From positions 1 through 58,748 of the forward strand of contig NZ_WUYX01000036.1 of assembly GCF_009834785.1 (NCBI RefSeq): 58,748 nt of DNA. The letters are read 5' to 3'. Each line of letters starts with the position of its first letter. Positions within the stretch are counted from its first letter, which is position 1. Below, piece by piece: positions 1 to 58,748 of the stretch. A program made the position numbers and the translations under genes. The notes beneath the pieces were generated by a model, which saw nothing but the letters and a program-made list of their open reading frames with translations, was not told the DNA's origin and ran no database searches. The DNA is from Natronorubrum halalkaliphilum. Lineage in GTDB: Archaea; Halobacteriota; Halobacteria; Halobacteriales; Natrialbaceae.

Positions 1-522
1 CAACGTCTTGCAGGGTTGTGGTTGTGCTGGACACACTTTCCACACCCTGCTGCTTCGTACGTGACGCTTTCTATGACACGCTCAACGTGACATTCTCTGG
101 GACTTGTACGTGACTCGTAGCAATCTCCGGAGCGGTCGAACAAGGAGCCGATAATACATCGCGAAAATATCAATAGGATGGGAGTTAATCTGCAAAGACT
201 GATGATCGGTAGTATGCGTAGCAAGGCGAAAACCCGGACCTTCCAAACCCATATATAACACATATTCTACATTGCCTCACCGTGATCAGATCGAGTGAGC
301 GGATGGTACCTCGCATTCAGTGTGGAACAAACGAGGTTGTCGTCCTGCAATCCTCCGAGCGGGTTACGTTGTTTCTGGCGATAGCCGTAGAACTCGTTCG
401 ACGAGTGCTGTATACAGAGTCAAGGCAGCAGGCCTGCCGGCGAAATCACGGATACATGGGATTGGCTGGAACAGCTGTCCCCGGGCATTTATTTTGGGGT
501 CGGAGTACTCCTACTCAACCGC
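1..522. other. Left-edge stretch without a supported gene
   Basis: I see no convincing gene here. The open frames on the plus strand (starting near 282 and 320) have a basic, Arg/Ser-rich composition unlike the acidic proteins of this genome. The bases at 69-84 (TTCTATGACACGCTCA) recur, inverted, near the right end of the window at 58663-58678. The stretch is AT-richer than the genes and may hold degraded mobile-element sequence, but nothing diagnostic is visible. Confidence 0.4.
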
Positions 523-906
523 ATGGTGCACTCGTGGCTTCTCTCTAACGCCTACATCGAAGACGTGGGTGATCTGGCGATACTCGTCTCTCTCCCGTCG
601 CTGGTGGTAATCTCATTACTGTGGGTGCTTGGGTTCTCTACGCTTGCAACCGTGGTATCGATCTTCGTGTTTATCGGCGTCCTCCCGATTTTGCTGCTGT
701 TCGGCGATTCGATCCTGGCGCGATCCCGCGACGAAGAGCAGGCTCACGATCCGCTGGAGAATCTCAACAATCTATACGCTGAAGGCGAACTCACGCGGGA
801 AGAACTGGAGCGCGAGGTTGAACGTGAGCTATCGGACACTCCTAACGACCACGAAACGGACTCATCGCCTGAAAAAGAACGAATCTCAGAGTCTGAGCGA
901 TCGTAA
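523..906 (+). CDS. SHOCT domain membrane protein
   Basis: This is a 127-residue protein with two adjacent hydrophobic segments (about residues 18-38 and 40-61), then a charged cytoplasmic tail. Residues about 76-102 (DPLENLNNLYAEGEL followed by TREELE) match the SHOCT short C-terminal domain, an oligomerisation module common at the end of small haloarchaeal membrane proteins. The last 25 residues are acidic and Ser-rich, as expected for a haloarchaeal protein. Its role is unknown. The ATG at 523 places the first helix close to the N terminus. It stands alone, with about 300 bp of gene-free DNA after it. Confidence 0.75.
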   Translation: MVHSWLLSNAYIEDVGDLAILVSLPSLVVISLLWVLGFSTLATVVSIFVFIGVLPILLLFGDSILARSRDEEQAHDPLENLNNLYAEGELTREELEREVERELSDTPNDHETDSSPEKERISESERS

Positions 907-1208
907 TCAGCTTGTGGCAGATTCAGTCGTTTGCCGAGAGGTCGAAGGAGGGAGGGCTGTATCTCACACGCCGTTTGCGACACTTGATGAGTAGTCGGAG
1001 TCGTGTAGGATACATAACGCGTCTCTCGCATAGTCGTGGCAACCGAATCGGGACGTAACTCGTAGTCAGTTTGTGGGGAGACTAGTGCTACTACGTTATT
1101 ACCTTTCGTGACCATTATACCAGCAGTCAGACGCCGGAATTCGCGTTCTCGACGGCAACAGCTGAGAAAGCGGGTTCCCGTACGGACTGACGTTGGAGTG
1201 TTACCAGT
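907..1208. other. Intergenic stretch, nothing recognised
   Basis: About 300 bp lie between the SHOCT protein gene and the SRPBCC gene. I see no gene, strong hairpin or repeat. The AT-rich segment around 1085-1120 may hold the promoter of the downstream gene, but no clean TATA box stands at the expected distance from 1209. Confidence 0.4.
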
Positions 1209-1673
1209 ATGACAACGTTTAAGTACGAAGTAGAGATCCAAGTGCCTGTCGAATACAGCTTCGAGTGGGGACTGGACCCGGAAAACTGGCAGCGGTCGAT
1301 GCCCGGGATAACTAACGTGGAGGTCCTCGGAGAGACCGATGAAGGGACGCGCCACCGCACGACGTTCAAGATGTTCGGCCAGTCGTCCACGGACGAATCC
1401 ACCTTCATCGTGGTGGAGCCGAACGAGCACGCCTACTCACGCATTGAGGGTCCGGATATGTTCGGAGAGATGCACTACCGCTTCTCCGAAACACCCGAGG
1501 GGAGTCTGGTCCATTTCGAGGCCGAATTCGACGACCCGGAATCGCTGGTCGAACGTACCCTCCAGCCGGTCTTTAACCGGTATTTAGATCGACAGTTCCG
1601 CAATCACCTCCAGACGATGAAGGACCTAGTCGAGGCCGAACACGCCGAGACTGAAGCTGTAATGAGTCGCTGA
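1209..1673 (+). CDS. SRPBCC family protein
   Basis: This 154-residue protein has the layout of the START/Bet v1-like SRPBCC fold (polyketide cyclase/dehydrase group). An N-terminal strand with VPVEYSFEWGLDPENWQ (residues about 12-28) is followed by alternating strands (GTRHRTTFKMFG, STFIVVEPNEH, GEMHYRFSE, GSLVHFEAEFD) and a long C-terminal helix ending in NHLQTMKDLVEAE. Such proteins bind hydrophobic ligands in a deep pocket. The substrate cannot be inferred. It appears monocistronic and ends convergently with the MFS gene. Confidence 0.75.
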   Translation: MTTFKYEVEIQVPVEYSFEWGLDPENWQRSMPGITNVEVLGETDEGTRHRTTFKMFGQSSTDESTFIVVEPNEHAYSRIEGPDMFGEMHYRFSETPEGSLVHFEAEFDDPESLVERTLQPVFNRYLDRQFRNHLQTMKDLVEAEHAETEAVMSR

Positions 1674-2071
1674 TCGTCATCGAGCAAATTCAGTAGTGCG
1701 TGGCCTTCGGTTCGTGGCCCCGCACCAATGAACTCCAATCTCTGTATTTGGCAAGCGACTTTTGGCACACTTCGGATAGGTCGCTAGTCGTTCGGTAACT
1801 GCTTGACCGACACCCAATCCAATTTTCACGCCTAACTATGAATAATAAATCCGTGTTGCCGATCACTGATGGAATAGTGTCACCCTCGCGTCCGAGTTCG
1901 CGTACTACCGATGATTGCCACCATCTCCCCGGGCGCTCGGTTTACTCGCTCATCCCGCACACGGTATCTATTCGCACTTCACCGCCCGCTCGAGGCCGAT
2001 CAACGAGCGCTACCGTGTGGTTCGCCCGGTTCAATGCGTTCGGGTCCAGTATGGTCAGTCGAGAGCGGTGA
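1674..2071. other. Convergent intergenic stretch, nothing recognised
   Basis: About 400 bp lie between the 3' ends of the SRPBCC gene and the MFS transporter gene. The short plus-strand frame at 1838-2071 is Ser/Arg/Thr-rich and lacks the acidic bias of real proteins here, so I do not call it a gene. No strong hairpin is visible. Confidence 0.4.
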
Positions 2072-3367
2072 TCAGTCGGCGTGGTCCGACGGTGCTCCCG
2101 ATCCGTCTGCGGACTCCTCGAGAAACCCGATATTCGGCGCGAAATGGCCGGTTTCGCGGTACACGCCGCCGAGAAGGATCGCGCCGGCGATCAGGGGGAG
2201 GAGTGCACAGACGATGTAGATCGGCCAGAAGCCGAACTGTTCGATCAGCGGCAGGGAGACGATCGGTCCGAGGCCGCCGCCGATATCTCCGAGGACGTTG
2301 TTCGTTCCGACGGCACGGCCCATCCGGGCATCGGGCGTGAGATCGGCGAGCAACGCCATCAACGGTCCGCTCGTGCCGCCCTGTCCGGCACCGATCAGGA
2401 GGCAGGCCGCCGCGAGCGTGGCCACCGAATCGGCCATCGCGAGGAGGACGAACCCGACGAACGACGCGCCGAGGAAACACAGTAACGTCGGAATCCGCGA
2501 CTCCGTGCGGTCGCTGACGTAGCCGCCGAGGAACATGAAGACGCCCGCGGCGACGACCGTCACCGCCATGAAAATCCCCGACGATGCCTGGGCGTCGAAT
2601 CCGAAGACGCCGAGGTCGTTGTGGTCGAGAAACAGGACGAGCGTCGCGAACAGCGCGCCGATGTAAGCGAACAACACCGCGAAGTTCACTAGCCCGACCG
2701 TCACCGACGGAATGCTCGTGTCGACGTCCCAGACAGAGACCGACTGGTGTTCGTCGCCCTCGACGTGTGTCTCCGGGATCGTCGCGTACGCGATCGCACT
2801 CGCGATGACGGCGAACAGTGTGGCGACGACGAACGCCGGAACCGTCCCCCAGAGTTCGCTGATCAGTCCCCCGATGACGATACCGGTTGGAAACCCGAAC
2901 AGGACGCCGCCCCGAATGAGGCCCATATTCGCGCCTCGAGAGCCCCCGTCGCTGACGTCGGCTGCGATCGTATACGCCGTCGCGAAGACCGCCGCGCTTC
3001 CGATCCCCCAGACGATCCGTGAGCCGAGGAACCAGGCTTCGGGGACGTCCGGAAGGAACCATAGCTCGGGGCGGGAAGAGATCATCGCGATAACGTAACC
3101 GAAGGTCGCGGCTCCCTGGATTACCATTCCGGCGACGAAGGGCTTGCGCGTCCCGATCCGGTCGACGAGGACGCCCGCGGGTGCGTTCGCGAACAGTCGC
3201 GAAAACCGGTTCGCGCTGAGAATGATGCCGACGAGAAACGGGGAGATTCCGAGCACGACGCCCAGATTCGGCAGAATCGGAAAGATCACGCCGCCGCCGA
3301 AGCCGACGAAGAACGTGCTGAGGATCACCGCACCGACGACGGTTCGGCTTCGTTTCACACCGCTCAC
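2072..3367 (-). CDS. MFS transporter
   Basis: This 431-residue protein has about twelve hydrophobic segments and belongs to the major facilitator superfamily (drug:proton antiporter-like group). The loop after TM2 carries the MFS motif A variant GVLVDRIGTRKP (about residues 66-77). A second, related loop occurs in the C-terminal half (GGYVSDRTESRIP). It probably exports a small hydrophobic compound across the cytoplasmic membrane; the substrate is unknown. The start is a GTG. No in-frame ATG lies upstream, and TM1 (VGAVILSTFFVGFGGG) begins about 10 residues in. A perfect 14-bp palindrome at 3517-3530 lies 150 bp upstream and may be a repressor site. Confidence 0.85.
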   Translation of the reverse strand: MSGVKRSRTVVGAVILSTFFVGFGGGVIFPILPNLGVVLGISPFLVGIILSANRFSRLFANAPAGVLVDRIGTRKPFVAGMVIQGAATFGYVIAMISSRPELWFLPDVPEAWFLGSRIVWGIGSAAVFATAYTIAADVSDGGSRGANMGLIRGGVLFGFPTGIVIGGLISELWGTVPAFVVATLFAVIASAIAYATIPETHVEGDEHQSVSVWDVDTSIPSVTVGLVNFAVLFAYIGALFATLVLFLDHNDLGVFGFDAQASSGIFMAVTVVAAGVFMFLGGYVSDRTESRIPTLLCFLGASFVGFVLLAMADSVATLAAACLLIGAGQGGTSGPLMALLADLTPDARMGRAVGTNNVLGDIGGGLGPIVSLPLIEQFGFWPIYIVCALLPLIAGAILLGGVYRETGHFAPNIGFLEESADGSGAPSDHAD

Positions 3368-3944
3368 GCCATCTCGCCACCAGCGACGGATGCCCGTACT
3401 CGACTCCGGACGTTCACGGCTCGCGCTCGAGAGAACGACAGAGACAGCGGATCGGTACGGCTTCCATCGGCCCGACTCGAGGCGCGACAGCTCGCTTGAG
3501 AATCTACATCCATTTAACTAACCGGTTAGTCAGTTCAGGTCAAAAACGTTCGGGTTGACGATAGCCCGCATCGGTCCAGGACGAGGATCGTCAAAAGGAG
3601 CGGAAGGAACCGACAGAGCCAGTCTAACTCTGTACCACGGGAAGTCAGTGTACACCTGGAAGTGAATCCGCACTCAGCGCGGGCCGTGCTGGGCATTCGC
3701 GTGTGACCGGTGTGTGAACCGTTTTCAGTTGGGGTGAACGGGCGAGAGCCGTTCACCGAAGATGGGTGCGAATACTTCCACAGTGTCAGCAATCACAAAC
3801 GATGTAAGTCTATGCCCTCCCGAAACTATTTTTGTTAAGCAGAGGAGTAATGATGCCGTACATCATCATGTCGAGTACGAACCGGTGTCCGAAGGACGTG
3901 ACCACGGCACTCGTCCGATCGGACGGAGGATTCACCACGCACCT
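3368..3944. other. Divergent intergenic region
   Basis: This 577-bp region separates the MFS gene from the phosphotransferase gene and must hold both promoters. It contains the palindrome described at 3517-3530 and an AT-rich tract CTATTTTTGTTAA at 3825-3837. That tract could be the TATA region of a plus-strand transcript with a leader of about 90 nt. Short open frames on either strand here do not look like haloarchaeal proteins. Confidence 0.4.
3517..3530. promoter_or_regulatory. Perfect 14-bp palindrome, possible TetR-type operator
   Basis: ACTAACCGGTTAGT is its own reverse complement. It sits in the divergent region between an MFS exporter and a phosphotransferase gene. AACCGGTT-cored palindromes are typical of TetR/AcrR repressor sites, and such repressors often control MFS exporters. 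No TetR gene lies in the window, so the regulator would be encoded elsewhere. This is inference from sequence shape only. Confidence 0.45.
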
Positions 3945-5006
3945 ATGAGCGAAACCTATTACGAGCGACTCGTCGACGAAGACGCGCTGGTCGCCTACCT
4001 CGAGGAGCACCTCGGCGGCGTCGACGAATACGAAATCAAGCGTCATCAGGAAGGGCATTCGAACGAAACGCTGTTCGTCACCTGGGGAGGCCGGGAACTG
4101 GTCATCCGGCGGCCGCCGCCGGGCGAAACCGCCGACACCGCCCACGACGTGCTTCGGGAGCACCACGTAACGTCGGCGCTGGCCGATACCGACGTGCCCG
4201 TCCCCGAGACGGTCATCGGCTGTGACGACCACGACGTCATCGGGAGCGACTTCTACGTGATGGAGCAACTCGAGGGCGACGTGCTCCGGGAAGACGAGCC
4301 GGAGCGATTCTCCGCTCCCGACCACCGCGAGCGGATCGGCGAGGAACTCGTCGATACCCTGGCGAAGATTCACGCCGTCGACTACGAAGCGGTCGGGTTA
4401 GGCGAGTTCGGCCGGCCCGAGGGCTACACGCAGCGGCAGGTCGACCGCTGGGGCAAACAGCTGTCGTGGGCGTTCGAGGTCACCGAAGACGAACGCGAGG
4501 TGCCCGTTCTTCACGAGGTGGGCGACTGGCTCCGAGACAACGTCCCTGAAGCGCACCCCCACACGCTCGTACACGGCGACTACAAGCTCGATAACGTTAT
4601 GTTCGCGCCGGGAACGCCGCCCGAACTGATCGCCGTCTTCGACTGGGAGATGGCCACCCTCGGCGACCCGCGGGCCGACCTCGGCTGGATGCTCTCCTAC
4701 TGGCGCGATGCGAAAGACCCCGAGCCGTCCATTCCCGAACTCACGACTCAGTTCATGGAACGGGAAGGCTACTCCTCTCGGACCGAACTCGTCGAGCGGT
4801 GGGAGACACACACCGGCTTCGAGTTCGAACACGAGCGGTTCTACCGCACGCTCGCCGTGTACAAACTGGCCGGCCTCGGCGAGATGTTCTACCGGCGCTA
4901 CCTCGAGGGCAACAGCGACAACCCGCTGTATCCGAAGATGGAGGACCGCGTGCCCGCGCTGGCAGCGCGCGCGAAACGGATTATCGAGGGCGACGAGCCG
5001 CTGTAG
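3945..5006 (+). CDS. Phosphotransferase family protein (APH/ACAD10-type kinase)
   Basis: This 353-residue protein belongs to the aminoglycoside-phosphotransferase/choline-kinase fold family, in the subgroup related to the kinase part of ACAD10. Visible motifs are the lysine-strand region ELVIRRPPPG, the catalytic loop HGDYKLDNVMF (HxDxxxxN) and the Mg-binding DWEMATLGDPRADLGW. In animals and bacteria this subgroup phosphorylates 4-hydroxyacids so that acyl-CoA dehydrogenases can process them. Such a role would suit the acyl-CoA metabolism encoded nearby but is not proven. The ATG at 3945 gives a normal family N terminus. The reading frame stays open upstream to 3762, but that part has no family similarity. 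Confidence 0.85.
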   Translation: MSETYYERLVDEDALVAYLEEHLGGVDEYEIKRHQEGHSNETLFVTWGGRELVIRRPPPGETADTAHDVLREHHVTSALADTDVPVPETVIGCDDHDVIGSDFYVMEQLEGDVLREDEPERFSAPDHRERIGEELVDTLAKIHAVDYEAVGLGEFGRPEGYTQRQVDRWGKQLSWAFEVTEDEREVPVLHEVGDWLRDNVPEAHPHTLVHGDYKLDNVMFAPGTPPELIAVFDWEMATLGDPRADLGWMLSYWRDAKDPEPSIPELTTQFMEREGYSSRTELVERWETHTGFEFEHERFYRTLAVYKLAGLGEMFYRRYLEGNSDNPLYPKMEDRVPALAARAKRIIEGDEPL

Positions 5007-5095
5007 GTCCCGAAGCGGATGCTGTTTCGCTTCGATCCCTGCTCTTTCCACTAGCGTATTAGACCTGCTATCGCGGTTCGAATCGGGGGACAGCC

Positions 5096-5995
5096 TCAGC
5101 CGGTCGTCTCGAGACCGATACCGACGGTCAATTCATCATCTGATTGCGGTGCCGTATCGAGAAACTCGACGGTCGTCCGCGCAGCACTCGGTATCGTTTT
5201 TTCGATGGAATTGACGACATCGCCTTCCCGCTGATAGACCACAGTGCAGTGTCCGCGTTCGTCTCCGCGGTTCTCGACCGTGGCGCGAACCGTATACTCT
5301 TCCCCCGGATCGATTTCGTCCGGACCCTCGACCCGAACAACGCGGAACTCGGGTGGGTTGCGTTCGGTTATCGAGATCGTGTGTTCCGTTAGGTCGTCGA
5401 TCTCCGACCGTCGAAAGCGAGCTGCGATCCCGTCGATCGCCTGGTCCACGACCGTCGTATAGTCGTTCGATGCGTCGATTTCGTCCAAAACGACGGTAAA
5501 CCAGTTCCCGTAACTCGACTGGTTCAGGAATCCGATCGAGAATGTCAACACGCCGAGTAGCATGACGAGTCTGAGCGCGTCGAAGTGCAATCGTTCGACC
5601 GTACCGGGGGGTAAGCCGGACAAATCGCTCAGCGCGAGATACCAGACGAATTCCGTCGGCGCATCAAACTCTTGGAAAAGAAACCACATCGCCGATCCGA
5701 GAAAAACGCCGCCCGCACCGAAGGTCGCGTAAATCCCGTTTTGATTGATGTGATAGGCGTACTCAGTGAGCGCTTCGTTTTCGAGTGCCGCCGCACAGCC
5801 GTACGCCGTGTTGCCGAGAGAAAAGAGGTGAAAGCCGATCGAAGCCATAATCGCTGCAACGACGAACCCGGCTCTGTAAAACTGGTCCTGGATAACGTAC
5901 GTCAGCCCGACGACCAGGCAGAGCAACGCGAGTACGAACAGTAGCGATGGAACCCAGTAGAGATTGCTCCGCTCTCTTCCGTGTTCTCCGGTCAT
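5096..5995 (-). CDS. Four-helix membrane protein with CARDB-like C-terminal domain
   Basis: This 299-residue protein has four hydrophobic segments in its first 160 residues (starting LYWVPSLLFVLALLCLVVGL) and then a soluble part. The last 80 residues read as an Ig-like beta domain (GEEYTVRATVENRGDERGH, then ARTTVEFLDTAP), resembling CARDB/DUF1616-associated domains of archaeal surface proteins. The likely topology places the beta domain on one face of the membrane. Function is unknown. The ATG at 5995 is preferred because the upstream in-frame extension is Arg-rich and non-hydrophobic. Confidence 0.65.
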   Translation of the reverse strand: MTGEHGRERSNLYWVPSLLFVLALLCLVVGLTYVIQDQFYRAGFVVAAIMASIGFHLFSLGNTAYGCAAALENEALTEYAYHINQNGIYATFGAGGVFLGSAMWFLFQEFDAPTEFVWYLALSDLSGLPPGTVERLHFDALRLVMLLGVLTFSIGFLNQSSYGNWFTVVLDEIDASNDYTTVVDQAIDGIAARFRRSEIDDLTEHTISITERNPPEFRVVRVEGPDEIDPGEEYTVRATVENRGDERGHCTVVYQREGDVVNSIEKTIPSAARTTVEFLDTAPQSDDELTVGIGLETTG

Positions 5996-6318
5996 GTCTG
6001 GATATTGGAACACCGGTACTTCAATCTCGTGAGCGAGACGACAGATCGGAAACGGATAACGACACGTACGCCGAACGAATCCGGGAGTATTCCCAAACCC
6101 GTTTCGAGACCTGGCGATGGAACGACGGCTCCGGCCTCGGTCCACTCGAGCACGAAGCCGAAACGAAAGAGTGCTTTGGCGACGTAACCGGATCCCTCTA
6201 TTACCGACGTTCGTCACGCACTGGGATCGGTGTACGAGCTGTACAACTATCGACAACGGGCTTAACATTGCTAATTGCGTTCGGTGGTATTAAGACGATT
6301 CCCAGCAATCACACGATC

Positions 6319-8277
6319 ATGTCACTGGACAGCATCGACCGCGTTGCGGTTCTGGGCGCGGGGAACATGGGACACGGGATCACCGAAGTAACCGCGATGG
6401 GCGGCTACGATGTCACGATGCGCGACATCAAAGACGAGTTCGTCGAAGACGGCTACGAATCGATCGAGTGGAGCCTCGAGAAACTCGAGGAGAAGGAGCT
6501 GATCGACGAGTCCGCCGAGGAGGTCCTCGATCGGATCGACATCACGACGGACCTCGAGGAGGCCGTCGAAGACGCCGACCTCGTCATCGAGGCGGCCCCC
6601 GAGAACCTCGACCTGAAACACGACATCTTCAGCGACCTCGAAGAGTACTGCGACGAGGAGACGCTGCTCGCGACGAACACCTCGAGTCTCCCGATCTCGG
6701 ACATCGCGGAAGCCGTCGACACGTCCGATCGCGTGCTGGGGCTTCACTTTTTTAACCCGCCGGTCAAGATGGACCTCGTCGAGGTTATCTACGGCGAAGA
6801 TACCAGCGACGAGGCGGCGGAAGCCGGCTACGAGTGGGTCGAGTCGATCGGCAAGACGCCGATTTACGTCCGCAAGGATGTCCGCGGCTTCGTCGTCAAC
6901 ACCATCGTCGGTCCCTTCGGCGGCGAACCCGCGTTCATGGTCTCGGAGGGCGAGGCCACCATCCGGGAGGCCGACGCGACGATGGCCCACGAGCGGGGCT
7001 ACCCGATGGGCCCGTTCGAACTCGCAGATCTGACCGGCATCGACGTCGGCTACCACGTTCGAAAGGAGGGCGGCAGCCCGATCCCGCCGATCATCGAAGA
7101 GAAAGTCGAGGCCGAGGAACTCGGCCAGAAGACCGGCAAGGGCTACTACGACTACGAGGACGGCGACGGCGCCGACTACCAGCCCGACGACGCGGGCGAC
7201 TTCGACTGGCTGCGCGTCGAGGCTCGCATGGCAAACCGCGCCGCGTTCCTCGTCGGCGAGGGGGTCGCCAAACCCGAGGAGGTCGACACCGGCGTCCAGC
7301 TCGGGCTGGGCTTCCCCGAGGGGATCTGCCGACGCGCCGACAAGATCGGCCTCGACACAATCCTCGAGAAACTCGGGACCCTCTACGAGGAGACCGGCTC
7401 CGACCGCTTCGAACCCCACCCGTACCTCGAGGAACTCGTCGCGGAGGGTAAGACCGGCGAGGACGCCGGCGAGGGGTTCTACGAGTACGACGGCGACGAC
7501 GGCGGCCTCGACTCCTATCACGACCTGAACGCCGAACTCGAGGACGGCGTATTACGGGTCGAACTCGACCGCCCCTCGCGCATGAACGCCCTCTCCGGGG
7601 ATCTCCTGGAGGAGATCGACGACCTGTTCTCGTCGGTCGACACGGACGACGTCCGGTGTGCGACGATCGAGGGCGCGGGCGACCGCGCGTTCAGCGCCGG
7701 CGCGGACATCTCCGGCTTCAGCGGCGTCGAGCCGACCGACCTGATGGATATCACGCCCGCCTTCGAAACGGTCAACGACTTCCCGCGGCCGGTCCTCGCG
7801 AAAATCGACGGCTACTGCCTCGGTGCCGGCCTCGAACTCGCGCTGGCCTGCGATCTGCGGATCGCCACGGAGCGCTCGGAGTTCGGCGCTCCCGAGATCA
7901 ATCTCGGCCTGATTCCCGGCGGCGGCGGCACCCAGCGACTCCTCCGCGTTCTCGGCGAGACTCGCGCGAAGGAACTGGTCTTCCGCGGCGAACACATCGA
8001 CGCCGACCGCGCCGAAGATTGGGGCCTGATCAACCGATCCGTCGATCGCGACGAGTTCGAGGACACCGTCGGCGAGTTCGTCAACGACCTTCGCAACGGC
8101 CCGCCGATCGGCCTCAAGATCGCCAAGAAGGTGATGAACGAGGGCGAAGACGCGAGCCTCGAGGCCGCCCTGACCATGGAAAGCCAGGGCTTCGGACTCC
8201 TGACGAGCACGGACGACGTGCTCGAGGGAACCATGGCCTTCGCCGAGGACCGCGACCCCGAGTTCGAAGGGGAGTAA
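6319..8277 (+). CDS. 3-hydroxyacyl-CoA dehydrogenase / enoyl-CoA hydratase fusion
   Basis: This 652-residue bifunctional beta-oxidation enzyme has a domain order opposite to bacterial FadB. Residues 1-395 form the NAD-dependent 3-hydroxyacyl-CoA dehydrogenase, with the Rossmann motif VLGAGNMG at 11-18 and HFFNPP at 143-148. Residues about 403-652 form a crotonase. Its oxyanion-hole segment is AFSAGADI (457-464), and both hydratase glutamates are present, Glu506 in GAGLELAL and Glu526 in FGAPEINLG. Dehydrogenase-first fusions are known in archaea, for example the crotonyl-CoA hydratase/3-hydroxybutyryl-CoA dehydrogenase of Metallosphaera. Near the paa genes it could supply PaaF/PaaH-like steps, but a general fatty-acid or 3-hydroxybutyrate role is equally possible. 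The ATG at 6319 begins eight residues before the Rossmann strand. Confidence 0.92.
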   Translation: MSLDSIDRVAVLGAGNMGHGITEVTAMGGYDVTMRDIKDEFVEDGYESIEWSLEKLEEKELIDESAEEVLDRIDITTDLEEAVEDADLVIEAAPENLDLKHDIFSDLEEYCDEETLLATNTSSLPISDIAEAVDTSDRVLGLHFFNPPVKMDLVEVIYGEDTSDEAAEAGYEWVESIGKTPIYVRKDVRGFVVNTIVGPFGGEPAFMVSEGEATIREADATMAHERGYPMGPFELADLTGIDVGYHVRKEGGSPIPPIIEEKVEAEELGQKTGKGYYDYEDGDGADYQPDDAGDFDWLRVEARMANRAAFLVGEGVAKPEEVDTGVQLGLGFPEGICRRADKIGLDTILEKLGTLYEETGSDRFEPHPYLEELVAEGKTGEDAGEGFYEYDGDDGGLDSYHDLNAELEDGVLRVELDRPSRMNALSGDLLEEIDDLFSSVDTDDVRCATIEGAGDRAFSAGADISGFSGVEPTDLMDITPAFETVNDFPRPVLAKIDGYCLGAGLELALACDLRIATERSEFGAPEINLGLIPGGGGTQRLLRVLGETRAKELVFRGEHIDADRAEDWGLINRSVDRDEFEDTVGEFVNDLRNGPPIGLKIAKKVMNEGEDASLEAALTMESQGFGLLTSTDDVLEGTMAFAEDRDPEFEGE

Positions 8278-8394
8278 CCCGATTCCCGGTCTCGACCGCC
8301 CTCGCGATCAATTTTCCGCAGACCAAGGGCAGCGGCGGTCCGCTGCGCTATCGAACACGTTTTGACAACTCGTTGAGATCGATGGCGTATATCA

Positions 8395-8514
8395 TCGCAA
8401 TCGCCGTTCGACGCCGACGGCCCGTGGAAGTTCTACGACGACGCCGGCGCCGACGAGTGGGACCGTCTCGAGGCGAGCATCGACGGTCGACTCGAGTTTG
8501 AGGTGACCATCTGT
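8395..8514 (+). pseudogene. Fragment of a class I SAM-dependent methyltransferase gene
   Basis: Read in the frame starting at 8401, the DNA encodes SPFDADGPWKFYDDAG, then ADEWDRLEASIDGRLEFEV. This closely resembles the N terminus of haloarchaeal SAM-dependent methyltransferases, which begin with a PWKYYD...EWDRLE...GRLEFE segment. No in-frame start codon lies directly upstream, and after about 40 codons the resemblance stops, so the SAM-binding core is missing. It is probably a relic of a deleted gene. The identification rests on recalled family sequence only. Confidence 0.5.
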
Positions 8515-8561
8515 CGATACACACACTCGCCGTCGGAACCGCGTGATCTGCCCGCCTCGAC

Positions 8562-9083
8562 TTACACCTCTTCCTCGCGGAGATCGTTGTAGATCTGGGG
8601 ATCCGTCTGGAACTTGAGGACGTTGTGGACCGCCGAGTTCCGAATGTTCGCGATGACGTTGCCGTAGTCCTTGTAGCAGTCGTGGATCCACTTCGAAATC
8701 TCCTGTCGGTCGCGAAACATCATGACGGTCTTCCACTGGTACTCGCCGTCCGAGAGGAAGAAAAACAGGGTGTGTTTGTCCTCCTGGATGTACTCCATGG
8801 CGTCCCGCCAGCCCTCGGCGAAGTGTTCGGTGTTGAACTTGAACTCGAACAGTGCGAAGGTGTAGTACTCCTCGTTGGGGATGATCGCCTCCCGGAAGAC
8901 GCCCTCGTTGCGCATCCGTCGGATCGACTCGCTGACGGTGACGTGTGACACGTCGATATCGTAGTCTGACTTGAGCACGCTCGTCAGCTCCCGTGAGGAG
9001 AGTTGTGGATCGTCCGAGAGTTCACAGAGGATGGCGATATCGCGGTCTTTGAAGTCCCAGTTTGGTGATTTGTCGTCAGTCAT
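8562..9083 (-). CDS. Winged helix-turn-helix transcriptional regulator
   Basis: This 173-residue protein has an N-terminal winged helix (residues about 10-70: DFKDRDIAILCELSDDPQLS, ELTSVLKSDYDI, VSESIRRMRNEGV), as in Lrp/AsnC- and ArsR-like archaeal regulators. The remaining 100 residues are rich in aromatic residues (YYTFALFEFKF, HTLFFFLSDGEYQW) and probably form a ligand-binding or dimerisation domain. It lies between the hydroxyacyl-CoA dehydrogenase fusion and the phenylacetate genes, so control of acyl-CoA or aromatic catabolism is plausible but inferred. The ATG at 9083 is the only sensible start. Confidence 0.8.
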   Translation of the reverse strand: MTDDKSPNWDFKDRDIAILCELSDDPQLSSRELTSVLKSDYDIDVSHVTVSESIRRMRNEGVFREAIIPNEEYYTFALFEFKFNTEHFAEGWRDAMEYIQEDKHTLFFFLSDGEYQWKTVMMFRDRQEISKWIHDCYKDYGNVIANIRNSAVHNVLKFQTDPQIYNDLREEEV

Positions 9084-9776
9084 GCTATCGTGTACATTTG
9101 TAATTCAGTGGTTTGAACTCGTTCACTCCAGGAATCCCCTTGAGCGGTCGCCGTAGTCGGCCGGTGGATCGTCGAGAACCCAGTAGACGGCTGACAGCGA
9201 GCGGATTCGCAATTTGGACCATCGCCGATTTCTCGCTCGGTAACCCGAGACGACTGCTGTTCCGCCTGGATCATACCCCGGATTGGATTTCCATTGTAAA
9301 GTCAGTTTGGGAAGGATGTTTCGAGTCCGAAGTCAGACGACCACCGTTCTCGCTCCGCTGCAGAACTATAACTCTACTGTTCCTTTTCATATTTCCTAGC
9401 ATAACATACACTTCTCTAACTTCGGTTTCCAAACTGACCACCCGTTCGATAGCGTAGCTACACTTTCGTTCGAGAAAAACGTCTGCGTCAATCACTGTCG
9501 AAGAAAAACTGAATCTGTATATAATGCGACCGGGCATCCAACTATATTCGATCCGAAAGTTCGCTTGACTCTATCAAGCGAGTCAATTGCACTGATCGAC
9601 CCGTAGCAGCGCCGGTCGATTCGAGGGATATAATGGTGTATCTCCAGAAACCATCATATATGTGTCTATGTACGATATATGCCATGAGTGCGGAAGGACG
9701 CCGGCGATACCGATAGCTCTCCGGAACCGTGACTGCACCGAGCGGTTACGTCGGTTCCGTCTCGTCTCGTCTCGTC
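9084..9776. other. Long intergenic stretch without a supported gene
   Basis: Nearly 700 bp of lower-GC DNA lie here. Two overlapping open frames on opposite strands (9113-9457 plus, 9271-9537 minus) lack the acidic bias and recognisable motifs of real genes in this window. AT-rich tracts at 9628-9635 (GGATATAA) and 9655-9690 could be promoter-like. The stretch may mark an old insertion or deletion at the edge of the phenylacetate island. Confidence 0.4.
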
Positions 9777-10235
9777 CTACTCCTTGCGTTTGATGAGGAA
9801 CTTCATGTCGCCCTCGAGGACGACCGTATCGTCCTGATTCGTCATTACGGTATCGAGGACGACGATACCCGCATCGTCGTGATCGACGTCTTTCGTCTCG
9901 GTGACTTCCATCTCGAGTGAGAGCGTGTCCCCGATGTAGACGGGGTTCGGCAGATCCATGTAGTTCATACCGAGGAAGGCGTAGGCCGTCCGCTCGACGA
10001 TTCCGGTCCGGTAGACGAAGCCGGTCGCCTGAACGAACGTCATCGGGCCGTGGGCGATTCGGCCGTCGAACGGACCGTCTTCCGCGTACTCCTTGTTCGT
10101 GTGTAACTCCGTCCAGTCGCCGGTCAACGCGGAGTGCATGACGAAATCGGATTCGGTGACGGTCCGACCGACGCTCTCGAACTCCTGTCCCTCTTCGAAG
10201 TCCTCGAAGTGGTGTGGCTCGTAGCTATATGCCAT
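9777..10235 (-). CDS. MaoC-family (R)-specific enoyl-CoA hydratase-like protein
   Basis: This 152-residue single hot-dog-fold protein has the MaoC signature: the catalytic Asp/His region ALTGDWTELHTNKEYA followed by GRIAHGPMTF. The family hydrates enoyl-CoA esters. In the aerobic phenylacetate pathway a MaoC domain (free-standing in some bacteria, fused in PaaZ) hydrolyses oxepin-CoA. Its place 290 bp downstream of a phenylacetate-CoA ligase on the same strand makes that role attractive, though unproven. I prefer the ATG at 10235; an alternative GTG at 10250 would add five residues. Confidence 0.85.
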   Translation of the reverse strand: MAYSYEPHHFEDFEEGQEFESVGRTVTESDFVMHSALTGDWTELHTNKEYAEDGPFDGRIAHGPMTFVQATGFVYRTGIVERTAYAFLGMNYMDLPNPVYIGDTLSLEMEVTETKDVDHDDAGIVVLDTVMTNQDDTVVLEGDMKFLIKRKE

Positions 10236-10521
10236 ACGTGGACATCCCAATCGCGGTACAAATAGTTTACTTCGGCGGCGGGAATCGGAGAGTCGGCGTG
10301 GGATTGATATCGGGCCCTCCCGACCCTGCCGGAGAGAGGGCCAACGCCGTGGTCCGTCACGAATAGTCTTCCCAAGCCGATATACCGAGTGGAATCACGT
10401 CGTGTGTTGGTCCGAAACAAATCCCTTCGACGACTCGGAGCAGACCGACCGGCACGTCGTGGCAGACCGATGCGATAGGCGGACTCGACGCGGAAGTCGG
10501 CGAGTCGGTCGGGCGACGAAA

Positions 10522-11808
10522 CTACCGGTGGTCGTAGACGCGCTTTACCTTCCCGACTTCCGTGCGCTCGATCTCGTCCGGATCGACGATATCCAGTTCG
10601 TCCGGCGTGAACGAAAGCACGTTCGAGAGCCGAGTTCGGATCCGTTTTCGAAGATCTTCGATATCGCCGTCGAACTCGGGTTCGCGCTCGAGTGTCAACT
10701 CGAGTCGGTCGAGGTTATCTTCGCGATAGAGGTCGATCCGGTAGTAGGGGGCGACGGCGTCGAACTCGAGGACGACGTCTTCGATCTCGCTGGGGTAGAG
10801 GTTGACGCCGCGGACGATCAGCAGGTCGTCGGCGCGGCCGGTGACGTTGTCCATTCGGACCATCGTACGGCCGCACTCACATTCGTCGGAGGTCAGCGTC
10901 GTGAGGTCGCCGGTCCGGTATCGGAGCACCGGTAGGGCTTCCTTCGAGAGCGTCGTCAACACGAGTTCGCCCTCCTCGCCCTCGTCGACCGGTTCGCCGG
11001 TGTTCGGGTCGATCACTTCGGGGTAGAAGTGATCCTCCCAGATGTGGAGTCCGTCCTGGGCCTCGTGGCACTCGTTGGAGACGCCGGGACCGATGATCTC
11101 CGACAGCCCGTAGATGTCGATTCCGGTGACGTCGAGTCGATCCTCGATCTCCTCGCGCATCGGATCGGTACAGGGCTCGGCACCGAAGATCACCGTCGAG
11201 ACCGGCAGGTCTTTGATGTCGATTCCCATCTCCTGGGCGGTCTCCGCGAGATAGAGCGAGTACGACGGCGTACAGGTCAGGACGTCGCTCTCGAGGTCCT
11301 GTAGCAGTTCTACCTGGCGCTGGGTCTGTCCGCCGCCGATAGGGATGACCGTCGCGCCGAGTTCTTCGATCCCGTAGTGGAGTCCGAGACCGCCGGTGAA
11401 CAGGCCGTAGCCGTATCCGTTCTGGACCGTATCTCCGGGTTCGACGCCGGACGCGGCGAGACACCGTGCGACGACCTCGCTCCATACCTCCAGATCACTC
11501 TCGGTGTAGGAGACAATCTTGGGTTTCCCGGTCGTCCCCGACGAGGCGTGGATTCGGCGAATTTCGTCGTCATCGACGGCGAACAAGCCGTCAGGATATT
11601 CGGCGCGGAAATCCTCTTTCGTGGTAAACGGGAGCGTTCCGATGTCGTCAACCGTCTGTATATCCTCGGGTGCAATGCCCGCAGCGTCGAGTTCTTCCCG
11701 GTAGTAGTCGACGTTTTCGTACGCGTGAGACACCGTTTCGCGGAGCCGTTCGTTCTGTAACTCTCGAATCTCCGACCGAGGCGCTGTCTCTATCTGCTTA
11801 TAACTCAT
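10522..11808 (-). CDS. paaK: Phenylacetate--CoA ligase
   Basis: This 428-residue adenylate-forming enzyme makes phenylacetyl-CoA from phenylacetate, ATP and CoA. The phosphate-binding loop ASSGTTGKPKI lies at residues 88-98. The conserved block YGLSEIIGPG and the acyl-CoA synthetase motif RTGDLTTL, then RADDLLIVRGVNLYPSEIE, are typical of PaaK rather than of long-chain ligases. Length matches the family (about 430). The C-terminal Lys-bearing segment ERTEVGKVKRV is intact. A second, very similar copy lies at 22438-23721. An AT-rich tract GATTTTTATC (minus strand, about 30 nt upstream) fits a promoter with a very short leader, favouring the ATG at 11808 over the GTG two codons earlier. Confidence 0.93.
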   Translation of the reverse strand: MSYKQIETAPRSEIRELQNERLRETVSHAYENVDYYREELDAAGIAPEDIQTVDDIGTLPFTTKEDFRAEYPDGLFAVDDDEIRRIHASSGTTGKPKIVSYTESDLEVWSEVVARCLAASGVEPGDTVQNGYGYGLFTGGLGLHYGIEELGATVIPIGGGQTQRQVELLQDLESDVLTCTPSYSLYLAETAQEMGIDIKDLPVSTVIFGAEPCTDPMREEIEDRLDVTGIDIYGLSEIIGPGVSNECHEAQDGLHIWEDHFYPEVIDPNTGEPVDEGEEGELVLTTLSKEALPVLRYRTGDLTTLTSDECECGRTMVRMDNVTGRADDLLIVRGVNLYPSEIEDVVLEFDAVAPYYRIDLYREDNLDRLELTLEREPEFDGDIEDLRKRIRTRLSNVLSFTPDELDIVDPDEIERTEVGKVKRVYDHR

Positions 11809-11999
11809 CCTCACTCAACAATCCGGAGTGCCTCGATAAAAATCATGGGGTATGAACACGTGGTACTGACTGACGTAACGATTGATAGAAGACGAGCTGT
11901 TTGCGGCCCGCGAGACCGAACCGAAACCGACCCGCGTCGACGGTCCGCTCGCGTTCCGCAGTCACCGGCGAAGGTCCAGCCGGTACGTCTCCGCCCGGG

Positions 12000-12590
12000 T
12001 TACGTCGACCGCTCCGCGGGTGGCAACTGAACCGTTTCGACGATCGGTTCGTCGAACGGGAGTCGCATCCGAAGATCGTCCCCGCTTCGCTCGACCGTTT
12101 CGAACCCCATTCGATGATAGACGTGAACAGCGCGTTCGTTCGCCGCGTCGACGTCCAATACGAGCGCCTCGTGGCCCGCGTCGGCGGCCTGTGCGATAAC
12201 ATGCCGACAGAGTTCGCTGCCGATCCCGCGGTCGTGGAACGCCGGATCGACGAAGACGACGAACTGCGGTTCCACGCTCGAGCACGGCGAGTACGCCGCG
12301 TGGCCGATAACTCGCCCGCCGTGAACGGCGACGATATTGAACCCGCGATCGAGCAATCGCTCGAGCCAGTTACCGATCCGCTCGCGGGTGACCGGCGGAA
12401 TCCCCATCGAGCGGTGACGCTCGGGGTAGTCGACGTACATCGAAACGAGGCCGTCGAATCGCGAAGGCGAGTACGGTTCGACGAGAACTGCCTCGCCTCG
12501 CTTATCGATGAACCGGGGACAACGGGGCGGGCAGCCAGTGGTTCCCGTACAGTTCGCCGGGTCCCACGCGGAGCAGGTATCGGTTGTCAT
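12000..12590 (-). CDS. GNAT family N-acetyltransferase with Cys-rich N terminus
   Basis: This 196-residue protein has a GNAT core from about residue 35. The acetyl-CoA pyrophosphate loop is DRGIGSELCRHV, preceded by strand FVVFVDPAFH and followed by the C-terminal strand VYHRMGFETV. The first 28 residues contain four cysteines (TCSAWDPANC, then TGCPPRCPRF), suggesting a small metal-binding knuckle. GNAT enzymes acetylate amines of small molecules or proteins; the target is not predictable. It is a single gene on the minus strand, with the paaK gene downstream. Confidence 0.8.
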   Translation of the reverse strand: MTTDTCSAWDPANCTGTTGCPPRCPRFIDKRGEAVLVEPYSPSRFDGLVSMYVDYPERHRSMGIPPVTRERIGNWLERLLDRGFNIVAVHGGRVIGHAAYSPCSSVEPQFVVFVDPAFHDRGIGSELCRHVIAQAADAGHEALVLDVDAANERAVHVYHRMGFETVERSGDDLRMRLPFDEPIVETVQLPPAERST

Positions 12591-12762
12591 GGGTAGTCAC
12601 ACTCGAACGTTAGCGCCGAAGATGCATCACGATAAACACGTTCATTTACGGCATTTATATACTAGGCGGAACGGAACGCGCCCGCTCGAACACCACCTGA
12701 CGAGGCAGTGTTCGATACCCTCGTTTCCACCGATCGGATGCCCAAAAACGCCGATTCGATGC

Positions 12763-13158
12763 TCACTCCTCAGGGCTGACGGTGACGACCGGCCTGTCAG
12801 TTCCAAGGATGACCGACTGAGTCACGCTCCCGAAAACGACCTTTCCCGTCGGCGTTCGCTTGCGCCCGGAAAGACAGACCATGTCGGCGTCTATGTCATC
12901 GGCCGCCTTGATTAACTCCGGTGCAGGGTCACCGCTCGCTTCGTAGTACTCGTAGTCGATTCCACGCTCGTCGAACGCCGCGGCGGCGTGGCGAACGCCG
13001 TCGACCTCCGGGATTGATCGGCCCTCAGGATTCTCCTGAAACACGTGCGCGAGGACGGCCGTTATCTCGTCGGTTGGCCCCGGAAGCGATTCGATCATCG
13101 ACGCCTGTGCCATCGCTCGATCCGCGTCGGTATCGACACCGACCAGTATCTGATACAT
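12763..13158 (-). CDS. Universal stress protein family protein
   Basis: This 131-residue UspA-fold protein begins MYQILVGVDTD, and its C-terminal nucleotide-binding motif is GKVVFGSVTQSVI followed by DRPVVTV. This is the ATP-binding type signature G-x2-G-x9-G(S/T). The ATG at 13158 is chosen because the preceding in-frame residues do not belong to the fold. Usp proteins next to transporters are common in haloarchaea, where they may modulate transport. Here it is divergent from the liv-type ABC operon across a 221-bp gap. Confidence 0.88.
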   Translation of the reverse strand: MYQILVGVDTDADRAMAQASMIESLPGPTDEITAVLAHVFQENPEGRSIPEVDGVRHAAAAFDERGIDYEYYEASGDPAPELIKAADDIDADMVCLSGRKRTPTGKVVFGSVTQSVILGTDRPVVTVSPEE

Positions 13159-13321
13159 AGTCCGACAATTGAGACCACCTACCATAACATTCCGGTTCGG
13201 TTCCCACGCGATGGGTTGGTCCGGCAGGAATACCTTGTTTGTCTGCGGGAGCGCCCCGCGTCTCTCTCCACGAACCAGGGGCTACGATTGATCGCATTTC
13301 CGTATATTCCGGAGAACCACT

Positions 13322-13380
13322 TATAAAACCGCCATAAAACGGGGTCGATTTTTATAGTCGGCTGTAATCTACTGAGCGTA
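13322..13380 (+). promoter_or_regulatory. Promoter of the liv-type ABC operon
   Basis: A TATA-like tract ATTTTTATAG (13348-13357) is centred about 27 nt upstream of the ATG at 13380. This is the distance expected for a leaderless haloarchaeal transcript starting at or next to the start codon. Just upstream, at 13327-13336, AACCGCCATA is the exact reverse complement of a 10-mer in the paaA promoter (19472-19481). It is a candidate shared regulator site. Confidence 0.6.
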
Positions 13381-14645
13381 TGACTCGAGGTGGCAAACCA
13401 CAGGGGAGAAGACGTGATGTTCTTAAAGCAATTACCGCTGGTAGTGTGGCTGGAATTACCGGATTAGCCGGTTGTGTCGGCGATCCGGACGAGATGGAAA
13501 ACGGGGATGACGATGATTTCGATACGGTACAGTTCGGAGTTCTCGAACCGTTCACGGGAGAGTTCAGCGACCTCGCCGAAGAACGACACCAGGGGACCGA
13601 ACTCGCCATCGAGCAGATCAACGAAAGCGACGAGTACGACTTCGAGATCGAGTACGACGACTACGACACCCAACTCGATCCGGCGACGGCGACCCAGCGG
13701 GCCGAGCAGGCGGTCCAATCCGACGGGGCGCAGTTTATCACCGGCTGTATCTCGAGTTCGGCCGCGCTCGCGATCAACGACTTCGCACTCGAAAACGAAG
13801 TGGTCTATACGCCGGGGGCGGCGGACACCTCGATTACGGGCGCAAACTGCAACGAGTACGTGTTCCGATTCGAGACGAGCACGGCACAGATCGCGGAGGT
13901 CATGGCCCAGTGGACCGCCGACGAACTCGGCGATCAGATCGTCTACCACATCGCGGACTACGCCTACGGGGAATCGGTGCTGAACGAGGTCGAAACGCGG
14001 ATGGAGTCGATCAGCGACGATTACGAACAGGTCGGTGTCACGCGCTCCGATCCGGGATCGACGGACTTCGAGGCGTTCATCAGCCAGATCGCGGATGTTA
14101 GCGACGAGGCCGACGCCCTCGTCGTCGGAATGACGGGAGCGGACCTCGCGATCTTCCTTTCGCAGGCGGGTGCGCGCGGATTACAGGACGAGATACCGAT
14201 CGTGACAACGACCGGTTCGTTCCGGGCCGTGCGGGCTGGGGCCGGAGACGGGGCCTACAACACCTACAGCGGCGTCCGATACATCCCCGACATCGATACC
14301 GGCGACAATCAGGAGTTCGTCGAGGCGTACGAAGCCGAGTACGGCGACTTGCCGGACAACTTCTCGCGCGTCGGCTACGAATCGATTCGGATGGTCGCAA
14401 ACGGGATCCGCGAAGCCGGCTCTCGGAACCCCTCGACGGTCGCCGAGACGCTCTCGGGGATGGAACACGATACGATCTTCGGGCCAAACGAGTTTCGTGA
14501 GTGCGACCAGCAGGCGATGAATCCGGTCTGGATGGGCGAGTGCGTCGAACCGGACTCCGGTGAACTCGCCGACGTCGAACTCCTTGAGGAACTGACCGGC
14601 GAAGAAGCCGCGCCCGACTGTGAGGATACGGGCTGTGAGCTGTAA
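13380..14645 (+). CDS. Branched-chain/aromatic-type ABC transporter substrate-binding lipoprotein
   Basis: This 421-residue periplasmic-binding-fold (type I, LivK/HAAT family) protein captures a solute outside the membrane for the permease and ATPases encoded next. The N terminus is a Tat signal (GRRRDVLK at 9-16, hydrophobic core AGSVAGITGL) ending in a lipobox LAGC with Cys32, followed by an acidic linker. The mature domain shows LivK features: GVLEPFTGEFSDLAEERHQG, QAVQSDGAQFITGCISSS, and VVGMTGADLAIFLSQAGARG. HAAT-family transporters take up branched-chain amino acids, urea, amides or aromatic acids. The position between paaK and paaABCD suggests an aromatic acid such as phenylacetate. 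Confidence 0.92.
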   Translation: MTRGGKPQGRRRDVLKAITAGSVAGITGLAGCVGDPDEMENGDDDDFDTVQFGVLEPFTGEFSDLAEERHQGTELAIEQINESDEYDFEIEYDDYDTQLDPATATQRAEQAVQSDGAQFITGCISSSAALAINDFALENEVVYTPGAADTSITGANCNEYVFRFETSTAQIAEVMAQWTADELGDQIVYHIADYAYGESVLNEVETRMESISDDYEQVGVTRSDPGSTDFEAFISQIADVSDEADALVVGMTGADLAIFLSQAGARGLQDEIPIVTTTGSFRAVRAGAGDGAYNTYSGVRYIPDIDTGDNQEFVEAYEAEYGDLPDNFSRVGYESIRMVANGIREAGSRNPSTVAETLSGMEHDTIFGPNEFRECDQQAMNPVWMGECVEPDSGELADVELLEELTGEEAAPDCEDTGCEL

Positions 14646-14676
14646 TACGGATATCGATTATCTGCCCCGATAACCA

Positions 14677-16641
14677 ATGATTACAGGATTCTTACAACCG
14701 CTCGTCGACGGGTTGACGATCGGCGTGGTCTACGTGCTGTTGGCCGCCGGTCTCTCCGTTATTTTCGGCGTCATGCACGTTATCAATTTCGCTCACGGCG
14801 AACTGTTCGCGCTGGGAGCGTACTTTGCACTGGCGCTGGTCGTTCCGTTCGGTGGAACGGCGTTTTTCGCCGCCCTGTTCATCGCGCCGCTGCTCGTCGG
14901 TATCATCGGCGTCGCGATCGAACGATACACGGTGAGGCCGTTGTACGGACGAAACCCGCTGTATCACATCCTGCTCACGTTCGGACTGGTGTTGGTGATC
15001 AACGACCTGATCTACCTCGTCTGGCAGCCGGGCAACGTCAACCTCCCGGTGCCAGAGATCCTCACCGGAACGATCAACGTGCTCGGGATCAACGCCAGCG
15101 TGTACAACATGTTCATCATCGTCTTCGGCGGCGTGATGGCGTTTGCCGTCTGGGCGATGCTCGAGTACACGAAGTACGGACTGATCATTCGTGCCGGCTC
15201 GCAGGACCGGCAGATGGTCCGTAACCTCGGCATCGATATCGATCGGTATTATTCGCTCGTCTTCGGTATGGGTGCCGCACTCGCCGCCGTCGCCGGGATC
15301 ATTCTCGGCGGCTACCAGACGGTCAGCCCCGAAATGGGGATGTCGGTCATCATCCCTGCGTTCGTCATCGTCGTGCTCGGCGGCCTCGGCAGTTTCAAAG
15401 GTGCCGTCGTCGGCGGTCTCCTCGTCGGCGTGATACAGACGGTGTTGCGAACGTACGCTCCGATTTTCGAGGGAATGGTGATCTTTCTGCTGATGATCGC
15501 CGTTCTCCTCCTCCGGCCGCGCGGCCTGTTCGGCGTCGAAACCGAAGAGGAAGGCGGTGAGCTACTGACCGGGTCGGGTGGATTCCTCGAGCCACAGACG
15601 CGAAAGCAACTGGCGATCGGCATGATCGCGCTGCTGGCACTGGTTCCCCTCGGCGTGGGGACGCTGTACTCGGCGTACGCCGTCACACTGATGATCGAAA
15701 TCATCATCTGGGGCCTGTTTGCACTCAGTCTGGACTTCGTGATGGGGTATACGGGACTGGTGTCACTCGGCCACGCACTGTTCTACGGCCTCGGAGCGTA
15801 CGCCGTCGCGATCACGCTGTTACATGTGAGCCAGTCCGCGTTCATCGCGATCGGTCTCGCCATCGTCATCTCCGCCGCCATCGCGTGGTTCGTCGGCTTC
15901 CTCTCGATCCGGGTCGGCGGCGTCTACTTCGCGATGATCACGCTCGCGTTCGCGGAGTTGTTCTACAACATGCTGTACCGTCTCGATATCACCGGCGGCT
16001 CCGAGGGGCTGTTCGGCATCTCGACGTACTACGGGATCGCCGGAATGGGTCCCACTCTCGGCGACATCGGGTTCTACGTCGGTCCGGTTGCACTGACCGG
16101 CCAGTCGCTGTTCTACTACATCGCGCTGGGTGCGCTGATCGCCTCGTTCCTGATCACCCGGCGGATGCTCAACTCTCCCTTCGGCTCTGTGCTCAAGTCG
16201 ATTCGGGAGAACGAACAGCGCTCTACGTTCATCGGCTACGAGACGACCATCTACAAGCGACGAGCATTCGTGATCAGCGGTGCGCTGGCCGGCCTGGCCG
16301 GCGGCCTCTTCACCCTCAATGCGGGGTATGCGACGCCGTCGTTCGCCTACTGGCTCCACTCGGGTGAGGTGATCGTGATGGTCATCCTCGGCGGCATGGG
16401 AACGTTGTACGGACCGATCATCGGTGCGGGCGTGTTCTTCGGCCTCGAGGAGATCCTCACCGGGTTTACGGCCCGCTGGCGACTGGTTCTCGGGACGATC
16501 TTCGTCCTGTTCGTGATCTTCCTCCCGCGCGGGCTGGTCTCGCTGCCGGCCCAACTCGCCCCGTACGTGTCGGGCGGTTCCGGACCCGGTCCGGAGCCGG
16601 AACCAGCACCGGACGAACCGAGCGTCAGAGGTGACGACTAA
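14677..16641 (+). CDS. Fused LivH-LivM type ABC permease
   Basis: This single 654-residue polypeptide contains both permease subunits of the HAAT importer. Residues 1-285 are LivH-like (GVMHVINFAHGELFALGAY near 31-49, VVLGGLGSFKGAVVGGLLVG near 232-250). Residues 286-308 are a hydrophilic linker. Residues 309-630 are LivM-like (MGYTGLVSLGHALFYGLGAY near 356-375, FAMITLAFAELFYN near 418-431, MVILGGMGTLYGPIIGA near the end). The C-terminal tail is a Pro/Gly/Glu-rich cytoplasmic extension. In bacteria these are separate genes. It starts 31 bp after the binding-protein gene and overlaps the next gene by 1 nt (TAATG), so translation is probably coupled. Confidence 0.93.
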   Translation: MITGFLQPLVDGLTIGVVYVLLAAGLSVIFGVMHVINFAHGELFALGAYFALALVVPFGGTAFFAALFIAPLLVGIIGVAIERYTVRPLYGRNPLYHILLTFGLVLVINDLIYLVWQPGNVNLPVPEILTGTINVLGINASVYNMFIIVFGGVMAFAVWAMLEYTKYGLIIRAGSQDRQMVRNLGIDIDRYYSLVFGMGAALAAVAGIILGGYQTVSPEMGMSVIIPAFVIVVLGGLGSFKGAVVGGLLVGVIQTVLRTYAPIFEGMVIFLLMIAVLLLRPRGLFGVETEEEGGELLTGSGGFLEPQTRKQLAIGMIALLALVPLGVGTLYSAYAVTLMIEIIIWGLFALSLDFVMGYTGLVSLGHALFYGLGAYAVAITLLHVSQSAFIAIGLAIVISAAIAWFVGFLSIRVGGVYFAMITLAFAELFYNMLYRLDITGGSEGLFGISTYYGIAGMGPTLGDIGFYVGPVALTGQSLFYYIALGALIASFLITRRMLNSPFGSVLKSIRENEQRSTFIGYETTIYKRRAFVISGALAGLAGGLFTLNAGYATPSFAYWLHSGEVIVMVILGGMGTLYGPIIGAGVFFGLEEILTGFTARWRLVLGTIFVLFVIFLPRGLVSLPAQLAPYVSGGSGPGPEPEPAPDEPSVRGDD

Positions 16642-17441
16642 TGGCTATGGAAACGACTGAAACGAATCAACGATCCGCCGGAGACACGATTCTCGAGACG
16701 GAAGACCTGGTCAAGAAATTTGGACAGTTCACGGCGACGGACCGGATCAACCTGACGGTCGAACGCGGCGAGTTCCGGAGTATTATCGGTCCGAACGGTG
16801 CCGGAAAGACGACGCTGTTCAACCTCATCACCGGCGCGCTCCCCGCCACCGACGGCGCAGTGTACTTCGACGGCGAGGACATTACGTCCCTCTCGCCGTC
16901 GGAGCGCGTTCGCCGCGGCATCGGGCGCTCGTTCCAGATCTCGAATATCTTCGGCGGACTCACCGTCCGCGAGAACGTCAGGCTGGCGTCCCAATCGCTT
17001 GATCGCGACCAGTACAACTTCCTCCAATCGCTGTTCAAACCGACCGGTCGGTACGACAGCATGAACGAGCGAACCGATCGCATCCTCGATCGGATCGGGC
17101 TCAGGGACGTCGCTGACGAAACGGCGGATGCACTCCCCTACGGCGATAAGCGACGCCTCGAGATCGGCGTGGTTCTCGCGACCGAACCCGATCTCGTGTT
17201 GTTCGACGAGCCGACGGCGGGCATGAGCGTCGAGGAAACCCAGGAGACGATCGATCTGATCGAAGAGGTGCTGGTCGATCAGACGCTGTTGCTCATCGAA
17301 CACGACATCGAACTCGTTATGGAACTCTCAGATCACATCACCGTGTTGAATCGTGGAGAAATTCTTGCAGAGGGGACGCCCAACGAAATCGCCGCCAATT
17401 CGGACGTTCAGGACGCCTATCTCGGAGGGATGATGGAATGA
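16641..17441 (+). CDS. ABC transporter ATP-binding protein, LivG type
   Basis: This 266-residue ATPase subunit of the HAAT importer has a Walker A motif GPNGAGKTT at residues 50-58. The family-specific signature is LPYGDKRRLEIG in place of LSGGQ, as in LivG, with Walker B LVLFDEPTAGMS and the H-loop IEHDIELVM. The long LivG-specific insertion between Q-loop and signature is present. It overlaps the fused permease gene by 1 nt and the next ATPase gene by 4 nt (ATGA), giving a tightly coupled operon. Confidence 0.93.
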   Translation: MAMETTETNQRSAGDTILETEDLVKKFGQFTATDRINLTVERGEFRSIIGPNGAGKTTLFNLITGALPATDGAVYFDGEDITSLSPSERVRRGIGRSFQISNIFGGLTVRENVRLASQSLDRDQYNFLQSLFKPTGRYDSMNERTDRILDRIGLRDVADETADALPYGDKRRLEIGVVLATEPDLVLFDEPTAGMSVEETQETIDLIEEVLVDQTLLLIEHDIELVMELSDHITVLNRGEILAEGTPNEIAANSDVQDAYLGGMME

Positions 17442-18160
17442 GTGCCGAACCCCTGCTCTCCGTTCACGAGGTGACGTCGGGGTACGGCGAGACGCAAGTG
17501 CTTCGCGATCTGTCCCTGACGGTCGACGGGGGAGAGATCGTTTCGCTCGTCGGTCGCAACGGCGCCGGCAAGACGACGACGCTCCGGTCGATCATGGGTA
17601 TTCTCACCCCGACAAGCGGGCGCATCACCTATCGCGGCGAGGATATCTCGGCGCTCGATGCCACGGAAACGGCCAAGAAAGGACTCGCCCTCGTCCCGGA
17701 GGAGCGCCAGATCTTTCCGGAGCTGACGGTTCGGGAAAACCTCGAACTCGCCGACTACGGCGGCTCGCCGGACGTCGACTCGCTTTCGGTCGGCGAAGCG
17801 CTCGAGATGTTCGAGAACCTACAAGCGCGGGCGAGCAACGCTGGTTCGTCGCTATCGGGCGGCGAACAGCAGATGCTCGCGATCGGTCGCGCGCTCGTCG
17901 GCGGCGCAGATCTCATTCTGCTCGACGAACCGACGGAAGGACTCGCCCCCTACATCGTCCAGGATGTGATGGACATTATCACGGAGCTTAACGAACGGGG
18001 GATCACCGTCTTGCTGGTCGAGCAGAACGTCCACGTCTGCCTCGACCTCGCGGACCGAAACTACGTCATCAACCAGGGCGAGGTCGTCTACGAGGGGACG
18101 TCGGAATCGCTTCGTGCCGACGAGGAGGTCCTCGACAAGTATCTCGGCGTCACGGCGTAA
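17438..18160 (+). CDS. ABC transporter ATP-binding protein, LivF type
   Basis: This 240-residue second ATPase of the importer has Walker A GRNGAGKTT at 39-47, Q-loop region LVPEERQIFPELTVREN, signature LSGGEQQMLAIGRAL, Walker B LILLDEPTEGLAP and H-loop LLVEQNV. Length and motifs fit LivF. It completes a four-gene importer (binding protein, fused permease, two ATPases). The stop codon is followed by a T6 tract at 18185-18190. Confidence 0.93.
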   Translation: MSAEPLLSVHEVTSGYGETQVLRDLSLTVDGGEIVSLVGRNGAGKTTTLRSIMGILTPTSGRITYRGEDISALDATETAKKGLALVPEERQIFPELTVRENLELADYGGSPDVDSLSVGEALEMFENLQARASNAGSSLSGGEQQMLAIGRALVGGADLILLDEPTEGLAPYIVQDVMDIITELNERGITVLLVEQNVHVCLDLADRNYVINQGEVVYEGTSESLRADEEVLDKYLGVTA

Positions 18161-18184
18161 GCGGTTGCGTCACGGTTCGGTCGC

Positions 18185-18190
18185 TTTTTT
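18185..18190 (+). terminator. T-rich terminator of the liv-type operon
   Basis: A run of six T residues (GCTTTTTTCAC) lies 25 nt after the last stop codon of the operon. Short U-rich tracts without a required hairpin are the usual archaeal termination signal. The palindromic element at 18238-18324 follows and could help block read-through from either side. Confidence 0.5.
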
Positions 18191-18237
18191 CACAGTCGCT
18201 TCTCGTCACCGACGCTTTCGAGCTGAAAATCGTCCAC

Positions 18238-18324
18238 TCATACGGATTGCTGTAACTAGTTACCGCCGATCACCAGAGCCGGGTTCGGTGATCGGCGGTA
18301 ATTGACTGCAGTAAACCGTATCAG
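18238..18324. repeat. Palindromic intergenic element, copy A
   Basis: About 87 bp form a large imperfect inverted repeat. The left arm begins TCATACGGATTGCTGTAACT. The right arm read backwards begins CTGATACGGTTTACTGCAGT. Both converge on the identical inner stem TTACCGCCGATCACC around a 12-nt loop. Related elements occur at 33971-34052, 34053-34139, 36258-36342 and 58593-58660. It lies between convergent genes, and its right end (TCAG at 18321-18324) supplies the stop codon of the thioesterase gene. Confidence 0.8.
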
Positions 18325-18713
18325 GGCTTGTACACCCGTCCGCGAAAGGTCGCGATTCGTTCATCGCCCTCGTCCGCGACGACGACCTCGTACTCGGCCG
18401 TGCGTCCGCCGTCGTGCGTTTTGTCGGCGGTTGCAGTCAGCACGGTTCCTACTTCGACGGCTTCGAGGTACGAGATATTCGTCTCGAGAGCGACCGCCGT
18501 CTCCCCGTCGGAGTTCGAAGCCGCAGCGAAGGCCGCATCGGCGAGCGAGTAAATTGCGCCGCCGTGTGGCGTCCCGTGAAAGTTCGTCAGGTCGTCGGTG
18601 ACCTCGAGGCGGGTCTTCGCCATCCCCTCCTCGAGGGAGACCAGATCGATTCCGAGCGTTTCACAGTAGGCGTCGCTCTCGATGTGCCGGCGGACAGCGT
18701 CGATATCTGCCAT
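18321..18713 (-). CDS. paaI: PaaI-type hot-dog thioesterase
   Basis: This 130-residue acyl-CoA thioesterase of the PaaI/4HBT group has the signature NFHGTPHGGAIYSLADAAFA (HGG active-site helix), followed by the strands VALETNISYLEAVEVGTVL. In the phenylacetate pathway PaaI hydrolyses stalled CoA esters such as hydroxyphenylacetyl-CoA and frees CoA. The position between the importer and paaABCD supports that role, but the substrate is inferred. Its TGA stop lies inside the end of palindromic element A. A second, divergent copy is at 23795-24181. Confidence 0.87.
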   Translation of the reverse strand: MADIDAVRRHIESDAYCETLGIDLVSLEEGMAKTRLEVTDDLTNFHGTPHGGAIYSLADAAFAAASNSDGETAVALETNISYLEAVEVGTVLTATADKTHDGGRTAEYEVVVADEGDERIATFRGRVYKP

Positions 18714-18782
18714 ACGGTATCACACTCACCCGGGAGTAAAAGTATCTAGTGGAGAACCCGGGAACGATACCGCGTCCCCTCG

Positions 18783-19421
18783 CTAACTAAACAGTTGCTG
18801 GAACAGCGCCGCTTCGGCGCGCCGAAGCCGCTCCAGGAACGCGGATTTGCTGATGCCGAGTTCGTCGGCAACCGCTTCAGAACTGGTTTCCCGCGGAATC
18901 GAGAAGTACCCCAGTTCGAGGGCCGTTCGGACGCACTCCTCTTGAGCCGGCGTGAGGTCCCACCGATGTCCGGAGGGCTCCGTCGTTTCGGCCTGGAGCG
19001 GATAGACGCGCTCGAGTTTGACGCCGACGGTCTCGCCGGCGGCTTCCATGACGCCTTTGAGGACGTCGCGACCGACGACCGCACCGAAGATCATCGCCGC
19101 GCCGTCGCGGTACCGCAGCGTCTCGACGATGAGCCCGCCGTCGATCAACCGGTGGACGACGCAGGGCTCCTTCGAGAGACAGCGGTAGCGATAGCGGCCG
19201 TCCGTTTTCGACACGTGGAGATACGAGATCCGATCGTCCTCGTCGAGCACTCGAGTGAGTGCGTCGCTTTTCGGGGAACTGAACTGGAGCAGATCGTAGC
19301 CGTCGCTGCGGTGTTGTGGCGGCTGGGCACCGATCTCGACGTCGACGGCCCGCGTCGCGTCCGAAAGCGGGCAATCATCGTTCTGAACGCGAAATTCGAC
19401 CGCGAGACATTCATCGATCAT
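18783..19421 (-). CDS. HTH-10 family (bacterio-opsin activator-like) regulator
   Basis: This 212-residue protein has the C-terminal HTH-10 domain typical of haloarchaeal Bat-like regulators (about residues 150-205: LTPAQEECVRTALELGYFSI, ETSSEAVADELGIS, AFLERLRRAEAALFQQL). The N-terminal 145 residues form a beta-rich sensory region (RISYLHVSKTDGRYRY). The gene is divergent from paaA with 100 bp between starts, so it is the best local candidate for the paa operon regulator. The ATG at 19421 is chosen because upstream in-frame sequence is Ser/Arg-rich. Confidence 0.85.
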   Translation of the reverse strand: MIDECLAVEFRVQNDDCPLSDATRAVDVEIGAQPPQHRSDGYDLLQFSSPKSDALTRVLDEDDRISYLHVSKTDGRYRYRCLSKEPCVVHRLIDGGLIVETLRYRDGAAMIFGAVVGRDVLKGVMEAAGETVGVKLERVYPLQAETTEPSGHRWDLTPAQEECVRTALELGYFSIPRETSSEAVADELGISKSAFLERLRRAEAALFQQLFS

Positions 19422-19446
19422 ACCGAGTAGATGTCTTTCGTTATCA

Positions 19447-19521
19447 GTCACCAATATATAAAACCTCGTTATATGGCGGTTAATCCCTAAGGGAGTATAC
19501 AGCGTGTTTTCGGATGAAACG
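19447..19521. promoter_or_regulatory. Divergent promoter region of paaABCD and the HTH-10 regulator
   Basis: The 100-bp gap holds ATATATAAAAC (19453-19463), which read on the minus strand can serve the regulator gene. GTATAC (19495-19500) is centred about 25 nt before the paaA ATG at 19522. Between them is TATGGCGGTT (19472-19481), the same 10-mer found inverted at the liv-type promoter (13327-13336); its first eight bases also occur upstream of the second paaK (22369-22376). Assignment as a binding site is inference. Confidence 0.5.
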
Positions 19522-20463
19522 ATGGACCTGGACACAGTCAAAGAACGCGCGGGGCCGCGGGAGTTCAGCCCCGCCGACGACCTCCCCGAGGAGTACCGGA
19601 AGGCGGCGACCCGGATGATCGAATTCCACGCGAACAGCGAGATAATGGGCGCGTACCTGGAGCGTCCATTCATCCGAGAAGCGCCGAGTATCGATCGCAA
19701 GCTGGCGTTTTCCGCCAAGGTCCAGGACGAGATCGGTCACGGCCAGTTGCTCTACCGCGCCGCGGAGTCACTCGGCGTCAAAACCCGCGAGGAAATGTTA
19801 GACGACCTCGCCAACGGCGACGGGAAGTTCCTCAACTGCTTCCACTATCCGATGGAAAAGTGGCCGGAAACGGCGATGATCGCCTTCTTCGTCGACGGGG
19901 CGGCGATGCGCCGGCAGGCGACGCTCCGACGGACCAGCTGGGAACCATACGCCCACGCGATGGACAAGGTTTGCTTCGAGGAAGGGTTCCACGTCAAACA
20001 CGGCGAGAGCATTCTCGCGGAGTTGATGAACGGCTCGAAGAAAGAACAGGAGATGACCCAGGAGGCCTTCGAAACGTGGTGGCCCCGCATCATCCAGTTC
20101 TTCGGCCCGACCGACGAGCAGAGCACGCACCACGGATTCGCATCCCAGGTCGGTCTGAAACAGAAGTCCAACGACGAACTCCGTACCGCCTTCCTCAACC
20201 AGTACATCCCGAAAGCCGAGAAGTACGGACTCGAGATTCCCGACGAGCCACGCATCCGCGAGAACGACGAGGGCAACTACGAGGTCGTCGAAGACGACCT
20301 GGACTGGGACGAGTTCTTCACGATCGCAAAGAACGAGTACGAACCCGGTGTCGGCCAGATCAACGGCCGAAAAGAGGCACAGGAGGCCGTCGAGTGGGTT
20401 CGTGAAACGATCGAGGGCGGTCCCGTCCCCTCGGGTAACCAGCCGCCACAGGCAGCCGACTAA
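19522..20463 (+). CDS. paaA: Phenylacetyl-CoA 1,2-epoxidase catalytic subunit PaaA
   Basis: This 313-residue diiron monooxygenase subunit converts phenylacetyl-CoA to the 1,2-epoxide. Iron-ligand motifs are visible in the four-helix bundle: Glu39 region (FHANSEIMG), QDEIGHGQL with Glu70 and His73, and EEGFHVKHGE with Glu153/154 and His157. Length matches bacterial PaaA (about 310). The ATG at 19522 gives MDLDTVKERAG; the GTG at 19504 would add six residues. It is first in a five-gene set with 2-bp or overlapping junctions. Confidence 0.95.
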   Translation: MDLDTVKERAGPREFSPADDLPEEYRKAATRMIEFHANSEIMGAYLERPFIREAPSIDRKLAFSAKVQDEIGHGQLLYRAAESLGVKTREEMLDDLANGDGKFLNCFHYPMEKWPETAMIAFFVDGAAMRRQATLRRTSWEPYAHAMDKVCFEEGFHVKHGESILAELMNGSKKEQEMTQEAFETWWPRIIQFFGPTDEQSTHHGFASQVGLKQKSNDELRTAFLNQYIPKAEKYGLEIPDEPRIRENDEGNYEVVEDDLDWDEFFTIAKNEYEPGVGQINGRKEAQEAVEWVRETIEGGPVPSGNQPPQAAD

Positions 20464-20465
20464 CA

Positions 20466-20786
20466 ATGATTTGGGAAGTATTCCGACAGGAGAAGGAAGG
20501 CGAGTATCACACCCACTGCGGAAACGTCCACGCCCCGGACCGGGAGATGGCAAAGCAGTTCGCCGCGATCCAACACGGTCGGCGCAAGCCGACGAACAAC
20601 ATGTGGGTCGTCCCGAAAGAAGAAGTCGGCGAGGTCGACGGAGAGAAGTACTCGTTCGGCGGCACGACCGACAAGAGCTACCGGTGGGCGACGGGGTACA
20701 ACGTCACCGCCGACGACGCGAGCGAGGTCGTCGAATCTTCGGACGAACAGGAAGACGCCGAACGGCGGCGGAGCGAGGTGGCATAA
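20466..20786 (+). CDS. paaB: Phenylacetyl-CoA epoxidase subunit PaaB
   Basis: This 106-residue structural subunit linking PaaAC heterodimers opens with MIWEVFRQEKEGEYHTHCG and continues HAPDREMAKQFAAIQHGRRK. This is the conserved PaaB layout (bacterial homologues begin WEVFIRSKxGLxHKHVGSLHA). The region NMWVVPKEEV is also conserved. The last 25 residues are an acidic haloarchaeal tail. It starts 2 bp after paaA and is immediately followed by paaC (TAA then ATG). Confidence 0.93.
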   Translation: MIWEVFRQEKEGEYHTHCGNVHAPDREMAKQFAAIQHGRRKPTNNMWVVPKEEVGEVDGEKYSFGGTTDKSYRWATGYNVTADDASEVVESSDEQEDAERRRSEVA

Positions 20787-21650
20787 ATGCCCGCCTTCGA
20801 CTCCCCCGCGTCCCTCGACGACGAGCAGGCCGAGGCCCTCGAGGCCCTCCTGTTGGAGCTGGCCGACGACGAGTACGTACAGGCCGAACGCTACACCGAG
20901 TGGCAGGTTCGGGCCCCGACCCTCGAGTCGGATCTCGCGCTCGCGAACAACGCACAGGACGAACTGGGCCACGCCCGACTGTGGTACGACGTCCTGGAAG
21001 ACCTCGGTCACGAGGAACACGAACTGATCTACGAGCGCGAGCCCGACGAATGGCGTCACAGCACGCTTACAGAACGTCCGTTCGACGACGGCGACTGGGC
21101 AGACGTCATCCTGCGACACTACCTCTACGATGTCGCCGAAGAACTGCGCCTCGAGGCCCTCGAGGAGTCCTCGTACGCGAAGATCGCCGACCGCGTCGGC
21201 AAGATCCAAAACGAGGAAGCGTATCACCGCGAACACGCCGAAAACTGGATGGAGCGGCTCGCCGACGACGACGAGAGCAGCGAACGCCTGCAAGATGCCG
21301 TCGACCGGCTGTTCCCCCACGCGCTGACGCTGTTCGAAGCCGGTAGTGCGGATCTCGAGGAAACGATCGTCGAGGCCGGCTTCCGCGACGCCTCGCTCGC
21401 GGAACTTCGCGAGGAGTGGCTCTCGATCGTGGTCCCGTACCTCGACGAACTGGGACTGGAAACGCCGGTCTCGGAGATCATCCAGTACGACGACTACGAC
21501 CTCGAGGTCACGGACGACACCCTGCCCGAGGTTCGCGGTCGGGACGGCACGCACACCGAAGCGTGGGAGGAACTCCACGCGGAGTTCACCAACACCTACC
21601 GCGAACTCGAACGGAGCGAAGCGACGAAGATCATGGCGAAACCAGAATAA
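20787..21650 (+). CDS. paaC: Phenylacetyl-CoA epoxidase subunit PaaC
   Basis: This 287-residue ferritin-fold partner of PaaA stabilises the complex and does not hold the active diiron site in bacteria. It shows NNAQDELGHARLWYDVLEDLGH and, later, KIQNEEAYHREHAENWMERL, both hallmarks of PaaC. It starts directly after the paaB stop codon and overlaps paaD by 1 nt (TAATG), so the operon is translated as a coupled unit. Confidence 0.93.
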   Translation: MPAFDSPASLDDEQAEALEALLLELADDEYVQAERYTEWQVRAPTLESDLALANNAQDELGHARLWYDVLEDLGHEEHELIYEREPDEWRHSTLTERPFDDGDWADVILRHYLYDVAEELRLEALEESSYAKIADRVGKIQNEEAYHREHAENWMERLADDDESSERLQDAVDRLFPHALTLFEAGSADLEETIVEAGFRDASLAELREEWLSIVVPYLDELGLETPVSEIIQYDDYDLEVTDDTLPEVRGRDGTHTEAWEELHAEFTNTYRELERSEATKIMAKPE

Positions 21651-22081
21651 TGAACAGCAATACTCCGGATCCGGAACCGAACCCGAACGCCGACGCCACG
21701 CCCTGTGCGTACACCGAGTACCGCGAGGGAGACGCCGTCGACGAACTTCCCGCCACCGGCGACGGGGCAACCGGCCTCGAGGCCGACGTCTGGGACGCCC
21801 TCTACGAGATCGAGGATCCCGAGATGCCGATCAGCATCGTCGATCTCGGCCTGATCTACGGCGTCAGCGTCGAGGACGGCGCCGTGGCCGTCGACATGAC
21901 GCTAACGTACTCCGGCTGCCCGGCCCGCGACATGCTCACCGGACAGGTCGAGGACGCTGTCGCCGCCGTCGACGGCGTCGAGGACGCCGAGCTACGGCTC
22001 GTCTGGAGTCCGGAGTGGACCGTCGAGATGGTAACGCAATCGGGTAAAAACGACTTACAAGAATTCGGACTGAGCGTATGA
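21650..22081 (+). CDS. paaD: PaaD N-terminal half (MIP18/DUF59 domain)
   Basis: This 143-residue protein consists of a MIP18/DUF59 domain (about residues 45-143: LYEIEDPEMPISIVDLGLIY, TLTYSGCPARDML with Cys90, WSPEWTVEMVTQSGK). PaaD is needed to mature or activate the epoxidase, like other DUF59 proteins in iron-sulfur cluster assembly. In bacteria PaaD continues after an LREYGI-type segment into a zinc ribbon. Here the chain ends at LQEFGLSV, and the ribbon is a separate overlapping gene at 22078-22248. The first 40 residues are an acidic, low-complexity extension. Confidence 0.92.
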   Translation: MNSNTPDPEPNPNADATPCAYTEYREGDAVDELPATGDGATGLEADVWDALYEIEDPEMPISIVDLGLIYGVSVEDGAVAVDMTLTYSGCPARDMLTGQVEDAVAAVDGVEDAELRLVWSPEWTVEMVTQSGKNDLQEFGLSV

Positions 22082-22248
22082 AACGACGCCAGGATCCGAG
22101 CGTCACGACCAGCGGTGAAACTGCGGGCGCGACGTGTCCCTACTGCGAATCGACGAATACGGTCCGCGAGCATCCGAAAGGACCATCGCTCTGTCGGTCG
22201 ATGCATTACTGTAACAGCTGCGAGCAGCCCTTCGAAAAGTTCGAATAA
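22078..22248 (+). CDS. PaaD C-terminal zinc-ribbon half as a separate 56-residue protein
   Basis: An ATG overlapping the paaD stop (ATGA at 22078-22081) opens a 56-residue frame ending in TAA at 22246-22248. It contains GATCPYCESTNTVREHPKG, then PSLCRSMHYCNSCEQPFEKF. This aligns with the C-terminal zinc ribbon of bacterial PaaD, which has CPRC, then FGSTACKALYRC, then PFDYFK. The two CxxC pairs and an extra Cys are conserved. It is probably the zinc-binding half of PaaD acting in trans with the MIP18 half. It is easily missed because of its size. Confidence 0.85.
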   Translation: MKRRQDPSVTTSGETAGATCPYCESTNTVREHPKGPSLCRSMHYCNSCEQPFEKFE

Positions 22249-22360
22249 GCGGCTCGATTCTGCAGAATTTTCCGGCAGCAGTTCGCCTCGAGTGACGACC
22301 CGATACCGGTCGGACTCGAGTGTCACTTCTGTCGTCGATTTCTCGTTCTACAGGGGCGGG

Positions 22361-22380
22361 GGCTAATATATGGCGGATAC
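22361..22380 (+). promoter_or_regulatory. TATATGGCGG motif upstream of the second paaK
   Basis: AATATATGGCGGATAC (22365-22380) lies about 60 bp before the paaK start at 22438 and repeats the TATGGCGG core found in the paaA and liv-type promoters. The AT-rich part may be the TATA box of a transcript with a leader of some 40 nt. The 189-bp gap after the paaD ribbon gene makes a separate promoter likely. Confidence 0.4.
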
Positions 22381-22437
22381 GCCACCCAACTAACCAAAAA
22401 CTATGGTACTCCATCTCGTGGACTCGAGCAGAAATTC

Positions 22438-23721
22438 ATGGTGGAATCCATCGAGTACGCGTCGCGCGACGAGTTGCGAGAGTTACAGTCCGAACGGCTC
22501 CAATCGGCGGTGGCACACGCATACGAGAACGTCCCGTTTTACCGGGACCGACTCGACGATGCCGGCGTTTCACCCGGGGACGTCGAATCGGTCGACGACA
22601 TCGGAACGCTCCCGTTTACCACGAAAGCGGATTTCCGCGCCGAGTATCCTGACGGCTTGTTCGCCGTCGACGACGACGAACTCCGCCGGATTCACGCCTC
22701 CTCGGGGACGACGGGCAAACCCAAGATCGTCGGCTACACCGAGGCCGACCTCGACCTGTGGCACGAGGTGATGGCCCGGTCGATGGCCGCGGCGGGACTC
22801 GACGCGAACGATACGATCCAGAACGCCTACGGCTACGGCCTGTTCACCGGCGGACTGGGTTTTCACGGCGGCGTCGAGGAACTCGGCGCGGCGGTGATCC
22901 CCGCCGGAAGCGGCAACACGCAGCGACAGGTCGACCTCGCACGAGACCTCGAGAGCGACGCGATCGGCTGTACGCCCTCGTACGCGCTCTACTTCGCCGA
23001 GACGGCGGCGGAGATGGGCGTCGATCCGCGCGACCTGTCGATTTCGACGGTGCTCTACGGTGCTGAGCCGTGTACGGATCCGATGCGTGAAGAGATCGAG
23101 GGCCGACTCGGCGCGACCGGAATCGAGAACTACGGCCTCTCCGAGGTGATCGGTCCGGGCGTCGCCGTGGAATGCCACGAGGCCCAGGACGGGATGCACA
23201 TCTGGGAGGACCACTTCTACCCCGAAGTGATCGATCCGCAGACCGGTGAGCCCCTTCCGGAGGGCGAGGAGGGCGAACTCGTGTTGACCTCGCTGTCGAA
23301 GGAAGCGCTGCCCGTGTTGCGGTATCGAACGGGCGACCTCACGACGCTGACCTCCGACGAGTGTGCCTGCGGCCGCACGATGGTCCGAATGGACAGCGTC
23401 ACCGGCCGTGCCGACGACCTCCTCATCGTCCGCGGCGTCAACCTCTACCCCAGCCAGATCGAGGACGTCGTCCTCGAGTTCGACGCCGTCGCCCCCTACT
23501 ACCGGATCGACCTCTACCGCGAGGACACCCTCGATCGACTCGAGTTGACCGTCGAACTCGTCGACGACTTCGACGGCGACGTTGACCGACTCCGTGACGA
23601 ACTGCTCGAACGGTTGCAGAACGCGCTGTCGTTTAGACCGGACGAACTCGAGTTAGCCGAGTACGGAACGATCGAGCGCACGGAAGTCGGGAAGGTAAAG
23701 CGCGTCTACGATCACCGCTGA
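22438..23721 (+). CDS. paaK: Phenylacetate--CoA ligase, second copy
   Basis: This 427-residue adenylate-forming ligase has the same motifs as the copy at 10522-11808: ASSGTTGKPKI at 87-97, YGLSEVIGPG, RTGDLTTL, RADDLLIVRGVNLYPSQIE and ERTEVGKVKRV. The two proteins agree along almost their whole length and differ mainly in the N-terminal 50 residues, the 110-190 region and the last 60. Two PaaK isoforms with different substrate preference or regulation are known in bacteria. This one follows paaABCD on the same strand and is probably the pathway enzyme. Confidence 0.93.
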   Translation: MVESIEYASRDELRELQSERLQSAVAHAYENVPFYRDRLDDAGVSPGDVESVDDIGTLPFTTKADFRAEYPDGLFAVDDDELRRIHASSGTTGKPKIVGYTEADLDLWHEVMARSMAAAGLDANDTIQNAYGYGLFTGGLGFHGGVEELGAAVIPAGSGNTQRQVDLARDLESDAIGCTPSYALYFAETAAEMGVDPRDLSISTVLYGAEPCTDPMREEIEGRLGATGIENYGLSEVIGPGVAVECHEAQDGMHIWEDHFYPEVIDPQTGEPLPEGEEGELVLTSLSKEALPVLRYRTGDLTTLTSDECACGRTMVRMDSVTGRADDLLIVRGVNLYPSQIEDVVLEFDAVAPYYRIDLYREDTLDRLELTVELVDDFDGDVDRLRDELLERLQNALSFRPDELELAEYGTIERTEVGKVKRVYDHR

Positions 23722-23794
23722 TCGCAGAGTTCGCCCCACATCGCCTCCGGCGTCAGCGCCCACATTTATTACCCCTCGCGAGCCACCGTTTGGC

Positions 23795-24181
23795 ATGGAC
23801 ATCGAAGCCTTCTTCGAGGGAATGCCGTTTGCATCCATGCTTGGAATCGACGTCACCGAATGCGCCGACGGCCACGCGGAGGGCCGCCTCGAGATGACCG
23901 AGGAACTCTCGTGGAACGAGGATCAGCTGATGGCCCACGGCGGGGTTACCTTCACGCTCGCGGACACCGTCGGCGGCGCGGCGCTGGTCTCGGAGGTCGA
24001 CCAGCCCGTTCCGACGATCGATATGCGGATCGACTACCTCTCGGCCGGAACGGGCGACCTGTACGCGGAAGCGGATGTCGTCCGCTGTGGCAGCGACGTC
24101 GGCGTCGTCGACGTCGACGTCTACGCCGAAGATGACGACACGCATATCGCCGACGCTCGCGGCGTCTACAAGACGGGATAG
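23795..24181 (+). CDS. PaaI-type hot-dog thioesterase, second copy
   Basis: This 128-residue 4HBT/PaaI-group protein has the HGG-type helix QLMAHGGVTFTLADTVGGAA, then VPTIDMRIDYLSAGTGDLYA. It starts 73 bp after the second paaK and is likely co-transcribed with it. It differs clearly from the copy at 18321-18713 around the active site (MAHGGVTFT against PHGGAIYS), so different acyl-CoA substrates are likely. It could release CoA from dead-end phenylacetate intermediates. Confidence 0.85.
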   Translation: MDIEAFFEGMPFASMLGIDVTECADGHAEGRLEMTEELSWNEDQLMAHGGVTFTLADTVGGAALVSEVDQPVPTIDMRIDYLSAGTGDLYAEADVVRCGSDVGVVDVDVYAEDDDTHIADARGVYKTG

Positions 24182-24231
24182 TTCGATCCACGGTCCGTTC
24201 GACGCGAGGCAGTTGTGGTGGCCGAGGCCGA

Positions 24232-26874
24232 CTAGTCGTCTCCCGACGACTTCTTCTTCGATCGCTCACCGCTCCGAGAGCCGGCCGTTTTCCCAGTAGA
24301 CGTAAGAACCGTCCGGTCGATCGTCTTTGCGGCGACCTCGTCGTCGTCGAACAGCAGATCCTTGTACTCGAAGTTCATGAACAACTCGAGTTGATCGTCG
24401 TAGTGGGGGCCGGTCTCGCCGTCCGGCGAAAGGTAGCCGGAATTGCCCGGCGGGAGGACGTTCTCCGCCCGAATCGTTTCGCCCATTCGGACGAAGTGGT
24501 TCTCGGTCCCGCGGTTCATGAACGGCATTTCGCCGGCGTCGCCGACGCCGACTGGCATCCCGAACAGAACGACGTTCTCGAGGTCGTCGGTCTCGACGTC
24601 GGCGCGCCACTCGGAGACGTCGGTGCCGTCGGCGGCTTCACCGCCTTCTCGAGACTCCGCCGGAGTCTCGCCGTACTCCTCCTCGAGGGCGGCGACCGCG
24701 TCCCGGAACGCCGTGCGGAAGACGGCGTCGCGATCGCCGTCGAAGTAGTCGACTGCGGTGTCGAGCGCGGTTTCCTCGGGATAGAGCGCCCGCATGAGCG
24801 TCCCGCGGCCGTACCGGAAGTTCAGGAACGTCATCGCGAGTCCGAACTGCTCGCCGAACGTCGGCGCGAACGTCCGTTCCATGAGCGCCGGGAAGAACTC
24901 GTCGAAGACGGTGTAGCCGATCGGGTACTGCCCCATGTAGTCCTCGCCGTCGGCCTGCCGGTAGTCGTCCCACCGCTCGAGATACCCCTTCGCCTTGCGC
25001 TCGGCCTTCGAGAGGTCGGCGTCCTCGAGCGCCTCGAGCAGGAACTCCTTGTACCGGATTGCCCGGAGATCGACGAAGGAGGTGTCGTAGACCATCTCCT
25101 TCAGATTCTCGTAGCTGACCGATCCGGTCGACTCGAGTTCGTGTTCGACGAGGTTGATAAAGCGCTGGACGCGGTGGTCGACGCCCCACGAGTAGCTTCG
25201 GTCGCCGTTGTCCCAGTCGGGAGCGGGTTTGTTGTTCCACTGCGCGGAGTAGCCGACCGGTGGGTTGATGCTGTAGGGTACCTCGCCGTCAGCCGCCCGC
25301 AGGAAGTCGTCGTCGGTCAGTTCGTGCTGGGTTCCGTCCGCGGGCAGTCGCGTGTCCCACGGGACCGACTCGGCGTCCGGGTAGCGTCCGAGGTGGAAGA
25401 AGCCGATGCCGCCGTCGCCGGCCCACATGAAGTTTAACGCGTAGTCACACTGCTGGGCGGCGTCGCGGTATTCCTCGACGTCGTCGGCGAACTGCGCGTC
25501 GTAGAACGCCCGGAACGAGAGCATGTCCCGGCCGTCGTAGGCCCGCGTTTGCGCGATGGCTTCGCCCTCCTCGGGGTCGTAGTCGGTGACGACGCCGTGG
25601 CGCGTCCGCCGAACGGTGTGGGGGACGTCGTCTCCGTCGGCTACTTCGATGACCTGTTCGTCTTCCTCGACCGCGTACCACTCGTCGCGGAACGCGTACT
25701 CGTCGGGGCCGTCGTCGGTCGTCCGGATCGACTCGACGAACATCTGGATACTTTTGTCGATACCCGCCGTCGAGGTGAACGAGCCGTCGCCGTTGTGGCC
25801 GAACATGATGGCGGGGTAGCCGGTCACCGTGATACCGCTCACGTCGAAATCCGGCCCGTGGAGGCCGACCTCGTACATGACCGACGGCGTGGAGAACGCC
25901 ATCTGTGGGCCACCCATGAGGAGGTGGTCGCCGCTCTCGGTGACGTCGCCGTGGACGACGAGCGCGTTCGAGCCGACGGTCGTCGGAATACCGAGTTCGT
26001 GAGCCCCGCCGACGAGGGTCTCGAGCCGGCGCTGCTGGCGGTCGAACGCCCCGGCCGGATCGCTCGAGAGACGATAGTCGCCGCCCGTAATGCGGTTGCT
26101 GGTCCCGCCAGTCTCACCGCCGTCGATCCGATCCTCGTAGATTCCGGCATCAGCCGTCGGCGGCGTGAAACCGGGATTCGGCACGTCGCCCGACGTCGGC
26201 GCGTCCGGATCGTCTCCCCACTGGAGGTCCTCGAACAGGTCCCACGCCATCTCGTCGTCGTACTCCGCCTCGAGTCCCGCGAACACCGCGGCGTTCAGCG
26301 TCTCGAGGTTCACTCCCGAAAAGAACGCCATCGTCGCGACGAAGACGCCGGCCACGTCCACCGGATCCCAGCTGTCGGGCTCGAACCCGTTCTCGACGAA
26401 ACCCCTGTGGAACTCGTCCCTGTCGCTCTCGCCGGATCGCACTTCCTCGATGTGTCTGTTGATCCCGTCGGCGTACGCCCGCAGGACCGCGCGGTGTTCC
26501 GGATCCAGTTGCGTCTCGATCTGTTCCTCGAGGGCTATCGCGCTATCGTGGGCGAGGCGTGCCTCGCGGTCGAACTCGACCCACTCCTCGCCCAGCACTT
26601 CGGCGACGGTTCCGTGATAGAACCGGCGATACAGCTCGAGCTGATAGAGTCGGTCGCGTGCGGTCGCGTAGCCGTGGCCGTAAAAGACCGGTTCGGGGCC
26701 GTCACCATCGCGCGCGTAGATATGCGGGACGCCGTACTCGGTCCGCTTGATCGTCACGGCGACCGGCGGTTCGTCCGTCCGCTCGAACGGAAGCGTCTTA
26801 CTGTTGATGAATCGTTCCGCGGTAGCCACAGCCCCGGCGGCAAGGATATCTCGCCGACTGATTGATGGTACCAT
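24232..26874 (-). CDS. Tat-exported penicillin acylase family Ntn hydrolase
   Basis: This 880-residue protein of the penicillin G acylase family (N-terminal-nucleophile hydrolases) starts with the Tat-type signal SISRRDILAAGAVATA (residues 4-19), so the folded enzyme is exported. The alpha-chain part (about 38-240) shows RTEYGVPHIYARDGDGPEPVFYG-type family sequence, cut at HGYATARDRLYQLE. After a linker, the autoproteolytic site is TTVGSNALVV with Ser302 as nucleophile of the beta chain. The beta chain continues with DHLLMGGPQM, a substrate-pocket segment. Family members cleave phenylacetyl or acyl-homoserine-lactone amides. The ATG at 26874 puts the twin Arg at the right distance. Position between paaK and an IclR gene suggests a phenylacetyl-amide substrate. 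Confidence 0.88.
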   Translation of the reverse strand: MVPSISRRDILAAGAVATAERFINSKTLPFERTDEPPVAVTIKRTEYGVPHIYARDGDGPEPVFYGHGYATARDRLYQLELYRRFYHGTVAEVLGEEWVEFDREARLAHDSAIALEEQIETQLDPEHRAVLRAYADGINRHIEEVRSGESDRDEFHRGFVENGFEPDSWDPVDVAGVFVATMAFFSGVNLETLNAAVFAGLEAEYDDEMAWDLFEDLQWGDDPDAPTSGDVPNPGFTPPTADAGIYEDRIDGGETGGTSNRITGGDYRLSSDPAGAFDRQQRRLETLVGGAHELGIPTTVGSNALVVHGDVTESGDHLLMGGPQMAFSTPSVMYEVGLHGPDFDVSGITVTGYPAIMFGHNGDGSFTSTAGIDKSIQMFVESIRTTDDGPDEYAFRDEWYAVEEDEQVIEVADGDDVPHTVRRTRHGVVTDYDPEEGEAIAQTRAYDGRDMLSFRAFYDAQFADDVEEYRDAAQQCDYALNFMWAGDGGIGFFHLGRYPDAESVPWDTRLPADGTQHELTDDDFLRAADGEVPYSINPPVGYSAQWNNKPAPDWDNGDRSYSWGVDHRVQRFINLVEHELESTGSVSYENLKEMVYDTSFVDLRAIRYKEFLLEALEDADLSKAERKAKGYLERWDDYRQADGEDYMGQYPIGYTVFDEFFPALMERTFAPTFGEQFGLAMTFLNFRYGRGTLMRALYPEETALDTAVDYFDGDRDAVFRTAFRDAVAALEEEYGETPAESREGGEAADGTDVSEWRADVETDDLENVVLFGMPVGVGDAGEMPFMNRGTENHFVRMGETIRAENVLPPGNSGYLSPDGETGPHYDDQLELFMNFEYKDLLFDDDEVAAKTIDRTVLTSTGKTAGSRSGERSKKKSSGDD

Positions 26875-27227
26875 ACTATAGGGGCAACGAGGCCGATAAA
26901 GGGGGTGATGGTATCGGAAGCGATTACCGATGGTCCCTCCTTCGAGACGCCTCGAGTCGGTGTTCGAAACGGAAGCCGTGGGAGATAGGTCGCGGATCAC
27001 TACCCGACGCGGCCCGCGCCGACACTCGAGCGCGACCGGTGATGGATCGGTCCAGCCGGTACCGGAGAACGGTGTCCGAGTTCAATTCGGCGCAGTGACC
27101 GACGCCGAATCGACGAGTGCCGATCGTATCGGAGAAACGCCGGGACGACGACGGGTCGTCGAGATCGAGCGGGGAGTCGGCGTCCGGCAGAACAAAGACT
27201 AAACCGTCCCTTGCTCGATACAGAGAT

Positions 27228-28007
27228 ATGAACGACGCCTCTCGATCCCCTCGCCCGGTGACGACGACGGAGTCTTCGCTTCGCATTCTCGAGTTTCTCA
27301 AACGGAATCCCGGGCAAACGCTCGAGGAGTTGAGCGACGAGCTAGATCTCGCTCGGAGCACGATTCACCGGCATCTCCTCACGCTCGAAGACAACGACTT
27401 GCTCGTCAGGGAAGACGGCGCGTTCTACGTCGCGCTTCGGTTTCTCGACTTCGGGATCAGCGCCCGTAACCGCGTCCCGTTTTTCGATGACGGCCGACGA
27501 CAGGTCGATCGACTGGCCGAGGAAACCGGCGAAAAAGTCTGGCTCGTCGCGAAAGAGGGCGATTTCAGCGTCCACCTCTACAAGGCGTCCGGAGACAGTC
27601 CGTTGCGAACGTCCGCGCGCGTCGGCCAGCGGCGGTACCTCCACCAACTCGCTGCCGGAAAGGCTATCCTGGCGAATCTCGACGAGGACGAACTGCAGGC
27701 GATCATCGACCGGCAGGGGTTGGTGGAAATGACCGAACAGACCATCACCGACGAGGAATCGCTCCGCGAAGAACTGGCAGCGATTCGAGACCGGGGGTAC
27801 GCGTTCAACATCAGCGAGTCCATCGAGGGGTTGAACGCGGTCGGCGCGCCGATCCGTGACGACGACGGCACGCCGATCGGCGGAATCAGCATCTCCGGAC
27901 CGGCAAATCGCGTCAAAGGCGACTACCTCCGGAACGAACTGCCGGATAAACTACTCGCGGCGATCGACGAGATACACATCAATCTCAGGTACGGCTCGAG
28001 CGAGTAG
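27228..28007 (+). CDS. IclR family transcriptional regulator
   Basis: This 259-residue protein has a winged-helix domain (about 12-75: SLRILEFLKRNPGQTLEELS, then LARSTIHRHLLTLEDNDLL) and an IclR effector-binding domain (HQLAAGKAILANLDEDELQA, GYAFNISESIEGLNAVGAPI, IGGISISGPANRVKGDYL). IclR proteins sense small organic acids. Its targets may be the acylase gene (divergent, start at 26874) or the E1 genes downstream, whose upstream region holds three copies of a palindrome. The ATG at 27228 starts just before the HTH. A related regulator is encoded at 43015-43782. Confidence 0.9.
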   Translation: MNDASRSPRPVTTTESSLRILEFLKRNPGQTLEELSDELDLARSTIHRHLLTLEDNDLLVREDGAFYVALRFLDFGISARNRVPFFDDGRRQVDRLAEETGEKVWLVAKEGDFSVHLYKASGDSPLRTSARVGQRRYLHQLAAGKAILANLDEDELQAIIDRQGLVEMTEQTITDEESLREELAAIRDRGYAFNISESIEGLNAVGAPIRDDDGTPIGGISISGPANRVKGDYLRNELPDKLLAAIDEIHINLRYGSSE

Positions 28008-28122
28008 CGCCTCGAAGACCGTTCCGGTCCTCGGTTAGGGCTCGAGGAAGCGTCGACGTTACGGGGTGTAGTCCGTTACTACTGGTCCCAGCGGTTTTCG
28101 AACAATTTCCGAAATCCTCCCG

Positions 28123-28144
28123 TATATCCGAATAGCTTGGATTA
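28123..28144 (+). promoter_or_regulatory. 22-bp palindromic operator candidate, copy 1
   Basis: TATATCCGA, a 4-nt centre, then CTTGGATTA. The arms ATCCGA/AA and TTGGAT are imperfect inverted repeats. It shares 18 of 22 bases with copy 2 and 20 of 22 with copy 3. It lies 116 bp after the IclR stop codon and 740 bp before the E1 alpha start. Confidence 0.6.
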
Positions 28145-28361
28145 AATCTGACTTAGTGGCCGCGGCTGATTACACGCATACAGCTGTATAAAATCGGGAG
28201 CAATATCGATCATATTCGGCCCGAGCGTCGGTTTTGACCGCCCCAACAGCCAATCATTTCTCCGACATAGTATCCACTATGAGCCGTTAGAGTGCTCTTG
28301 TTGACTGTATGAGTCAATTGTGTATATAATAGATAGATTTCACTAATTTCTCCTGGTCCAC

Positions 28362-28383
28362 TATATCCGAGTTACTCGGATTA
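28362..28383 (+). promoter_or_regulatory. 22-bp palindromic operator candidate, copy 2
   Basis: TATATCCGAG, TTA, then CTCGGATTA. This copy is the most symmetrical: ATCCGAG and CTCGGAT are perfect 7-bp arms around TTA. It is on the same strand as copy 1, 239 bp downstream, and lies about 30 bp after the TATA-like tract GTGTATATAATAG. Confidence 0.6.
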
Positions 28384-28505
28384 TATTCGATCTCACCCGA
28401 TTAGTTCACGCGTGCTTCCCAGGAAACACCTGAATAATCGTCACTCGAGTTCGGATCGATGGGGTCGTTACCAGTTAAACGGCTCCGATCCGGCATCGAA
28501 CACAC

Positions 28506-28527
28506 TAATCCAAGATAATCGGATATA
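28506..28527 (-). promoter_or_regulatory. 22-bp palindromic operator candidate, copy 3
   Basis: On the minus strand this reads TATATCCGA, TTAT, then CTTGGATTA, nearly identical to copy 1. It lies 144 bp after copy 2. Three such matches within 405 bp are far beyond chance for a 22-bp pattern. Confidence 0.6.
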
Positions 28528-28882
28528 CCTTCTCGCGACTCCTACACGCTTGTGAGGACACGTCACAGAATTATCGTTGTGACTCGGTCTCACGGAACTA
28601 TTAAGTAGCGCCTTCATGATTGTATACTATATGGTAACCGCCAGTACAAAGGAGGTTAGCGCTGTGACCGAGCTACCCCGTGGCTTTAGCATCTGCGTTA
28701 GCGAGGTCTTCCTCTTTACAGGTAAACTGGCGGAGAGCCCGTCGATGCGAGATGTAACACGCACTCGCATCGGCCACATTCTCTGGGGATAACCCGGGGG
28801 ATCGTTCCCAGCGATCCCGGGAATACCCAGACCGGCCGTGGTACAGCGCTATGAGTAGCCACCGGTCCACCAGCAAGCAACA

Positions 28883-30031
28883 ATGAGTGCACAAAAAGAA
28901 GCAGAACGCAGCGTGAACAGCGATCCAACGACGATAACCGACGATCCGATCCAGATCCTCGACGAGGACGGAAACGTCCTCCCCAACGCAGAGGTTCCCG
29001 ACCTCTCGGAGGGCCAGCTGCTGTCGATGTACGAGGATATCAAGCTGGCGCGCAAATTCGACCAGCGCGCGATCAGCTTACAGCGACAGGGTCGGGTCGC
29101 CACCTACGCACCGATGACGGGGCAGGAAGGCACCCAGGTCGCGACGAGTTACGCCCTCGACGACTGCGACTGGCTGTTCCCGACCTACCGCGAACACGCG
29201 GCCAAGTACGTCCACGGAATGAGCCTCGAGTCGCTGTTGCAGCCGCTTCGTGGCTATCGCGACGGCTACGCGATTCCGGACGACGTCAACGTCATGCCGG
29301 AGTACATCCCGATCGCGACGCAGTTGCCACAGGCCATGGGGATGGCCTGGGGACACAAGAAACAGGGGCGAACGGACGAGGCCGTGCTCTGTCACTTCGG
29401 CGACGGCGCGACCTCCGAAGGCGACTTCCACGAGGGACTGAACTTCGCCGGCGTGTTCGACGTCCCCGCGGTGTTCGTCTGTAACAACAACCAGTGGGCG
29501 ATCTCCGTGCCCCGAGAGCGCCAGACCGCGAGCGAAACGATCGCACAGAAGGCGAGAGCCTACGGTCTCGAGGGCGTCCGCGTCGACGGGCTCGATCCGC
29601 TCGCCATGTACGAGGTCACGCGCGAAGCCCTGCGGAAGGCGAAGAATCCGACCGACGACGAACGCCGACCGACCCTCATCGAAGCGGTCCAGTACCGGTA
29701 CGGTGCACACACGACCGCGGATGATCCGTCAGTCTATCGCGAGGAAGACGAAGCGGAACCGTGGCGGCAGAAGGATCCGCTCGATCGCTTGCAACACTAC
29801 CTCGAGACCGAGGGGATTCTCGACGAGGAACGCGAGGCCGAAATCGACGACCGTATCGAGACCCAACTCGGCGACGCGGTCGATGCCGCCGAAAACGCGT
29901 CGGCGGATCCGGACGAAATCTTCGAACACGTCTACGATGAGATGCCGGACCGGCTCCGCGAACAGCGGGACGAACTGAACGCGCTCCGCGAGAAGTACGG
30001 CGACGACGCGTTCTCCGAGGTGTTAGAATGA
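28883..30031 (+). CDS. 2-oxoacid dehydrogenase E1 component, alpha subunit
   Basis: This 382-residue subunit of a heterotetrameric pyruvate/branched-chain 2-oxoacid dehydrogenase E1 has the ThDP motif from GDGATSEGDFHEGLNFAGVF (residues 173-192) to NNNQW at 201-205. The substrate/phosphorylation-loop region is QYRYGAHTTADDPSVYR. The N-terminal part has MTGQEGTQVATSYAL, typical of the group. Haloarchaeal E1 paralogues include forms acting on isoleucine-derived or aromatic 2-oxoacids; the substrate here is not evident. It overlaps E1 beta by 4 nt (ATGA). No E2 or E3 gene is nearby. Confidence 0.92.
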   Translation: MSAQKEAERSVNSDPTTITDDPIQILDEDGNVLPNAEVPDLSEGQLLSMYEDIKLARKFDQRAISLQRQGRVATYAPMTGQEGTQVATSYALDDCDWLFPTYREHAAKYVHGMSLESLLQPLRGYRDGYAIPDDVNVMPEYIPIATQLPQAMGMAWGHKKQGRTDEAVLCHFGDGATSEGDFHEGLNFAGVFDVPAVFVCNNNQWAISVPRERQTASETIAQKARAYGLEGVRVDGLDPLAMYEVTREALRKAKNPTDDERRPTLIEAVQYRYGAHTTADDPSVYREEDEAEPWRQKDPLDRLQHYLETEGILDEEREAEIDDRIETQLGDAVDAAENASADPDEIFEHVYDEMPDRLREQRDELNALREKYGDDAFSEVLE

Positions 30032-31044
30032 GTTCGGCCGCGACGCCGTCGACCGAGTCCAGCACGGACAACCTCTCGCTCGTCGAAGCGGTCCGCGACG
30101 GACTCTACACTGAGATGTCGACCGACGAGCGCGTCGTTGTGCTCGGCGAGGACGTCGGCAAGAACGGCGGCGTTTTCCGGGCCACCGACGGCCTGTACGA
30201 GGAGTTCGGGGCCGGCCGCGTCGTCGACACCCCGCTCGCAGAGTCCGGCATCGTCGGGTCGGCAATCGGGCTGTCCCTGTCCGGAATGCGACCGGTGGCG
30301 GAGATGCAGTTCATGGGGTTCATCTACCCTGCGTTCGATCAAATCGTCAGCCACGCCTCCCGGCTCCGAAGCCGCAGCAAGGGTAAGTACTCGGTTCCGA
30401 TGGTGATCCGAGCGCCTTACGGCGGCGGCATTCGAGCCCCGGAACACCACTCTGAATCGAAGGAAGCGTTCTTCGCACACGAACCCGGATTGAAGGTCGT
30501 CTGCCCGAGCACGCCGTACGACGCGAAGGGACTGCTCATCGCCTCGATTCGCGACCCTGACCCGGTCATCTTCCTCGAGCCGAAACTGATCTATCGCGCG
30601 TTCCGCGAGGACGTTCCGATGGAATCGTACGAGGTCCCGCTCGCCGACGCCGCGATCCGGCGGGAGGGAAGCGACGTCACGGTATACACGTGGGGTGCGA
30701 TGACCAGACCCTCCCTCATCGCCGCCGACAACGTCGCCGAGGAGTACGGCGTCGACGTCGAGGTCGTCGACCTGCGGACGCTGTCGCCGCTGGACGTCGA
30801 GACGATCGTCGACTCGTTCCAAAAGACCGGCCGAGCCGTGATCGTCCACGAGGCCCCGAAGACCGCCGGACTCGGTGCCGAAGTGGCGACGACCATCCAG
30901 GAGAACGCGGTGCTCTATCAAGAGGCGCCGATCGAGCGCGTCGCCGGCTTCGATACGCCGATGCCGCTGCACGCGCTGGAGGATTACTACCTTCCACAGG
31001 CCGTCCGCATCCAGGATCAGATACTCGAGACCGCCGATTTCTAA
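30028..31044 (+). CDS. 2-oxoacid dehydrogenase E1 component, beta subunit
   Basis: This 338-residue partner of the preceding E1 alpha has characteristic segments VVLGEDVGKNGGVFRATDGL, ESGIVGSAIGLSLSGMRPVA, the Gln/Met-rich EMQFMGFIYPAFDQI, and the C-terminal transketolase domain (YTWGAMT, VVDLRTLSPLDVETI, VIVHEAPKT). The complex decarboxylates a 2-oxoacid and would pass the acyl group to an E2 lipoyl protein encoded elsewhere. It starts in an ATGA overlap with E1 alpha, so the two are made together. Confidence 0.92.
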   Translation: MSSAATPSTESSTDNLSLVEAVRDGLYTEMSTDERVVVLGEDVGKNGGVFRATDGLYEEFGAGRVVDTPLAESGIVGSAIGLSLSGMRPVAEMQFMGFIYPAFDQIVSHASRLRSRSKGKYSVPMVIRAPYGGGIRAPEHHSESKEAFFAHEPGLKVVCPSTPYDAKGLLIASIRDPDPVIFLEPKLIYRAFREDVPMESYEVPLADAAIRREGSDVTVYTWGAMTRPSLIAADNVAEEYGVDVEVVDLRTLSPLDVETIVDSFQKTGRAVIVHEAPKTAGLGAEVATTIQENAVLYQEAPIERVAGFDTPMPLHALEDYYLPQAVRIQDQILETADF

Positions 31045-31134
31045 GGTCGAAGACGCGTTCGGGCGTTTCGCCGGTCGTTCGATCGGACCGATACTACAGT
31101 CTCCGCCGAGAGCGAAGACTGCGACGACGCGAGG

Positions 31135-32142
31135 CTATCGGAGTTCGGGTGCAACCTCGTTGCCCAGCCGATGCACGCAGTCGACCATCTCCTCCGTGCC
31201 GACGCCCGGATGGTACGTCCGGAAGATGAAGTGGATGTCGTCGCCGAGCGCATCGCGATACCGCTCGAGTTCGTCGACGACCTGGTCGGGCGTGCCGAAG
31301 ATGGCCTGCTCTTTGAGTTCCGCCTTGCGGTCGTCGTCGAGTTCGTCGACCGACTCGCCCGAGAAAATCTCTGCGTACCGGCGCTGAATGTAGAGGTAGC
31401 CGTCCCGCATCGTCTCCCAGGCCTCCTCGCGGGAGTCGCCGACCCAGCCGTGCTGGAGCACGTAGACCGTGAACTCGCCCGAAATTTCGTCTTCCGCTCG
31501 CACCCGACGGATGTCCTCGACGCGCTTGCGGACGCCCTCAACCGAAAGCGACGACGGTGCACACCAGCCCTCCGCCGTTCGGGCGGCCCGCCGGACGGCC
31601 GGCTTCGCGCCGCCCCCGAGCATGATCGGCACCGATTCGCCGGCGGGTTTCGGCGTGATCGAGACGTCGGCCGGGACGTCGTGAAACGACGACTCGTAGT
31701 CGAGGTCGCCCTCGCTCCAGGCACCCCGAAGGAACGGGACGAGATCCGCGAGGCGCTCGGCTCGTTCGTCCTGCGGGACGCCGAAAATATCGAACTCCCG
31801 CGGGTTCGATCCGATGGCCAGGCCGAGCGTGAGCCGGTCGTCGGAGAGGAGATCGACCGTCGCGGCGTCCTCGGCGAGCCGAATCGGATCGTACAGCGGA
31901 CCGAGCGCGACGCAGCTACCGATCTCGAGTTCGTCGGTTTCGGCGGCCATCGCGCCCAGGGTGGGCATCGTGCCGGAGAGGTAGCCGTCATCCGAAAAGT
32001 GATGTTCCGACACCCACGCGCTGTCGAGGCCCGCGGCCTCGATTTCGCGGGTTAGCGTCCGTATCTCGTCGTACAGGTCGCTCATCGCACGGTCGTCGTC
32101 GGGCCGCTGCTGGGCGGTAAACAGTCCGGTCCCTAGTTGCAT
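31135..32142 (-). CDS. LLM-class (luciferase-like) flavin/F420-dependent oxidoreductase
   Basis: This 335-residue TIM-barrel protein of the bacterial luciferase-like superfamily has AGLDSAWVSEHHFSDDGYLS, GSCVALGPLYDPIRLAEDAA (then LSDDRLTLGLAIG) and VPIMLGGGAKPAVRRAARTA. In haloarchaea such enzymes use F420 or FMN and oxidise or hydroxylate varied small organics. It is transcribed convergently with the E1 genes. It shares direction, across a 69-bp gap, with the M24 gene upstream, and may form an operon with it. The substrate is unknown. Confidence 0.87.
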   Translation of the reverse strand: MQLGTGLFTAQQRPDDDRAMSDLYDEIRTLTREIEAAGLDSAWVSEHHFSDDGYLSGTMPTLGAMAAETDELEIGSCVALGPLYDPIRLAEDAATVDLLSDDRLTLGLAIGSNPREFDIFGVPQDERAERLADLVPFLRGAWSEGDLDYESSFHDVPADVSITPKPAGESVPIMLGGGAKPAVRRAARTAEGWCAPSSLSVEGVRKRVEDIRRVRAEDEISGEFTVYVLQHGWVGDSREEAWETMRDGYLYIQRRYAEIFSGESVDELDDDRKAELKEQAIFGTPDQVVDELERYRDALGDDIHFIFRTYHPGVGTEEMVDCVHRLGNEVAPELR

Positions 32143-32211
32143 ACTACTGTCATCCAGCGTGACCGGCTTAATTGTTGGTGAACCAGCGATCGAATAGCCG
32201 GCGGAGCAGCG

Positions 32212-33486
32212 TCAGTGATCGATGACCGTGATCTCTTCGACCGGCCACTGACTCAGGATCTCGACGCCGTTCTCGCGGACGACGACCATCTCCTCGACGC
32301 GGACGCCCTGCCGACCCGCGGGCTCCTGGGTTTCGACGGCCATCGTCATTCCCTCCTCGATCTCGATTGGGTGGTCGGGCGAGAGGCCGCGCCAGATCAG
32401 CGGCACTTCGTACAGCTGGAGGCCGAGCCCGTGGGCCCAGTGGTTCGTCGTCATCTGCCAGTGTTCGTCGGCGTCGTAGTAGTCCGCGTGCTCGCCTTCC
32501 ATGTCGGGAAAGCCCTGCGAGATTTCGTCGGTCGTCGCGCCGGGTTCGATGCGCTCGAGCACGTCGTAGAGGTTGTCGCGGGCGGTTTCGTAGGCGTCGC
32601 GCTGCTCCTGGGTCGGCTCGCCCATGGAGAAGGTGCGGTAGTAACACGAGCGGTAGCCGAGGTAGCCGATGTTGTACATGTCGGCGTAGACCAGATCGCC
32701 GGGTCTGATCATTCGGTCGGTAGTGTTGGCCTGGTGTTTTGGCCACGTGTTCGGCCCGGATGTGAGGTAGCCGCCGCCGACGAACGCGCCGTGACGCCAC
32801 AGTTCGCTTACGGCCTCGCCCCAGACCTCCGTCTCGCGCATCCCCGGCTTCGCGGTGTCTTTGATCGTCTGAAAGCCGGCCTCGCAGATCGAGGCGACCA
32901 TTCGCAGACACTCGATCTCGTCTCGCGTCTTGACCTTCCGAGCGTCTTCCATGACCGACTGGGCGGTCCCGGTATCGACCTCGACCCCGAGATCCTCGAA
33001 CGCCTCGAGGAGCCCTCGATTACCGACGTCGATCCCGAGCGCCTCGTCCGCGACGCCGTACTCTTCCATGGCCTCGTAGACGGTTTCGGCCATCTTCGAG
33101 ACGAGGAACTGGCGGGCGGACGGGCTGCCCGACGCCCGCGGAACGTTCCCGAGTCCGGGACAGGCGTAGCGGATGTCGTGTAGCCAGGGGCAGTTGAACC
33201 GCTGGTTGCTCGCGTGGTCTGCAGTGTCCCAGTGGACGATATCGCCGTCTTCGGTGAGGAGAGTATAGTGGTCCGCGCCGCTGCCGCCGGTCATCGCCAG
33301 CCCCGTCACGTAGCGGATGTTCGGATCGGAGACGAGCAACATCGCGCCGAGTTCGGTCTCCTGTAACCGCTCGAGCGCCCGTTCCTTGCGCTCGGTACGG
33401 AGCCGTTGTGTGTCGATCCGTTCCTCCCAGTCGACCGCCTGTGTGCCGCGAGTTCCCTCCATGTAGTCTCGCTCGGAAAACGTCAT
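32212..33486 (-). CDS. M24 (creatinase/aminopeptidase P fold) family protein
   Basis: This 424-residue protein has an N-terminal creatinase-like domain (about 25-180) and a C-terminal pita-bread M24 domain. Four of the five usual dimetal ligands are recognisable: Asp269 (VYADMYNIGY), His352 (NHWAHGLGLQ), Glu385 (MAVETQ) and Glu398 (GVRVEEM). The second Asp of the SDxTRTF-type segment is replaced by Cys281 (YRSCYYRTF). It may therefore bind one metal, or act like non-peptidase M24 members (creatinase, DMSP lyase DddP) on C-N or C-S bonds. Genome annotation would normally say Xaa-Pro peptidase. Confidence 0.85.
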   Translation of the reverse strand: MTFSERDYMEGTRGTQAVDWEERIDTQRLRTERKERALERLQETELGAMLLVSDPNIRYVTGLAMTGGSGADHYTLLTEDGDIVHWDTADHASNQRFNCPWLHDIRYACPGLGNVPRASGSPSARQFLVSKMAETVYEAMEEYGVADEALGIDVGNRGLLEAFEDLGVEVDTGTAQSVMEDARKVKTRDEIECLRMVASICEAGFQTIKDTAKPGMRETEVWGEAVSELWRHGAFVGGGYLTSGPNTWPKHQANTTDRMIRPGDLVYADMYNIGYLGYRSCYYRTFSMGEPTQEQRDAYETARDNLYDVLERIEPGATTDEISQGFPDMEGEHADYYDADEHWQMTTNHWAHGLGLQLYEVPLIWRGLSPDHPIEIEEGMTMAVETQEPAGRQGVRVEEMVVVRENGVEILSQWPVEEITVIDH

Positions 33487-33625
33487 GACGTCACGTACCG
33501 CGGCGGTCCACTAAATCGTACCGTTCTCGACGAGCGCAGGCGACCGCGGACCGCGAACCCTGGACAACGGACTCCGGACCGCAGCCCCCGGACAGTAATA
33601 AGGACCTCGACCTCGTACGTTCCGT

Positions 33626-33829
33626 ATGGTAATCCCTGGATACGATCCCGAAGACGTCGACGAAGTGCTCGAAACGAACTTCGAGGCCGAGGACCTCGAA
33701 AACCACCTGTCCGACGACGAACTCGAGGCCTACCGGACCGGCGACGAGAGTCTGGTCGATCTCCTCGACGACGACGAGATCGAACGGGTTCTCGAGGACG
33801 AGGGCAAAACTGCCAACGAATCGGACTGA
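33626..33829 (+). CDS. Small acidic conserved haloarchaeal protein
   Basis: This 67-residue, highly acidic protein has no cysteine or membrane segment: DPEDVDEVLETNFEAEDLEN, then DDEIERVLEDEG. The amino-acid bias (about 40 percent Asp/Glu) is that of a true haloarchaeal gene, and the length and composition suggest a small helical protein. I do not recognise a named family. It is divergent from the M24 gene (140 bp between starts), and its 3' end faces two tandem palindromic elements. Confidence 0.6.
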   Translation: MVIPGYDPEDVDEVLETNFEAEDLENHLSDDELEAYRTGDESLVDLLDDDEIERVLEDEGKTANESD

Positions 33830-34135
33830 TTCGAACTCGGTGAGCGCCCCGCCACAGCCGCGAACCGAGCCTCACAGTCTCCCCCTCGTAGAGTCGATCG
33901 GACCGCCGCCAGCGACGCGCGATCGCCTCGAGAGCGACGTGGACAGACCCCGTCGTCGCTCGCGTCGGACTCGTATGGCCCGCTGTACGTCACTGCCGGT
34001 GTAACTGCGAGACGGCGGCAGTTACACCGGGACGCGGGTACGCCAGACCGTCTCATACGGTTTACTGTACGTCATTTTCGGCGCAACCGCGCCCCGTCCT
34101 GCGGTTGTGCTGGCAAATCGTTACAGCAATCCGTA
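33830..34135. other. Convergent intergenic region filled by two palindromic elements
   Basis: Apart from about 140 bp after the small acidic gene, this gap is made up of two adjacent members of the palindromic element family (33971-34052 and 34053-34139). I see no gene in it. Confidence 0.6.
33971..34052. repeat. Palindromic intergenic element, copy C1
   Basis: The outer left arm starts TCGTATGGCCCGCTGTACGT. The inner stem is a perfect 13-bp inverted repeat, CCGGTGTAACTGC (33996-34008) and GCAGTTACACCGG (34018-34030). It directly abuts copy C2. The stem sequence differs from copies A and B although the outer layout (TATGG, then CTGTA) is kept. Confidence 0.65.
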
Positions 34136-34139
34136 TCAG
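34053..34139. repeat. Palindromic intergenic element, copy C2
   Basis: The left arm begins TCATACGGTTTACTGTACGT. The right arm read backwards begins CTGATACGGATTGCTGTAAC. These are almost the same outer sequences as copy A, with a different inner stem (CGCAACCGC against GCGGTTGTGC). Its right end TCAG (34136-34139) supplies the stop codon of the amine oxidase gene, exactly as copy A does for the thioesterase gene. Confidence 0.75.
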
Positions 34140-36181
34140 TCGTCCGCGTCGGCTTCCGCCTCCGTCTCGCCCTCACAGCTCCCGTGGCCGTGTCCGGGCA
34201 CGTCCTGGCCTTCGATCGCGTGCTGGGGCGGGACGTCGATCGCCGGACTCTCGTCGAAGAAGTTGGCCGGCTGGAGTTTGAAGCTGTAGACCTGCGCCGG
34301 CAGGATCGGCCAGTCTTCGGGCCGGGTGACGTGATTGACGCCGAGGGTGTACCAGAGCACGAGATCCTCGCGTTCTACGCTCCGGTCGGCCTCGGTCCAC
34401 GCCGGGAGTCCCGCGCCGCCCGGGTGCTGGTTCGGGTACCGCCCCGCCGGATACCGCTCGTTCTCCCGGAACGGCGTCGCCCACAGGTGATACTTGATGA
34501 ACCCGGAGCGTTTCATCACGCTCGAGTCATCCTGGACGGCGGCCGCGACGTTGTCCCCCGGCATGAGTCGATAGCCGGTCGGTTTCCCGAGACTGTTCTC
34601 CGCGGTTGGATTCTCGACCTGCCAGTATCGACCCTTGAGCGAATCGATCAGATCCTTGGCCTGCGCTTCGCTCGTCAGCTTCTCGCGGTTCGCATAAAAG
34701 GCGTTGCCGCCGGGGTTGTGGGTCCGGCCGTCGGCTTCGCTCATCGGATCGAGGCCGTCCGGGCCGGACGGAACCTGCTGGTTCTCGACGCGGTAGAGGG
34801 TGTTCGGTCCGTCGTCGACGTTCATGTCCAGCCGGAAGTTAAAGAAGTGCTGGTGGATCGGGCCGTTGAGCTGCGGGGCCACGAGTTCGCCGTACCCTGC
34901 GGGATCCTCGTCCGGGCCGACCGCGGAGACGCTGTCGATTCCCGTCAGCCGGACCTCGACCTCGATCGACGCGTCCTGGTAGAAGTACCAGTTGAAGATG
35001 TAGTCGTAGTTGCCCACGGCGGCGACGAAGGAGACGACGAGCCGACGCCGCCGCCGAACCTCGTCGCTTCCGGTCCGCCAGTCGCTGCGCTCCCAGAGCG
35101 TGCCGTTGTCCTCCTCGTGGAGACAGATCGCGTTCTCGAGGACGTTGGGCTCGCCCTCGGCCGTGTTCATGACGGCGTCCCAGTAGTGCATGTGCCCGAG
35201 GCAGTCACAGCCGTTCGTCAGCGACTTCGCGAGGCGGCCGATATTGTACTCGCCGACGTCCATCGCGTTCTTGAACCGATCGTTGATATCGGTCGTGCCA
35301 TAGGGCACCGACATTTCGGCGCAGGAGGCCCGGTCGATGATCGACCGCACCTCGCCGTCGTCCTCGTAGCCGATATCGTAGAGGACGACCCCTTCGCGCT
35401 GAGTCCAGCCCACGCGCATGTGCCAGCCCTGCCACTCGAGTTCGTGGCCGTCGACCGTCCAGCTCGGGCCATCGGGCTGGTCGACGTTGTAGGGGGCCAG
35501 ATCGTCCCGAAGGTCGACGTCGTCCTCGCGGTAGGCCATCTCCCTAGGCGGCAGCGGCTCGTCCTCGTCCGGCGGACCGTAGTCGACGACTTCGACGACT
35601 TCCATCCGGTCGAGATCGACGAACGTGTGGATCCCCGTCAGCGGCTTCGCGTAGCCCTCGTCGCCGGCGTCTTCGCTGGGCCGGAGGAAGCTCAACCCGT
35701 GGGCCAGTCGCTTCGACCGATCGACGCTCTCGGGGACGAACTCGTGGCCGACCGACCAGGGGTCGACCATCGCCCGGTCCGTGTTTTCCACGCCGCGACG
35801 TTCGACCGCCGCCTGCCACTCCGCGTTCGCCTTGACCGTCTCCTCGCAGGCGATGAACTCCTCGATGGCGATCGACGGCTGCGCGTCCTCGACGTGCTCC
35901 CAGGAAACGACGGTCTCGTCGGTGAGCGAGACGACCGCCTCCAGCGTCCGCCGATCGGCCCCGTCCCTGATGACGATCCGCGCTCGCCGGTCGGGAACGG
36001 TGCCGTCCGCGTCGTACGCCTCGAGCGCGTCCTTCGACGGCTCGGCCAACTCGATTTTGATACAGAGGCTCTCCTCGCCCACGTCGCGTTCGTCGGTCAG
36101 TATTCCGTACGCCCGCTCGATCTCCTCGGCCGCGAGGGGCTCGAGCGGCTGTCTCTTCACAGTCTCGTCATGTTGTGCCAT
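34136..36181 (-). CDS. Primary-amine oxidase (copper, topaquinone)
   Basis: This 681-residue copper amine oxidase oxidises primary amines (such as phenylethylamine or tyramine) to aldehydes, ammonia and hydrogen peroxide. The topaquinone-forming Tyr392 lies in the consensus NYDY (residues 391-394). Copper ligands include His443 and His445 (IHQHFF) and a later His in GVNHVTRPEDWP. The catalytic-base region MDVGEYNIG (307-315) is also conserved. Length is normal. No signal peptide is visible, so the enzyme is probably cytoplasmic. The product of phenylethylamine oxidation, phenylacetaldehyde, is one step from phenylacetate, linking it to the paa genes. The Asp-rich C terminus ends inside palindromic element C2. 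Confidence 0.93.
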   Translation of the reverse strand: MAQHDETVKRQPLEPLAAEEIERAYGILTDERDVGEESLCIKIELAEPSKDALEAYDADGTVPDRRARIVIRDGADRRTLEAVVSLTDETVVSWEHVEDAQPSIAIEEFIACEETVKANAEWQAAVERRGVENTDRAMVDPWSVGHEFVPESVDRSKRLAHGLSFLRPSEDAGDEGYAKPLTGIHTFVDLDRMEVVEVVDYGPPDEDEPLPPREMAYREDDVDLRDDLAPYNVDQPDGPSWTVDGHELEWQGWHMRVGWTQREGVVLYDIGYEDDGEVRSIIDRASCAEMSVPYGTTDINDRFKNAMDVGEYNIGRLAKSLTNGCDCLGHMHYWDAVMNTAEGEPNVLENAICLHEEDNGTLWERSDWRTGSDEVRRRRRLVVSFVAAVGNYDYIFNWYFYQDASIEVEVRLTGIDSVSAVGPDEDPAGYGELVAPQLNGPIHQHFFNFRLDMNVDDGPNTLYRVENQQVPSGPDGLDPMSEADGRTHNPGGNAFYANREKLTSEAQAKDLIDSLKGRYWQVENPTAENSLGKPTGYRLMPGDNVAAAVQDDSSVMKRSGFIKYHLWATPFRENERYPAGRYPNQHPGGAGLPAWTEADRSVEREDLVLWYTLGVNHVTRPEDWPILPAQVYSFKLQPANFFDESPAIDVPPQHAIEGQDVPGHGHGSCEGETEAEADADD

Positions 36182-36257
36182 ACCACGATATCAGGGGCTA
36201 TCGATAAATATCTCACGCCGTTTGCTTTGCGCGGCATCGCTATCCACAGTCGTCCAA

Positions 36258-36342
36258 CGGTACGGACTCCTGTAACGAGTTTTCGGTGCCAACCACGGCG
36301 GCTGTGGTTTCGCCGGTACTGACGAACGGTAGACCGCACGAG
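36258..36342. repeat. Palindromic intergenic element, copy D (degenerate)
   Basis: The left arm GGTACGGACTCCTGTAACGA keeps the TACGG...CTGTAA layout of copies A and C2. The right arm read backwards (CTCGTGCGGTCTACCG) has drifted. The inner stem is AACCAC (36291-36296) and GTGGTT (36304-36309). Unlike the others, it lies between divergent genes. Confidence 0.5.
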
Positions 36343-36410
36343 AGCCCCGGCGGTCGGTCGCGACTATCGGCCGAAGGATATACGGTAGCATACGCCAATG
36401 GTAGCGAAAG

Positions 36411-37718
36411 ATGGATACGCTCCTTCACGACACATCACCGGAATCGAGTGAGGGCGAGGACGGCTTCTGGAAAGGGATGTTCGACCTGATCGTGACCAGT
36501 TTCCCCGACCCGGTGTTCGTCGTCGACACCGACGGCATCATTACCCACTGGAACGCCGAGGCGGCCGATCTGCTCGGGATGACTCGAGACGAGGTCGTCG
36601 GGGAACGGGCCTACGACGTCTTTCAGACCGACGGCGAGAGCGAAACGCTCGCGGAGACCGTCGCCGACCGGGGGGAACCAATCAAAGAGGAGAAGATCAG
36701 ATCGGCTACCGACGCCGACGGAAATACGTTCCACAACCGCGCGATGGCGATCCCGCTGCGGGACCCGACGGGAGAAGTCATCGGCGCGCTCGAGGTCATC
36801 TACGGCGTGACGGACCTCGTCGAACAGCGCCAACTGCTCGAGGACCTCCAGGAGCGGATGGCCCGGGACGTGCGCGGATCGATCGACGACCTGCAGGAAG
36901 CCGCCAGCGAGGTCTCCGAGAGCAGCCAGGAGATTTCGGGGCTGGCGACCGAGCAGGCCGCGAACCTCGAAGACGCGAATCGAGACATCGCGTCGGTCAG
37001 CACCGCCGGCGAGGAGATCGCGGCCAGCGCCGACACCGTCAAGGACGGAAGCGACGAGGTTGCCAGCCTGGCGGCCGAGTCCCGGGAGCGCGCCGAGGAC
37101 GCGCGCGACGTGATCCACGAGGTCGAAGCGACCGGCGAGGACGTCGGCGAGAAAGTGATCCAACTCCAAGAACGGGTCGACGAGATCGACGCGCTCGTCG
37201 AGGTGATCAACGACATCGCCGACGAGACGAACCTGCTCGCGCTCAACGCCAACATCCAGGCGGCGAACGTCGGCGACGAAAGCGCCGGCTTCGCGGTCGT
37301 CGCCGACGAGATCAAGACGCTCGCGAACCGCTCGCAGGAAGAAGCGACCGAGATCGAAGCCATCGTCGACGACATCCACGAGACGGTCGGCGAAACGATC
37401 GAACGCGTCGAATCGACCAACGACCGCGCCAGCGACGCGAGCGCCGCGATCGACGCGCTGGTCGCGAACCAGGGCGAGATCGCGGACGCCGCGACGGACA
37501 CCTCGAGCCGGATGGCCGAAATCGTCGAGGCGACCGACGAACAGGCCGCGAGCGTCGAAGACGTCTCTCGGAAACTCGATCGGATCGCCGATCGCGCGTC
37601 GCTGGTCGCGAGCGAAGTCGAGCACCTGGCCGAGGGCAATCGAGCCCAACTCGAGACCGTCGAGGAGATCGACGAGCGGATTCGGGACCTCGAACGAACC
37701 CTCGCCGAGGCCGAGTAA
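36411..37718 (+). CDS. Soluble PAS-MCP transducer (Htr-like)
   Basis: This 435-residue protein has no membrane segment. Residues about 25-135 form a PAS domain (DPVFVVDTDGIITHWNAEAA, LGMTRDEVVGERAYDVF, REPIKEEKI-type core, GEVIGALEVIYGVTDL). Residues about 150-430 are a long coiled coil with the chemoreceptor signalling tip VINDIADETNLLALNANIQA (near 264-283), then GFAVVADEIKTLANRSQEEA. It should control CheA in the cytoplasm in response to an internal redox or small-molecule signal. The chemoreceptor hairpin tip is intact except for Val in NIQAANVGDES, where receptors usually have Glu-Ala-Ala-Arg-Ala. Confidence 0.9.
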   Translation: MDTLLHDTSPESSEGEDGFWKGMFDLIVTSFPDPVFVVDTDGIITHWNAEAADLLGMTRDEVVGERAYDVFQTDGESETLAETVADRGEPIKEEKIRSATDADGNTFHNRAMAIPLRDPTGEVIGALEVIYGVTDLVEQRQLLEDLQERMARDVRGSIDDLQEAASEVSESSQEISGLATEQAANLEDANRDIASVSTAGEEIAASADTVKDGSDEVASLAAESRERAEDARDVIHEVEATGEDVGEKVIQLQERVDEIDALVEVINDIADETNLLALNANIQAANVGDESAGFAVVADEIKTLANRSQEEATEIEAIVDDIHETVGETIERVESTNDRASDASAAIDALVANQGEIADAATDTSSRMAEIVEATDEQAASVEDVSRKLDRIADRASLVASEVEHLAEGNRAQLETVEEIDERIRDLERTLAEAE

Positions 37719-37733
37719 TACCGAACTGCGTTC

Positions 37734-38699
37734 TCAGACCGGTTCGAGTCCGTTCTCTTCCCGCAACACGTTAATATACTTCCGGAAGCCGGACTCGAGG
37801 TCGTACTGCACCGCATACCCCAGATCCTCCTGTGCTTTCGTCATGTCGAGGTTCTGCGTCCAGGGGAGTTCCCCGTCGTCGGAGACGTCGATATCGGCGT
37901 CGGGCACGACGGATTCGACGGCTTCGGCGGCTTCGCGAACGGTCGCAAGTACGCCCCGGACGTTGTACACGCGCTGCGTCAGGTCTTCCTCGGGCGTGAA
38001 CGCGGCCTTGCGGAACGCCTGGGCGATATCCTCGACGTGTTGCCAGTCGACGTACTGGTCGCCGTACTCGACGCTGTAGGACTCGCCGAGGGCGGGCTTC
38101 TCGATGATGTTCGCCAGAAACGCCGAGCCGCCGGTTTCGCGGTAGGGTCCGTAGGCGACCGTCGGTCGGAGCGCGACGTGGTCGAGATCGTAGTCCTCGT
38201 GGTAGACTCGCGCCTGGTGTTCGTTGTACTCCTTCGTCGCGCCGTAGAGCGTGTCCGGATAGACGAGTTCCTCCTCGTCGACCCACTCCGCGTCGTAGTT
38301 GTGGGGCGGCGCGTACACCGCCGCAGAGGAGGCCCACGCGACGCGCTCGACCTGATCGTCGAGGGTGCGGGCCGCCTCGAAGACGTTGTTCGTTCCGACG
38401 ATGTTCACGTCGGCCGCGCTTCGAGGATTGTCTCGAGCCGTGGTCGTCAGCAGCGCCGCGAGGTGGACGATGTGGGTCGTTCCCGTCTCCTTGACCGCTC
38501 GGATCACGTCGGTCGGGTCGGAGACGTCGCCGCGTCGCACCTCGACCTCGTCGGCGACGCCGAGTTTCTCGAGGATCTCCGTATCCGTCGAGAGGTCGTA
38601 CGCCACGACGTCGTGGCCGTGCTCGAGTAGGTCCTGTACGACGTAGGAACCGATGAAGCCGGTTCCGCCGGTTACCAGTACTGTTGATTCGTCGGTCAT
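37734..38699 (-). CDS. NAD-dependent epimerase/dehydratase (extended SDR)
   Basis: This 321-residue extended short-chain dehydrogenase has a Rossmann motif GGTGFIGSYV at residues 11-20. The catalytic Ser region is WASSAAVY (122-129), with YGATK giving Tyr152 and Lys156. Asp57-containing GDVSD follows the second beta strand. Such enzymes act on nucleotide sugars or other hydroxy compounds. It is in the same direction as the ThDP enzyme gene, 98 bp upstream, and may be co-transcribed with it, which suggests a non-sugar substrate in a catabolic route. That is inference. Confidence 0.88.
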   Translation of the reverse strand: MTDESTVLVTGGTGFIGSYVVQDLLEHGHDVVAYDLSTDTEILEKLGVADEVEVRRGDVSDPTDVIRAVKETGTTHIVHLAALLTTTARDNPRSAADVNIVGTNNVFEAARTLDDQVERVAWASSAAVYAPPHNYDAEWVDEEELVYPDTLYGATKEYNEHQARVYHEDYDLDHVALRPTVAYGPYRETGGSAFLANIIEKPALGESYSVEYGDQYVDWQHVEDIAQAFRKAAFTPEEDLTQRVYNVRGVLATVREAAEAVESVVPDADIDVSDDGELPWTQNLDMTKAQEDLGYAVQYDLESGFRKYINVLREENGLEPV

Positions 38700-38796
38700 G
38701 TGTGCCTCGTATTCGGCTCAGTCATGTATAGATTGGTGATCGTTCGGTCCGTTTCGGAGATCGGTGAGCGTCCGGCCGGACCCTCCGCGGGACTCG

Positions 38797-40494
38797 CTAC
38801 TCATGCAGCCCTCCGACCGATTCGTAGAACGAAGAGGCCAGCGTGTCGGCCATATCCTCCTCGCGGTCGATTCGGACGTCAATAACGTGGGGGACGTCCG
38901 CCGCCTTGCCGGTCTCGAGCGCCTCGCCCAACTCGTGGGGGTCGGTCACGCGCGTGCCGACCGCGCCGAAGGCCTCGGCGGCTTTGACGAAGTCCGTGTC
39001 GTGGAACTCGACGCCGGCGATGTCGCCGTCCTCATGTTGCATCTGGCGGACCATCCCGAGGCTGGTGTCGTTCAAGACGACGAACGTCGGCGCGACGCCG
39101 TACTCGACGGCCGTCTCGACGCTGTTCATCGTCATCGAGAACCCGCCGTCGCCGGCGACCGCGATCACGTCTTTCCCGGTCGTCAGCGCCGCCGACACGG
39201 CGGCCGGGTTCGCCCACCCCATCCCGCCGACGCCGCCGCTTCCGAAGTAGGTGCGGACGGCCGGCGTCTGGAGATAGTACAGCAGCCAGAACCGGTTGTT
39301 TCCGGAGTCGGCGGTGACGATCGTATCCTCGTCGACGACCGACTCGATAGCCTTGACGGCGCGCTGGGGCTTGATCGGCGTCGACTCGTCCTCGCACTCG
39401 GCCGTGCTGAACCAGTCTTTGGCCGCCGCCGCGCGCTTCGTCGCCCAGTCGTTCGACGCCTCGCCGGCGTCGGCGAGCGCGGTCAGACTCTCGGCCGCGT
39501 CGCCGATAAGCCCCACGTCCGCGGGGTAGACCCAGCCCGCATTGCGGGTGTCGATATCGGCGTGGATGATCGTCTGTTCGTCCGGCCGGATGAACTCGGG
39601 TGCCTGCCAGTTGGTGTCCATCGGGTTCATCCGACAGCCGACGACGAGCAGCGTGTCGGCCTCGCTAACCACCTGATTCGCTCCCTCGTGGCCAAACGAT
39701 CCCATGACGCCGGCGGCGCGTTCGTCGGTCTCGGGGTAGGTCGATTTCCCGAGGTAGGAGGTGACCACCGCACAGTCGTAGGCGTCGGCGGCCGCCGCGA
39801 GTTCGTCGTACGCCTGCGCGGCGTGGACGCCGTTGCCCGAAATGATGACCGGCCGCTCGGCGTCCTCGAGGGCCTCGGCGGCCGTCGCGACGTCGGTGGC
39901 CGCCGGCGCGGCGTCCCAGGTCCGGGTCTGTTCGCGCGCGTCCCAGGCCGGCGGCGTGGAATCGTCCGGAAGGTCCTCGGTGATCGCATCCCCGTCGAGG
40001 ATCACCGCCGTCGGTCCGGGACGGCTGGCAACGGCGTGTTTGAACGCCAGCTGCGTCGATCGAACAGTCTCGACCGGCGTGCGTGGAAACCACCACTCCT
40101 TGGTGACGCCGTCGAGGATCGACGGGAGGCTAAAGCCGCCGTAATCGCCTCTGGACTGCTGGTACGGTGCCAGCGTCGAGTACTCGCCGCGTTCGGAGGC
40201 CTCCGTGAGCACGACCATCGGCGACGAGGACAGCCGCGCCTCCATCTGGCCGATCATTCCGAGGCTTCCGATCCACGGCCCCTGTCCGGCGAGGACGCCC
40301 GGGGTTCCGGTCAGGCGGCCGTGCATCTCGGCCATGACGCTGGCCTCGCGTTCGTCGCGCGGGCGAACGAGGTCGACGTCGGAGTCGGGAAGGTACTCGA
40401 GCAATTCGATCACTCGACCGCCCGGGTAGCCGAAGACGTACTCGACGCCGAGTTCCTCGAGCGTGTCGACGAGCGCGGACGCGGTCGTCGTCAT
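38797..40494 (-). CDS. Thiamine diphosphate-dependent enzyme (acetolactate synthase-like)
   Basis: This 565-residue three-domain ThDP enzyme of the acetolactate synthase/pyruvate oxidase/benzoylformate decarboxylase family has the cofactor-activating Glu48 in RPRDEREASVMAEMHG, the central domain VIISGNGVHAAQAYDELAAA and the Mg-ThDP motif GDGGFSMTMNSVETAV with VVLND. The usual ALS pattern after the ThDP site is loosened. No regulatory subunit gene is adjacent, so a catabolic decarboxylase or lyase is more likely than branched-chain amino acid synthesis. It overlaps the upstream EthD gene by 4 nt. Confidence 0.87.
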   Translation of the reverse strand: MTTTASALVDTLEELGVEYVFGYPGGRVIELLEYLPDSDVDLVRPRDEREASVMAEMHGRLTGTPGVLAGQGPWIGSLGMIGQMEARLSSSPMVVLTEASERGEYSTLAPYQQSRGDYGGFSLPSILDGVTKEWWFPRTPVETVRSTQLAFKHAVASRPGPTAVILDGDAITEDLPDDSTPPAWDAREQTRTWDAAPAATDVATAAEALEDAERPVIISGNGVHAAQAYDELAAAADAYDCAVVTSYLGKSTYPETDERAAGVMGSFGHEGANQVVSEADTLLVVGCRMNPMDTNWQAPEFIRPDEQTIIHADIDTRNAGWVYPADVGLIGDAAESLTALADAGEASNDWATKRAAAAKDWFSTAECEDESTPIKPQRAVKAIESVVDEDTIVTADSGNNRFWLLYYLQTPAVRTYFGSGGVGGMGWANPAAVSAALTTGKDVIAVAGDGGFSMTMNSVETAVEYGVAPTFVVLNDTSLGMVRQMQHEDGDIAGVEFHDTDFVKAAEAFGAVGTRVTDPHELGEALETGKAADVPHVIDVRIDREEDMADTLASSFYESVGGLHE

Positions 40495-40835
40495 TCGTCG
40501 GCAGCGTCGCCGGCGACGGTTTCGGCGACGTGTACCGTTTCATCGACGACTATTCGCGGTCCGGCACCGAGTTCGAGGAACTCGGCGGCGTCGGCCTGGA
40601 CCTCCTGGCCGACCTCGGACTCGAAGGCCTCGTTCAGCGCCTGCCCGCTCTCGAACACGAGCTCGAGGACGCCGTCGTACTCGGCCTCGTCGGGATTCGC
40701 CGGGACGGACGTGCTGTACCGTTTCAGTCCGGGCAGTTCGCGAGCGATGTCCGCGTGCTCGCCTTGCCACCGCTCGACGAACTCCGCGTGGCTATACTCG
40801 TCGTTCCGGACGAGTAATTCGACCAATTTTGTCAT
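40491..40835 (-). CDS. EthD family protein
   Basis: This 114-residue dimeric alpha-beta-barrel (EthD/muconolactone isomerase-like) protein has MTKLVELLVRNDEYSHAEFV, then WQGEHADIARELPGLKRYS and PDEAEYDGVLELVFES. EthD proteins accompany degradation of ethers and aromatic compounds; the enzymatic role is mostly unproven. It overlaps the ThDP enzyme gene (ATGA), so the two are made together. It is divergent from the VOC gene. Confidence 0.85.
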   Translation of the reverse strand: MTKLVELLVRNDEYSHAEFVERWQGEHADIARELPGLKRYSTSVPANPDEAEYDGVLELVFESGQALNEAFESEVGQEVQADAAEFLELGAGPRIVVDETVHVAETVAGDAADE

Positions 40836-40880
40836 ACAGGATCACTGTTGGGATCCGCCGACTTTGTTCTATCGGTGCTC

Positions 40881-40949
40881 CGTGTCCACGATGCTCGTGA
40901 TAACTGTGGACACGAGACAAATAATTATGTGGACGGGCCGCCGTGTCCA
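40881..40949. promoter_or_regulatory. Operator array of TGTCCAC half-sites between divergent genes
   Basis: CGTGTCCAC (40881-40889) and GTGGACACG (40906-40914) are perfect 9-bp inverted arms 16 nt apart. Further half-sites TGTGGAC (40928-40934) and TGTCCAT (40943-40949) follow up to the VOC start at 40954. The AT-rich AAATAATTAT (40919-40928) lies among them. The arrangement between the EthD-ThDP operon and the VOC gene suggests one regulator for both. The regulator is not identified. Confidence 0.5.
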
Positions 40950-40953
40950 TCGT

Positions 40954-41424
40954 ATGTCGGAGATGCCAGCGATGCGCGTCGATCACGTCGGGATCGCCGT
41001 CGAATCGATCGACGACGCAGAGAGCCTGCTGTTCGTCCTCGGTTGCGAGAAGATCCACGAAGAGCGGAGCAAGTACGGTTCGTTCACCTGGGCGACGTAC
41101 GTCCTCGGCGACGCCTCCCGACTCGAACTCATCGCGCCCGAAGCGGGGTCGGAATCGTTCCTGACCGACTTCCTCGAGCGACAGGGGCCCGGGCTCCACC
41201 ACATCACGTTCGAAGTCATCGACCTCGAGACGGCCGTCGAGGTACTGGAGTCTCACGACGTTCCCGTCGTCGACTACGCCGAGTTCGAGCACTGGGCGGA
41301 AGCGTTCATCCCGCCGTCGAATCCGACGGGTGCGTTGCTCCAGTTGATGGAGTACGACGACGGCTACGCGGAGAGTCGCGAGGCGGGCCAACGGCTGTTC
41401 GTTCACGGCGAGGCGCTTCGATAG
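40954..41424 (+). CDS. VOC family protein (methylmalonyl-CoA epimerase-like)
   Basis: This 156-residue protein has two beta-alpha-beta-beta-beta units of the vicinal oxygen chelate fold. It begins MRVDHVGIAVESIDDAESLL with metal-ligand candidate His11, continues with GPGLHHITFEVIDLETAVEV and ends with PPSNPTGALLQLMEY. The sequence resembles methylmalonyl-CoA epimerase and related lyases. A role in isomerising or cleaving a catabolic intermediate is likely, but the substrate is unknown. The ATG at 40954 directly precedes the first strand. The long upstream open frame on this strand is antisense to the ThDP gene and not part of the protein. Confidence 0.86.
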   Translation: MSEMPAMRVDHVGIAVESIDDAESLLFVLGCEKIHEERSKYGSFTWATYVLGDASRLELIAPEAGSESFLTDFLERQGPGLHHITFEVIDLETAVEVLESHDVPVVDYAEFEHWAEAFIPPSNPTGALLQLMEYDDGYAESREAGQRLFVHGEALR

Positions 41425-41470
41425 CGCGCTCCACGCGTAACAGTACAACGCCGGACGAGCGGCCTCACCA

Positions 41471-41501
41471 TTTATTGTACTGTATGAAAAACACGCTCGT
41501 G
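41471..41501 (+). promoter_or_regulatory. TATA box deciding the start of the double EthD gene
   Basis: CATTTATTGTAC has its TTTATT core at 41471-41476, about 28 nt before the ATG at 41502. For a leaderless transcript this makes 41502 the true start. The ATG at 41484 would lie inside the promoter. Confidence 0.5.
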
Positions 41502-42218
41502 ATGTACAAGCATGTCGCCCTCCTGGTTCGCCAGGACGGAATGAGCCACGAGGAGTTCGTCGACTACTGGCAGGACGAGCACACCCCGATCGCCCGCGAA
41601 ATCGACGGCGTCGTTCGCTACCAGCAGGTGCTCCCGACGGAGCCGGACCACGCCGAATTCGACGGGTTGGCGGAGCTGTATTTCGAGAATCTCGAGGATC
41701 TTCACGCCGCGCTCGGGAGCGAGGGATCCCGGGACTACGATCCCGAGAAGGGCAAAGCGAAGGAGGCCCGTGAGGACGTCGACAACTTCCTCGCGATCGA
41801 GGACCGACCTCGATTCATCGGCGAAGAGATCGTCCAGAAAGACGAGGTTGACGGCGACACCGACGGCCTGTACAAACATTCGGCATTCCTCGTCCGACAG
41901 GACGGCATGAGCCACGAGGAGTTCGTCGACTACTGGCAGGAGAACCACACGCCGATCGCCCGCGAGATAGACGGCGTCGTGAAGTACAACACGGTTATCC
42001 CGACCGATCCCGAGAACGCGGAGTTCGACGGCGTCGCCGAACTCTACTTCGACGATCTCGAGAAGCTGTACGACGCGCTCGGTAGCGAGGGATCGCGCGA
42101 CTACGATCCCGAGAAAGGGAAAGCGAAGGAGGCCCGCGAGGACGTGAACAACTTCCTCGCGATCGACGAGCGGCCGCGACTCATCGGCCGAGAGAGCCTC
42201 GTCAAAGCCGATCACTGA
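41502..42218 (+). CDS. Tandem double EthD domain protein
   Basis: This 238-residue protein is made of two nearly identical EthD domains (about residues 1-110 and 124-232). Each contains QDGMSHEEFVDYWQ, HTPIAREIDGVV, then GSEGSRDYDPEKGKAKEARE. It is a recent internal duplication with a short acidic linker (VQKDEVDGDTDG). EthD proteins normally dimerise, so the fusion may form a pseudo-dimer in one chain. It lies 77 bp after the VOC gene and directly before the HD-domain gene. A single-domain relative is at 40491-40835. Confidence 0.88.
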   Translation: MYKHVALLVRQDGMSHEEFVDYWQDEHTPIAREIDGVVRYQQVLPTEPDHAEFDGLAELYFENLEDLHAALGSEGSRDYDPEKGKAKEAREDVDNFLAIEDRPRFIGEEIVQKDEVDGDTDGLYKHSAFLVRQDGMSHEEFVDYWQENHTPIAREIDGVVKYNTVIPTDPENAEFDGVAELYFDDLEKLYDALGSEGSRDYDPEKGKAKEAREDVNNFLAIDERPRLIGRESLVKADH

Positions 42219-42223
42219 TCGTT

Positions 42224-42907
42224 ATGCCTTCATTCGATTCCGACCCCGACTCCGATTCCGATACCTGTTCCACCCCCGGTCCCGATTCCGATTCCGATTC
42301 CGATTCCGGGGACGATCCCGGCCCCGATTTCGACGCCCAGGTCCGCAACGCCTTCCCGGAACTCGAGCACATCGATGACGAAGACCTTCGCGACCGCGTC
42401 GTCGAGGCGTGGGTCCTCGGCCTGGAACGCGGCGGGTGGCGGGACGTCGAGGACATCCCCTACGCCTGGAACATCCACGAAGTGACGAACGTGGAGCACG
42501 TTCGGGGCGTCACGCGCATCGCACTCGAATCCGTCCGCGAACAGCGGGATTTTCACGGTGCCGACCCCGACGTCGATACCGTCGTCGCCGCGTGTCTGCT
42601 GCACGACGTCGGCAAGTGCTACGAGTACCCCGAGTTCGTCGACGACGACCTGCTCGCAGAGCCCGATCCGCGGTACGTCAGCGAGGAAATCCCTCACTCG
42701 ATCTCCGGCTACGCGCTCGCCCACGAGGTCGGCTGTCCGCTTGCCGTCCAGCGCGCGATCCCCCATTTCCTCGGGGAAGTCCCCACGCGGACGCTCGAGG
42801 CGGAACTCGTCAAGAGTGCCAACTCCGCGTCCTCGAACGCCATCACGCAGGCCGCGATGGATCTGACGTTACAGGAGTGGGTCGAGGAGTACTCGCAGAC
42901 TTCATAA
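42224..42907 (+). CDS. HD domain protein with Asp-Ser repeat N terminus
   Basis: This 227-residue protein has an HD hydrolase domain (about 85-200) with first ligand His92 (NVEHVRGVTRIA) and the HD pair at 127-128 in LLHDVGKCYEYPE. HD proteins are metal-dependent phosphohydrolases or, rarely, lyases. The first 35 residues are Asp/Ser repeats encoded by tandem hexamers (GATTCC) at 42234-42308, unlike its neighbours. It starts 5 bp after the double EthD gene, so the two are surely co-transcribed and probably act on the same pathway. Confidence 0.82.
   Translation: MPSFDSDPDSDSDTCSTPGPDSDSDSDSGDDPGPDFDAQVRNAFPELEHIDDEDLRDRVVEAWVLGLERGGWRDVEDIPYAWNIHEVTNVEHVRGVTRIALESVREQRDFHGADPDVDTVVAACLLHDVGKCYEYPEFVDDDLLAEPDPRYVSEEIPHSISGYALAHEVGCPLAVQRAIPHFLGEVPTRTLEAELVKSANSASSNAITQAAMDLTLQEWVEEYSQTS
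42234..42308 (+). repeat. Hexanucleotide tandem repeat (GATTCC-type)
   Basis: Short runs of a GATTCC/GACTCC hexamer, interrupted by a Thr/Pro/Gly segment, encode alternating Asp-Ser. Slippage would change the protein by whole Asp-Ser units without a frameshift. Length variation among strains is therefore possible. Confidence 0.6.
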
Positions 42908-42934
42908 TCGAAGAGACGCGCGAAGCCGAAGCGA

Positions 42935-42975
42935 GTTCGAACGTTACGAACGAAATCGCTACTCGTTCGAATAAC
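42935..42975. promoter_or_regulatory. Inverted repeats upstream of the second IclR gene
   Basis: GTTCG (42935-42939) pairs with CGAAC (42947-42951), and CGAACGA (42947-42953) pairs with TCGTTCG (42963-42969). The 14-mer CTCGTTCGAATAAC (42962-42975) recurs exactly, inverted, at 43828-43841 beyond the end of the IclR gene. The site lies 40-80 bp before the IclR start and is a likely autoregulatory operator. Confidence 0.5.
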
Positions 42976-43014
42976 GGGAACAGGTTTTTGTCGGTTCTAC
43001 TCCAGTATGCGCGT

Positions 43015-43782
43015 ATGGCAAGCGACTCGCGACACAGACCGGTCGAAACCGTCGAGACGGCGTTCGACATCGTCGACGTCGTCAAACACACCGACGGTGC
43101 GGGGGTCACCGAACTCGCCGCCGAACTCGACCTCGCGAAAAGTACCGTCCACCGGCACGTAAAAACCCTCGAGTCGCGGGGGATACTCGTCCGTGAGGGA
43201 GACACCTACCGTATCAGCACGTGGTTTCTCGACTACGGGATTCACGTGCGCAATCGCCATCGGCTATTCGATGTCGCCAAACCGAAGGTAGACGAACTCG
43301 CCGCCGAAACCGACGAGAAAGTCTGGTGCGTGATCGAAGAGCACGGGATGGGCGTTCACATCTACGGGGCCGAGGGACGCCACTCCGTGAAAACCCACGC
43401 TCGGATCGGCCAGCGGACACATCTCCATCAGTTCGCTGCGGGCAAGGCGATTCTCGCCCATCTCCCCGAGGACCGGATCGAGTCGATTCTCGACGACTAC
43501 GGGCTGGCTTCCCAGACCGAACGGACGATTACGGATCGCGAGGAACTTCAAAACAATCTCGAGACGATCAGGGAGCAGGGATACGCGTTCAACCACGAAG
43601 AGTCGGTTATCGGCGTCCACGCCGTCGGCGCACCGATCAGAAACGAGTCGGGCAACGCTATCGGCGCGATCAGTATCGCCGGACCCGCGAATCGACTGCG
43701 TGGCGATTTGCTGACCGACGAACTCCCCGATCTCCTACTCGGTGCGACGAACGAAGTCGAGGTCAATCTCGCCCACTCCTGA
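43015..43782 (+). CDS. IclR family transcriptional regulator, second
   Basis: This 255-residue protein has a winged helix (about 10-70: GVTELAAELDLAKSTVHRHV, then KTLESRGILVREGDTY) and an IclR effector domain (HQFAAGKAILAHLPEDRIES, GYAFNHEESVIGVHAVGAPI, IGAISIAGPANRLRGDLL). It is similar throughout to the regulator at 27228-28007. It probably controls the EthD/VOC/ThDP/amidohydrolase genes and itself, through the GTTCGAA-type repeats on either side of its gene. It starts 107 bp after the HD gene. Confidence 0.9.
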   Translation: MASDSRHRPVETVETAFDIVDVVKHTDGAGVTELAAELDLAKSTVHRHVKTLESRGILVREGDTYRISTWFLDYGIHVRNRHRLFDVAKPKVDELAAETDEKVWCVIEEHGMGVHIYGAEGRHSVKTHARIGQRTHLHQFAAGKAILAHLPEDRIESILDDYGLASQTERTITDREELQNNLETIREQGYAFNHEESVIGVHAVGAPIRNESGNAIGAISIAGPANRLRGDLLTDELPDLLLGATNEVEVNLAHS

Positions 43783-43821
43783 CCGGTTTACAAGTCGATT
43801 TCTCCGCTGACCGTACGAATT

Positions 43822-43841
43822 GTTCGAGTTATTCGAACGAG
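43822..43841. promoter_or_regulatory. Inverted repeat downstream of the second IclR gene
   Basis: GTTCGA (43822-43827) and TCGAAC (43833-43838) are perfect arms around GTTAT. GTTATTCGAACGAG (43828-43841) is the exact reverse complement of 42962-42975 before the gene. Two sites bracketing a regulator gene could form a repression loop, but this is inference. Confidence 0.45.
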
Positions 43842-44130
43842 ATAGTCTTCTCTGTCTGCTACTCCGAATCCGGGCCACAGATAGCCGGTTTAGAGCGGAT
43901 AGAAGCTATTTTCACCTCGAACTCGTCTTCCCAAGACGAGTGTCCGATATCGGTCAGACGGCGGACTGGCTAGCGGACCATTACATAGGTATGTCTGTAA
44001 TTCCATTCTCTTTGCAAGCAAATGACCGAAATGTCTATACCAGTTCGTGATGACCGAAACGGAATCAGCGAACAGTCGCTGTTCCCATAGTTCGAACAGA
44101 ATAGCAGTTCTGAAGAACGCAGCGGGAGTT

Positions 44131-44152
44131 CCACGGGTCACCCGACCCGTGG
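44131..44152. terminator. Hairpin between convergent genes
   Basis: CCACGGGT (44131-44138) and ACCCGTGG (44145-44152) form a perfect 8-bp stem with a 6-nt loop. It lies between the 3' ends of the IclR and amidohydrolase genes. It may act as a two-way terminator. Similar hairpins mark ends of haloarchaeal IS200/IS605-type elements, so it may instead be a relic of one. Confidence 0.45.
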
Positions 44153-44184
44153 TCCCTTAGGGTCGGGGCGATCTTTCGAACCGA

Positions 44185-45054
44185 TTATAACTCGAGGAAC
44201 TCCTCGGCCGTCTCCCAGAGGATCTTCCGCTGGATCGACTCGTCGAACCCGAGTGCCTCGAACTGCTCGAGCCACGGCTCCGGCTCGAGCATGGGGTAGT
44301 CGGTACCGAACATGACCTTGTCCGAGAGCAGCGACTGGGCGTACTCCAGCACCTGGTCGTCGATATATCTCGGCATCCAGCCGGAGAGATCCATGTAGAC
44401 GTTGCCCTTCTGCTGGCAGATCGCGAGCTGTTCTTTCTCCCAGGGGTAGGCGGGATGGGCGATGAGGATCTTGAGATCCGGATGGTCGGCCGCCAGGTCG
44501 TCGATCAGCATCGGGTTGCCGTACTTGATCTTCAGCCCGCGACCGCCCGGCGAACACGCGCCGAGCGTCGAGTTACCGCCGTGGAAGACGATGGGAACCC
44601 CGAGGTCTTCGATCGTCGCGAACAGCTCCTCGTGTTCGGGATCGGACGGATCGAAACCCTGTGCGATCTGCTGGAATTTGAACCCCGAGAGATCCAGATC
44701 CTCGACGCAGCGGATCGCCTCTTCCACGCAGTCGTCTTTGAGCGGATCGACGGAGCCGAAGCCGATGAAGAAGTCGTCGTACTCGTCGCGAACTTCGGCG
44801 ACGTAGTCGTTCGGAACGGGTGGGTTCCCCGTGTTCGTTTCCGCGTCCCACCCGAGCAGGACGGCGCGGCCGACGCCCGCGTCCCGATACTCCTCGATCA
44901 TGTTCTCGTAGGTGTCCGTCTCGAGGTCGGCGCCGAATCGATCGGCCGCGTCTTTCATCATTTGTCCCCCCGCGTCGTGGAGGAATTCGCTCGTCGGCTG
45001 GTGGGCGTGCATGTCGATTGCGCGCGGCTCGTCGAGTACCGTTGGTGCACCCAT
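44185..45054 (-). CDS. ACMSD-like amidohydrolase family protein
   Basis: This 289-residue TIM-barrel protein of the amidohydrolase-2 group includes the decarboxylases ACMSD, gamma-resorcylate decarboxylase and 5-carboxyvanillate decarboxylase. The metal-binding residues are His16 and His18 (IDMHAHQ), His158 (VFHGGN), His200 (LIAHPAYPW) and Asp252 (MFGTDYPM). The fold and ligands suggest a non-oxidative decarboxylase or hydrolase of an aromatic or 2-oxo acid. It is a single gene converging on the IclR gene. The EthD/VOC/ThDP neighbourhood fits ring or side-chain catabolism, but the substrate is not known. Confidence 0.87.
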   Translation of the reverse strand: MGAPTVLDEPRAIDMHAHQPTSEFLHDAGGQMMKDAADRFGADLETDTYENMIEEYRDAGVGRAVLLGWDAETNTGNPPVPNDYVAEVRDEYDDFFIGFGSVDPLKDDCVEEAIRCVEDLDLSGFKFQQIAQGFDPSDPEHEELFATIEDLGVPIVFHGGNSTLGACSPGGRGLKIKYGNPMLIDDLAADHPDLKILIAHPAYPWEKEQLAICQQKGNVYMDLSGWMPRYIDDQVLEYAQSLLSDKVMFGTDYPMLEPEPWLEQFEALGFDESIQRKILWETAEEFLEL

Positions 45055-45615
45055 ACTACGAGCGATGTGACGGCGCTATATGTATGTTCTCACGGCGGAA
45101 ACCCGTTAGCGACTCGGGATGATTCAGGATCCGGGTTCGAGGTGTCTCCCCCTCGAAACGACCGTCGCTAATACGTCTATTTAATGATGGTTTTGGAAAT
45201 GTGTCTGCCTCTAAGAAGATATACCCAGATCCTGTCTCTCGAGACGTTTGCTGAAATTAGCGCCTAACAGAGCCCCTAGCATGAAGACCGGATCCCATAA
45301 CCCACTAATGTATAGAATTTTATATTCTGGCGACATCATCCGTTAGATCCCATATTTCTGCGCTTTGGTACCTAATACGACGGTCAGTCAAAATAAGTCG
45401 AGAAGGTATTTCTCAGTTACCTATTCTAAATCGGATATAGAAAGAGTTCCATCATATCGAGGGGGGGGACTGTCCGGATAGATCGCTGGTCAATTCGCAC
45501 ACGATCAGAAGCAACTTACCCGCCGCTCCAAAGCCGGCCGTCGAAGGAGTCCGCCCAGTCGATCGGCCTCGAGCAAGCAAGCTCCCGCTGCGGCGATGAC
45601 ACCTACCCCGTACAG
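45055..45615. other. Low-GC intergenic stretch
   Basis: This 561-bp gap lies between the amidohydrolase start and the Lhr stop. It is AT-rich for this genome and holds no supported gene. It contains a run of eight G residues near 45462 and, at 45429-45439, AATCGGATATA. On the minus strand this matches the left half (TATATCCGATT) of the E1 operator candidate copy 3. The minus-strand promoter of the amidohydrolase gene probably includes CATATATAG (45077-45085). Confidence 0.4.
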
Positions 45616-48441
45616 TTACTCCGACGAGAGTCCCTGTAGCGACTCATTGCCGATCTCCTCGAGGACGTGTTCGTGAAACGCCTGTAACGCGGCGCTTTCG
45701 TCTTCGGCGAGGACGACGTCGCTGGCCGACAGCGTCGCCAGTCCGAACGCTCGCGGCGTCGGCGAGTCGAACAGGTGGCGTTCGACCGCGAGATCACCGG
45801 CGTCGATCGCGCCGACGAGGGCCTCGATCTCCGCGACGTTGAGTTTGTCCTCGAGAATCTCGCGATAGGTCTCCTCGATGACCGCGAACTCCTCTAGGTC
45901 CTCCGCGAATCCGAGCAACATCTCGCTGGAAACCTGTTGCTCGCTCGCGGACTTCTCGTAGCCCTTGTAGCGTTTGAGGATCATCAGCGAGCGCGTCGCG
46001 TTGATGCGGAAGTACCGCTGCAGGAGGTCGGTTCCGGACAGCGCCGCCCGAAGATCCTCGCGGACCTGATCGGGCTCGAGGTCGTCGATGATGCCCTCGA
46101 TGTCGACTTTTCGGTTCAGCGGCATCGAGAGAACGAAGCCGTTGTCGGCGACGGCGACGCGGACGTTGGCGGTGGCCTCCTGGGCGCAGCGGTAGGCGAA
46201 CAGCCGAGAGAGCCCGTCGTTGACCTTCCGGCCGTACATCGAGTGGACGTAGTAGTGGCGTTCGTACTCCTCGCGGTCGCGGACGACCTCGATGGCAAGA
46301 CGGTCGTCGGTGCTGACACTCTCCTGGCCCGCGTACCGGAACTGGTGTTCGAAGAGTCGGGCGATCGCTCGCACGCTGTCGTCGTCCAGCGGGAACTCCC
46401 GCAACCACGCGCGGACTCGCGGGGAACCGCCCTCGTCGTAGCGAGCGAGCAGTTCGCGCTGGAACGCGAGGATCTCACACCCTAGATCGTACGACAGCGG
46501 CAGTCGCTCCGAGTACCACGAGGGAACGGTCGGTCGGGCACTCGTCCGATCGACGTAGACCTTCGACCCGCGCCGGTAGCGGTACTCGAAGTGGTCGCCG
46601 CCGAGCACGAAGACGTCGCCCTTCTCGAGCGTGTCGAGATAGCTCTCGTCTAGTTGGCCGACCCACTCGTCGCTTCCGCGCGTGGACACGTCACAGGTAA
46701 ACGAGTCCGGGATCGTTCCGATGTTGGTCATGTAGATGACCCGGGCCAAACGGCCCCGTTTGCCGATCAGGCGTTCGCCGACCGGATACGCCTCGTGGTG
46801 GTGTTCGCCGTCGGGCGGGTCGTTCTCGTCGCGCCAGACCTTCGCGTAGACGTTTCGGTCCTCGAGGCCGGCGTACTCGGCGGTGAGATACCGCATGAGC
46901 GATTCGTACTCCGCCTCGCTGTAGTTCCGATAGGGGTATGCCCGCCGCAGAATCGCTTTCAGTTCGGACTCCGGTCGAATCTCCGCAATGGCCATCCCGT
47001 AGACGTGCTGGGCCGCGACGTCCTGGGCGTTTTCGGGGATCGAAACGGAGTCGACGAACCCCTCTTCGGCCTTCTTGAGCATGACCGCACACTCGAGCAG
47101 TTCGTCCCGGTCCAGTGCGATCACCCGTCCCGTCACCGTCTGTCCGACACGGTGGCCCGCCCGGCCGACGCGCTGGAGCAGTGCGGCGACGGACTTTGGC
47201 GAACCGACCTGTACGACGAGGTCGACGTGGGGCATGTCGATCCCCAACTCGAGGGAGGTCGAAGACGTGACGACGTCGAGGTCGCCGTCCTTGAGCCGCC
47301 CCTCGATATCCTGTCGAACCTCCTTCGAGAGGCTGCCGTGGTGACACCCCGAGTTGTCCTCGTCGTAGGCGTCGAACCCCTCGCGGAGGTTGTGCAGAAC
47401 GCGTTCGGCTCCCGACCTGGTGTTCGTAAAGACCAGCGTGTTCGTGTGCTCCTGGATGTGTTCGTGGAGCATCCGATAGAACCGATCCTGAACGATATCG
47501 CGGGACGTGTGGATCAGATCGTCGGTCGGACACTCGAGTTGGATATCGAACTCGCGGGCGAAGCGGGCGTCGACGATCTCGTAGGGGCGGTGGTTGCCGC
47601 CGGGGGTCTCGCCGTCTTCCGGGTCGCTTCGCTCCTCGGTCGATCGTTCGGAGTCGCTACGCGCCTCGCATCCCACCAGAAATTCGGCCACTTCCGAGAG
47701 CGGTTCGATCGTCGCCGAACAGCCGATTCTGGTGATGTCGTGATCGACCATCGCCTCGAGTCGCTCGAGGCTCACCGACAGATGCGTGCCGCGTTTGCCG
47801 CCCGCGAGCGAGTGGATTTCGTCGACGATGACGTACTCCACGGTGCGAAGCTTCTCGCGGAATTTCGGCGAGTTGAGCAGGATCGCGAGCGTCTCGGGGG
47901 TCGTGTTGAGAATGTGGGGCGTCTCCTCGAGCATCTTCTGGCGCTCGTGTGAAGCGGTGTCGCCGTGGCGGATGGCGTGGCGAATGTCGCCCATTTGCTC
48001 GTCGCCGACTCGCTGGTCGACGATCCGTTCGATCCCCTCGAGCGGTACCTCGAGGTTCCGGTGGATGTCGTTCGCGAGCGATTTGAGCGGCGAGACGTAG
48101 AGACAGTAGACGGAGTTCTCGAGGCCGTCGGACGCTTCGCGGTCTTTCGCATAGAGGGAGTTGATAATCGATGTAAAGCTGGCTAAGGTCTTCCCCGAGC
48201 CAGTCGGCGCACAGATCAGCGTGTTCGTTCCATCGTTAATTTTCGGGATCGCGCCCTGCTGTGGCGGCGTAAAAAAGCCCTCGTTCTCGGGAACGAACTC
48301 GCCGAACTCCTCGAGCCACCACTCCTGAACCGCTGGCTCGAGGAGGTCGAAGACGTCGCGATCCTCGATCGTTACGGCCGCCGGATCGAAGGGGAGCGAA
48401 TCGTCGGCGACCGGCAATTCGAGGCCCTCGTTCCCGTCCAT
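45616..48441 (-). CDS. lhr: Lhr-like ATP-dependent DNA helicase
   Basis: This 941-residue superfamily 2 helicase acts in replication-coupled DNA repair in archaea. It has the Q-motif region FTPPQQGAIPKI, Walker A APTGSGKTLASF (residues 78-89), Walker B DEIHSLAGGKRG, SATIEPLSEV (motif III), and the second RecA domain with TLVFTNTRSGAERV (then LELGIDMPHVDLVVQVGSPK and LLQRVGRAGHR). A long C-terminal winged-helix/beta-barrel Lhr core follows. Length is typical of archaeal Lhr (about 900-950). The ATG at 48441 is well placed. It is a single gene. Confidence 0.94.
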   Translation of the reverse strand: MDGNEGLELPVADDSLPFDPAAVTIEDRDVFDLLEPAVQEWWLEEFGEFVPENEGFFTPPQQGAIPKINDGTNTLICAPTGSGKTLASFTSIINSLYAKDREASDGLENSVYCLYVSPLKSLANDIHRNLEVPLEGIERIVDQRVGDEQMGDIRHAIRHGDTASHERQKMLEETPHILNTTPETLAILLNSPKFREKLRTVEYVIVDEIHSLAGGKRGTHLSVSLERLEAMVDHDITRIGCSATIEPLSEVAEFLVGCEARSDSERSTEERSDPEDGETPGGNHRPYEIVDARFAREFDIQLECPTDDLIHTSRDIVQDRFYRMLHEHIQEHTNTLVFTNTRSGAERVLHNLREGFDAYDEDNSGCHHGSLSKEVRQDIEGRLKDGDLDVVTSSTSLELGIDMPHVDLVVQVGSPKSVAALLQRVGRAGHRVGQTVTGRVIALDRDELLECAVMLKKAEEGFVDSVSIPENAQDVAAQHVYGMAIAEIRPESELKAILRRAYPYRNYSEAEYESLMRYLTAEYAGLEDRNVYAKVWRDENDPPDGEHHHEAYPVGERLIGKRGRLARVIYMTNIGTIPDSFTCDVSTRGSDEWVGQLDESYLDTLEKGDVFVLGGDHFEYRYRRGSKVYVDRTSARPTVPSWYSERLPLSYDLGCEILAFQRELLARYDEGGSPRVRAWLREFPLDDDSVRAIARLFEHQFRYAGQESVSTDDRLAIEVVRDREEYERHYYVHSMYGRKVNDGLSRLFAYRCAQEATANVRVAVADNGFVLSMPLNRKVDIEGIIDDLEPDQVREDLRAALSGTDLLQRYFRINATRSLMILKRYKGYEKSASEQQVSSEMLLGFAEDLEEFAVIEETYREILEDKLNVAEIEALVGAIDAGDLAVERHLFDSPTPRAFGLATLSASDVVLAEDESAALQAFHEHVLEEIGNESLQGLSSE

Positions 48442-48524
48442 ATCGTCGTCTGCGGGACGGGCATGTAAGAGGGTTTGGCCACCGGGGCGAAAGTGAAATG
48501 CGCGCTCGAGTCTGGAAGCGTCGG

Positions 48525-48779
48525 TCAGATGAAAGCGGCGACAATGGTTGCGAAGAGGAACGCGTGCCAGACAACTGCGGCAGCTTTGGCCGTGGTGGTC
48601 GACGCTGGCAACGGCGGATTTCGAAACATCGCCTCGTAGACGAACACCGTCGCGAGCAGGGCTCCGCCGGCGAGCCCGGTCACGAAGGCGACCGCGGTTC
48701 CGATCCCGACCGCGACCCCGATGGCGAGGCTGCCGACGATGGCGAGCAGCAGTTTGTCGTAGTAGTCGAGGTGTGCCAC
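48525..48779 (-). CDS. Small three-helix membrane protein
   Basis: This 84-residue hydrophobic protein has a short charged N terminus (MAHLDYYDK), then three membrane segments (about 10-30, 32-50 and 64-84). The length and opening YYDKLLLAIVGSLAIG are familiar from conserved haloarchaeal membrane proteins of unknown role. It lies 83 bp upstream of lhr on the same strand and could be co-transcribed with it. Confidence 0.7.
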   Translation of the reverse strand: MAHLDYYDKLLLAIVGSLAIGVAVGIGTAVAFVTGLAGGALLATVFVYEAMFRNPPLPASTTTAKAAAVVWHAFLFATIVAAFI

Positions 48780-48945
48780 GATCCTTCTACCAGCTACTAC
48801 GGCGGCCGGGACCGAAAAATCGGTCCTGATTACGAGCAGGTGGGAACGATCTCGAACGACTACGGTGAATCGTCGCGAGGAGCGTTCCGACCGAAATCGA
48901 GTCGATACGTATCAACCCTCTCGAAAAGGGAGACGAGCGAGAAAC

Positions 48946-50019
48946 TCAAAACTCCGTGACGACCTCGACGCCCTCGGTATCGTACTCGGTCATCGCCGCG
49001 AGCCGGTCCGAAACGGCCTCGAGCCCCACGCGTCGTGTGACCAGCCGTTCGGGCTCGAGCCGACCCGCCTCGATCATCCTGAGGAGTTCGTCGTAGCGCG
49101 ACGGCGGCATCCCCCGAGAGCCGACGACGGTAACGTCCCAGCGAGTCATTTCGTCGATCGGCAGCGAGACCTCACCCTTCTCGGCGGCTGTCGTCAGTCC
49201 GATCTGGACGTGGGTTCCCCGAATGCGGAGACAGTCGACGCTATTGCGGCAGGTCTCTGCACGCCCGAGCGCGTCGACGGAGACGTGTGCGCCGCTCTCG
49301 GTGACCGACTCGATTTCGGTCGGAACGGTCGTCTCTTCGCCCTCGAGTTCGGACGCATTGATCGTCTCCTCGGCACCGAGGTCGGCCGCCATCGCGAGCG
49401 GTTCCTCCCGGACGTCGACCGCGACCACGCGGCCGCCCAGGGCAGTCGCGATCTGGACGGCTGCCAGCCCGAGACCGCCACAGCCGTGGACGGCGACCCA
49501 ATCGCCAGCGTCGATATCGGCCCGGTGGGCCAGCGCGTGGAAGGCGGTGACGTATCGGCAGCCGAGTGCAGCGACGGCTTCCGCAGAGATGGCCTCGGAT
49601 AACGTCGCGGCGTTGAACGCCGCGTGGGGGACGTGGATCCGTTCGGCAAACGCGCCCGGGACGCTCGATTCGAACCCGAGGGCGTAGCCGTCTTCGCAGA
49701 CGTTACCGTACCCGTTGCGACACTGATAGCACGATCCCTCACCGAGGTTGAACGGGACGGCGACACGGTCGCCAACCTCGAGCGTGTCGACTCGGTCACC
49801 GACTCGAGCGACACGGCCCGCCGGCTCGTGGCCCAGAATCTGTCCGAGTGGGACCCGATCGTCGGCCCACTCGCCGTGGCCCTGCCAAGCGTGCCAATCG
49901 CTACGACAGATACCACAGGCCTCGACGTCGACGATAATTCCGTGAGGGTCGAGTTCCGGGTCCGGGACGGACTCGATCGACAGCGGTTCACCGTAGGCCT
50001 CGAGTACTGCAGCGCGCAT
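48946..50019 (-). CDS. Zinc-dependent alcohol dehydrogenase family protein
   Basis: This 357-residue medium-chain dehydrogenase has catalytic zinc ligands Cys38 (ACGICRSDWH) and His64-Glu65 (ILGHEPAG). The NAD-binding loop is VHGCGGLGLAAVQIA. The structural-zinc lobe reads EGSCYQCRNGYGNVCE: three Cys remain, and the first of the usual four is Glu. Substrate may be an alcohol or aldehyde; an aromatic aldehyde or alcohol is possible given the window. The gene is divergent from the metallo-beta-lactamase-fold gene with 107 bp between starts. Confidence 0.9.
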   Translation of the reverse strand: MRAAVLEAYGEPLSIESVPDPELDPHGIIVDVEACGICRSDWHAWQGHGEWADDRVPLGQILGHEPAGRVARVGDRVDTLEVGDRVAVPFNLGEGSCYQCRNGYGNVCEDGYALGFESSVPGAFAERIHVPHAAFNAATLSEAISAEAVAALGCRYVTAFHALAHRADIDAGDWVAVHGCGGLGLAAVQIATALGGRVVAVDVREEPLAMAADLGAEETINASELEGEETTVPTEIESVTESGAHVSVDALGRAETCRNSVDCLRIRGTHVQIGLTTAAEKGEVSLPIDEMTRWDVTVVGSRGMPPSRYDELLRMIEAGRLEPERLVTRRVGLEAVSDRLAAMTEYDTEGVEVVTEF

Positions 50020-50126
50020 ACCGGTGGCGACGAGCGCCGACGAGGTAACGTCTCCGGCGGTAGTCGGATGGAAGACGCCGGCCGAAAGCAGCTAGCCTTA
50101 TCGGAGAGGCCGTTCGATGGTTCGGT

Positions 50127-50861
50127 ATGCGTGTCACCTTTCTTGGAAGCGGCAGTGCGATGCCGACCGGCGACCGGTTTCAAACGGGGATCCTCGTCCA
50201 GGAAGACGGGCGAACGCTGCTCGTGGACTGTGGATCCGGCGTCCTCCACCGGCTCCAGCAATCGGGCGTCGGCTACGAAACCATCTCGACGGTCCTGTTG
50301 ACCCATCACCACCTGGACCACGTCGCCGATCTGCTCCCGCTGATGAAAGCCCGCTGGCTCGCCGGCGAGGAACACCTCGAGATCGTCGGCCCGCAGGGGA
50401 CGAAAGCGCTGGTCGACGACCTGCTCGGCGTCCACGAGTACATGCAGGGCAAACTCGAGTTGCAGGTCCGCGAAGTCGTCCCCGGCGAGTTCTCCGTTGC
50501 CGGGTTCGACGTCTCGGCCTACGAGACTCGACACTCGCTGCCGTGTCTGGCCTACCGGTTCGGCGATCTGTTCACGTTCAGCGGCGACAGCGAAGCCTTC
50601 GCGGGATTAGCAAACTTCGCCGAAGGCTCCGCCATCCTGGCTCACGACTGTTCGTTCCCGGACGACGTCGACGTCTCGAACCATCCCACGCCGGAGACGC
50701 TGGGGAAGGAACTGGCCGGCCGCGAAATCGGCCGCGTCTACCTGACTCATCTCTATCCGCACACGGAGGGACGCCACGACGAGATGCTCGAGTCGATCGG
50801 CGCACACTACGATGGCGACGTTCGGTTTGCCGAGGACCTGAAGACGATATCGGTCGAATAA
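50127..50861 (+). CDS. Metallo-beta-lactamase fold hydrolase (RNase Z-like)
   Basis: This 244-residue MBL-fold protein has MRVTFLGSGSAMPTGDRFQT at the N terminus and the dinuclear zinc motif THHHLDH (His60, His62, Asp64, His65). Later ligands lie in the His-bearing segments YETRHSLPCLAYR, ILAHDCSF and VYLTHLYPH. The N terminus resembles the RNase Z/ribonuclease BN branch, but the RNase Z exosite arm is missing. It is more likely a small-molecule hydrolase (arylsulfatase-like or cyclic-phosphate type). The ATG at 50127 is clear. Confidence 0.88.
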   Translation: MRVTFLGSGSAMPTGDRFQTGILVQEDGRTLLVDCGSGVLHRLQQSGVGYETISTVLLTHHHLDHVADLLPLMKARWLAGEEHLEIVGPQGTKALVDDLLGVHEYMQGKLELQVREVVPGEFSVAGFDVSAYETRHSLPCLAYRFGDLFTFSGDSEAFAGLANFAEGSAILAHDCSFPDDVDVSNHPTPETLGKELAGREIGRVYLTHLYPHTEGRHDEMLESIGAHYDGDVRFAEDLKTISVE

Positions 50862-51053
50862 CCGTCCGAATCGGTTGTTTACCGCACTGAAGGGCTGAAT
50901 TGCTCCCGATTGAGCGTCGCGTCTCTTGATAGTTATTTGTGATTTGTTCCCCTAGGTATCGCGTATCCGAACAGGTATATATCCAGAGTTTGTAGGATCA
51001 TAACAACAGATGACCCTCCCTGGCCAATCGCCGCAGTTCGACGGGGTGAGCTG

Positions 51054-54000
51054 ATGAGTCTGCCAAATCGCATTGCTGACCTCGTCACCGGACGATCCCG
51101 TAGCGTTATCGTCGTCCTCCTCCTGGCGACAGCGTTGGTCGGTGCAGGAATGCCGATGGTCGACGACGACTCGTCGCTCGATCAGTTCGAGACCGATTCC
51201 GACGAAGCCGTAGCGCTCGAGGATATCGACGATCGGTTCGGTGCCGACGACGACGACAATACGACGTCAGTACAGTTGATCGCCAGAGGCGATAACGTCA
51301 TCACACAGGAGTCGTTGATCGGATCGCTCGAGTTCCAGCAGGAAATTCGTGCAAACGAGTCCATCAACGCGACGCTCGTCGAAGACGATCCGATAACGGG
51401 CGTCGAGAACATCGTCGCGATCACCGCCATAAGCGAGGACCGTATCGACGACCTCGAGGAACGCGGCGAGGAACTCGAGGAACGCGAAGAGGAGCTCCAG
51501 GCGTGGGCCGACGACCTCGAGGAACGCGGCGATCTTCTCGAGCGACGGGGCGATCGTCTCGAGGAGCGAGGCTCGGATCTTAGCGATCGGGGCGATGCAC
51601 TCGAGGAGGATCAAGCGGAACTCGAGGCCCGTACCGGAACGCTCCAGACAGCGCTGAACGAAACGATGGCGCTGCAGGGCCAGTACCTCGAAGCCGAAGC
51701 GGAGGGCGACGAGGAAGAGCAGGAAGCGATCGAACAGGAGATCGAAGAGACGAGAGCGGCCGCGATCGAGAACGCTGACCTCGACGATGAGCAGGCGGCG
51801 ACGTTCACCGTCGCGGCGGAAGACCTCCGGACTCTCGTCGGATTGGAAGCCGCCTACGAACGAGTTCCCGAGATTACTGACGATCCGGAAGCACAGGGAA
51901 TTCTCGTCGAGACGCTAACGGAAACCCGACAGCTCGAGGAGACCGGGGAACCTGACGAAGCCTTCGAAACGCTGTGGGAGGAACGCGGTGCGGAAGCCGG
52001 TCTGACCGAACAACAGCAGGCCGAGTTCGAAGCCATCGCCGAAGACGTCCGCGACGGTCAGTCCGAACTCCAGCAAGTCGAGTCGATGGAACTCGAGGCG
52101 GCCTTCGAGGAGGCTTTCGAACTCGGTACGATGGGCGTCTTCGCCGAGGAATTCGCCGAACTGGAGGAACGCGGTGAGCAACTCGAGAGCGACGGCGAGA
52201 CGCTCGAAGAGACGGGCGACAGACTCGAGGAAGACGCCGACGAACTCGAGCAAGAGCAGGAGGAACTCGAGGACGCGTTCGATCAACTCGAAGCGGACGC
52301 CGAAGCGCTCGAGGAAGACCAGGAAGACCTCGAGGACGGCGTCGATCCGTCGCTCGAGGAACAGATCGAGAAACTCGAGGAGCTCGACGACGAAGCGTTC
52401 GAAGACGTCCTGACGGAGACGCTGTCGGAAGATGAGGGCGAAGATGCGCCCGCGCTCGGCTTCATGCCGACGGGTTACGATCCCGGATCGACCGAAGCCG
52501 ACGCCCGGATGACCATGATCAATCAGCATTCGGATGCGGGCGACATGGAGATGGGCGGTGAGAGCGATCCGGCCCTGGACAGTCAGCTCGATCTCCGCGA
52601 ACTTGCCGATCAAAACGATCAGGAGTACCTGGTCTTCGGTGCCGGTATCATCACCGATGAAATCGATCGATCGATGGGCGACAGCTTCGCGATCGTCGGA
52701 CCGCTGGCCCTGCTGTTCGTCGTCGTTGCGCTGACGATCGCTTACCGCGATCCGCTCGATATCATCCTGGGCGTCGGCGGGATCCTCGCCGTTCTGGTCT
52801 GGACGTTCGGCTTCATGGGCTGGGCGGGAATCGCGTTCAACCAGATGATGATCGCGGTTCCGGTCCTCCTGATCGGGCTCTCTATCGACTACGCGATACA
52901 CGTCTTCATGCGCCACCGCGAGCAACGCGAAGCGGACGGTGTGTCGAGCACTGTCCGCGGTTCGATGACGATCGCACTGGCGGGTGTCGGCGTCGCCCTC
53001 ATCTGGGTGACGGCGACGACGGCTATCGGCTTCCTCGCGAACCTTGTGAGTCCGATCCCTCCAATTCAGGAGTTCGGTATCGCCAGCTCCGTCGGCATCA
53101 TCTCGACGCTGATCATCTTCGGCGGACTGATTCCTGCCCTCAAGGTCGAGATTGACACGTTCCTCGAGTCCCGCGGGTGGGACCGACGCAAGCGCGCGTT
53201 CGGCACCGGAGGCGGGCGATTCAGCAGCGTGCTTACTGCCGGATCGACCGCGGCCCGGCGGATTCCGCTCGTGATCATCGTCGCAACGGTGCTGCTGACC
53301 GCCGGTGGCCTTTACGGCGCGAGTCAAGTCGACACCAGTTTCGAGGAGGAAGATTTCCTCGCCGACAGCCCGCCAGAATGGACGCAAAACCTCCCCGGCG
53401 GGATGGCTCCTGGCGAGTACCGCGCCGCTGACGATCTGGAGTTCGTCAACGAGAACTTCCAGCGCGAGGACTCGCAAGCCCAGATCCTCATAGAGGGTGA
53501 TATCACCCACGACGACACCTTACACCGATTCTCGGACGCGCAGGACGAGGCCGCCGAGGCCGACGTCGTCTACACCCTCCCGAACGGCGATGCCGACGTC
53601 GAAGGACCGCTTACGGTCATGGAGGAGACGGCAGCCGAGAACGAATCGTTCAACGAGTCGTTCACCGCTGCCGATACGACCGGCGACGATATCCCCGATC
53701 AGGACATCGAGGCGCTCTACGACGAACTGTTCGAAGTCGACGAAGACAGAGCGAGCACAGTCGTACACCGCACCGAGGACGGCGACTACGAGTCGGCCCG
53801 GCTGATCATCGGCATTCAGGGCGACGCAGGGTTCGACGCAACGACCGACGAAATACGCGAAATTGCCGGGACGATCGACGTTAGCGGTACGGGCGATCAG
53901 CGCAACCTCGACGCCGGAGCGGGCGAACTGAACGCGATCGCAACCGGAGATCCGATCGTCAACTACATCGTCGAACAGGACCTGCTCGATACGGTCCTCC

Positions 54001-54608
54001 AGAGCCTCATGATCACGCTCGTCGCCGTCTTTGCCTTCCTGACGGTGGCCTACTGGCTCACCGGTAACGGCGCGGCGCTCGGCACGGTGACCCTGCTGCC
54101 GGTTGCGTTCGCCGTCAGCTGGATTCTCGGGACGATGTACCTGCTCGGCATCCCGTTCAACGTGATGACCGGAATGATCACCAGTCTCACGATCGGACTC
54201 GGAATCGCCTACAGTATCCACATCAGCGCCCGCTACACGCTCGAACTCGAGCGCCAGGGTAATGCCTGGTCGGCGATGCAGACGACCGTCACCGGTACCG
54301 GGGGCGCGTTGCTGGGCAGTGCCGCCACGACCGTCGGCGGATTCGGAACGCTGGTCTTCGCGATTCTGCCGGCGCTCCAGCAGTTCGGCTTCATCACCGG
54401 GCTGACGATCATCTACTCGTTCCTCGCGAGTGTCATCGTCCTTCCGTCGCTGCTGATCCTCTGGACGCGGTACTTCGGCCCGGACGTCTCCTTCGACACG
54501 TCGGGGACGACTAGCCCGGCCGCGACGGCGAGCGACGGCGGCCGGACGACCGAAACAGGGATGGGCGCGGACGACACTACCGACGAGTCACGAGGGAACG
54601 ACGAGTGA
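51054..54608 (+). CDS. RND superfamily (MMPL-type) exporter with coiled-coil insertion
   Basis: This 1184-residue membrane protein consists of two RND halves. TM1 is at about 16-35. The first outer loop is very long (about 36-540) and contains two Glu-rich heptad regions (128-195, with repeated LEERG units, and 368-448). TM2-TM6 begin near 545 (PLALLFVVVALTIA, then GLSIDYAIHVFMRHREQREA). The second half starts at about 740 (RIPLVIIVATVLLTAGGLYG) and ends with TMs after 980, including GLGIAYSIHISARYTLELER. Such proteins export lipids or hydrophobic compounds using the ion gradient. The 3' end overlaps the TrmB regulator gene (GTGA), so the two are co-expressed. Confidence 0.9.
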   Translation: MSLPNRIADLVTGRSRSVIVVLLLATALVGAGMPMVDDDSSLDQFETDSDEAVALEDIDDRFGADDDDNTTSVQLIARGDNVITQESLIGSLEFQQEIRANESINATLVEDDPITGVENIVAITAISEDRIDDLEERGEELEEREEELQAWADDLEERGDLLERRGDRLEERGSDLSDRGDALEEDQAELEARTGTLQTALNETMALQGQYLEAEAEGDEEEQEAIEQEIEETRAAAIENADLDDEQAATFTVAAEDLRTLVGLEAAYERVPEITDDPEAQGILVETLTETRQLEETGEPDEAFETLWEERGAEAGLTEQQQAEFEAIAEDVRDGQSELQQVESMELEAAFEEAFELGTMGVFAEEFAELEERGEQLESDGETLEETGDRLEEDADELEQEQEELEDAFDQLEADAEALEEDQEDLEDGVDPSLEEQIEKLEELDDEAFEDVLTETLSEDEGEDAPALGFMPTGYDPGSTEADARMTMINQHSDAGDMEMGGESDPALDSQLDLRELADQNDQEYLVFGAGIITDEIDRSMGDSFAIVGPLALLFVVVALTIAYRDPLDIILGVGGILAVLVWTFGFMGWAGIAFNQMMIAVPVLLIGLSIDYAIHVFMRHREQREADGVSSTVRGSMTIALAGVGVALIWVTATTAIGFLANLVSPIPPIQEFGIASSVGIISTLIIFGGLIPALKVEIDTFLESRGWDRRKRAFGTGGGRFSSVLTAGSTAARRIPLVIIVATVLLTAGGLYGASQVDTSFEEEDFLADSPPEWTQNLPGGMAPGEYRAADDLEFVNENFQREDSQAQILIEGDITHDDTLHRFSDAQDEAAEADVVYTLPNGDADVEGPLTVMEETAAENESFNESFTAADTTGDDIPDQDIEALYDELFEVDEDRASTVVHRTEDGDYESARLIIGIQGDAGFDATTDEIREIAGTIDVSGTGDQRNLDAGAGELNAIATGDPIVNYIVEQDLLDTVLQSLMITLVAVFAFLTVAYWLTGNGAALGTVTLLPVAFAVSWILGTMYLLGIPFNVMTGMITSLTIGLGIAYSIHISARYTLELERQGNAWSAMQTTVTGTGGALLGSAATTVGGFGTLVFAILPALQQFGFITGLTIIYSFLASVIVLPSLLILWTRYFGPDVSFDTSGTTSPAATASDGGRTTETGMGADDTTDESRGNDE

Positions 54609-55384
54609 CAAACGACGAAAGCGAAGCCGTCGACGCGTTCGAGCGACTCGGCCTCACCAGCTACGAGGCGAAGGTGTTCATCGCACTCCACCGACTCGGC
54701 TCCGGGACCGCACGCGACGTCGCCAGCGTGACCGACGTGCCTCGCTCGCAGGTGTACAGCGTCGCCGAGAGCCTCGAGGATCGCGGGTTGGTCGAAGTCC
54801 AGCAGTCGAGTCCGATTCGCTACCGACCGGTGAGCATCGAGGAAGCACAGCAGACGCTCGAACAGCGCTTCCAGCACGAGCGGGAACGGGCGTTCGATTA
54901 CGTCGAAACCGTCAGACGAGACTCGGAAACCGAAGAGACACAAGAAGACATCTGGACGATCCGGGGTAGCGACCGTGTCGACGACCGCGTCGTCGAACTG
55001 CTCTCGCAAGCCGACGAACGGTTCATCTTCGGAACGCGACTCCCGGAACTCGTCACGGAATCGATCGAACGGACGATCAAGGAACGAGCGGAAGCCGGCG
55101 TCTCGGCCCTCGTTATCAGCCGTAGCGACGACATTCGGGCAAAATTCAGCGACGTCGACGGCGTCAGAACGGAGTCACCGCCGCGCTTTCGCCAGGACGA
55201 CCAGCGGTCGGGTCGGATCGTCACCGCCGACGACGACAGCATCCTGTTGAGCGTTATCGACGACGGCGGCTGCGAGACCGCGATCTGGAGTTCGGACTCG
55301 CTGTTCGCGAACGTGTTGATCCAGTTGCTCGAGGCGAACGACGAGTTACAACCCAGCCCTGAACCGGAACCCGAACCCGAGTAA
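54605..55384 (+). CDS. TrmB family transcriptional regulator
   Basis: This 259-residue protein has a TrmB-type N-terminal winged helix (residues about 10-80: FERLGLTSYEAKVFIALHRL, then SGTARDVASVTDVPRSQVYS and LEDRGLVEVQ) and a C-terminal PLD-like/sugar-sensor-type domain. It starts with GTG inside the stop of the RND gene (GTGA), so it is translationally coupled and most likely regulates that exporter. The last residues are Pro-Glu repeats. Confidence 0.9.
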   Translation: MTNDESEAVDAFERLGLTSYEAKVFIALHRLGSGTARDVASVTDVPRSQVYSVAESLEDRGLVEVQQSSPIRYRPVSIEEAQQTLEQRFQHERERAFDYVETVRRDSETEETQEDIWTIRGSDRVDDRVVELLSQADERFIFGTRLPELVTESIERTIKERAEAGVSALVISRSDDIRAKFSDVDGVRTESPPRFRQDDQRSGRIVTADDDSILLSVIDDGGCETAIWSSDSLFANVLIQLLEANDELQPSPEPEPEPE

Positions 55385-55403
55385 TCAGTCTCCCTCGAGA
55401 CGC

Positions 55404-56471
55404 CTACTCGAGTCGATAGCGCAACAGCGCCGCGATGCCGCCGAGATTCGACAGCTGTTGTCCCGGGGGAAACTCGCTCGAGAAGACCGTTACGTCGCCG
55501 CCCTTTTGTTCCGCCGTCCGGACGATGTCGTCGACGTTGATCGCCCACTCGCCGTCGGGACCGCGTTCCTGACGCAGTCGGTCATCGAGTACGAGCAGCC
55601 GTTCGATCGCACCGAACTCGGCGGCCTGCTTGACTTGCTCTGGACCGTAGGCGGCTTTCGCACCCTCCGCGATACGGCGGGTGAGTTCGTCGATGTACTC
55701 GGCCTCGCTTTCGATACGGGTCTCCTGTTGAACGTCGGCGACGGCGCCGCGTTTGAGTACTTCGTGAACGCCGCGGTCGCCGACGCTGGCCGTATCGACC
55801 ATCGTGATCTTTTCGGCGACCGCCGGTTCGTTCTGCTCGATGTACTTGTAGGCGTCCTGTTTCGTAAAGCCGGGTCCGGCGAGGATGATCGCGTCGGCAT
55901 CTTGCCGTTTGAGGACGGTTGCGAGCTCCGAAAACAGCTCCGAGCGCCCGCGGGCGTACTCGCCTTTGCCGGTCGTCCCGGTGATCGTCGCCCGCTCTTC
56001 GGTGCCGTACTGGGCGACCGTGTGAACGTGAGCCTGGCCCTCCTCGACGGTCGCGATGGCGACGTCCGGGTTCTCGGTGGCCTCCTCGGCTTCCTCCAGA
56101 CGGGCCTCTTGATCCGGTTTGAAGTACTTCTCGATCGAGAGTTCCTCGCGTTCCTCGACGTTCAGCGTGTGGTGAAAGCCGAGCTGGTCCTCGCGCGAAC
56201 AGGCGACGATTTCGCCGCCGACTCGCAGCCGGTTCGCGAACTTGTGGAACTCGATATCGTCGACGGCGATGGCGACCCACATCGGTTCGCGCTCGCCGCC
56301 CGTATCGCGCATCTGGTCGTCGTTGCGCTGGATCCGTCGGGTCGTATCGCCCGCGACGCGGTCGCCGGGCTCGAGGACGTACTGCAGGTGCCAGAGATCG
56401 TCGACGCTCTCGGGGACGACGGTCACCCGTTCGCGTCCGCCCTCGATCCGCTCCCGGTCTTTGATCTGCAT
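55404..56471 (-). CDS. pelA: mRNA surveillance protein pelota
   Basis: This 355-residue archaeal Pelota/Dom34 homologue binds the ribosomal A site with aEF1A or ABCE1 to rescue stalled ribosomes. Domain 1 (about 1-130) begins [20 protein letters not shown]. The central eRF1_2-like domain includes [18 protein letters not shown]. The C-terminal domain has [12 protein letters not shown] and ends [20 protein letters not shown], a Pelota hallmark. The eRF1 GGQ motif is absent, as expected. The ATG at 56471 is chosen from the family N terminus; the open frame upstream is unrelated. Confidence 0.94.
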
Positions 56472-56696
56472 GGGCGTGGGTTCGGGTGGTATCGGTAAGT
56501 GAGCTGCGATCCCTCGAGCGACCAGGGCCCGCTCGAACTGGTCACTTGCGATTCGAACGGTCCGTGCTCGAGGCGTCTCAATCGCGATGACGATTGGTTC
56601 TCGGAAAGGGACCGCATCGAAATCCCGTAACCAAGTTTGGTACCGGATAGCATAGTTAGGGACGCACGATATCCCCATAGCGAGCCAACGTATCGT

Positions 56697-57224
56697 ATGA
56701 AACTCGCACACGTTCAGCTCTTCGAGGACTTCGGCACCCGATCGCTCGCGATCCACGCAGTCATGGTCCTCGCGTTCGCCAACGCCGTGTTCGCGGGCCT
56801 GTTCGTCTCGGGACAACTGGGTCTCGTCTCGTTTGTCGCGTTGCTTAATTTCACCGCCGGCCTGTGGGTCGCCCACTCGATTCACTCGCTCGGAAACGCC
56901 TCGAGCGACGACGAGTACAACGGCGTCCTGAACGAACTGCTCGAGACCGGTACCGACGGATCGAGTTCGGGACTCGATACCGGTCGTTTCGGTCGCCTGC
57001 TCGCCCTGATCGGGGCCGTGACCGCAGTGGCGTTACTGACCTCGGCACAGGTCCTCCCGGGCGCCGTGTTCCCCGTCGCCATCGTCGCCGTCGGCAGCAT
57101 CGCCGTCGTGACGGCGATCACCGGCTTCCTGATCGCCCTTGGCGCATCCTACGACGAGTCGGAAGCGTACTGGACCGGCGAAGTCGACCGCCATCAGCAG
57201 CCGGAACTCGAGGAACAATCGTAA
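56697..57224 (+). CDS. Four-helix conserved membrane protein
   Basis: This 175-residue protein has four predicted membrane helices in two pairs (about 18-40, 42-65, 100-122 and 127-150). A 30-residue cytoplasmic or outer loop carries Ser/Asp-rich sequence, and the acidic tail ends [13 protein letters not shown]. The start at 56697 ([20 protein letters not shown]) fits an amphipathic N terminus. I do not recognise the family. It is divergent from pelA. Confidence 0.7.
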
Positions 57225-57246
57225 ACCGCCTCGGAGTCGAGTGGTT

Positions 57247-57293
57247 CGAGACGCCGAAGGCGTCTCGTCGTCAAGCGAAACCTTCGGTTTCGC
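57247..57293. terminator. Two consecutive perfect hairpins
   Basis: CGAGACGCC-GAA-GGCGTCTCG (57247-57267) and GCGAAACC-TTC-GGTTTCGC (57275-57293) are perfect stems of 9 and 8 bp with 3-nt loops. They start 22 nt after the stop codon of the membrane protein gene. They may act as a terminator or mRNA 3'-end stabiliser. Similar paired stem-loops are frequent in haloarchaeal intergenic DNA. Confidence 0.5.
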
Positions 57294-57455
57294 GGACCTC
57301 GCGAAGCGAAACTCCGCTCAGCCGGGGAAACCGTTGATTTCCGTACGACCTCGGGGCATTCGGCCTACTCCGCCTGTAGACCCGACTACTATTCAGATCC
57401 ACCAGACACCTGCAAGCCACCACTGTTTATCGATGGCAGCCGTCGAGCATACACT

Positions 57456-57656
57456 ATGGCTGCGACACAAGACCGATCGAAACTGCTGAAGAACGCTGGA
57501 GTTGTCACGACGGCTATCGACGGCATCATGGAATTCTCCAAGGGGCGCCGAAAGAGCGGACTACTGTTGCTCGGCGCGGCCGCCGTTTCGTCGCGGATCC
57601 CCGGCTTCGGAACGGCGGCGTCTGTGCTCCTGCGAGCGTACCGACGGCTCCGATAG
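57456..57656 (+). CDS. Small conserved haloarchaeal protein
   Basis: This 66-residue basic protein contains one hydrophobic stretch (GLLLLGAAAVSSRIPGFGTA, about 35-54) between basic segments (FSKGRRKSG and RAYRRLR), suggesting membrane association. An AT-containing tract TGTTTATCG (57424-57432) lies about 28 nt upstream of the ATG and fits a leaderless promoter. No function can be assigned. Confidence 0.6.
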   Translation: MAATQDRSKLLKNAGVVTTAIDGIMEFSKGRRKSGLLLLGAAAVSSRIPGFGTAASVLLRAYRRLR

Positions 57657-57691
57657 CTCTGAACGGGAGGACGAACGTTGACCGACTACTC

Positions 57692-58123
57692 CTAGTCTCG
57701 GAGTCGCTCGAGGACGTCTTCGGCGTTTTCGACGGCCTGTGCTTTCTTCGCCGGGTAGGCTTCGACCTTCCCGCGGAAGGTAATCCCATCGCCCAGTCGA
57801 ATTGTCCCTGAGAAGGCGGCTTGTTTGTCCAGTCGCAAGAACAGTTCGGTGTTCTCCGTCACCCGCTCGTCGAGTTCGCCGATTAGTTCGTCGAACGACT
57901 CGAGGTCGGCGAGTCGCGAGAGGACGTGACGAACGTCGTCGGCCTTCTCGACGCGCGCAGAGAGGACGAGGATGCGGTCGCCGTAGTGGCCTTCGCTCTC
58001 GACGCGCTCGATTTCGAACTCCTCGGGCAGGAAGGTTCGAAGCGCCTCTTCGACGCGTTTCTCGTCTTCGGTGGCGTAGCAAAACGTGCGTAAATCGACG
58101 TAGTGAAGCGGGATCTGTGGCAT
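57692..58123 (-). CDS. RNA-binding protein, COG1325 type (exosome-associated)
   Basis: This 143-residue protein is of the archaeal family described as an exosome-related RNA-binding protein with a dsRBD-like fold. It begins IPLHYVDLRTFCYATEDEKR, continues VEEALRTFLPEEFEIERVES, and ends AFSGTIRLGDGITFRGKVEA with a C-terminal helix. It should act in cytoplasmic RNA metabolism; the target is not known. The ATG at 58123 begins four residues before the first strand. Confidence 0.88.
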   Translation of the reverse strand: MPQIPLHYVDLRTFCYATEDEKRVEEALRTFLPEEFEIERVESEGHYGDRILVLSARVEKADDVRHVLSRLADLESFDELIGELDERVTENTELFLRLDKQAAFSGTIRLGDGITFRGKVEAYPAKKAQAVENAEDVLERLRD

Positions 58124-58189
58124 CTACAGTCTGGGTGTGATACGATAGCGGTTCGAGTGGCTGGGTCGACGGTCGATCCAGCGGCTCGT

Positions 58190-58411
58190 TTATTCGTCGT
58201 CTTCGGTTTCAGCTTCGACGTCTTCGTCGGTATCGTCGGCTTCCTCGAGGGCATCCTCGGGAACGCCGGCCTCCTGACCCTCCTCGAAGCTGATGGTGTA
58301 GGTGACGTCACCGAACATCGATTCCATCGTCTGGGTGATCGTTCCCGTCTCGCCGTCGAACTCGCTGTGCTCGTCGTGCAGGACGACGCGGTCGTCTTTC
58401 TCGAAGCTCAT
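58190..58411 (-). CDS. Small DUF1918-like SH3-barrel protein
   Basis: This 73-residue protein has an SH3-like beta-barrel of the kind annotated DUF1918: DDRVVLHDEHSEFDGETGTI, then TQTMESMFGDVTYTISFEEG and EAGVPEDALEE. It is followed by an acidic tail of about 15 residues. It may bind nucleic acid or protein. The ATG at 58411 gives the family N terminus MSFEKDD. It lies 66 bp upstream of the RNA-binding protein gene on the same strand and may be in one transcript with it. Confidence 0.8.
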   Translation of the reverse strand: MSFEKDDRVVLHDEHSEFDGETGTITQTMESMFGDVTYTISFEEGQEAGVPEDALEEADDTDEDVEAETEDDE

Positions 58412-58592
58412 AGTCGATGATTCCCCGTCTGCGTGTAAAAAGGGACTGATTCGCCCCAATGCCGGTTAGCAACTCCGGTGACCCCACCGTTGTGACGCGA
58501 AACGGGCACACGGACGCTTGTCCCGGTCCTGTTATCGATTGCCGCTGGAGTTCGCTCGCTCGTTCTCCCACTTGTATCCGGGTCGGCAACGA

Positions 58593-58660
58593 CTGATACG
58601 GTTCACTGTAGTCAATTACCGCCGATCGCCGACCCCGTTCTGGCGATCGGCGATAAATAG
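58593..58660. repeat. Palindromic intergenic element, copy B
   Basis: The left arm CTGATACGGTTCACTGTAGT is close to the outer arms of copies A and C2. The inner stem GCCGATCGCC (58621-58630) and GGCGATCGGC (58642-58651) differs from copy A's stem by one base. The right arm has drifted after GATAAATAGTTATGAG. It lies beyond the 3' end of the partial frame at the right edge. Confidence 0.7.
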
Positions 58661-58685
58661 TTATGAGCGTGTCATAGAATCCAAC

Positions 58686-58748
58686 TCATAGTTTGAGTTT
58701 CTCACGTCCTGGATCGTGTCCTCGCTCGTAGTTGGTGATCGCAATCGC
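58686..58748 (-). CDS. 3' end of an unidentified gene cut by the window edge
   Basis: Reading inward from the right edge on the minus strand, the frame is open to a TGA at 58686-58688 and encodes AIAITNYERGHDPGREKLKL. Codon choice and composition look coding, and a palindromic element follows the stop. Twenty residues are too few to name a family; a transposase C terminus is one possibility. Confidence 0.3.
   Translation of the reverse strand, partial: AIAITNYERGHDPGREKLKL

Follow-up and report, generated by a model that had tools for sequence, protein, structure and literature searches.

Operators of bacterial group-1 IclR regulators follow the consensus GKTYCRYW3-4RYGRAMC, and one subgroup, NGT-12-ACN, has the consensus NGTYCRAW4TYGRACN (Suvorova and Gelfand 2021, PMC8222616). 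Many regulators that recognize operators of the form GTNCG-N5-6-CGNAC govern aromatic catabolism (PMC8222616). The characterized haloarchaeal IclR regulators XacR, GacR, RhcR, and MscR are activators (PMC11519228). We found no haloarchaeal IclR operator consensus in the openly accessible literature, which covers little of this field, and a published XacR-type consensus of similar shape may exist. Here, we analyzed a stretch of 58,748 nucleotides from Natronorubrum halalkaliphilum (contig NZ_WUYX01000036.1), hereafter the window, which encodes two IclR-family regulators, referred to as IclR1 and IclR2.

RESULTS

Palindromes between IclR1 and the E1 genes

The initial annotation described three copies of a 22-bp palindrome in the gap between the gene for IclR1 (27228..28007, + strand) and the genes for the alpha (28883..30031, +) and beta (30028..31044, +) subunits of a 2-oxoacid dehydrogenase E1, which are the proposed targets. 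All three copies are present, at 28123-28144 (+), 28362-28383 (+), and 28506-28527 (-). At up to three mismatches, the window holds no further match to the 22-bp pattern, and none arose in 100 shuffles. The palindromes are genuine and not random. The 22-bp repeat stands as described, but its two-fold symmetry spans only 17 bp, RTCCRA-N5-TYGGAY, which in the window copies reads ATCCGA-N5-TYGGAT. The outer TAT/TA bases are common to all three copies yet are not symmetric, and they are weakly retained in relatives. The consensus of the 17-bp dyads is RTCCRA-RYWRY-TYGGAY. We refer to the three cores as putative operator 1 (ATCCGAATAGCTTGGAT, 28126..28142, +), operator 2 (ATCCGAGTTACTCGGAT, 28365..28381, +), and operator 3 (ATCCGATTATCTTGGAT, 28508..28524, -). 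Operator 2 is a perfect 7-3-7 dyad, in agreement with the earlier description of its arms, whereas operators 1 and 3 each depart from ATCCGA-N5-TCGGAT at one position. The dyad centers are 239 and 143 bp apart.

A left half-site had also been reported upstream of an amidohydrolase gene at 45429-45439. The half-site exists (TATATCCGA, minus strand), although it occupies 45431-45439, and a search for its second arm found none in the window. A genome of the same genus (G104) carries a full palindrome where the window has the half-site: a perfect ATCCGAGATTCTCGGAT at C1:181874-181890 (locus L110), approximately 260 bp upstream of the ortholog of the amidohydrolase encoded at 44185-45054 in the window.

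Scanning the genome and its relatives, as the initial annotation had suggested, showed that exact copies are not scattered and that the motif is tied to IclR1 orthologs. Across the 4.56 Mb of the genome, the core ATCCGA-N5-TYGGAT was matched exactly six times. Three of these matches fall within the IclR1-E1 gap; the other three have C/G-containing centers and no IclR gene within 1.5 kb. With an A/T center, the core occurs at about 25 places in 391 haloarchaeal genomes, nearly half of which have an IclR-type gene within 1.5 kb. With three copies in one gap, a repeat family scattered over the genome might be suspected, as might chance palindromes in A/T-rich DNA. A dispersed, REP-like family would have many copies unlinked to promoters, against the six exact places found here. 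Either origin is extremely improbable given the empty shuffles, the concentration of half of the genome's exact cores in one gap, and the consistent linkage of the motif to IclR genes in other genera.

Related dyads were seen elsewhere. In the same genome, an IclR paralog at C50:68534 (locus L084) has four upstream TCCGA-N5-TCGGA-like dyads (at 786, 887, 1052, and 1226), with one to two mismatches to ATCCGA-N5-TCGGAT. Dyads of the latter form also occur at L054 (G019 C3:446253), L095, and L053, where the flanks retrieved contain no IclR gene.

Linkage of the motif to IclR1 orthologs

IclR1 scored well above the Pfam cut-offs for both IclR-family domains, with 41.1 bits for HTH_IclR (cut-off 22) and 127.7 bits for IclR_C (cut-off 24). 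Orthologs with 68-87% identity were found at 12 other loci in a sample of 292 haloarchaeal genomes, and, identified by name, orthologs also occur in Halopiger, Natronococcus, Haloferax, Halocatena, and Haloarchaeobius. Haloferax larsenii and H. mucosum naturally carry both IclR1 and the E1 locus. With the window excluded, a site lay near the IclR1 ortholog at 11 of 14 loci when up to two mismatches were allowed and at 6 of 14 when one was allowed. These counts are not fully independent, as the genomes are related and share gene order, and two of the 14 loci (G016 and G094) were first found through the motif, the other 12 having been found through the protein.

A reversed-pattern control (44 vs 387 at ≤2 mismatches) was unfair in composition, as TAG, a stop word, appears in the reversed arm, and permuted arms were used instead. 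Across 179 permuted arms, the mean number of loci was 1.68 (maximum 10) at ≤2 mismatches and 0.18 (maximum 5) at ≤1, and none reached the observed counts. One permuted arm, CATCGA, gave 20 sites at ≤2 mismatches against 19 for the motif, so that the locus counts and the counts at ≤1 mismatch are the better measures. The spacer optimum was sharp, with 27 sites at N5 and at most nine at any other spacing. When dyads in the flanks were enumerated de novo, coding palindromes (TCGA and CGAC words) overwhelmed the list; TCCGA-N5-TCGGA and GTTCG-N7-CGAAC ranked near the top.

Three of the 13 members of the IclR1 clade had no site within 1.5 kb of IclR1, and in these three, candidate sites occurred farther off in the same cluster. 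In genome G107, the phenylacetate (paa) genes, the leader described below, and E1 (80% identity) are all present; no IclR1 ortholog was found among its matches, and its 12-kb E1 locus contains no motif. Between the window and G016, the gap from IclR1 to the promoter aligns poorly while the dyads are kept, and one pair in each genome is separated by 143 bp. Selected sites within drifting sequence show this pattern. The suggestion that an IclR-type regulator acts on the palindrome thus gained support from its cross-genome linkage to adjacent IclR1 orthologs, and, as predicted from sequence, the neighboring IclR1 very probably docks on the three palindromes.

IclR2 has candidate sites of its own

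IclR2 (43015..43782, +), a paralogous regulator, had been put forward as a second candidate for the palindrome. It lies in the same cluster as the dyads, and similar palindromes occur at distantly related IclR genes elsewhere; ATCCGA-N5-TCGGAT is also found beside distant IclR genes with different recognition helices. The dyads could, accordingly, be sites for IclR2 or for some other, unlinked regulator. We consider this very unlikely. The IclR2-like genes form a sister group of IclR1 at about 50% identity, and the IclR1-type motif was present at none of their 17 loci and absent from G107, where IclR1 is absent. IclR2-type loci have a different half-site instead, in GTTCGA-N5-TCGAAC dyads that flank IclR2 and its relatives.

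In the window, such sites are found at 42935..42951 (+, GTTCGAACGTTACGAAC), at 42965..42981 (+, GTTCGAATAACGGGAAC), just upstream of IclR2 and with similar upstream sites in several relatives, and at 43822..43838 (+, GTTCGAGTTATTCGAAC), where the dyad is perfect, as it also is beside five relatives. Exact GTTCG-N7-CGAAC occurred 11 times in 7 of 11 IclR2-type loci, with other spacings occurring at most twice each. The predicted IclR1 and IclR2 sites are two half-sites in the same geometry.

A single-residue specificity code, with R in IclR1 and K in IclR2 at one predicted contact position, was considered but gained no support, as distant IclR proteins with other residues adjoin ATCCGA dyads.

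Proposed target genes and predicted pathway

By its annotated gene content, the window is a phenylacetate cluster. It carries the phenylacetate genes paaA, paaB, paaC ... paaK (19504..23721, +), and PaaA, PaaB, PaaC, and PaaK all scored above their NCBIfam cut-offs. The window also encodes a LIV-type ABC transporter, a copper amine oxidase, and a penicillin-amidase-like enzyme. In relatives, the dyads precede a class I aminotransferase gene, an SNF-type Na+ symporter gene, or E1 itself; a search of the IclR1-E1 gap found no remnant of a symporter or aminotransferase gene. The phenylacetate cluster, together with the sites before aminotransferase and Na+ symporter genes in relatives, argues for a role of IclR1 in aromatic catabolism, and its gene neighborhood indicates that IclR1 probably controls aromatic amino acid or arylpyruvate catabolism. 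The simplest pathway suggested by this neighborhood would start with uptake and transamination of aromatic amino acids; the E1-containing complex would then oxidatively decarboxylate the arylpyruvate, and PaaABC would follow.

E1-alpha passed the cut-off for PDH_E1_alph_x (441 vs 411 bits), a model name that does not settle the substrate. The substrates of several 2-oxoacid dehydrogenase complexes of Haloferax volcanii have not been identified (PMC8305020). The locus would tie a haloarchaeal E1 to aromatic amino acid and phenylacetate catabolism, which makes the substrate question directly testable.

Promoter context and mode of regulation

A TATA-like promoter element of the E1 operon (AACTATTAAGTA, 28596..28607, +) contains an ATTAAGT that is invariant in seven genomes. 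All three dyads lie upstream of it, with centers 80-470 bp away, operator 3 being the closest, and some target genes are several hundred base pairs from the sites. Since the sites are upstream of the TATA-like box and XacR, GacR, RhcR, and MscR are activators, activation is likelier than repression. IclR1 is most likely an activator, although sequence alone leaves activator versus repressor undecided. Overall, there is good reason to read the dyads as IclR1 operators through which the E1 alpha/beta operon is most likely activated.

In the model that follows, the binding of IclR1, its activating role, its effector, any looping, and what the leader does are all inferred. An IclR1 dimer would read two inverted RTCCRA half-sites with 5 bp between them, and several dimers (or tetramers) would sit on the sites, which are spaced 143-239 bp from one another and all precede the E1 TATA box. 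Effector-bound IclR1 would then activate transcription of E1 alpha/beta and, in relatives, of the aminotransferase and Na+ symporter genes as well. The effector may be an aromatic intermediate such as phenylpyruvate, phenylacetate, or its CoA ester. The transcript would start with a structured leader RNA, a second and independent control step.

Alternatively, IclR1 may be a repressor. Its occupied sites, spaced 143-239 bp, would then be joined in a loop, keeping the E1 promoter shut for as long as no effector releases the protein. Several distant sites are present in the window and in several relatives, and IclR-family proteins can bind as tetramers and include repressors (PMC8222616). No site overlaps the TATA box or the start, however, and the distances between sites correspond to 22.8 and 13.6 helical turns, which are non-integer. 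With activation documented for the characterized haloarchaeal IclR proteins (PMC11519228), a looped repressor is possible but rather unlikely, and we favor activation by IclR1.

A structured leader RNA of the E1 operon

Directly upstream of E1-alpha, the segment at 28629..28882 (+) is predicted to form a leader RNA of ~254 nt with eight helices. The start of E1 transcription is predicted at ~28629-28631. An alignment of six genomes from four to five genera covers almost all of the leader, and the fold of the window sequence is 4.6 SD more stable than those of shuffles. Among 13 distinct leader sequences, both sides had changed in 26 of 68 base pairs, compared with 13.4 ± 2.4 in shuffles and 7-18 for slid structures. 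The fitting of this alignment to the model biases it in the model's favor. An unfitted alignment of six sequences gave 12 such pairs versus 5.1 ± 1.9. In 10 of 292 haloarchaeal genomes, a covariance model gave a single match, in every case before E1-alpha. A comparison with Rfam gave no match at the gathering threshold, the best being a weak one to FinP (E = 2.6). By comparative analysis, the leader is a conserved, covarying structured RNA that was previously undescribed.

The leader contains a 53-codon ORF (28631-28792), and an ORF of 52-53 codons is open in all six aligned genomes. A coding reading was judged unlikely, with substitutions equal at the three codon positions (0.31/0.35/0.35).

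We read the leader as a putative cis-regulatory RNA. Tentatively, control of the E1 operon may be stacked in two layers. One would be a haloarchaeal IclR operator variant with wide spacing, the other a new, riboswitch-like leader class of ~254 nt that would respond to an aromatic 2-oxoacid, to a CoA ester, or to some other cofactor and is so far restricted to haloarchaeal E1 genes of phenylacetate-type loci. To our knowledge, few cis-regulatory leader RNAs are known in archaea, and the E1 leader adds a further candidate.

DISCUSSION

This analysis assigns candidate operators to two haloarchaeal IclR paralogs. Known regulators resemble them in part. XacR, GacR, RhcR, and MscR are, like IclR1, IclR-type regulators of catabolic genes in haloarchaea, but their targets concern sugars and sugar alcohols (PMC11519228), unlike the aromatic locus described here. 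PcaR, PobR, PcaU, and HmgR-type operators, grouped as GTNCG-N5-6-CGNAC in PMC8222616, share the half-site type, although their boxes are 5-6 bp apart, whereas the GTTCG boxes of the IclR2-type sites are 7 bp apart. Neither IclR1 nor IclR2 reached the NCBIfam cut-offs for PcaR/PcaU/PobR; the equivalog scores were 129.9 bits of the required 284.75 for pcaR_pcaU and 156.2 of 350 for BhcR.

The closest counterpart is the bacterial group-1 subgroup NGT-12-ACN. Its half-site GTYCRA resembles the RTCCRA of IclR1 and fits the GTTCGA of IclR2. The inverted GTYCRA / TYGRAC arrangement is recovered both in the symmetrized IclR1 site matrix (RTCCRA) and in the IclR2 sites (GTTCGA), with the outermost base of IclR1 half-sites being A more often than G. 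Both systems also have an inverted repeat with a partly A/T center and an adjoining IclR gene in a catabolic locus. They differ in spacing. The bacterial subgroup has a W4 spacer (W3 in odd subgroups), while the haloarchaeal spacer scan peaks solely at N5, giving an odd dyad of 17 bp. Tandem group-1 sites are commonly, though not universally, centered 18-22 bp apart, whereas sites in this archaeal system are 120-250 bp apart and the three dyads upstream of E1 lie outside the tandem range. The few dyads at distant IclR genes suggest, by extrapolation, that wide spacing may be common in the haloarchaeal IclR class.

The palindrome had been called a new operator. This holds for its wider 5-bp spacer but not for its half-site, which is the known bacterial group-1 box (PMC8222616). 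A bacterial half-site that appears to be reused with a wider spacer offers a testable case of a shift in operator geometry between domains.

Follow-up and report, generated by a model that had tools for sequence, protein, structure and literature searches.

The window, a stretch of 58,748 nucleotides from Natronorubrum halalkaliphilum, carries a probable operon in which an RND exporter with a predicted coiled-coil hairpin on its outer face is joined to a TrmB-family regulator gene. We place at roughly 60% the probability that the locus codes for an RND pump with a spacer stalk, in an operon switched by its own TrmB and translated through a coupled mini-ORF. A sequence-only reading had noted an RND gene with a large, heptad-bearing loop overlapping a TrmB gene; this observation is confirmed, and its interpretation of the locus is supported in part. 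The RND stop and the TrmB start share 4 nt, GTGA, as read directly in the DNA. The features are as follows.

50976-50982, + strand: TATA-like element TATATAT, read directly, of the probable operon promoter
50988-51007, + strand: imperfect 20-bp inverted repeat GTTTGTAGGATCATAACAAC, probable TrmB operator from repeat conservation
51010-51054, + strand: mini-ORF of 14 codons, MTLPGQSPQFDGVS, the last base of its TGA shared with the RND ATG (TGATG)
51054-54608, + strand: RND exporter gene, 1184 aa, 12 predicted TM helices (Pfam/NCBIfam profiles, AlphaFold2, structural matches)
51402-51701, + strand: ascending hairpin helix, residues 117-216, heptad run 134-197 (AlphaFold2, heptads)
51711-52067, + strand: helical tip, residues 220-338 (AlphaFold2)
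52134-52334, + strand: descending hairpin helix, residues 361-427, heptad run 363-426 (AlphaFold2, heptads)
52887-52889, + strand: codon of D612, the TM4 aspartate in the GLSIDY motif (Asp in 116/116 frames)
54207-54209, + strand: codon of A1052 in TM10 (Ala in 108/116 frames, Asp in 8/116)
54605-55384, + strand: trmB-family regulator gene, 259 aa (Pfam TrmB), with a 4-nt overlap with the RND stop

The comparison drew on 115 further RND frames of halophilic archaea, the relatives being the best 80 of 176 in a set that is not exhaustive. Of 120 frames 116 were used, and four fragments shorter than 700 aa (L004, L027, one in L009, and one in L014) were dropped. Three pairs of proteins are identical (L006/L037, L016/L046, and L018/L096), and non-redundant counts are therefore used; alignments covered 66 of the RND frames and 21 of the TrmB proteins.

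The RND protein and its predicted outer hairpin

Assignment of the gene as an RND exporter is borne out by its profile scores, its predicted fold, and its structural matches. Pfam MMPL is matched in two stretches of the protein (112.8 bits; cut-off, 20.5), and Patched SSD scores 43.6 bits (cut-off, 23). The top NCBIfam match is HAE3 TIGR00921, a family of hydrophobe/amphiphile exporters, with 232.1 bits over two stretches, although this is below the curated cut-off of 351.9 and the profile has 733 positions compared with the 1184 residues of the protein; MmpL family TIGR00833 likewise falls below its curated cut-off (130.9 versus 874.7 bits). The AlphaFold2 model (mean pLDDT, 87) has 12 TM helices with large outer loops after TM1 (∼504 residues) and TM7 (∼218 residues), and the structural matches include MmpL5, NPC1L1, and MmpL4, with RND structures matched over residues 1 to 1145. 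By predicted fold and topology, the protein is an MMPL/HAE3-like RND exporter.

The first outer loop had been described as more than twice the usual size, and it is at least twice as large as the loops of coil-less and short-loop RNDs (∼504 versus 143 to 249 residues). The corresponding lengths are 187 to 249 residues in the 14 coil-less frames, 186 to 198 in ten further coil-less RNDs (L126 to L135), and ∼143 to 174 in short-loop RNDs of the same phylum (L154 to L158), the last compared with ∼502 for the window protein when both are measured by hydropathy. Within its own kind the loop is unexceptional, ranking 19th of 120 frames, the longest of which has 989 residues. It contains 173 acidic and 25 basic residues, and the segment with the heptads is 37% Asp plus Glu. 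The two heptad-repeat regions also stand, as runs of 10 Leu-type positions each at residues 134 to 197 and 363 to 426. Chance origin of the heptads is ruled out by composition shuffles, as the longest strict run of 10 is above that in all 10,000 of them (mean, 3.3; maximum, 8).

In the AlphaFold2 model, the loop forms an antiparallel helical hairpin, with residues 117 to 216 running up, a small helical tip, and residues 361 to 427 running down, and the two long helices have 10-residue mean pLDDT values of 77 to 94. The tip is composed of predicted helices at residues 220-240, 245-269, 278-297, 301-314, and 319-338; tip-like sequence recurs among the relatives, with repeated copies in L044, L045, L047, and L048, and the copy numbers from an iterated tip profile, which also picked up heptads, are not used as counts. 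The proposal of an outward-facing coiled coil agrees with the predicted hairpin, the acidic loop, and the matched RND structures: the monomer model places a coiled-coil hairpin outside the cell, and cytoplasmic placement of the coil is ruled out by the topology.

Both arms have about one hydrophobic residue per heptad, and the +4 position is mainly Gly, Ala, or polar, with Phe or Tyr in 18% of the C-arm heptads. This spacing bears on an alternative in which the hairpins of three subunits come together and close into a helical tube as a passage for the substrate, a proposal made for MmpL5 and MmpL10. MmpL5 and MmpL4 are among the nearest structural relatives, and a tube of ∼13 nm is predicted for the antiparallel insertion that makes up the MmpL5 coil (PMC12501195), but a single hydrophobic residue per heptad would suit two closely packed helices more than a barrel of six, the insertion here is in loop 1 while the MmpL5 coil is in loop 2, and loss of the coil in L064, L084, and L087 speaks against an obligatory conduit. 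A tube is thus unlikely, and a separate hairpin acting as a stalk is preferred.

The proton relay of MmpL3 involves charged residues in TM4 and TM10. The TM10 position is Ala in all 102 coil-bearing frames and in 6 of the 14 coil-less frames, with Asp in the other 8 coil-less frames. The pump is probably proton-driven and may export a hydrophobic or amphiphilic compound. A different view would be that the protein is not a pump but mainly a surface sensor or adhesin, similar to Patched or Dispatched, with the tip binding another cell or the S-layer; replacement of Asp by Ala at the TM10 position in every coil-bearing frame, the Patched/NPC1-type similarity, and the repeated tip modules of Natronococcus are all consistent with this. 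However, the TM4 Asp is invariant among the 116 frames, the acidic pair of AcrB is likewise in a single helix, and efflux pumps often have a linked local regulator, and we consider a sensor or adhesin very unlikely.

Hairpin length across relatives

The insertion is not confined to the window protein: other archaeal RND proteins have it, with a coil present in 102 of the 116 frames from halophilic archaea; some relatives have no coil, and others have up to ∼29 heptads in each arm. As counted in the sequences, the two arms are closely matched. At a core identity below 97%, 78 of the 86 non-redundant proteins have arms that differ by at most 1 heptad (r = 0.97), and so do 28 of 33 proteins when the limit is lowered to 75% (r = 0.968); when the pairing of arms is permuted, the share within 1 heptad is ∼0.3 on average and never above 0.61. 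These counts omit L085, L101, and L098, whose two runs are fused into one, and, through a gap filter of 40, also L081 and L005. In eight frames whose tip is clear, the arms are unequal by 2 or 3 heptads, and the tips also vary among the relatives.

The coils of L085, L101, L098, and L081 span 386 to 407 residues, with Pro-Pro 3 to 4 residues off the coil midpoint in L085 and L101 and, by eye, Gly-Asn or Asn-Gly at the midpoint in L098 and L081. The AlphaFold2 model of the L085 loop has helices at residues 80-294 and 299-500 (10-residue mean pLDDT of 68 to 94 over residues 91-500), and the longest hairpin, with ∼29 heptads per arm, is modelled at roughly 30 nm. A minimum of 27 arm-class changes is required on a FastTree tree of the core. 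The coil has been lost from L064, L084, and L087, whose genes are nonetheless intact, and the stalk is therefore not required everywhere.

The DNA of both arms has tandem periodicities of 21 bp and 63 bp, raising the alternative that the coil arose through slippage in 21-bp acidic repeats, is nearly neutral, and does nothing apart from keeping the protein soluble in salt; the highly variable length and occasional loss of the coil would fit this too. But slippage in a single arm would unmatch the arms, which stay matched from 2 to ∼29 heptads, and the heptads persist while the acidic fraction of the loop lies anywhere between ∼0.12 and 0.38 in coil-bearing frames, making this explanation improbable. 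Stepping of total insert length by 14 residues was dropped as support, since among 45 matched pairs, 24 of them of unequal length, changes by multiples of 14 are not above chance (4/24 differing pairs; P = 0.09). With a spacer stalk as the preferred reading, its length would evolve as both arms gain or lose heptads, and we therefore propose for it a role as a spacer or guide of adjustable length.

The TrmB gene, the upstream repeat, and the mini-ORF

The 259-aa protein matches Pfam TrmB PF01978 with 76.7 bits (cut-off, 25.6) and by its profile is a TrmB-family member, although it is none of the named TrmB, TrmBL1, or TrmBL2 regulators, its best score of 66.5 bits being well below the NCBIfam equivalog cut-offs of 500 to 650 bits. 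What it shares with the TrmB and TrmBL2 structures is the winged-helix domain and the portion next to it (profile positions 14-183 of 254), and of the 342-residue TrmB chain only residues 9-161 are matched. The suggested coupling of exporter and TrmB extends to the relatives: among RNDs with at least 700 nt downstream, TrmB is directly downstream in 80 of 97 coil-bearing versus 2 of 14 coil-less genes, and with near relatives removed in 52 of 65 versus 1 of 12.

The repeat at 50988-51007 is the only site in the window at ≤3 mismatches (0.01 expected) and matches one site in the genome at this level, where a backward-read control likewise gives 1 match. A first form, GTTNGTAN6TAACAAC, is found at ≤2 mismatches with 70 of 81 TrmB-linked versus 2 of 31 unlinked genes, and a degenerate form, derived from the very sites counted, precedes 76 of 82 TrmB-linked versus 4 of 31 other genes. 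In 31 genomes, that of N. halalkaliphilum among them, the exact repeat has one match in 18 and none in 13, with 1 control match over all 31. By coordinates, all 18 exact matches are immediately upstream of a relative of the pump, and the repeat therefore names no other gene; other targets that might serve as a substrate clue are absent from the 31 genomes for the exact form. Six TrmB-linked genes have no site, namely L008, L024, and L105, with doubtful or cut starts, the identical L018 and L096, and the coil-less L033, and the repeat is also found with four unlinked genes (L099, L092, L021, and L106), for which a TrmB profile search gave no hit. L021 and L106 end where the analysed sequence does, or close to that point. 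In 51 of 76 TrmB-linked leaders, a TATA, TATT, or TTTA tetramer is present in the 30 nt ahead of the proximal repeat, in most of them at a distance of 10 to 14 nt. From this conservation, the repeat is probably the operator of the overlapping TrmB gene.

An ATG follows the proximal repeat within 16 nt in 65 of the 76 leaders, and the frame of the mini-ORF is kept in 64 of these 65 with leader length varying, its stop overlapping the RND start in 63. Among leaders with <85% identity the frame is kept in 40/40 or 39/39, whereas the remaining ATGs of the same leaders are spread 36/35/13 over the frames. Frame conservation is partly due to shared ancestry, because 40 of the 65 leaders have the same length (44 nt). 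The ATG is absent from 11 of the 76 site-bearing leaders, including those of the longest-coil members L085, L101, L098, and L081.

Proposed mechanism and known counterparts

In the preferred reading, one antiparallel coiled-coil hairpin would rise from the first outer domain as a stalk above the membrane, acting as a spacer or guide from the pump head to an outer structure, most plausibly the S-layer, which in Haloferax volcanii is tight with pores of ∼13 Å (PMC8640222). The operon would be switched by its own last gene, with TrmB binding the single repeat between the TATA box and the transcript start and repressing until a ligand, perhaps the exported compound, frees it. Translation would begin at the nearly leaderless mini-ORF and move on to the pump, and from there to TrmB, through the stop/start overlaps; of 14 gene pairs with ATGA or TGATG overlaps tested from H. 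volcanii and Escherichia coli, 13 were strictly coupled (PMC6728339).

The nearest known kind is mycobacterial MmpL4, MmpL5, and MmpL10, which likewise combine an RND fold with a long coiled coil of antiparallel helices inserted in an outer domain. The MmpL5 coil of 196 residues is in periplasmic domain 2 (PMC12501195), whereas the insertion here is in loop 1, ranges from absent to ∼29 heptads per arm, and belongs to a pump adjoining a TrmB gene; an MmpL-type coiled insertion in periplasmic domain 2 is not present in the window protein, whose loop 2 has ∼218 residues. Pump function is lost without the coil in MmpL5 (PMC12501195), and the same loss is reported for MmpL10 and MmpL4 (PMC12183618). 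More tentatively, and with doubt outweighing confidence, the hairpin could be a pump-borne ruler, with two arms of ∼2 to 29 heptads (∼2 to 30 nm) tuned by lineage to the cell envelope so that the compound leaves at the S-layer or outside it; archaea would then have, in one protein, an equivalent of tripartite efflux, of an origin independent of the MmpL coil and controlled by a self-targeting TrmB via the coupled mini-ORF.

The stalk family bears on how archaea export molecules past a nearly closed S-layer. The more than tenfold difference in stalk length with matched arms is a natural experiment, as the lengths can be compared with S-layer height and the stalks swapped between members, and the single-target repeat with the frame-kept mini-ORF offers a small system in which archaeal TrmB repression and termination-reinitiation can be tested. 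H. volcanii HVO_A0467 (with HVO_A0466) is also a haloarchaeal RND/MMPL exporter within an operon, but its partner is an upstream secreted glycoprotein with predicted Ig folds instead of an overlapping TrmB gene, and "TrmB" is absent from the main text of the paper describing it. Among the matches listed from the open-licence literature, only PMC11349517, in its available part, treats haloarchaeal RND permeases with mention of a coiled coil. The flanking genes give no substrate hint across the 80 named loci; homologues of the MBL hydrolase gene are present in 36 of these loci and homologues of the pelota gene in 32.

The RND pump and its first outer loop

The features of the pump locus are as follows.
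50988-51007, imperfect inverted repeat GTTTGTAGGATCATAACAAC, 5' of the pump gene and after a TATA-like element
51010-51054, mini-ORF between the repeat and the pump start
51054-54608, + strand, RND exporter (the pump), 1184 residues
54207-54209, codon of the TM10 Ala of the pump; Ala in 102/102 coil-bearing frames, Asp in 8/14 coil-less ones
54605-55384, + strand, TrmB-family regulator, 76.7 bits versus a 25.6 cut-off

The pump matches Pfam MMPL (112.8 bits in two stretches) and Patched SSD (43.6), and its top NCBIfam match is HAE3 (TIGR00921) at 232.1 bits, under the cut-off of 351.9. The sequence-only reading had proposed an RND exporter with an oversized first outer loop, coupled to TrmB, and all three elements stand: the family matches are those of RND proteins, loop 1 (residues ∼37 to 540) is 504 residues long versus 187 to 249 in 14 coil-less frames, and the TrmB GTG start overlaps the pump TGA stop. 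Loop 1 is shorter also in loci L126 to L135 (186 to 198 residues) and in L154 to L158 from other genomes of the phylum (∼143 to 174 residues). That of the pump contains 173 acidic versus 25 basic residues, and an AlphaFold2 model (66 aligned sequences; mean pLDDT 87.2, pTM 0.69) predicts within it a hairpin composed of helix 117-216, five tip helices within 220-338, and helix 361-427; the remainder of the model has the RND fold, with 12 TM helices. Foldseek and VIA-align place MmpL5, MmpL4, NPC1-type, Patched, and AcrB-type proteins among the structural neighbors. This anatomy is well supported, and the pump may export an amphiphilic compound.

The TM4 Asp (D612 in the pump) is kept in 116/116 frames. 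At the equivalent site in TM10, 108 frames have Ala (every one of the 102 coil-bearing frames plus 6 of the 14 coil-less ones) and the remaining 8 have Asp, suggesting that the pump clade works with a single acidic site.

Matched arms of variable length

The comparison set contains 120 RND frames, 116 of them sufficiently long, from 80 named loci of halophilic archaea (the best 80 of 176) and 33 other loci, own included, with loop 1 spanning 187 to 989 residues. In locus L021, an open frame of ∼1600 aa reaches past the end of its sequence stretch and might be an RND fusion or carry a long C-terminal extension. Among 40 non-redundant proteins with at least six heptads, Leu occupies one heptad position in 83 to 89%, and the +4 position is mostly Gly, Ala, or polar; the longest strict run in the pump is 10 heptads, which was never attained in 10,000 shuffles.

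Heptads were counted from either end of the insert in proteins below 97% core identity, with a gap of at least 40 between runs, and the two arms are within one heptad of each other in 78/86 (r=0.97). A difference of two or three heptads occurs in eight frames. Below 75% identity the figure is 28/33 (r=0.968), and with permuted arm pairing the mean share within one heptad is ∼0.3. Matched lengths over such a range are hard to explain unless the arms pair with each other. The coil reaches 386 to 407 residues in L085 (Halocatena marina), L101, L098 (Actinarchaeum halophilum), and L081 (a Haladaptatus halobius plasmid), and in L085 and L101 a Pro-Pro lies 3 to 4 residues off the coil midpoint. The L085 loop model, built from four aligned sequences (mean pLDDT 69.5, pTM 0.33; 10-residue means of 68 to 94 over residues 91-500, with poorly folded ends), has helices 80-294 and 299-500 and, at a helix rise of 0.15 nm per residue, is ∼30 nm long.

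Arm class changes at least 27 times on a FastTree of the core, in which 28/102 inner branches have weak support, and the coil-less L064, L084, and L087 are nested within coil-bearing groups. Change of total length in steps of 14 was not supported (4/24 pairs, p=0.09). L005 and L007, of one genus and with 95.5% core identity, have 6+6 heptads with a tip of 13 versus 4+4 with a tip of 103. In Natronococcus (L045:5001-9995; also L044, L047, and L048), coil-plus-tip modules are repeated in loop 1, with up to 795 residues between anchors, and the outer arms remain 5 and 4 heptads.

MmpL5 is described as having an antiparallel coil of 196 residues in periplasmic domain 2, a predicted tube of ∼13 nm, and no pump function without the coil (PMC12501195), and MmpL10 is reported to be similar (PMC12183618). 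Here the insertion belongs to loop 1 of a different RND subfamily and its length differs widely among relatives, so it looks like a parallel, independent solution. The ∼13-Å S-layer pores reported for H. volcanii (PMC8640222) provide a reason for a stalk, which may reach the S-layer. In passages of the single study retrieved on haloarchaeal RND permeases (PMC11349517), extensive coiled-coil regions are mentioned only as a source of ignored BLASTp matches.

TrmB linkage and a candidate operator

Of the 97 coil-bearing RNDs followed by 700 nt or more of sequence, 80 have TrmB directly 3', versus 2/14 coil-less ones, and below 85% core identity the figures are 52/65 versus 1/12; the stop/start overlap is 4 nt in 55 of 85 TrmB-linked frames. 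The upstream repeat was found, in the first form tried, at 70/81 TrmB-linked versus 2/31 unlinked genes, and in a degenerate form derived from the sites so matched, at 76/82 versus 4/31. With near relatives removed, 49 TrmB-linked genes have the site and 5 do not, versus 4 and 22 unlinked genes (p=3e-11). In its own genome the repeat is the only site at up to three mismatches, with a backward control also giving one match at this tolerance. The exact repeat occurs once per genome in 18 of 31 genomes and in none of the other 13 (one backward-control match over all 31), and by locus coordinates all 18 are just 5' of a relative of the pump. From these sequence comparisons we read the repeat as a candidate TrmB operator, at which TrmB might exert ligand-controlled repression.

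More than one site is present in 18/82 TrmB-linked leaders, and in L039, L095, L063, and L068 a second copy was seen by eye 5' of the TATA-like element. Five loci (L042, L057, L069, L072, and L091) have a second coil-bearing RND gene shortly 5' of the TrmB-linked one, in the order RND-RND-TrmB, and the best repeat matches of these 5' copies are poor (4 to 5 mismatches).

The mini-ORF and neighboring genes

An ATG follows within 16 nt of the site in 65/76 site-bearing leaders, and is absent from 11, including those of L085, L101, L098, and L081. Its distance to the pump ATG ranges from 26 to 167 nt, with 11 different values (44 nt in 40/65), and equals 2 modulo 3 in 64/65, L079 being the sole exception; other ATGs of the same leaders spread 36/35/13 across the three frames. 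The frame is kept in every leader below 85% identity (40/40 and 39/39 in two counts), and the mini-ORF end overlaps the pump start as ATGA (TGA/ATG) in 60 and as TGATG in 3. Because the peptides look little alike past the first residues, what matters seems to be the frame rather than the product. With the TATA-like element ∼30 nt upstream, transcription probably begins close to the mini-ORF ATG, and translation would be handed from mini-ORF to pump, and then to TrmB, by termination-reinitiation; coupling of this kind is reported to have been strict for 13 of the 14 archaeal and bacterial pairs tested (PMC6728339).

An RNase Z-like metallo-beta-lactamase-fold gene (50127-50861) lies just 5' of the pump and has a homologue in 36/80 named loci. 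A homologue of pelota, whose gene is downstream in the window, is present in 32/80.
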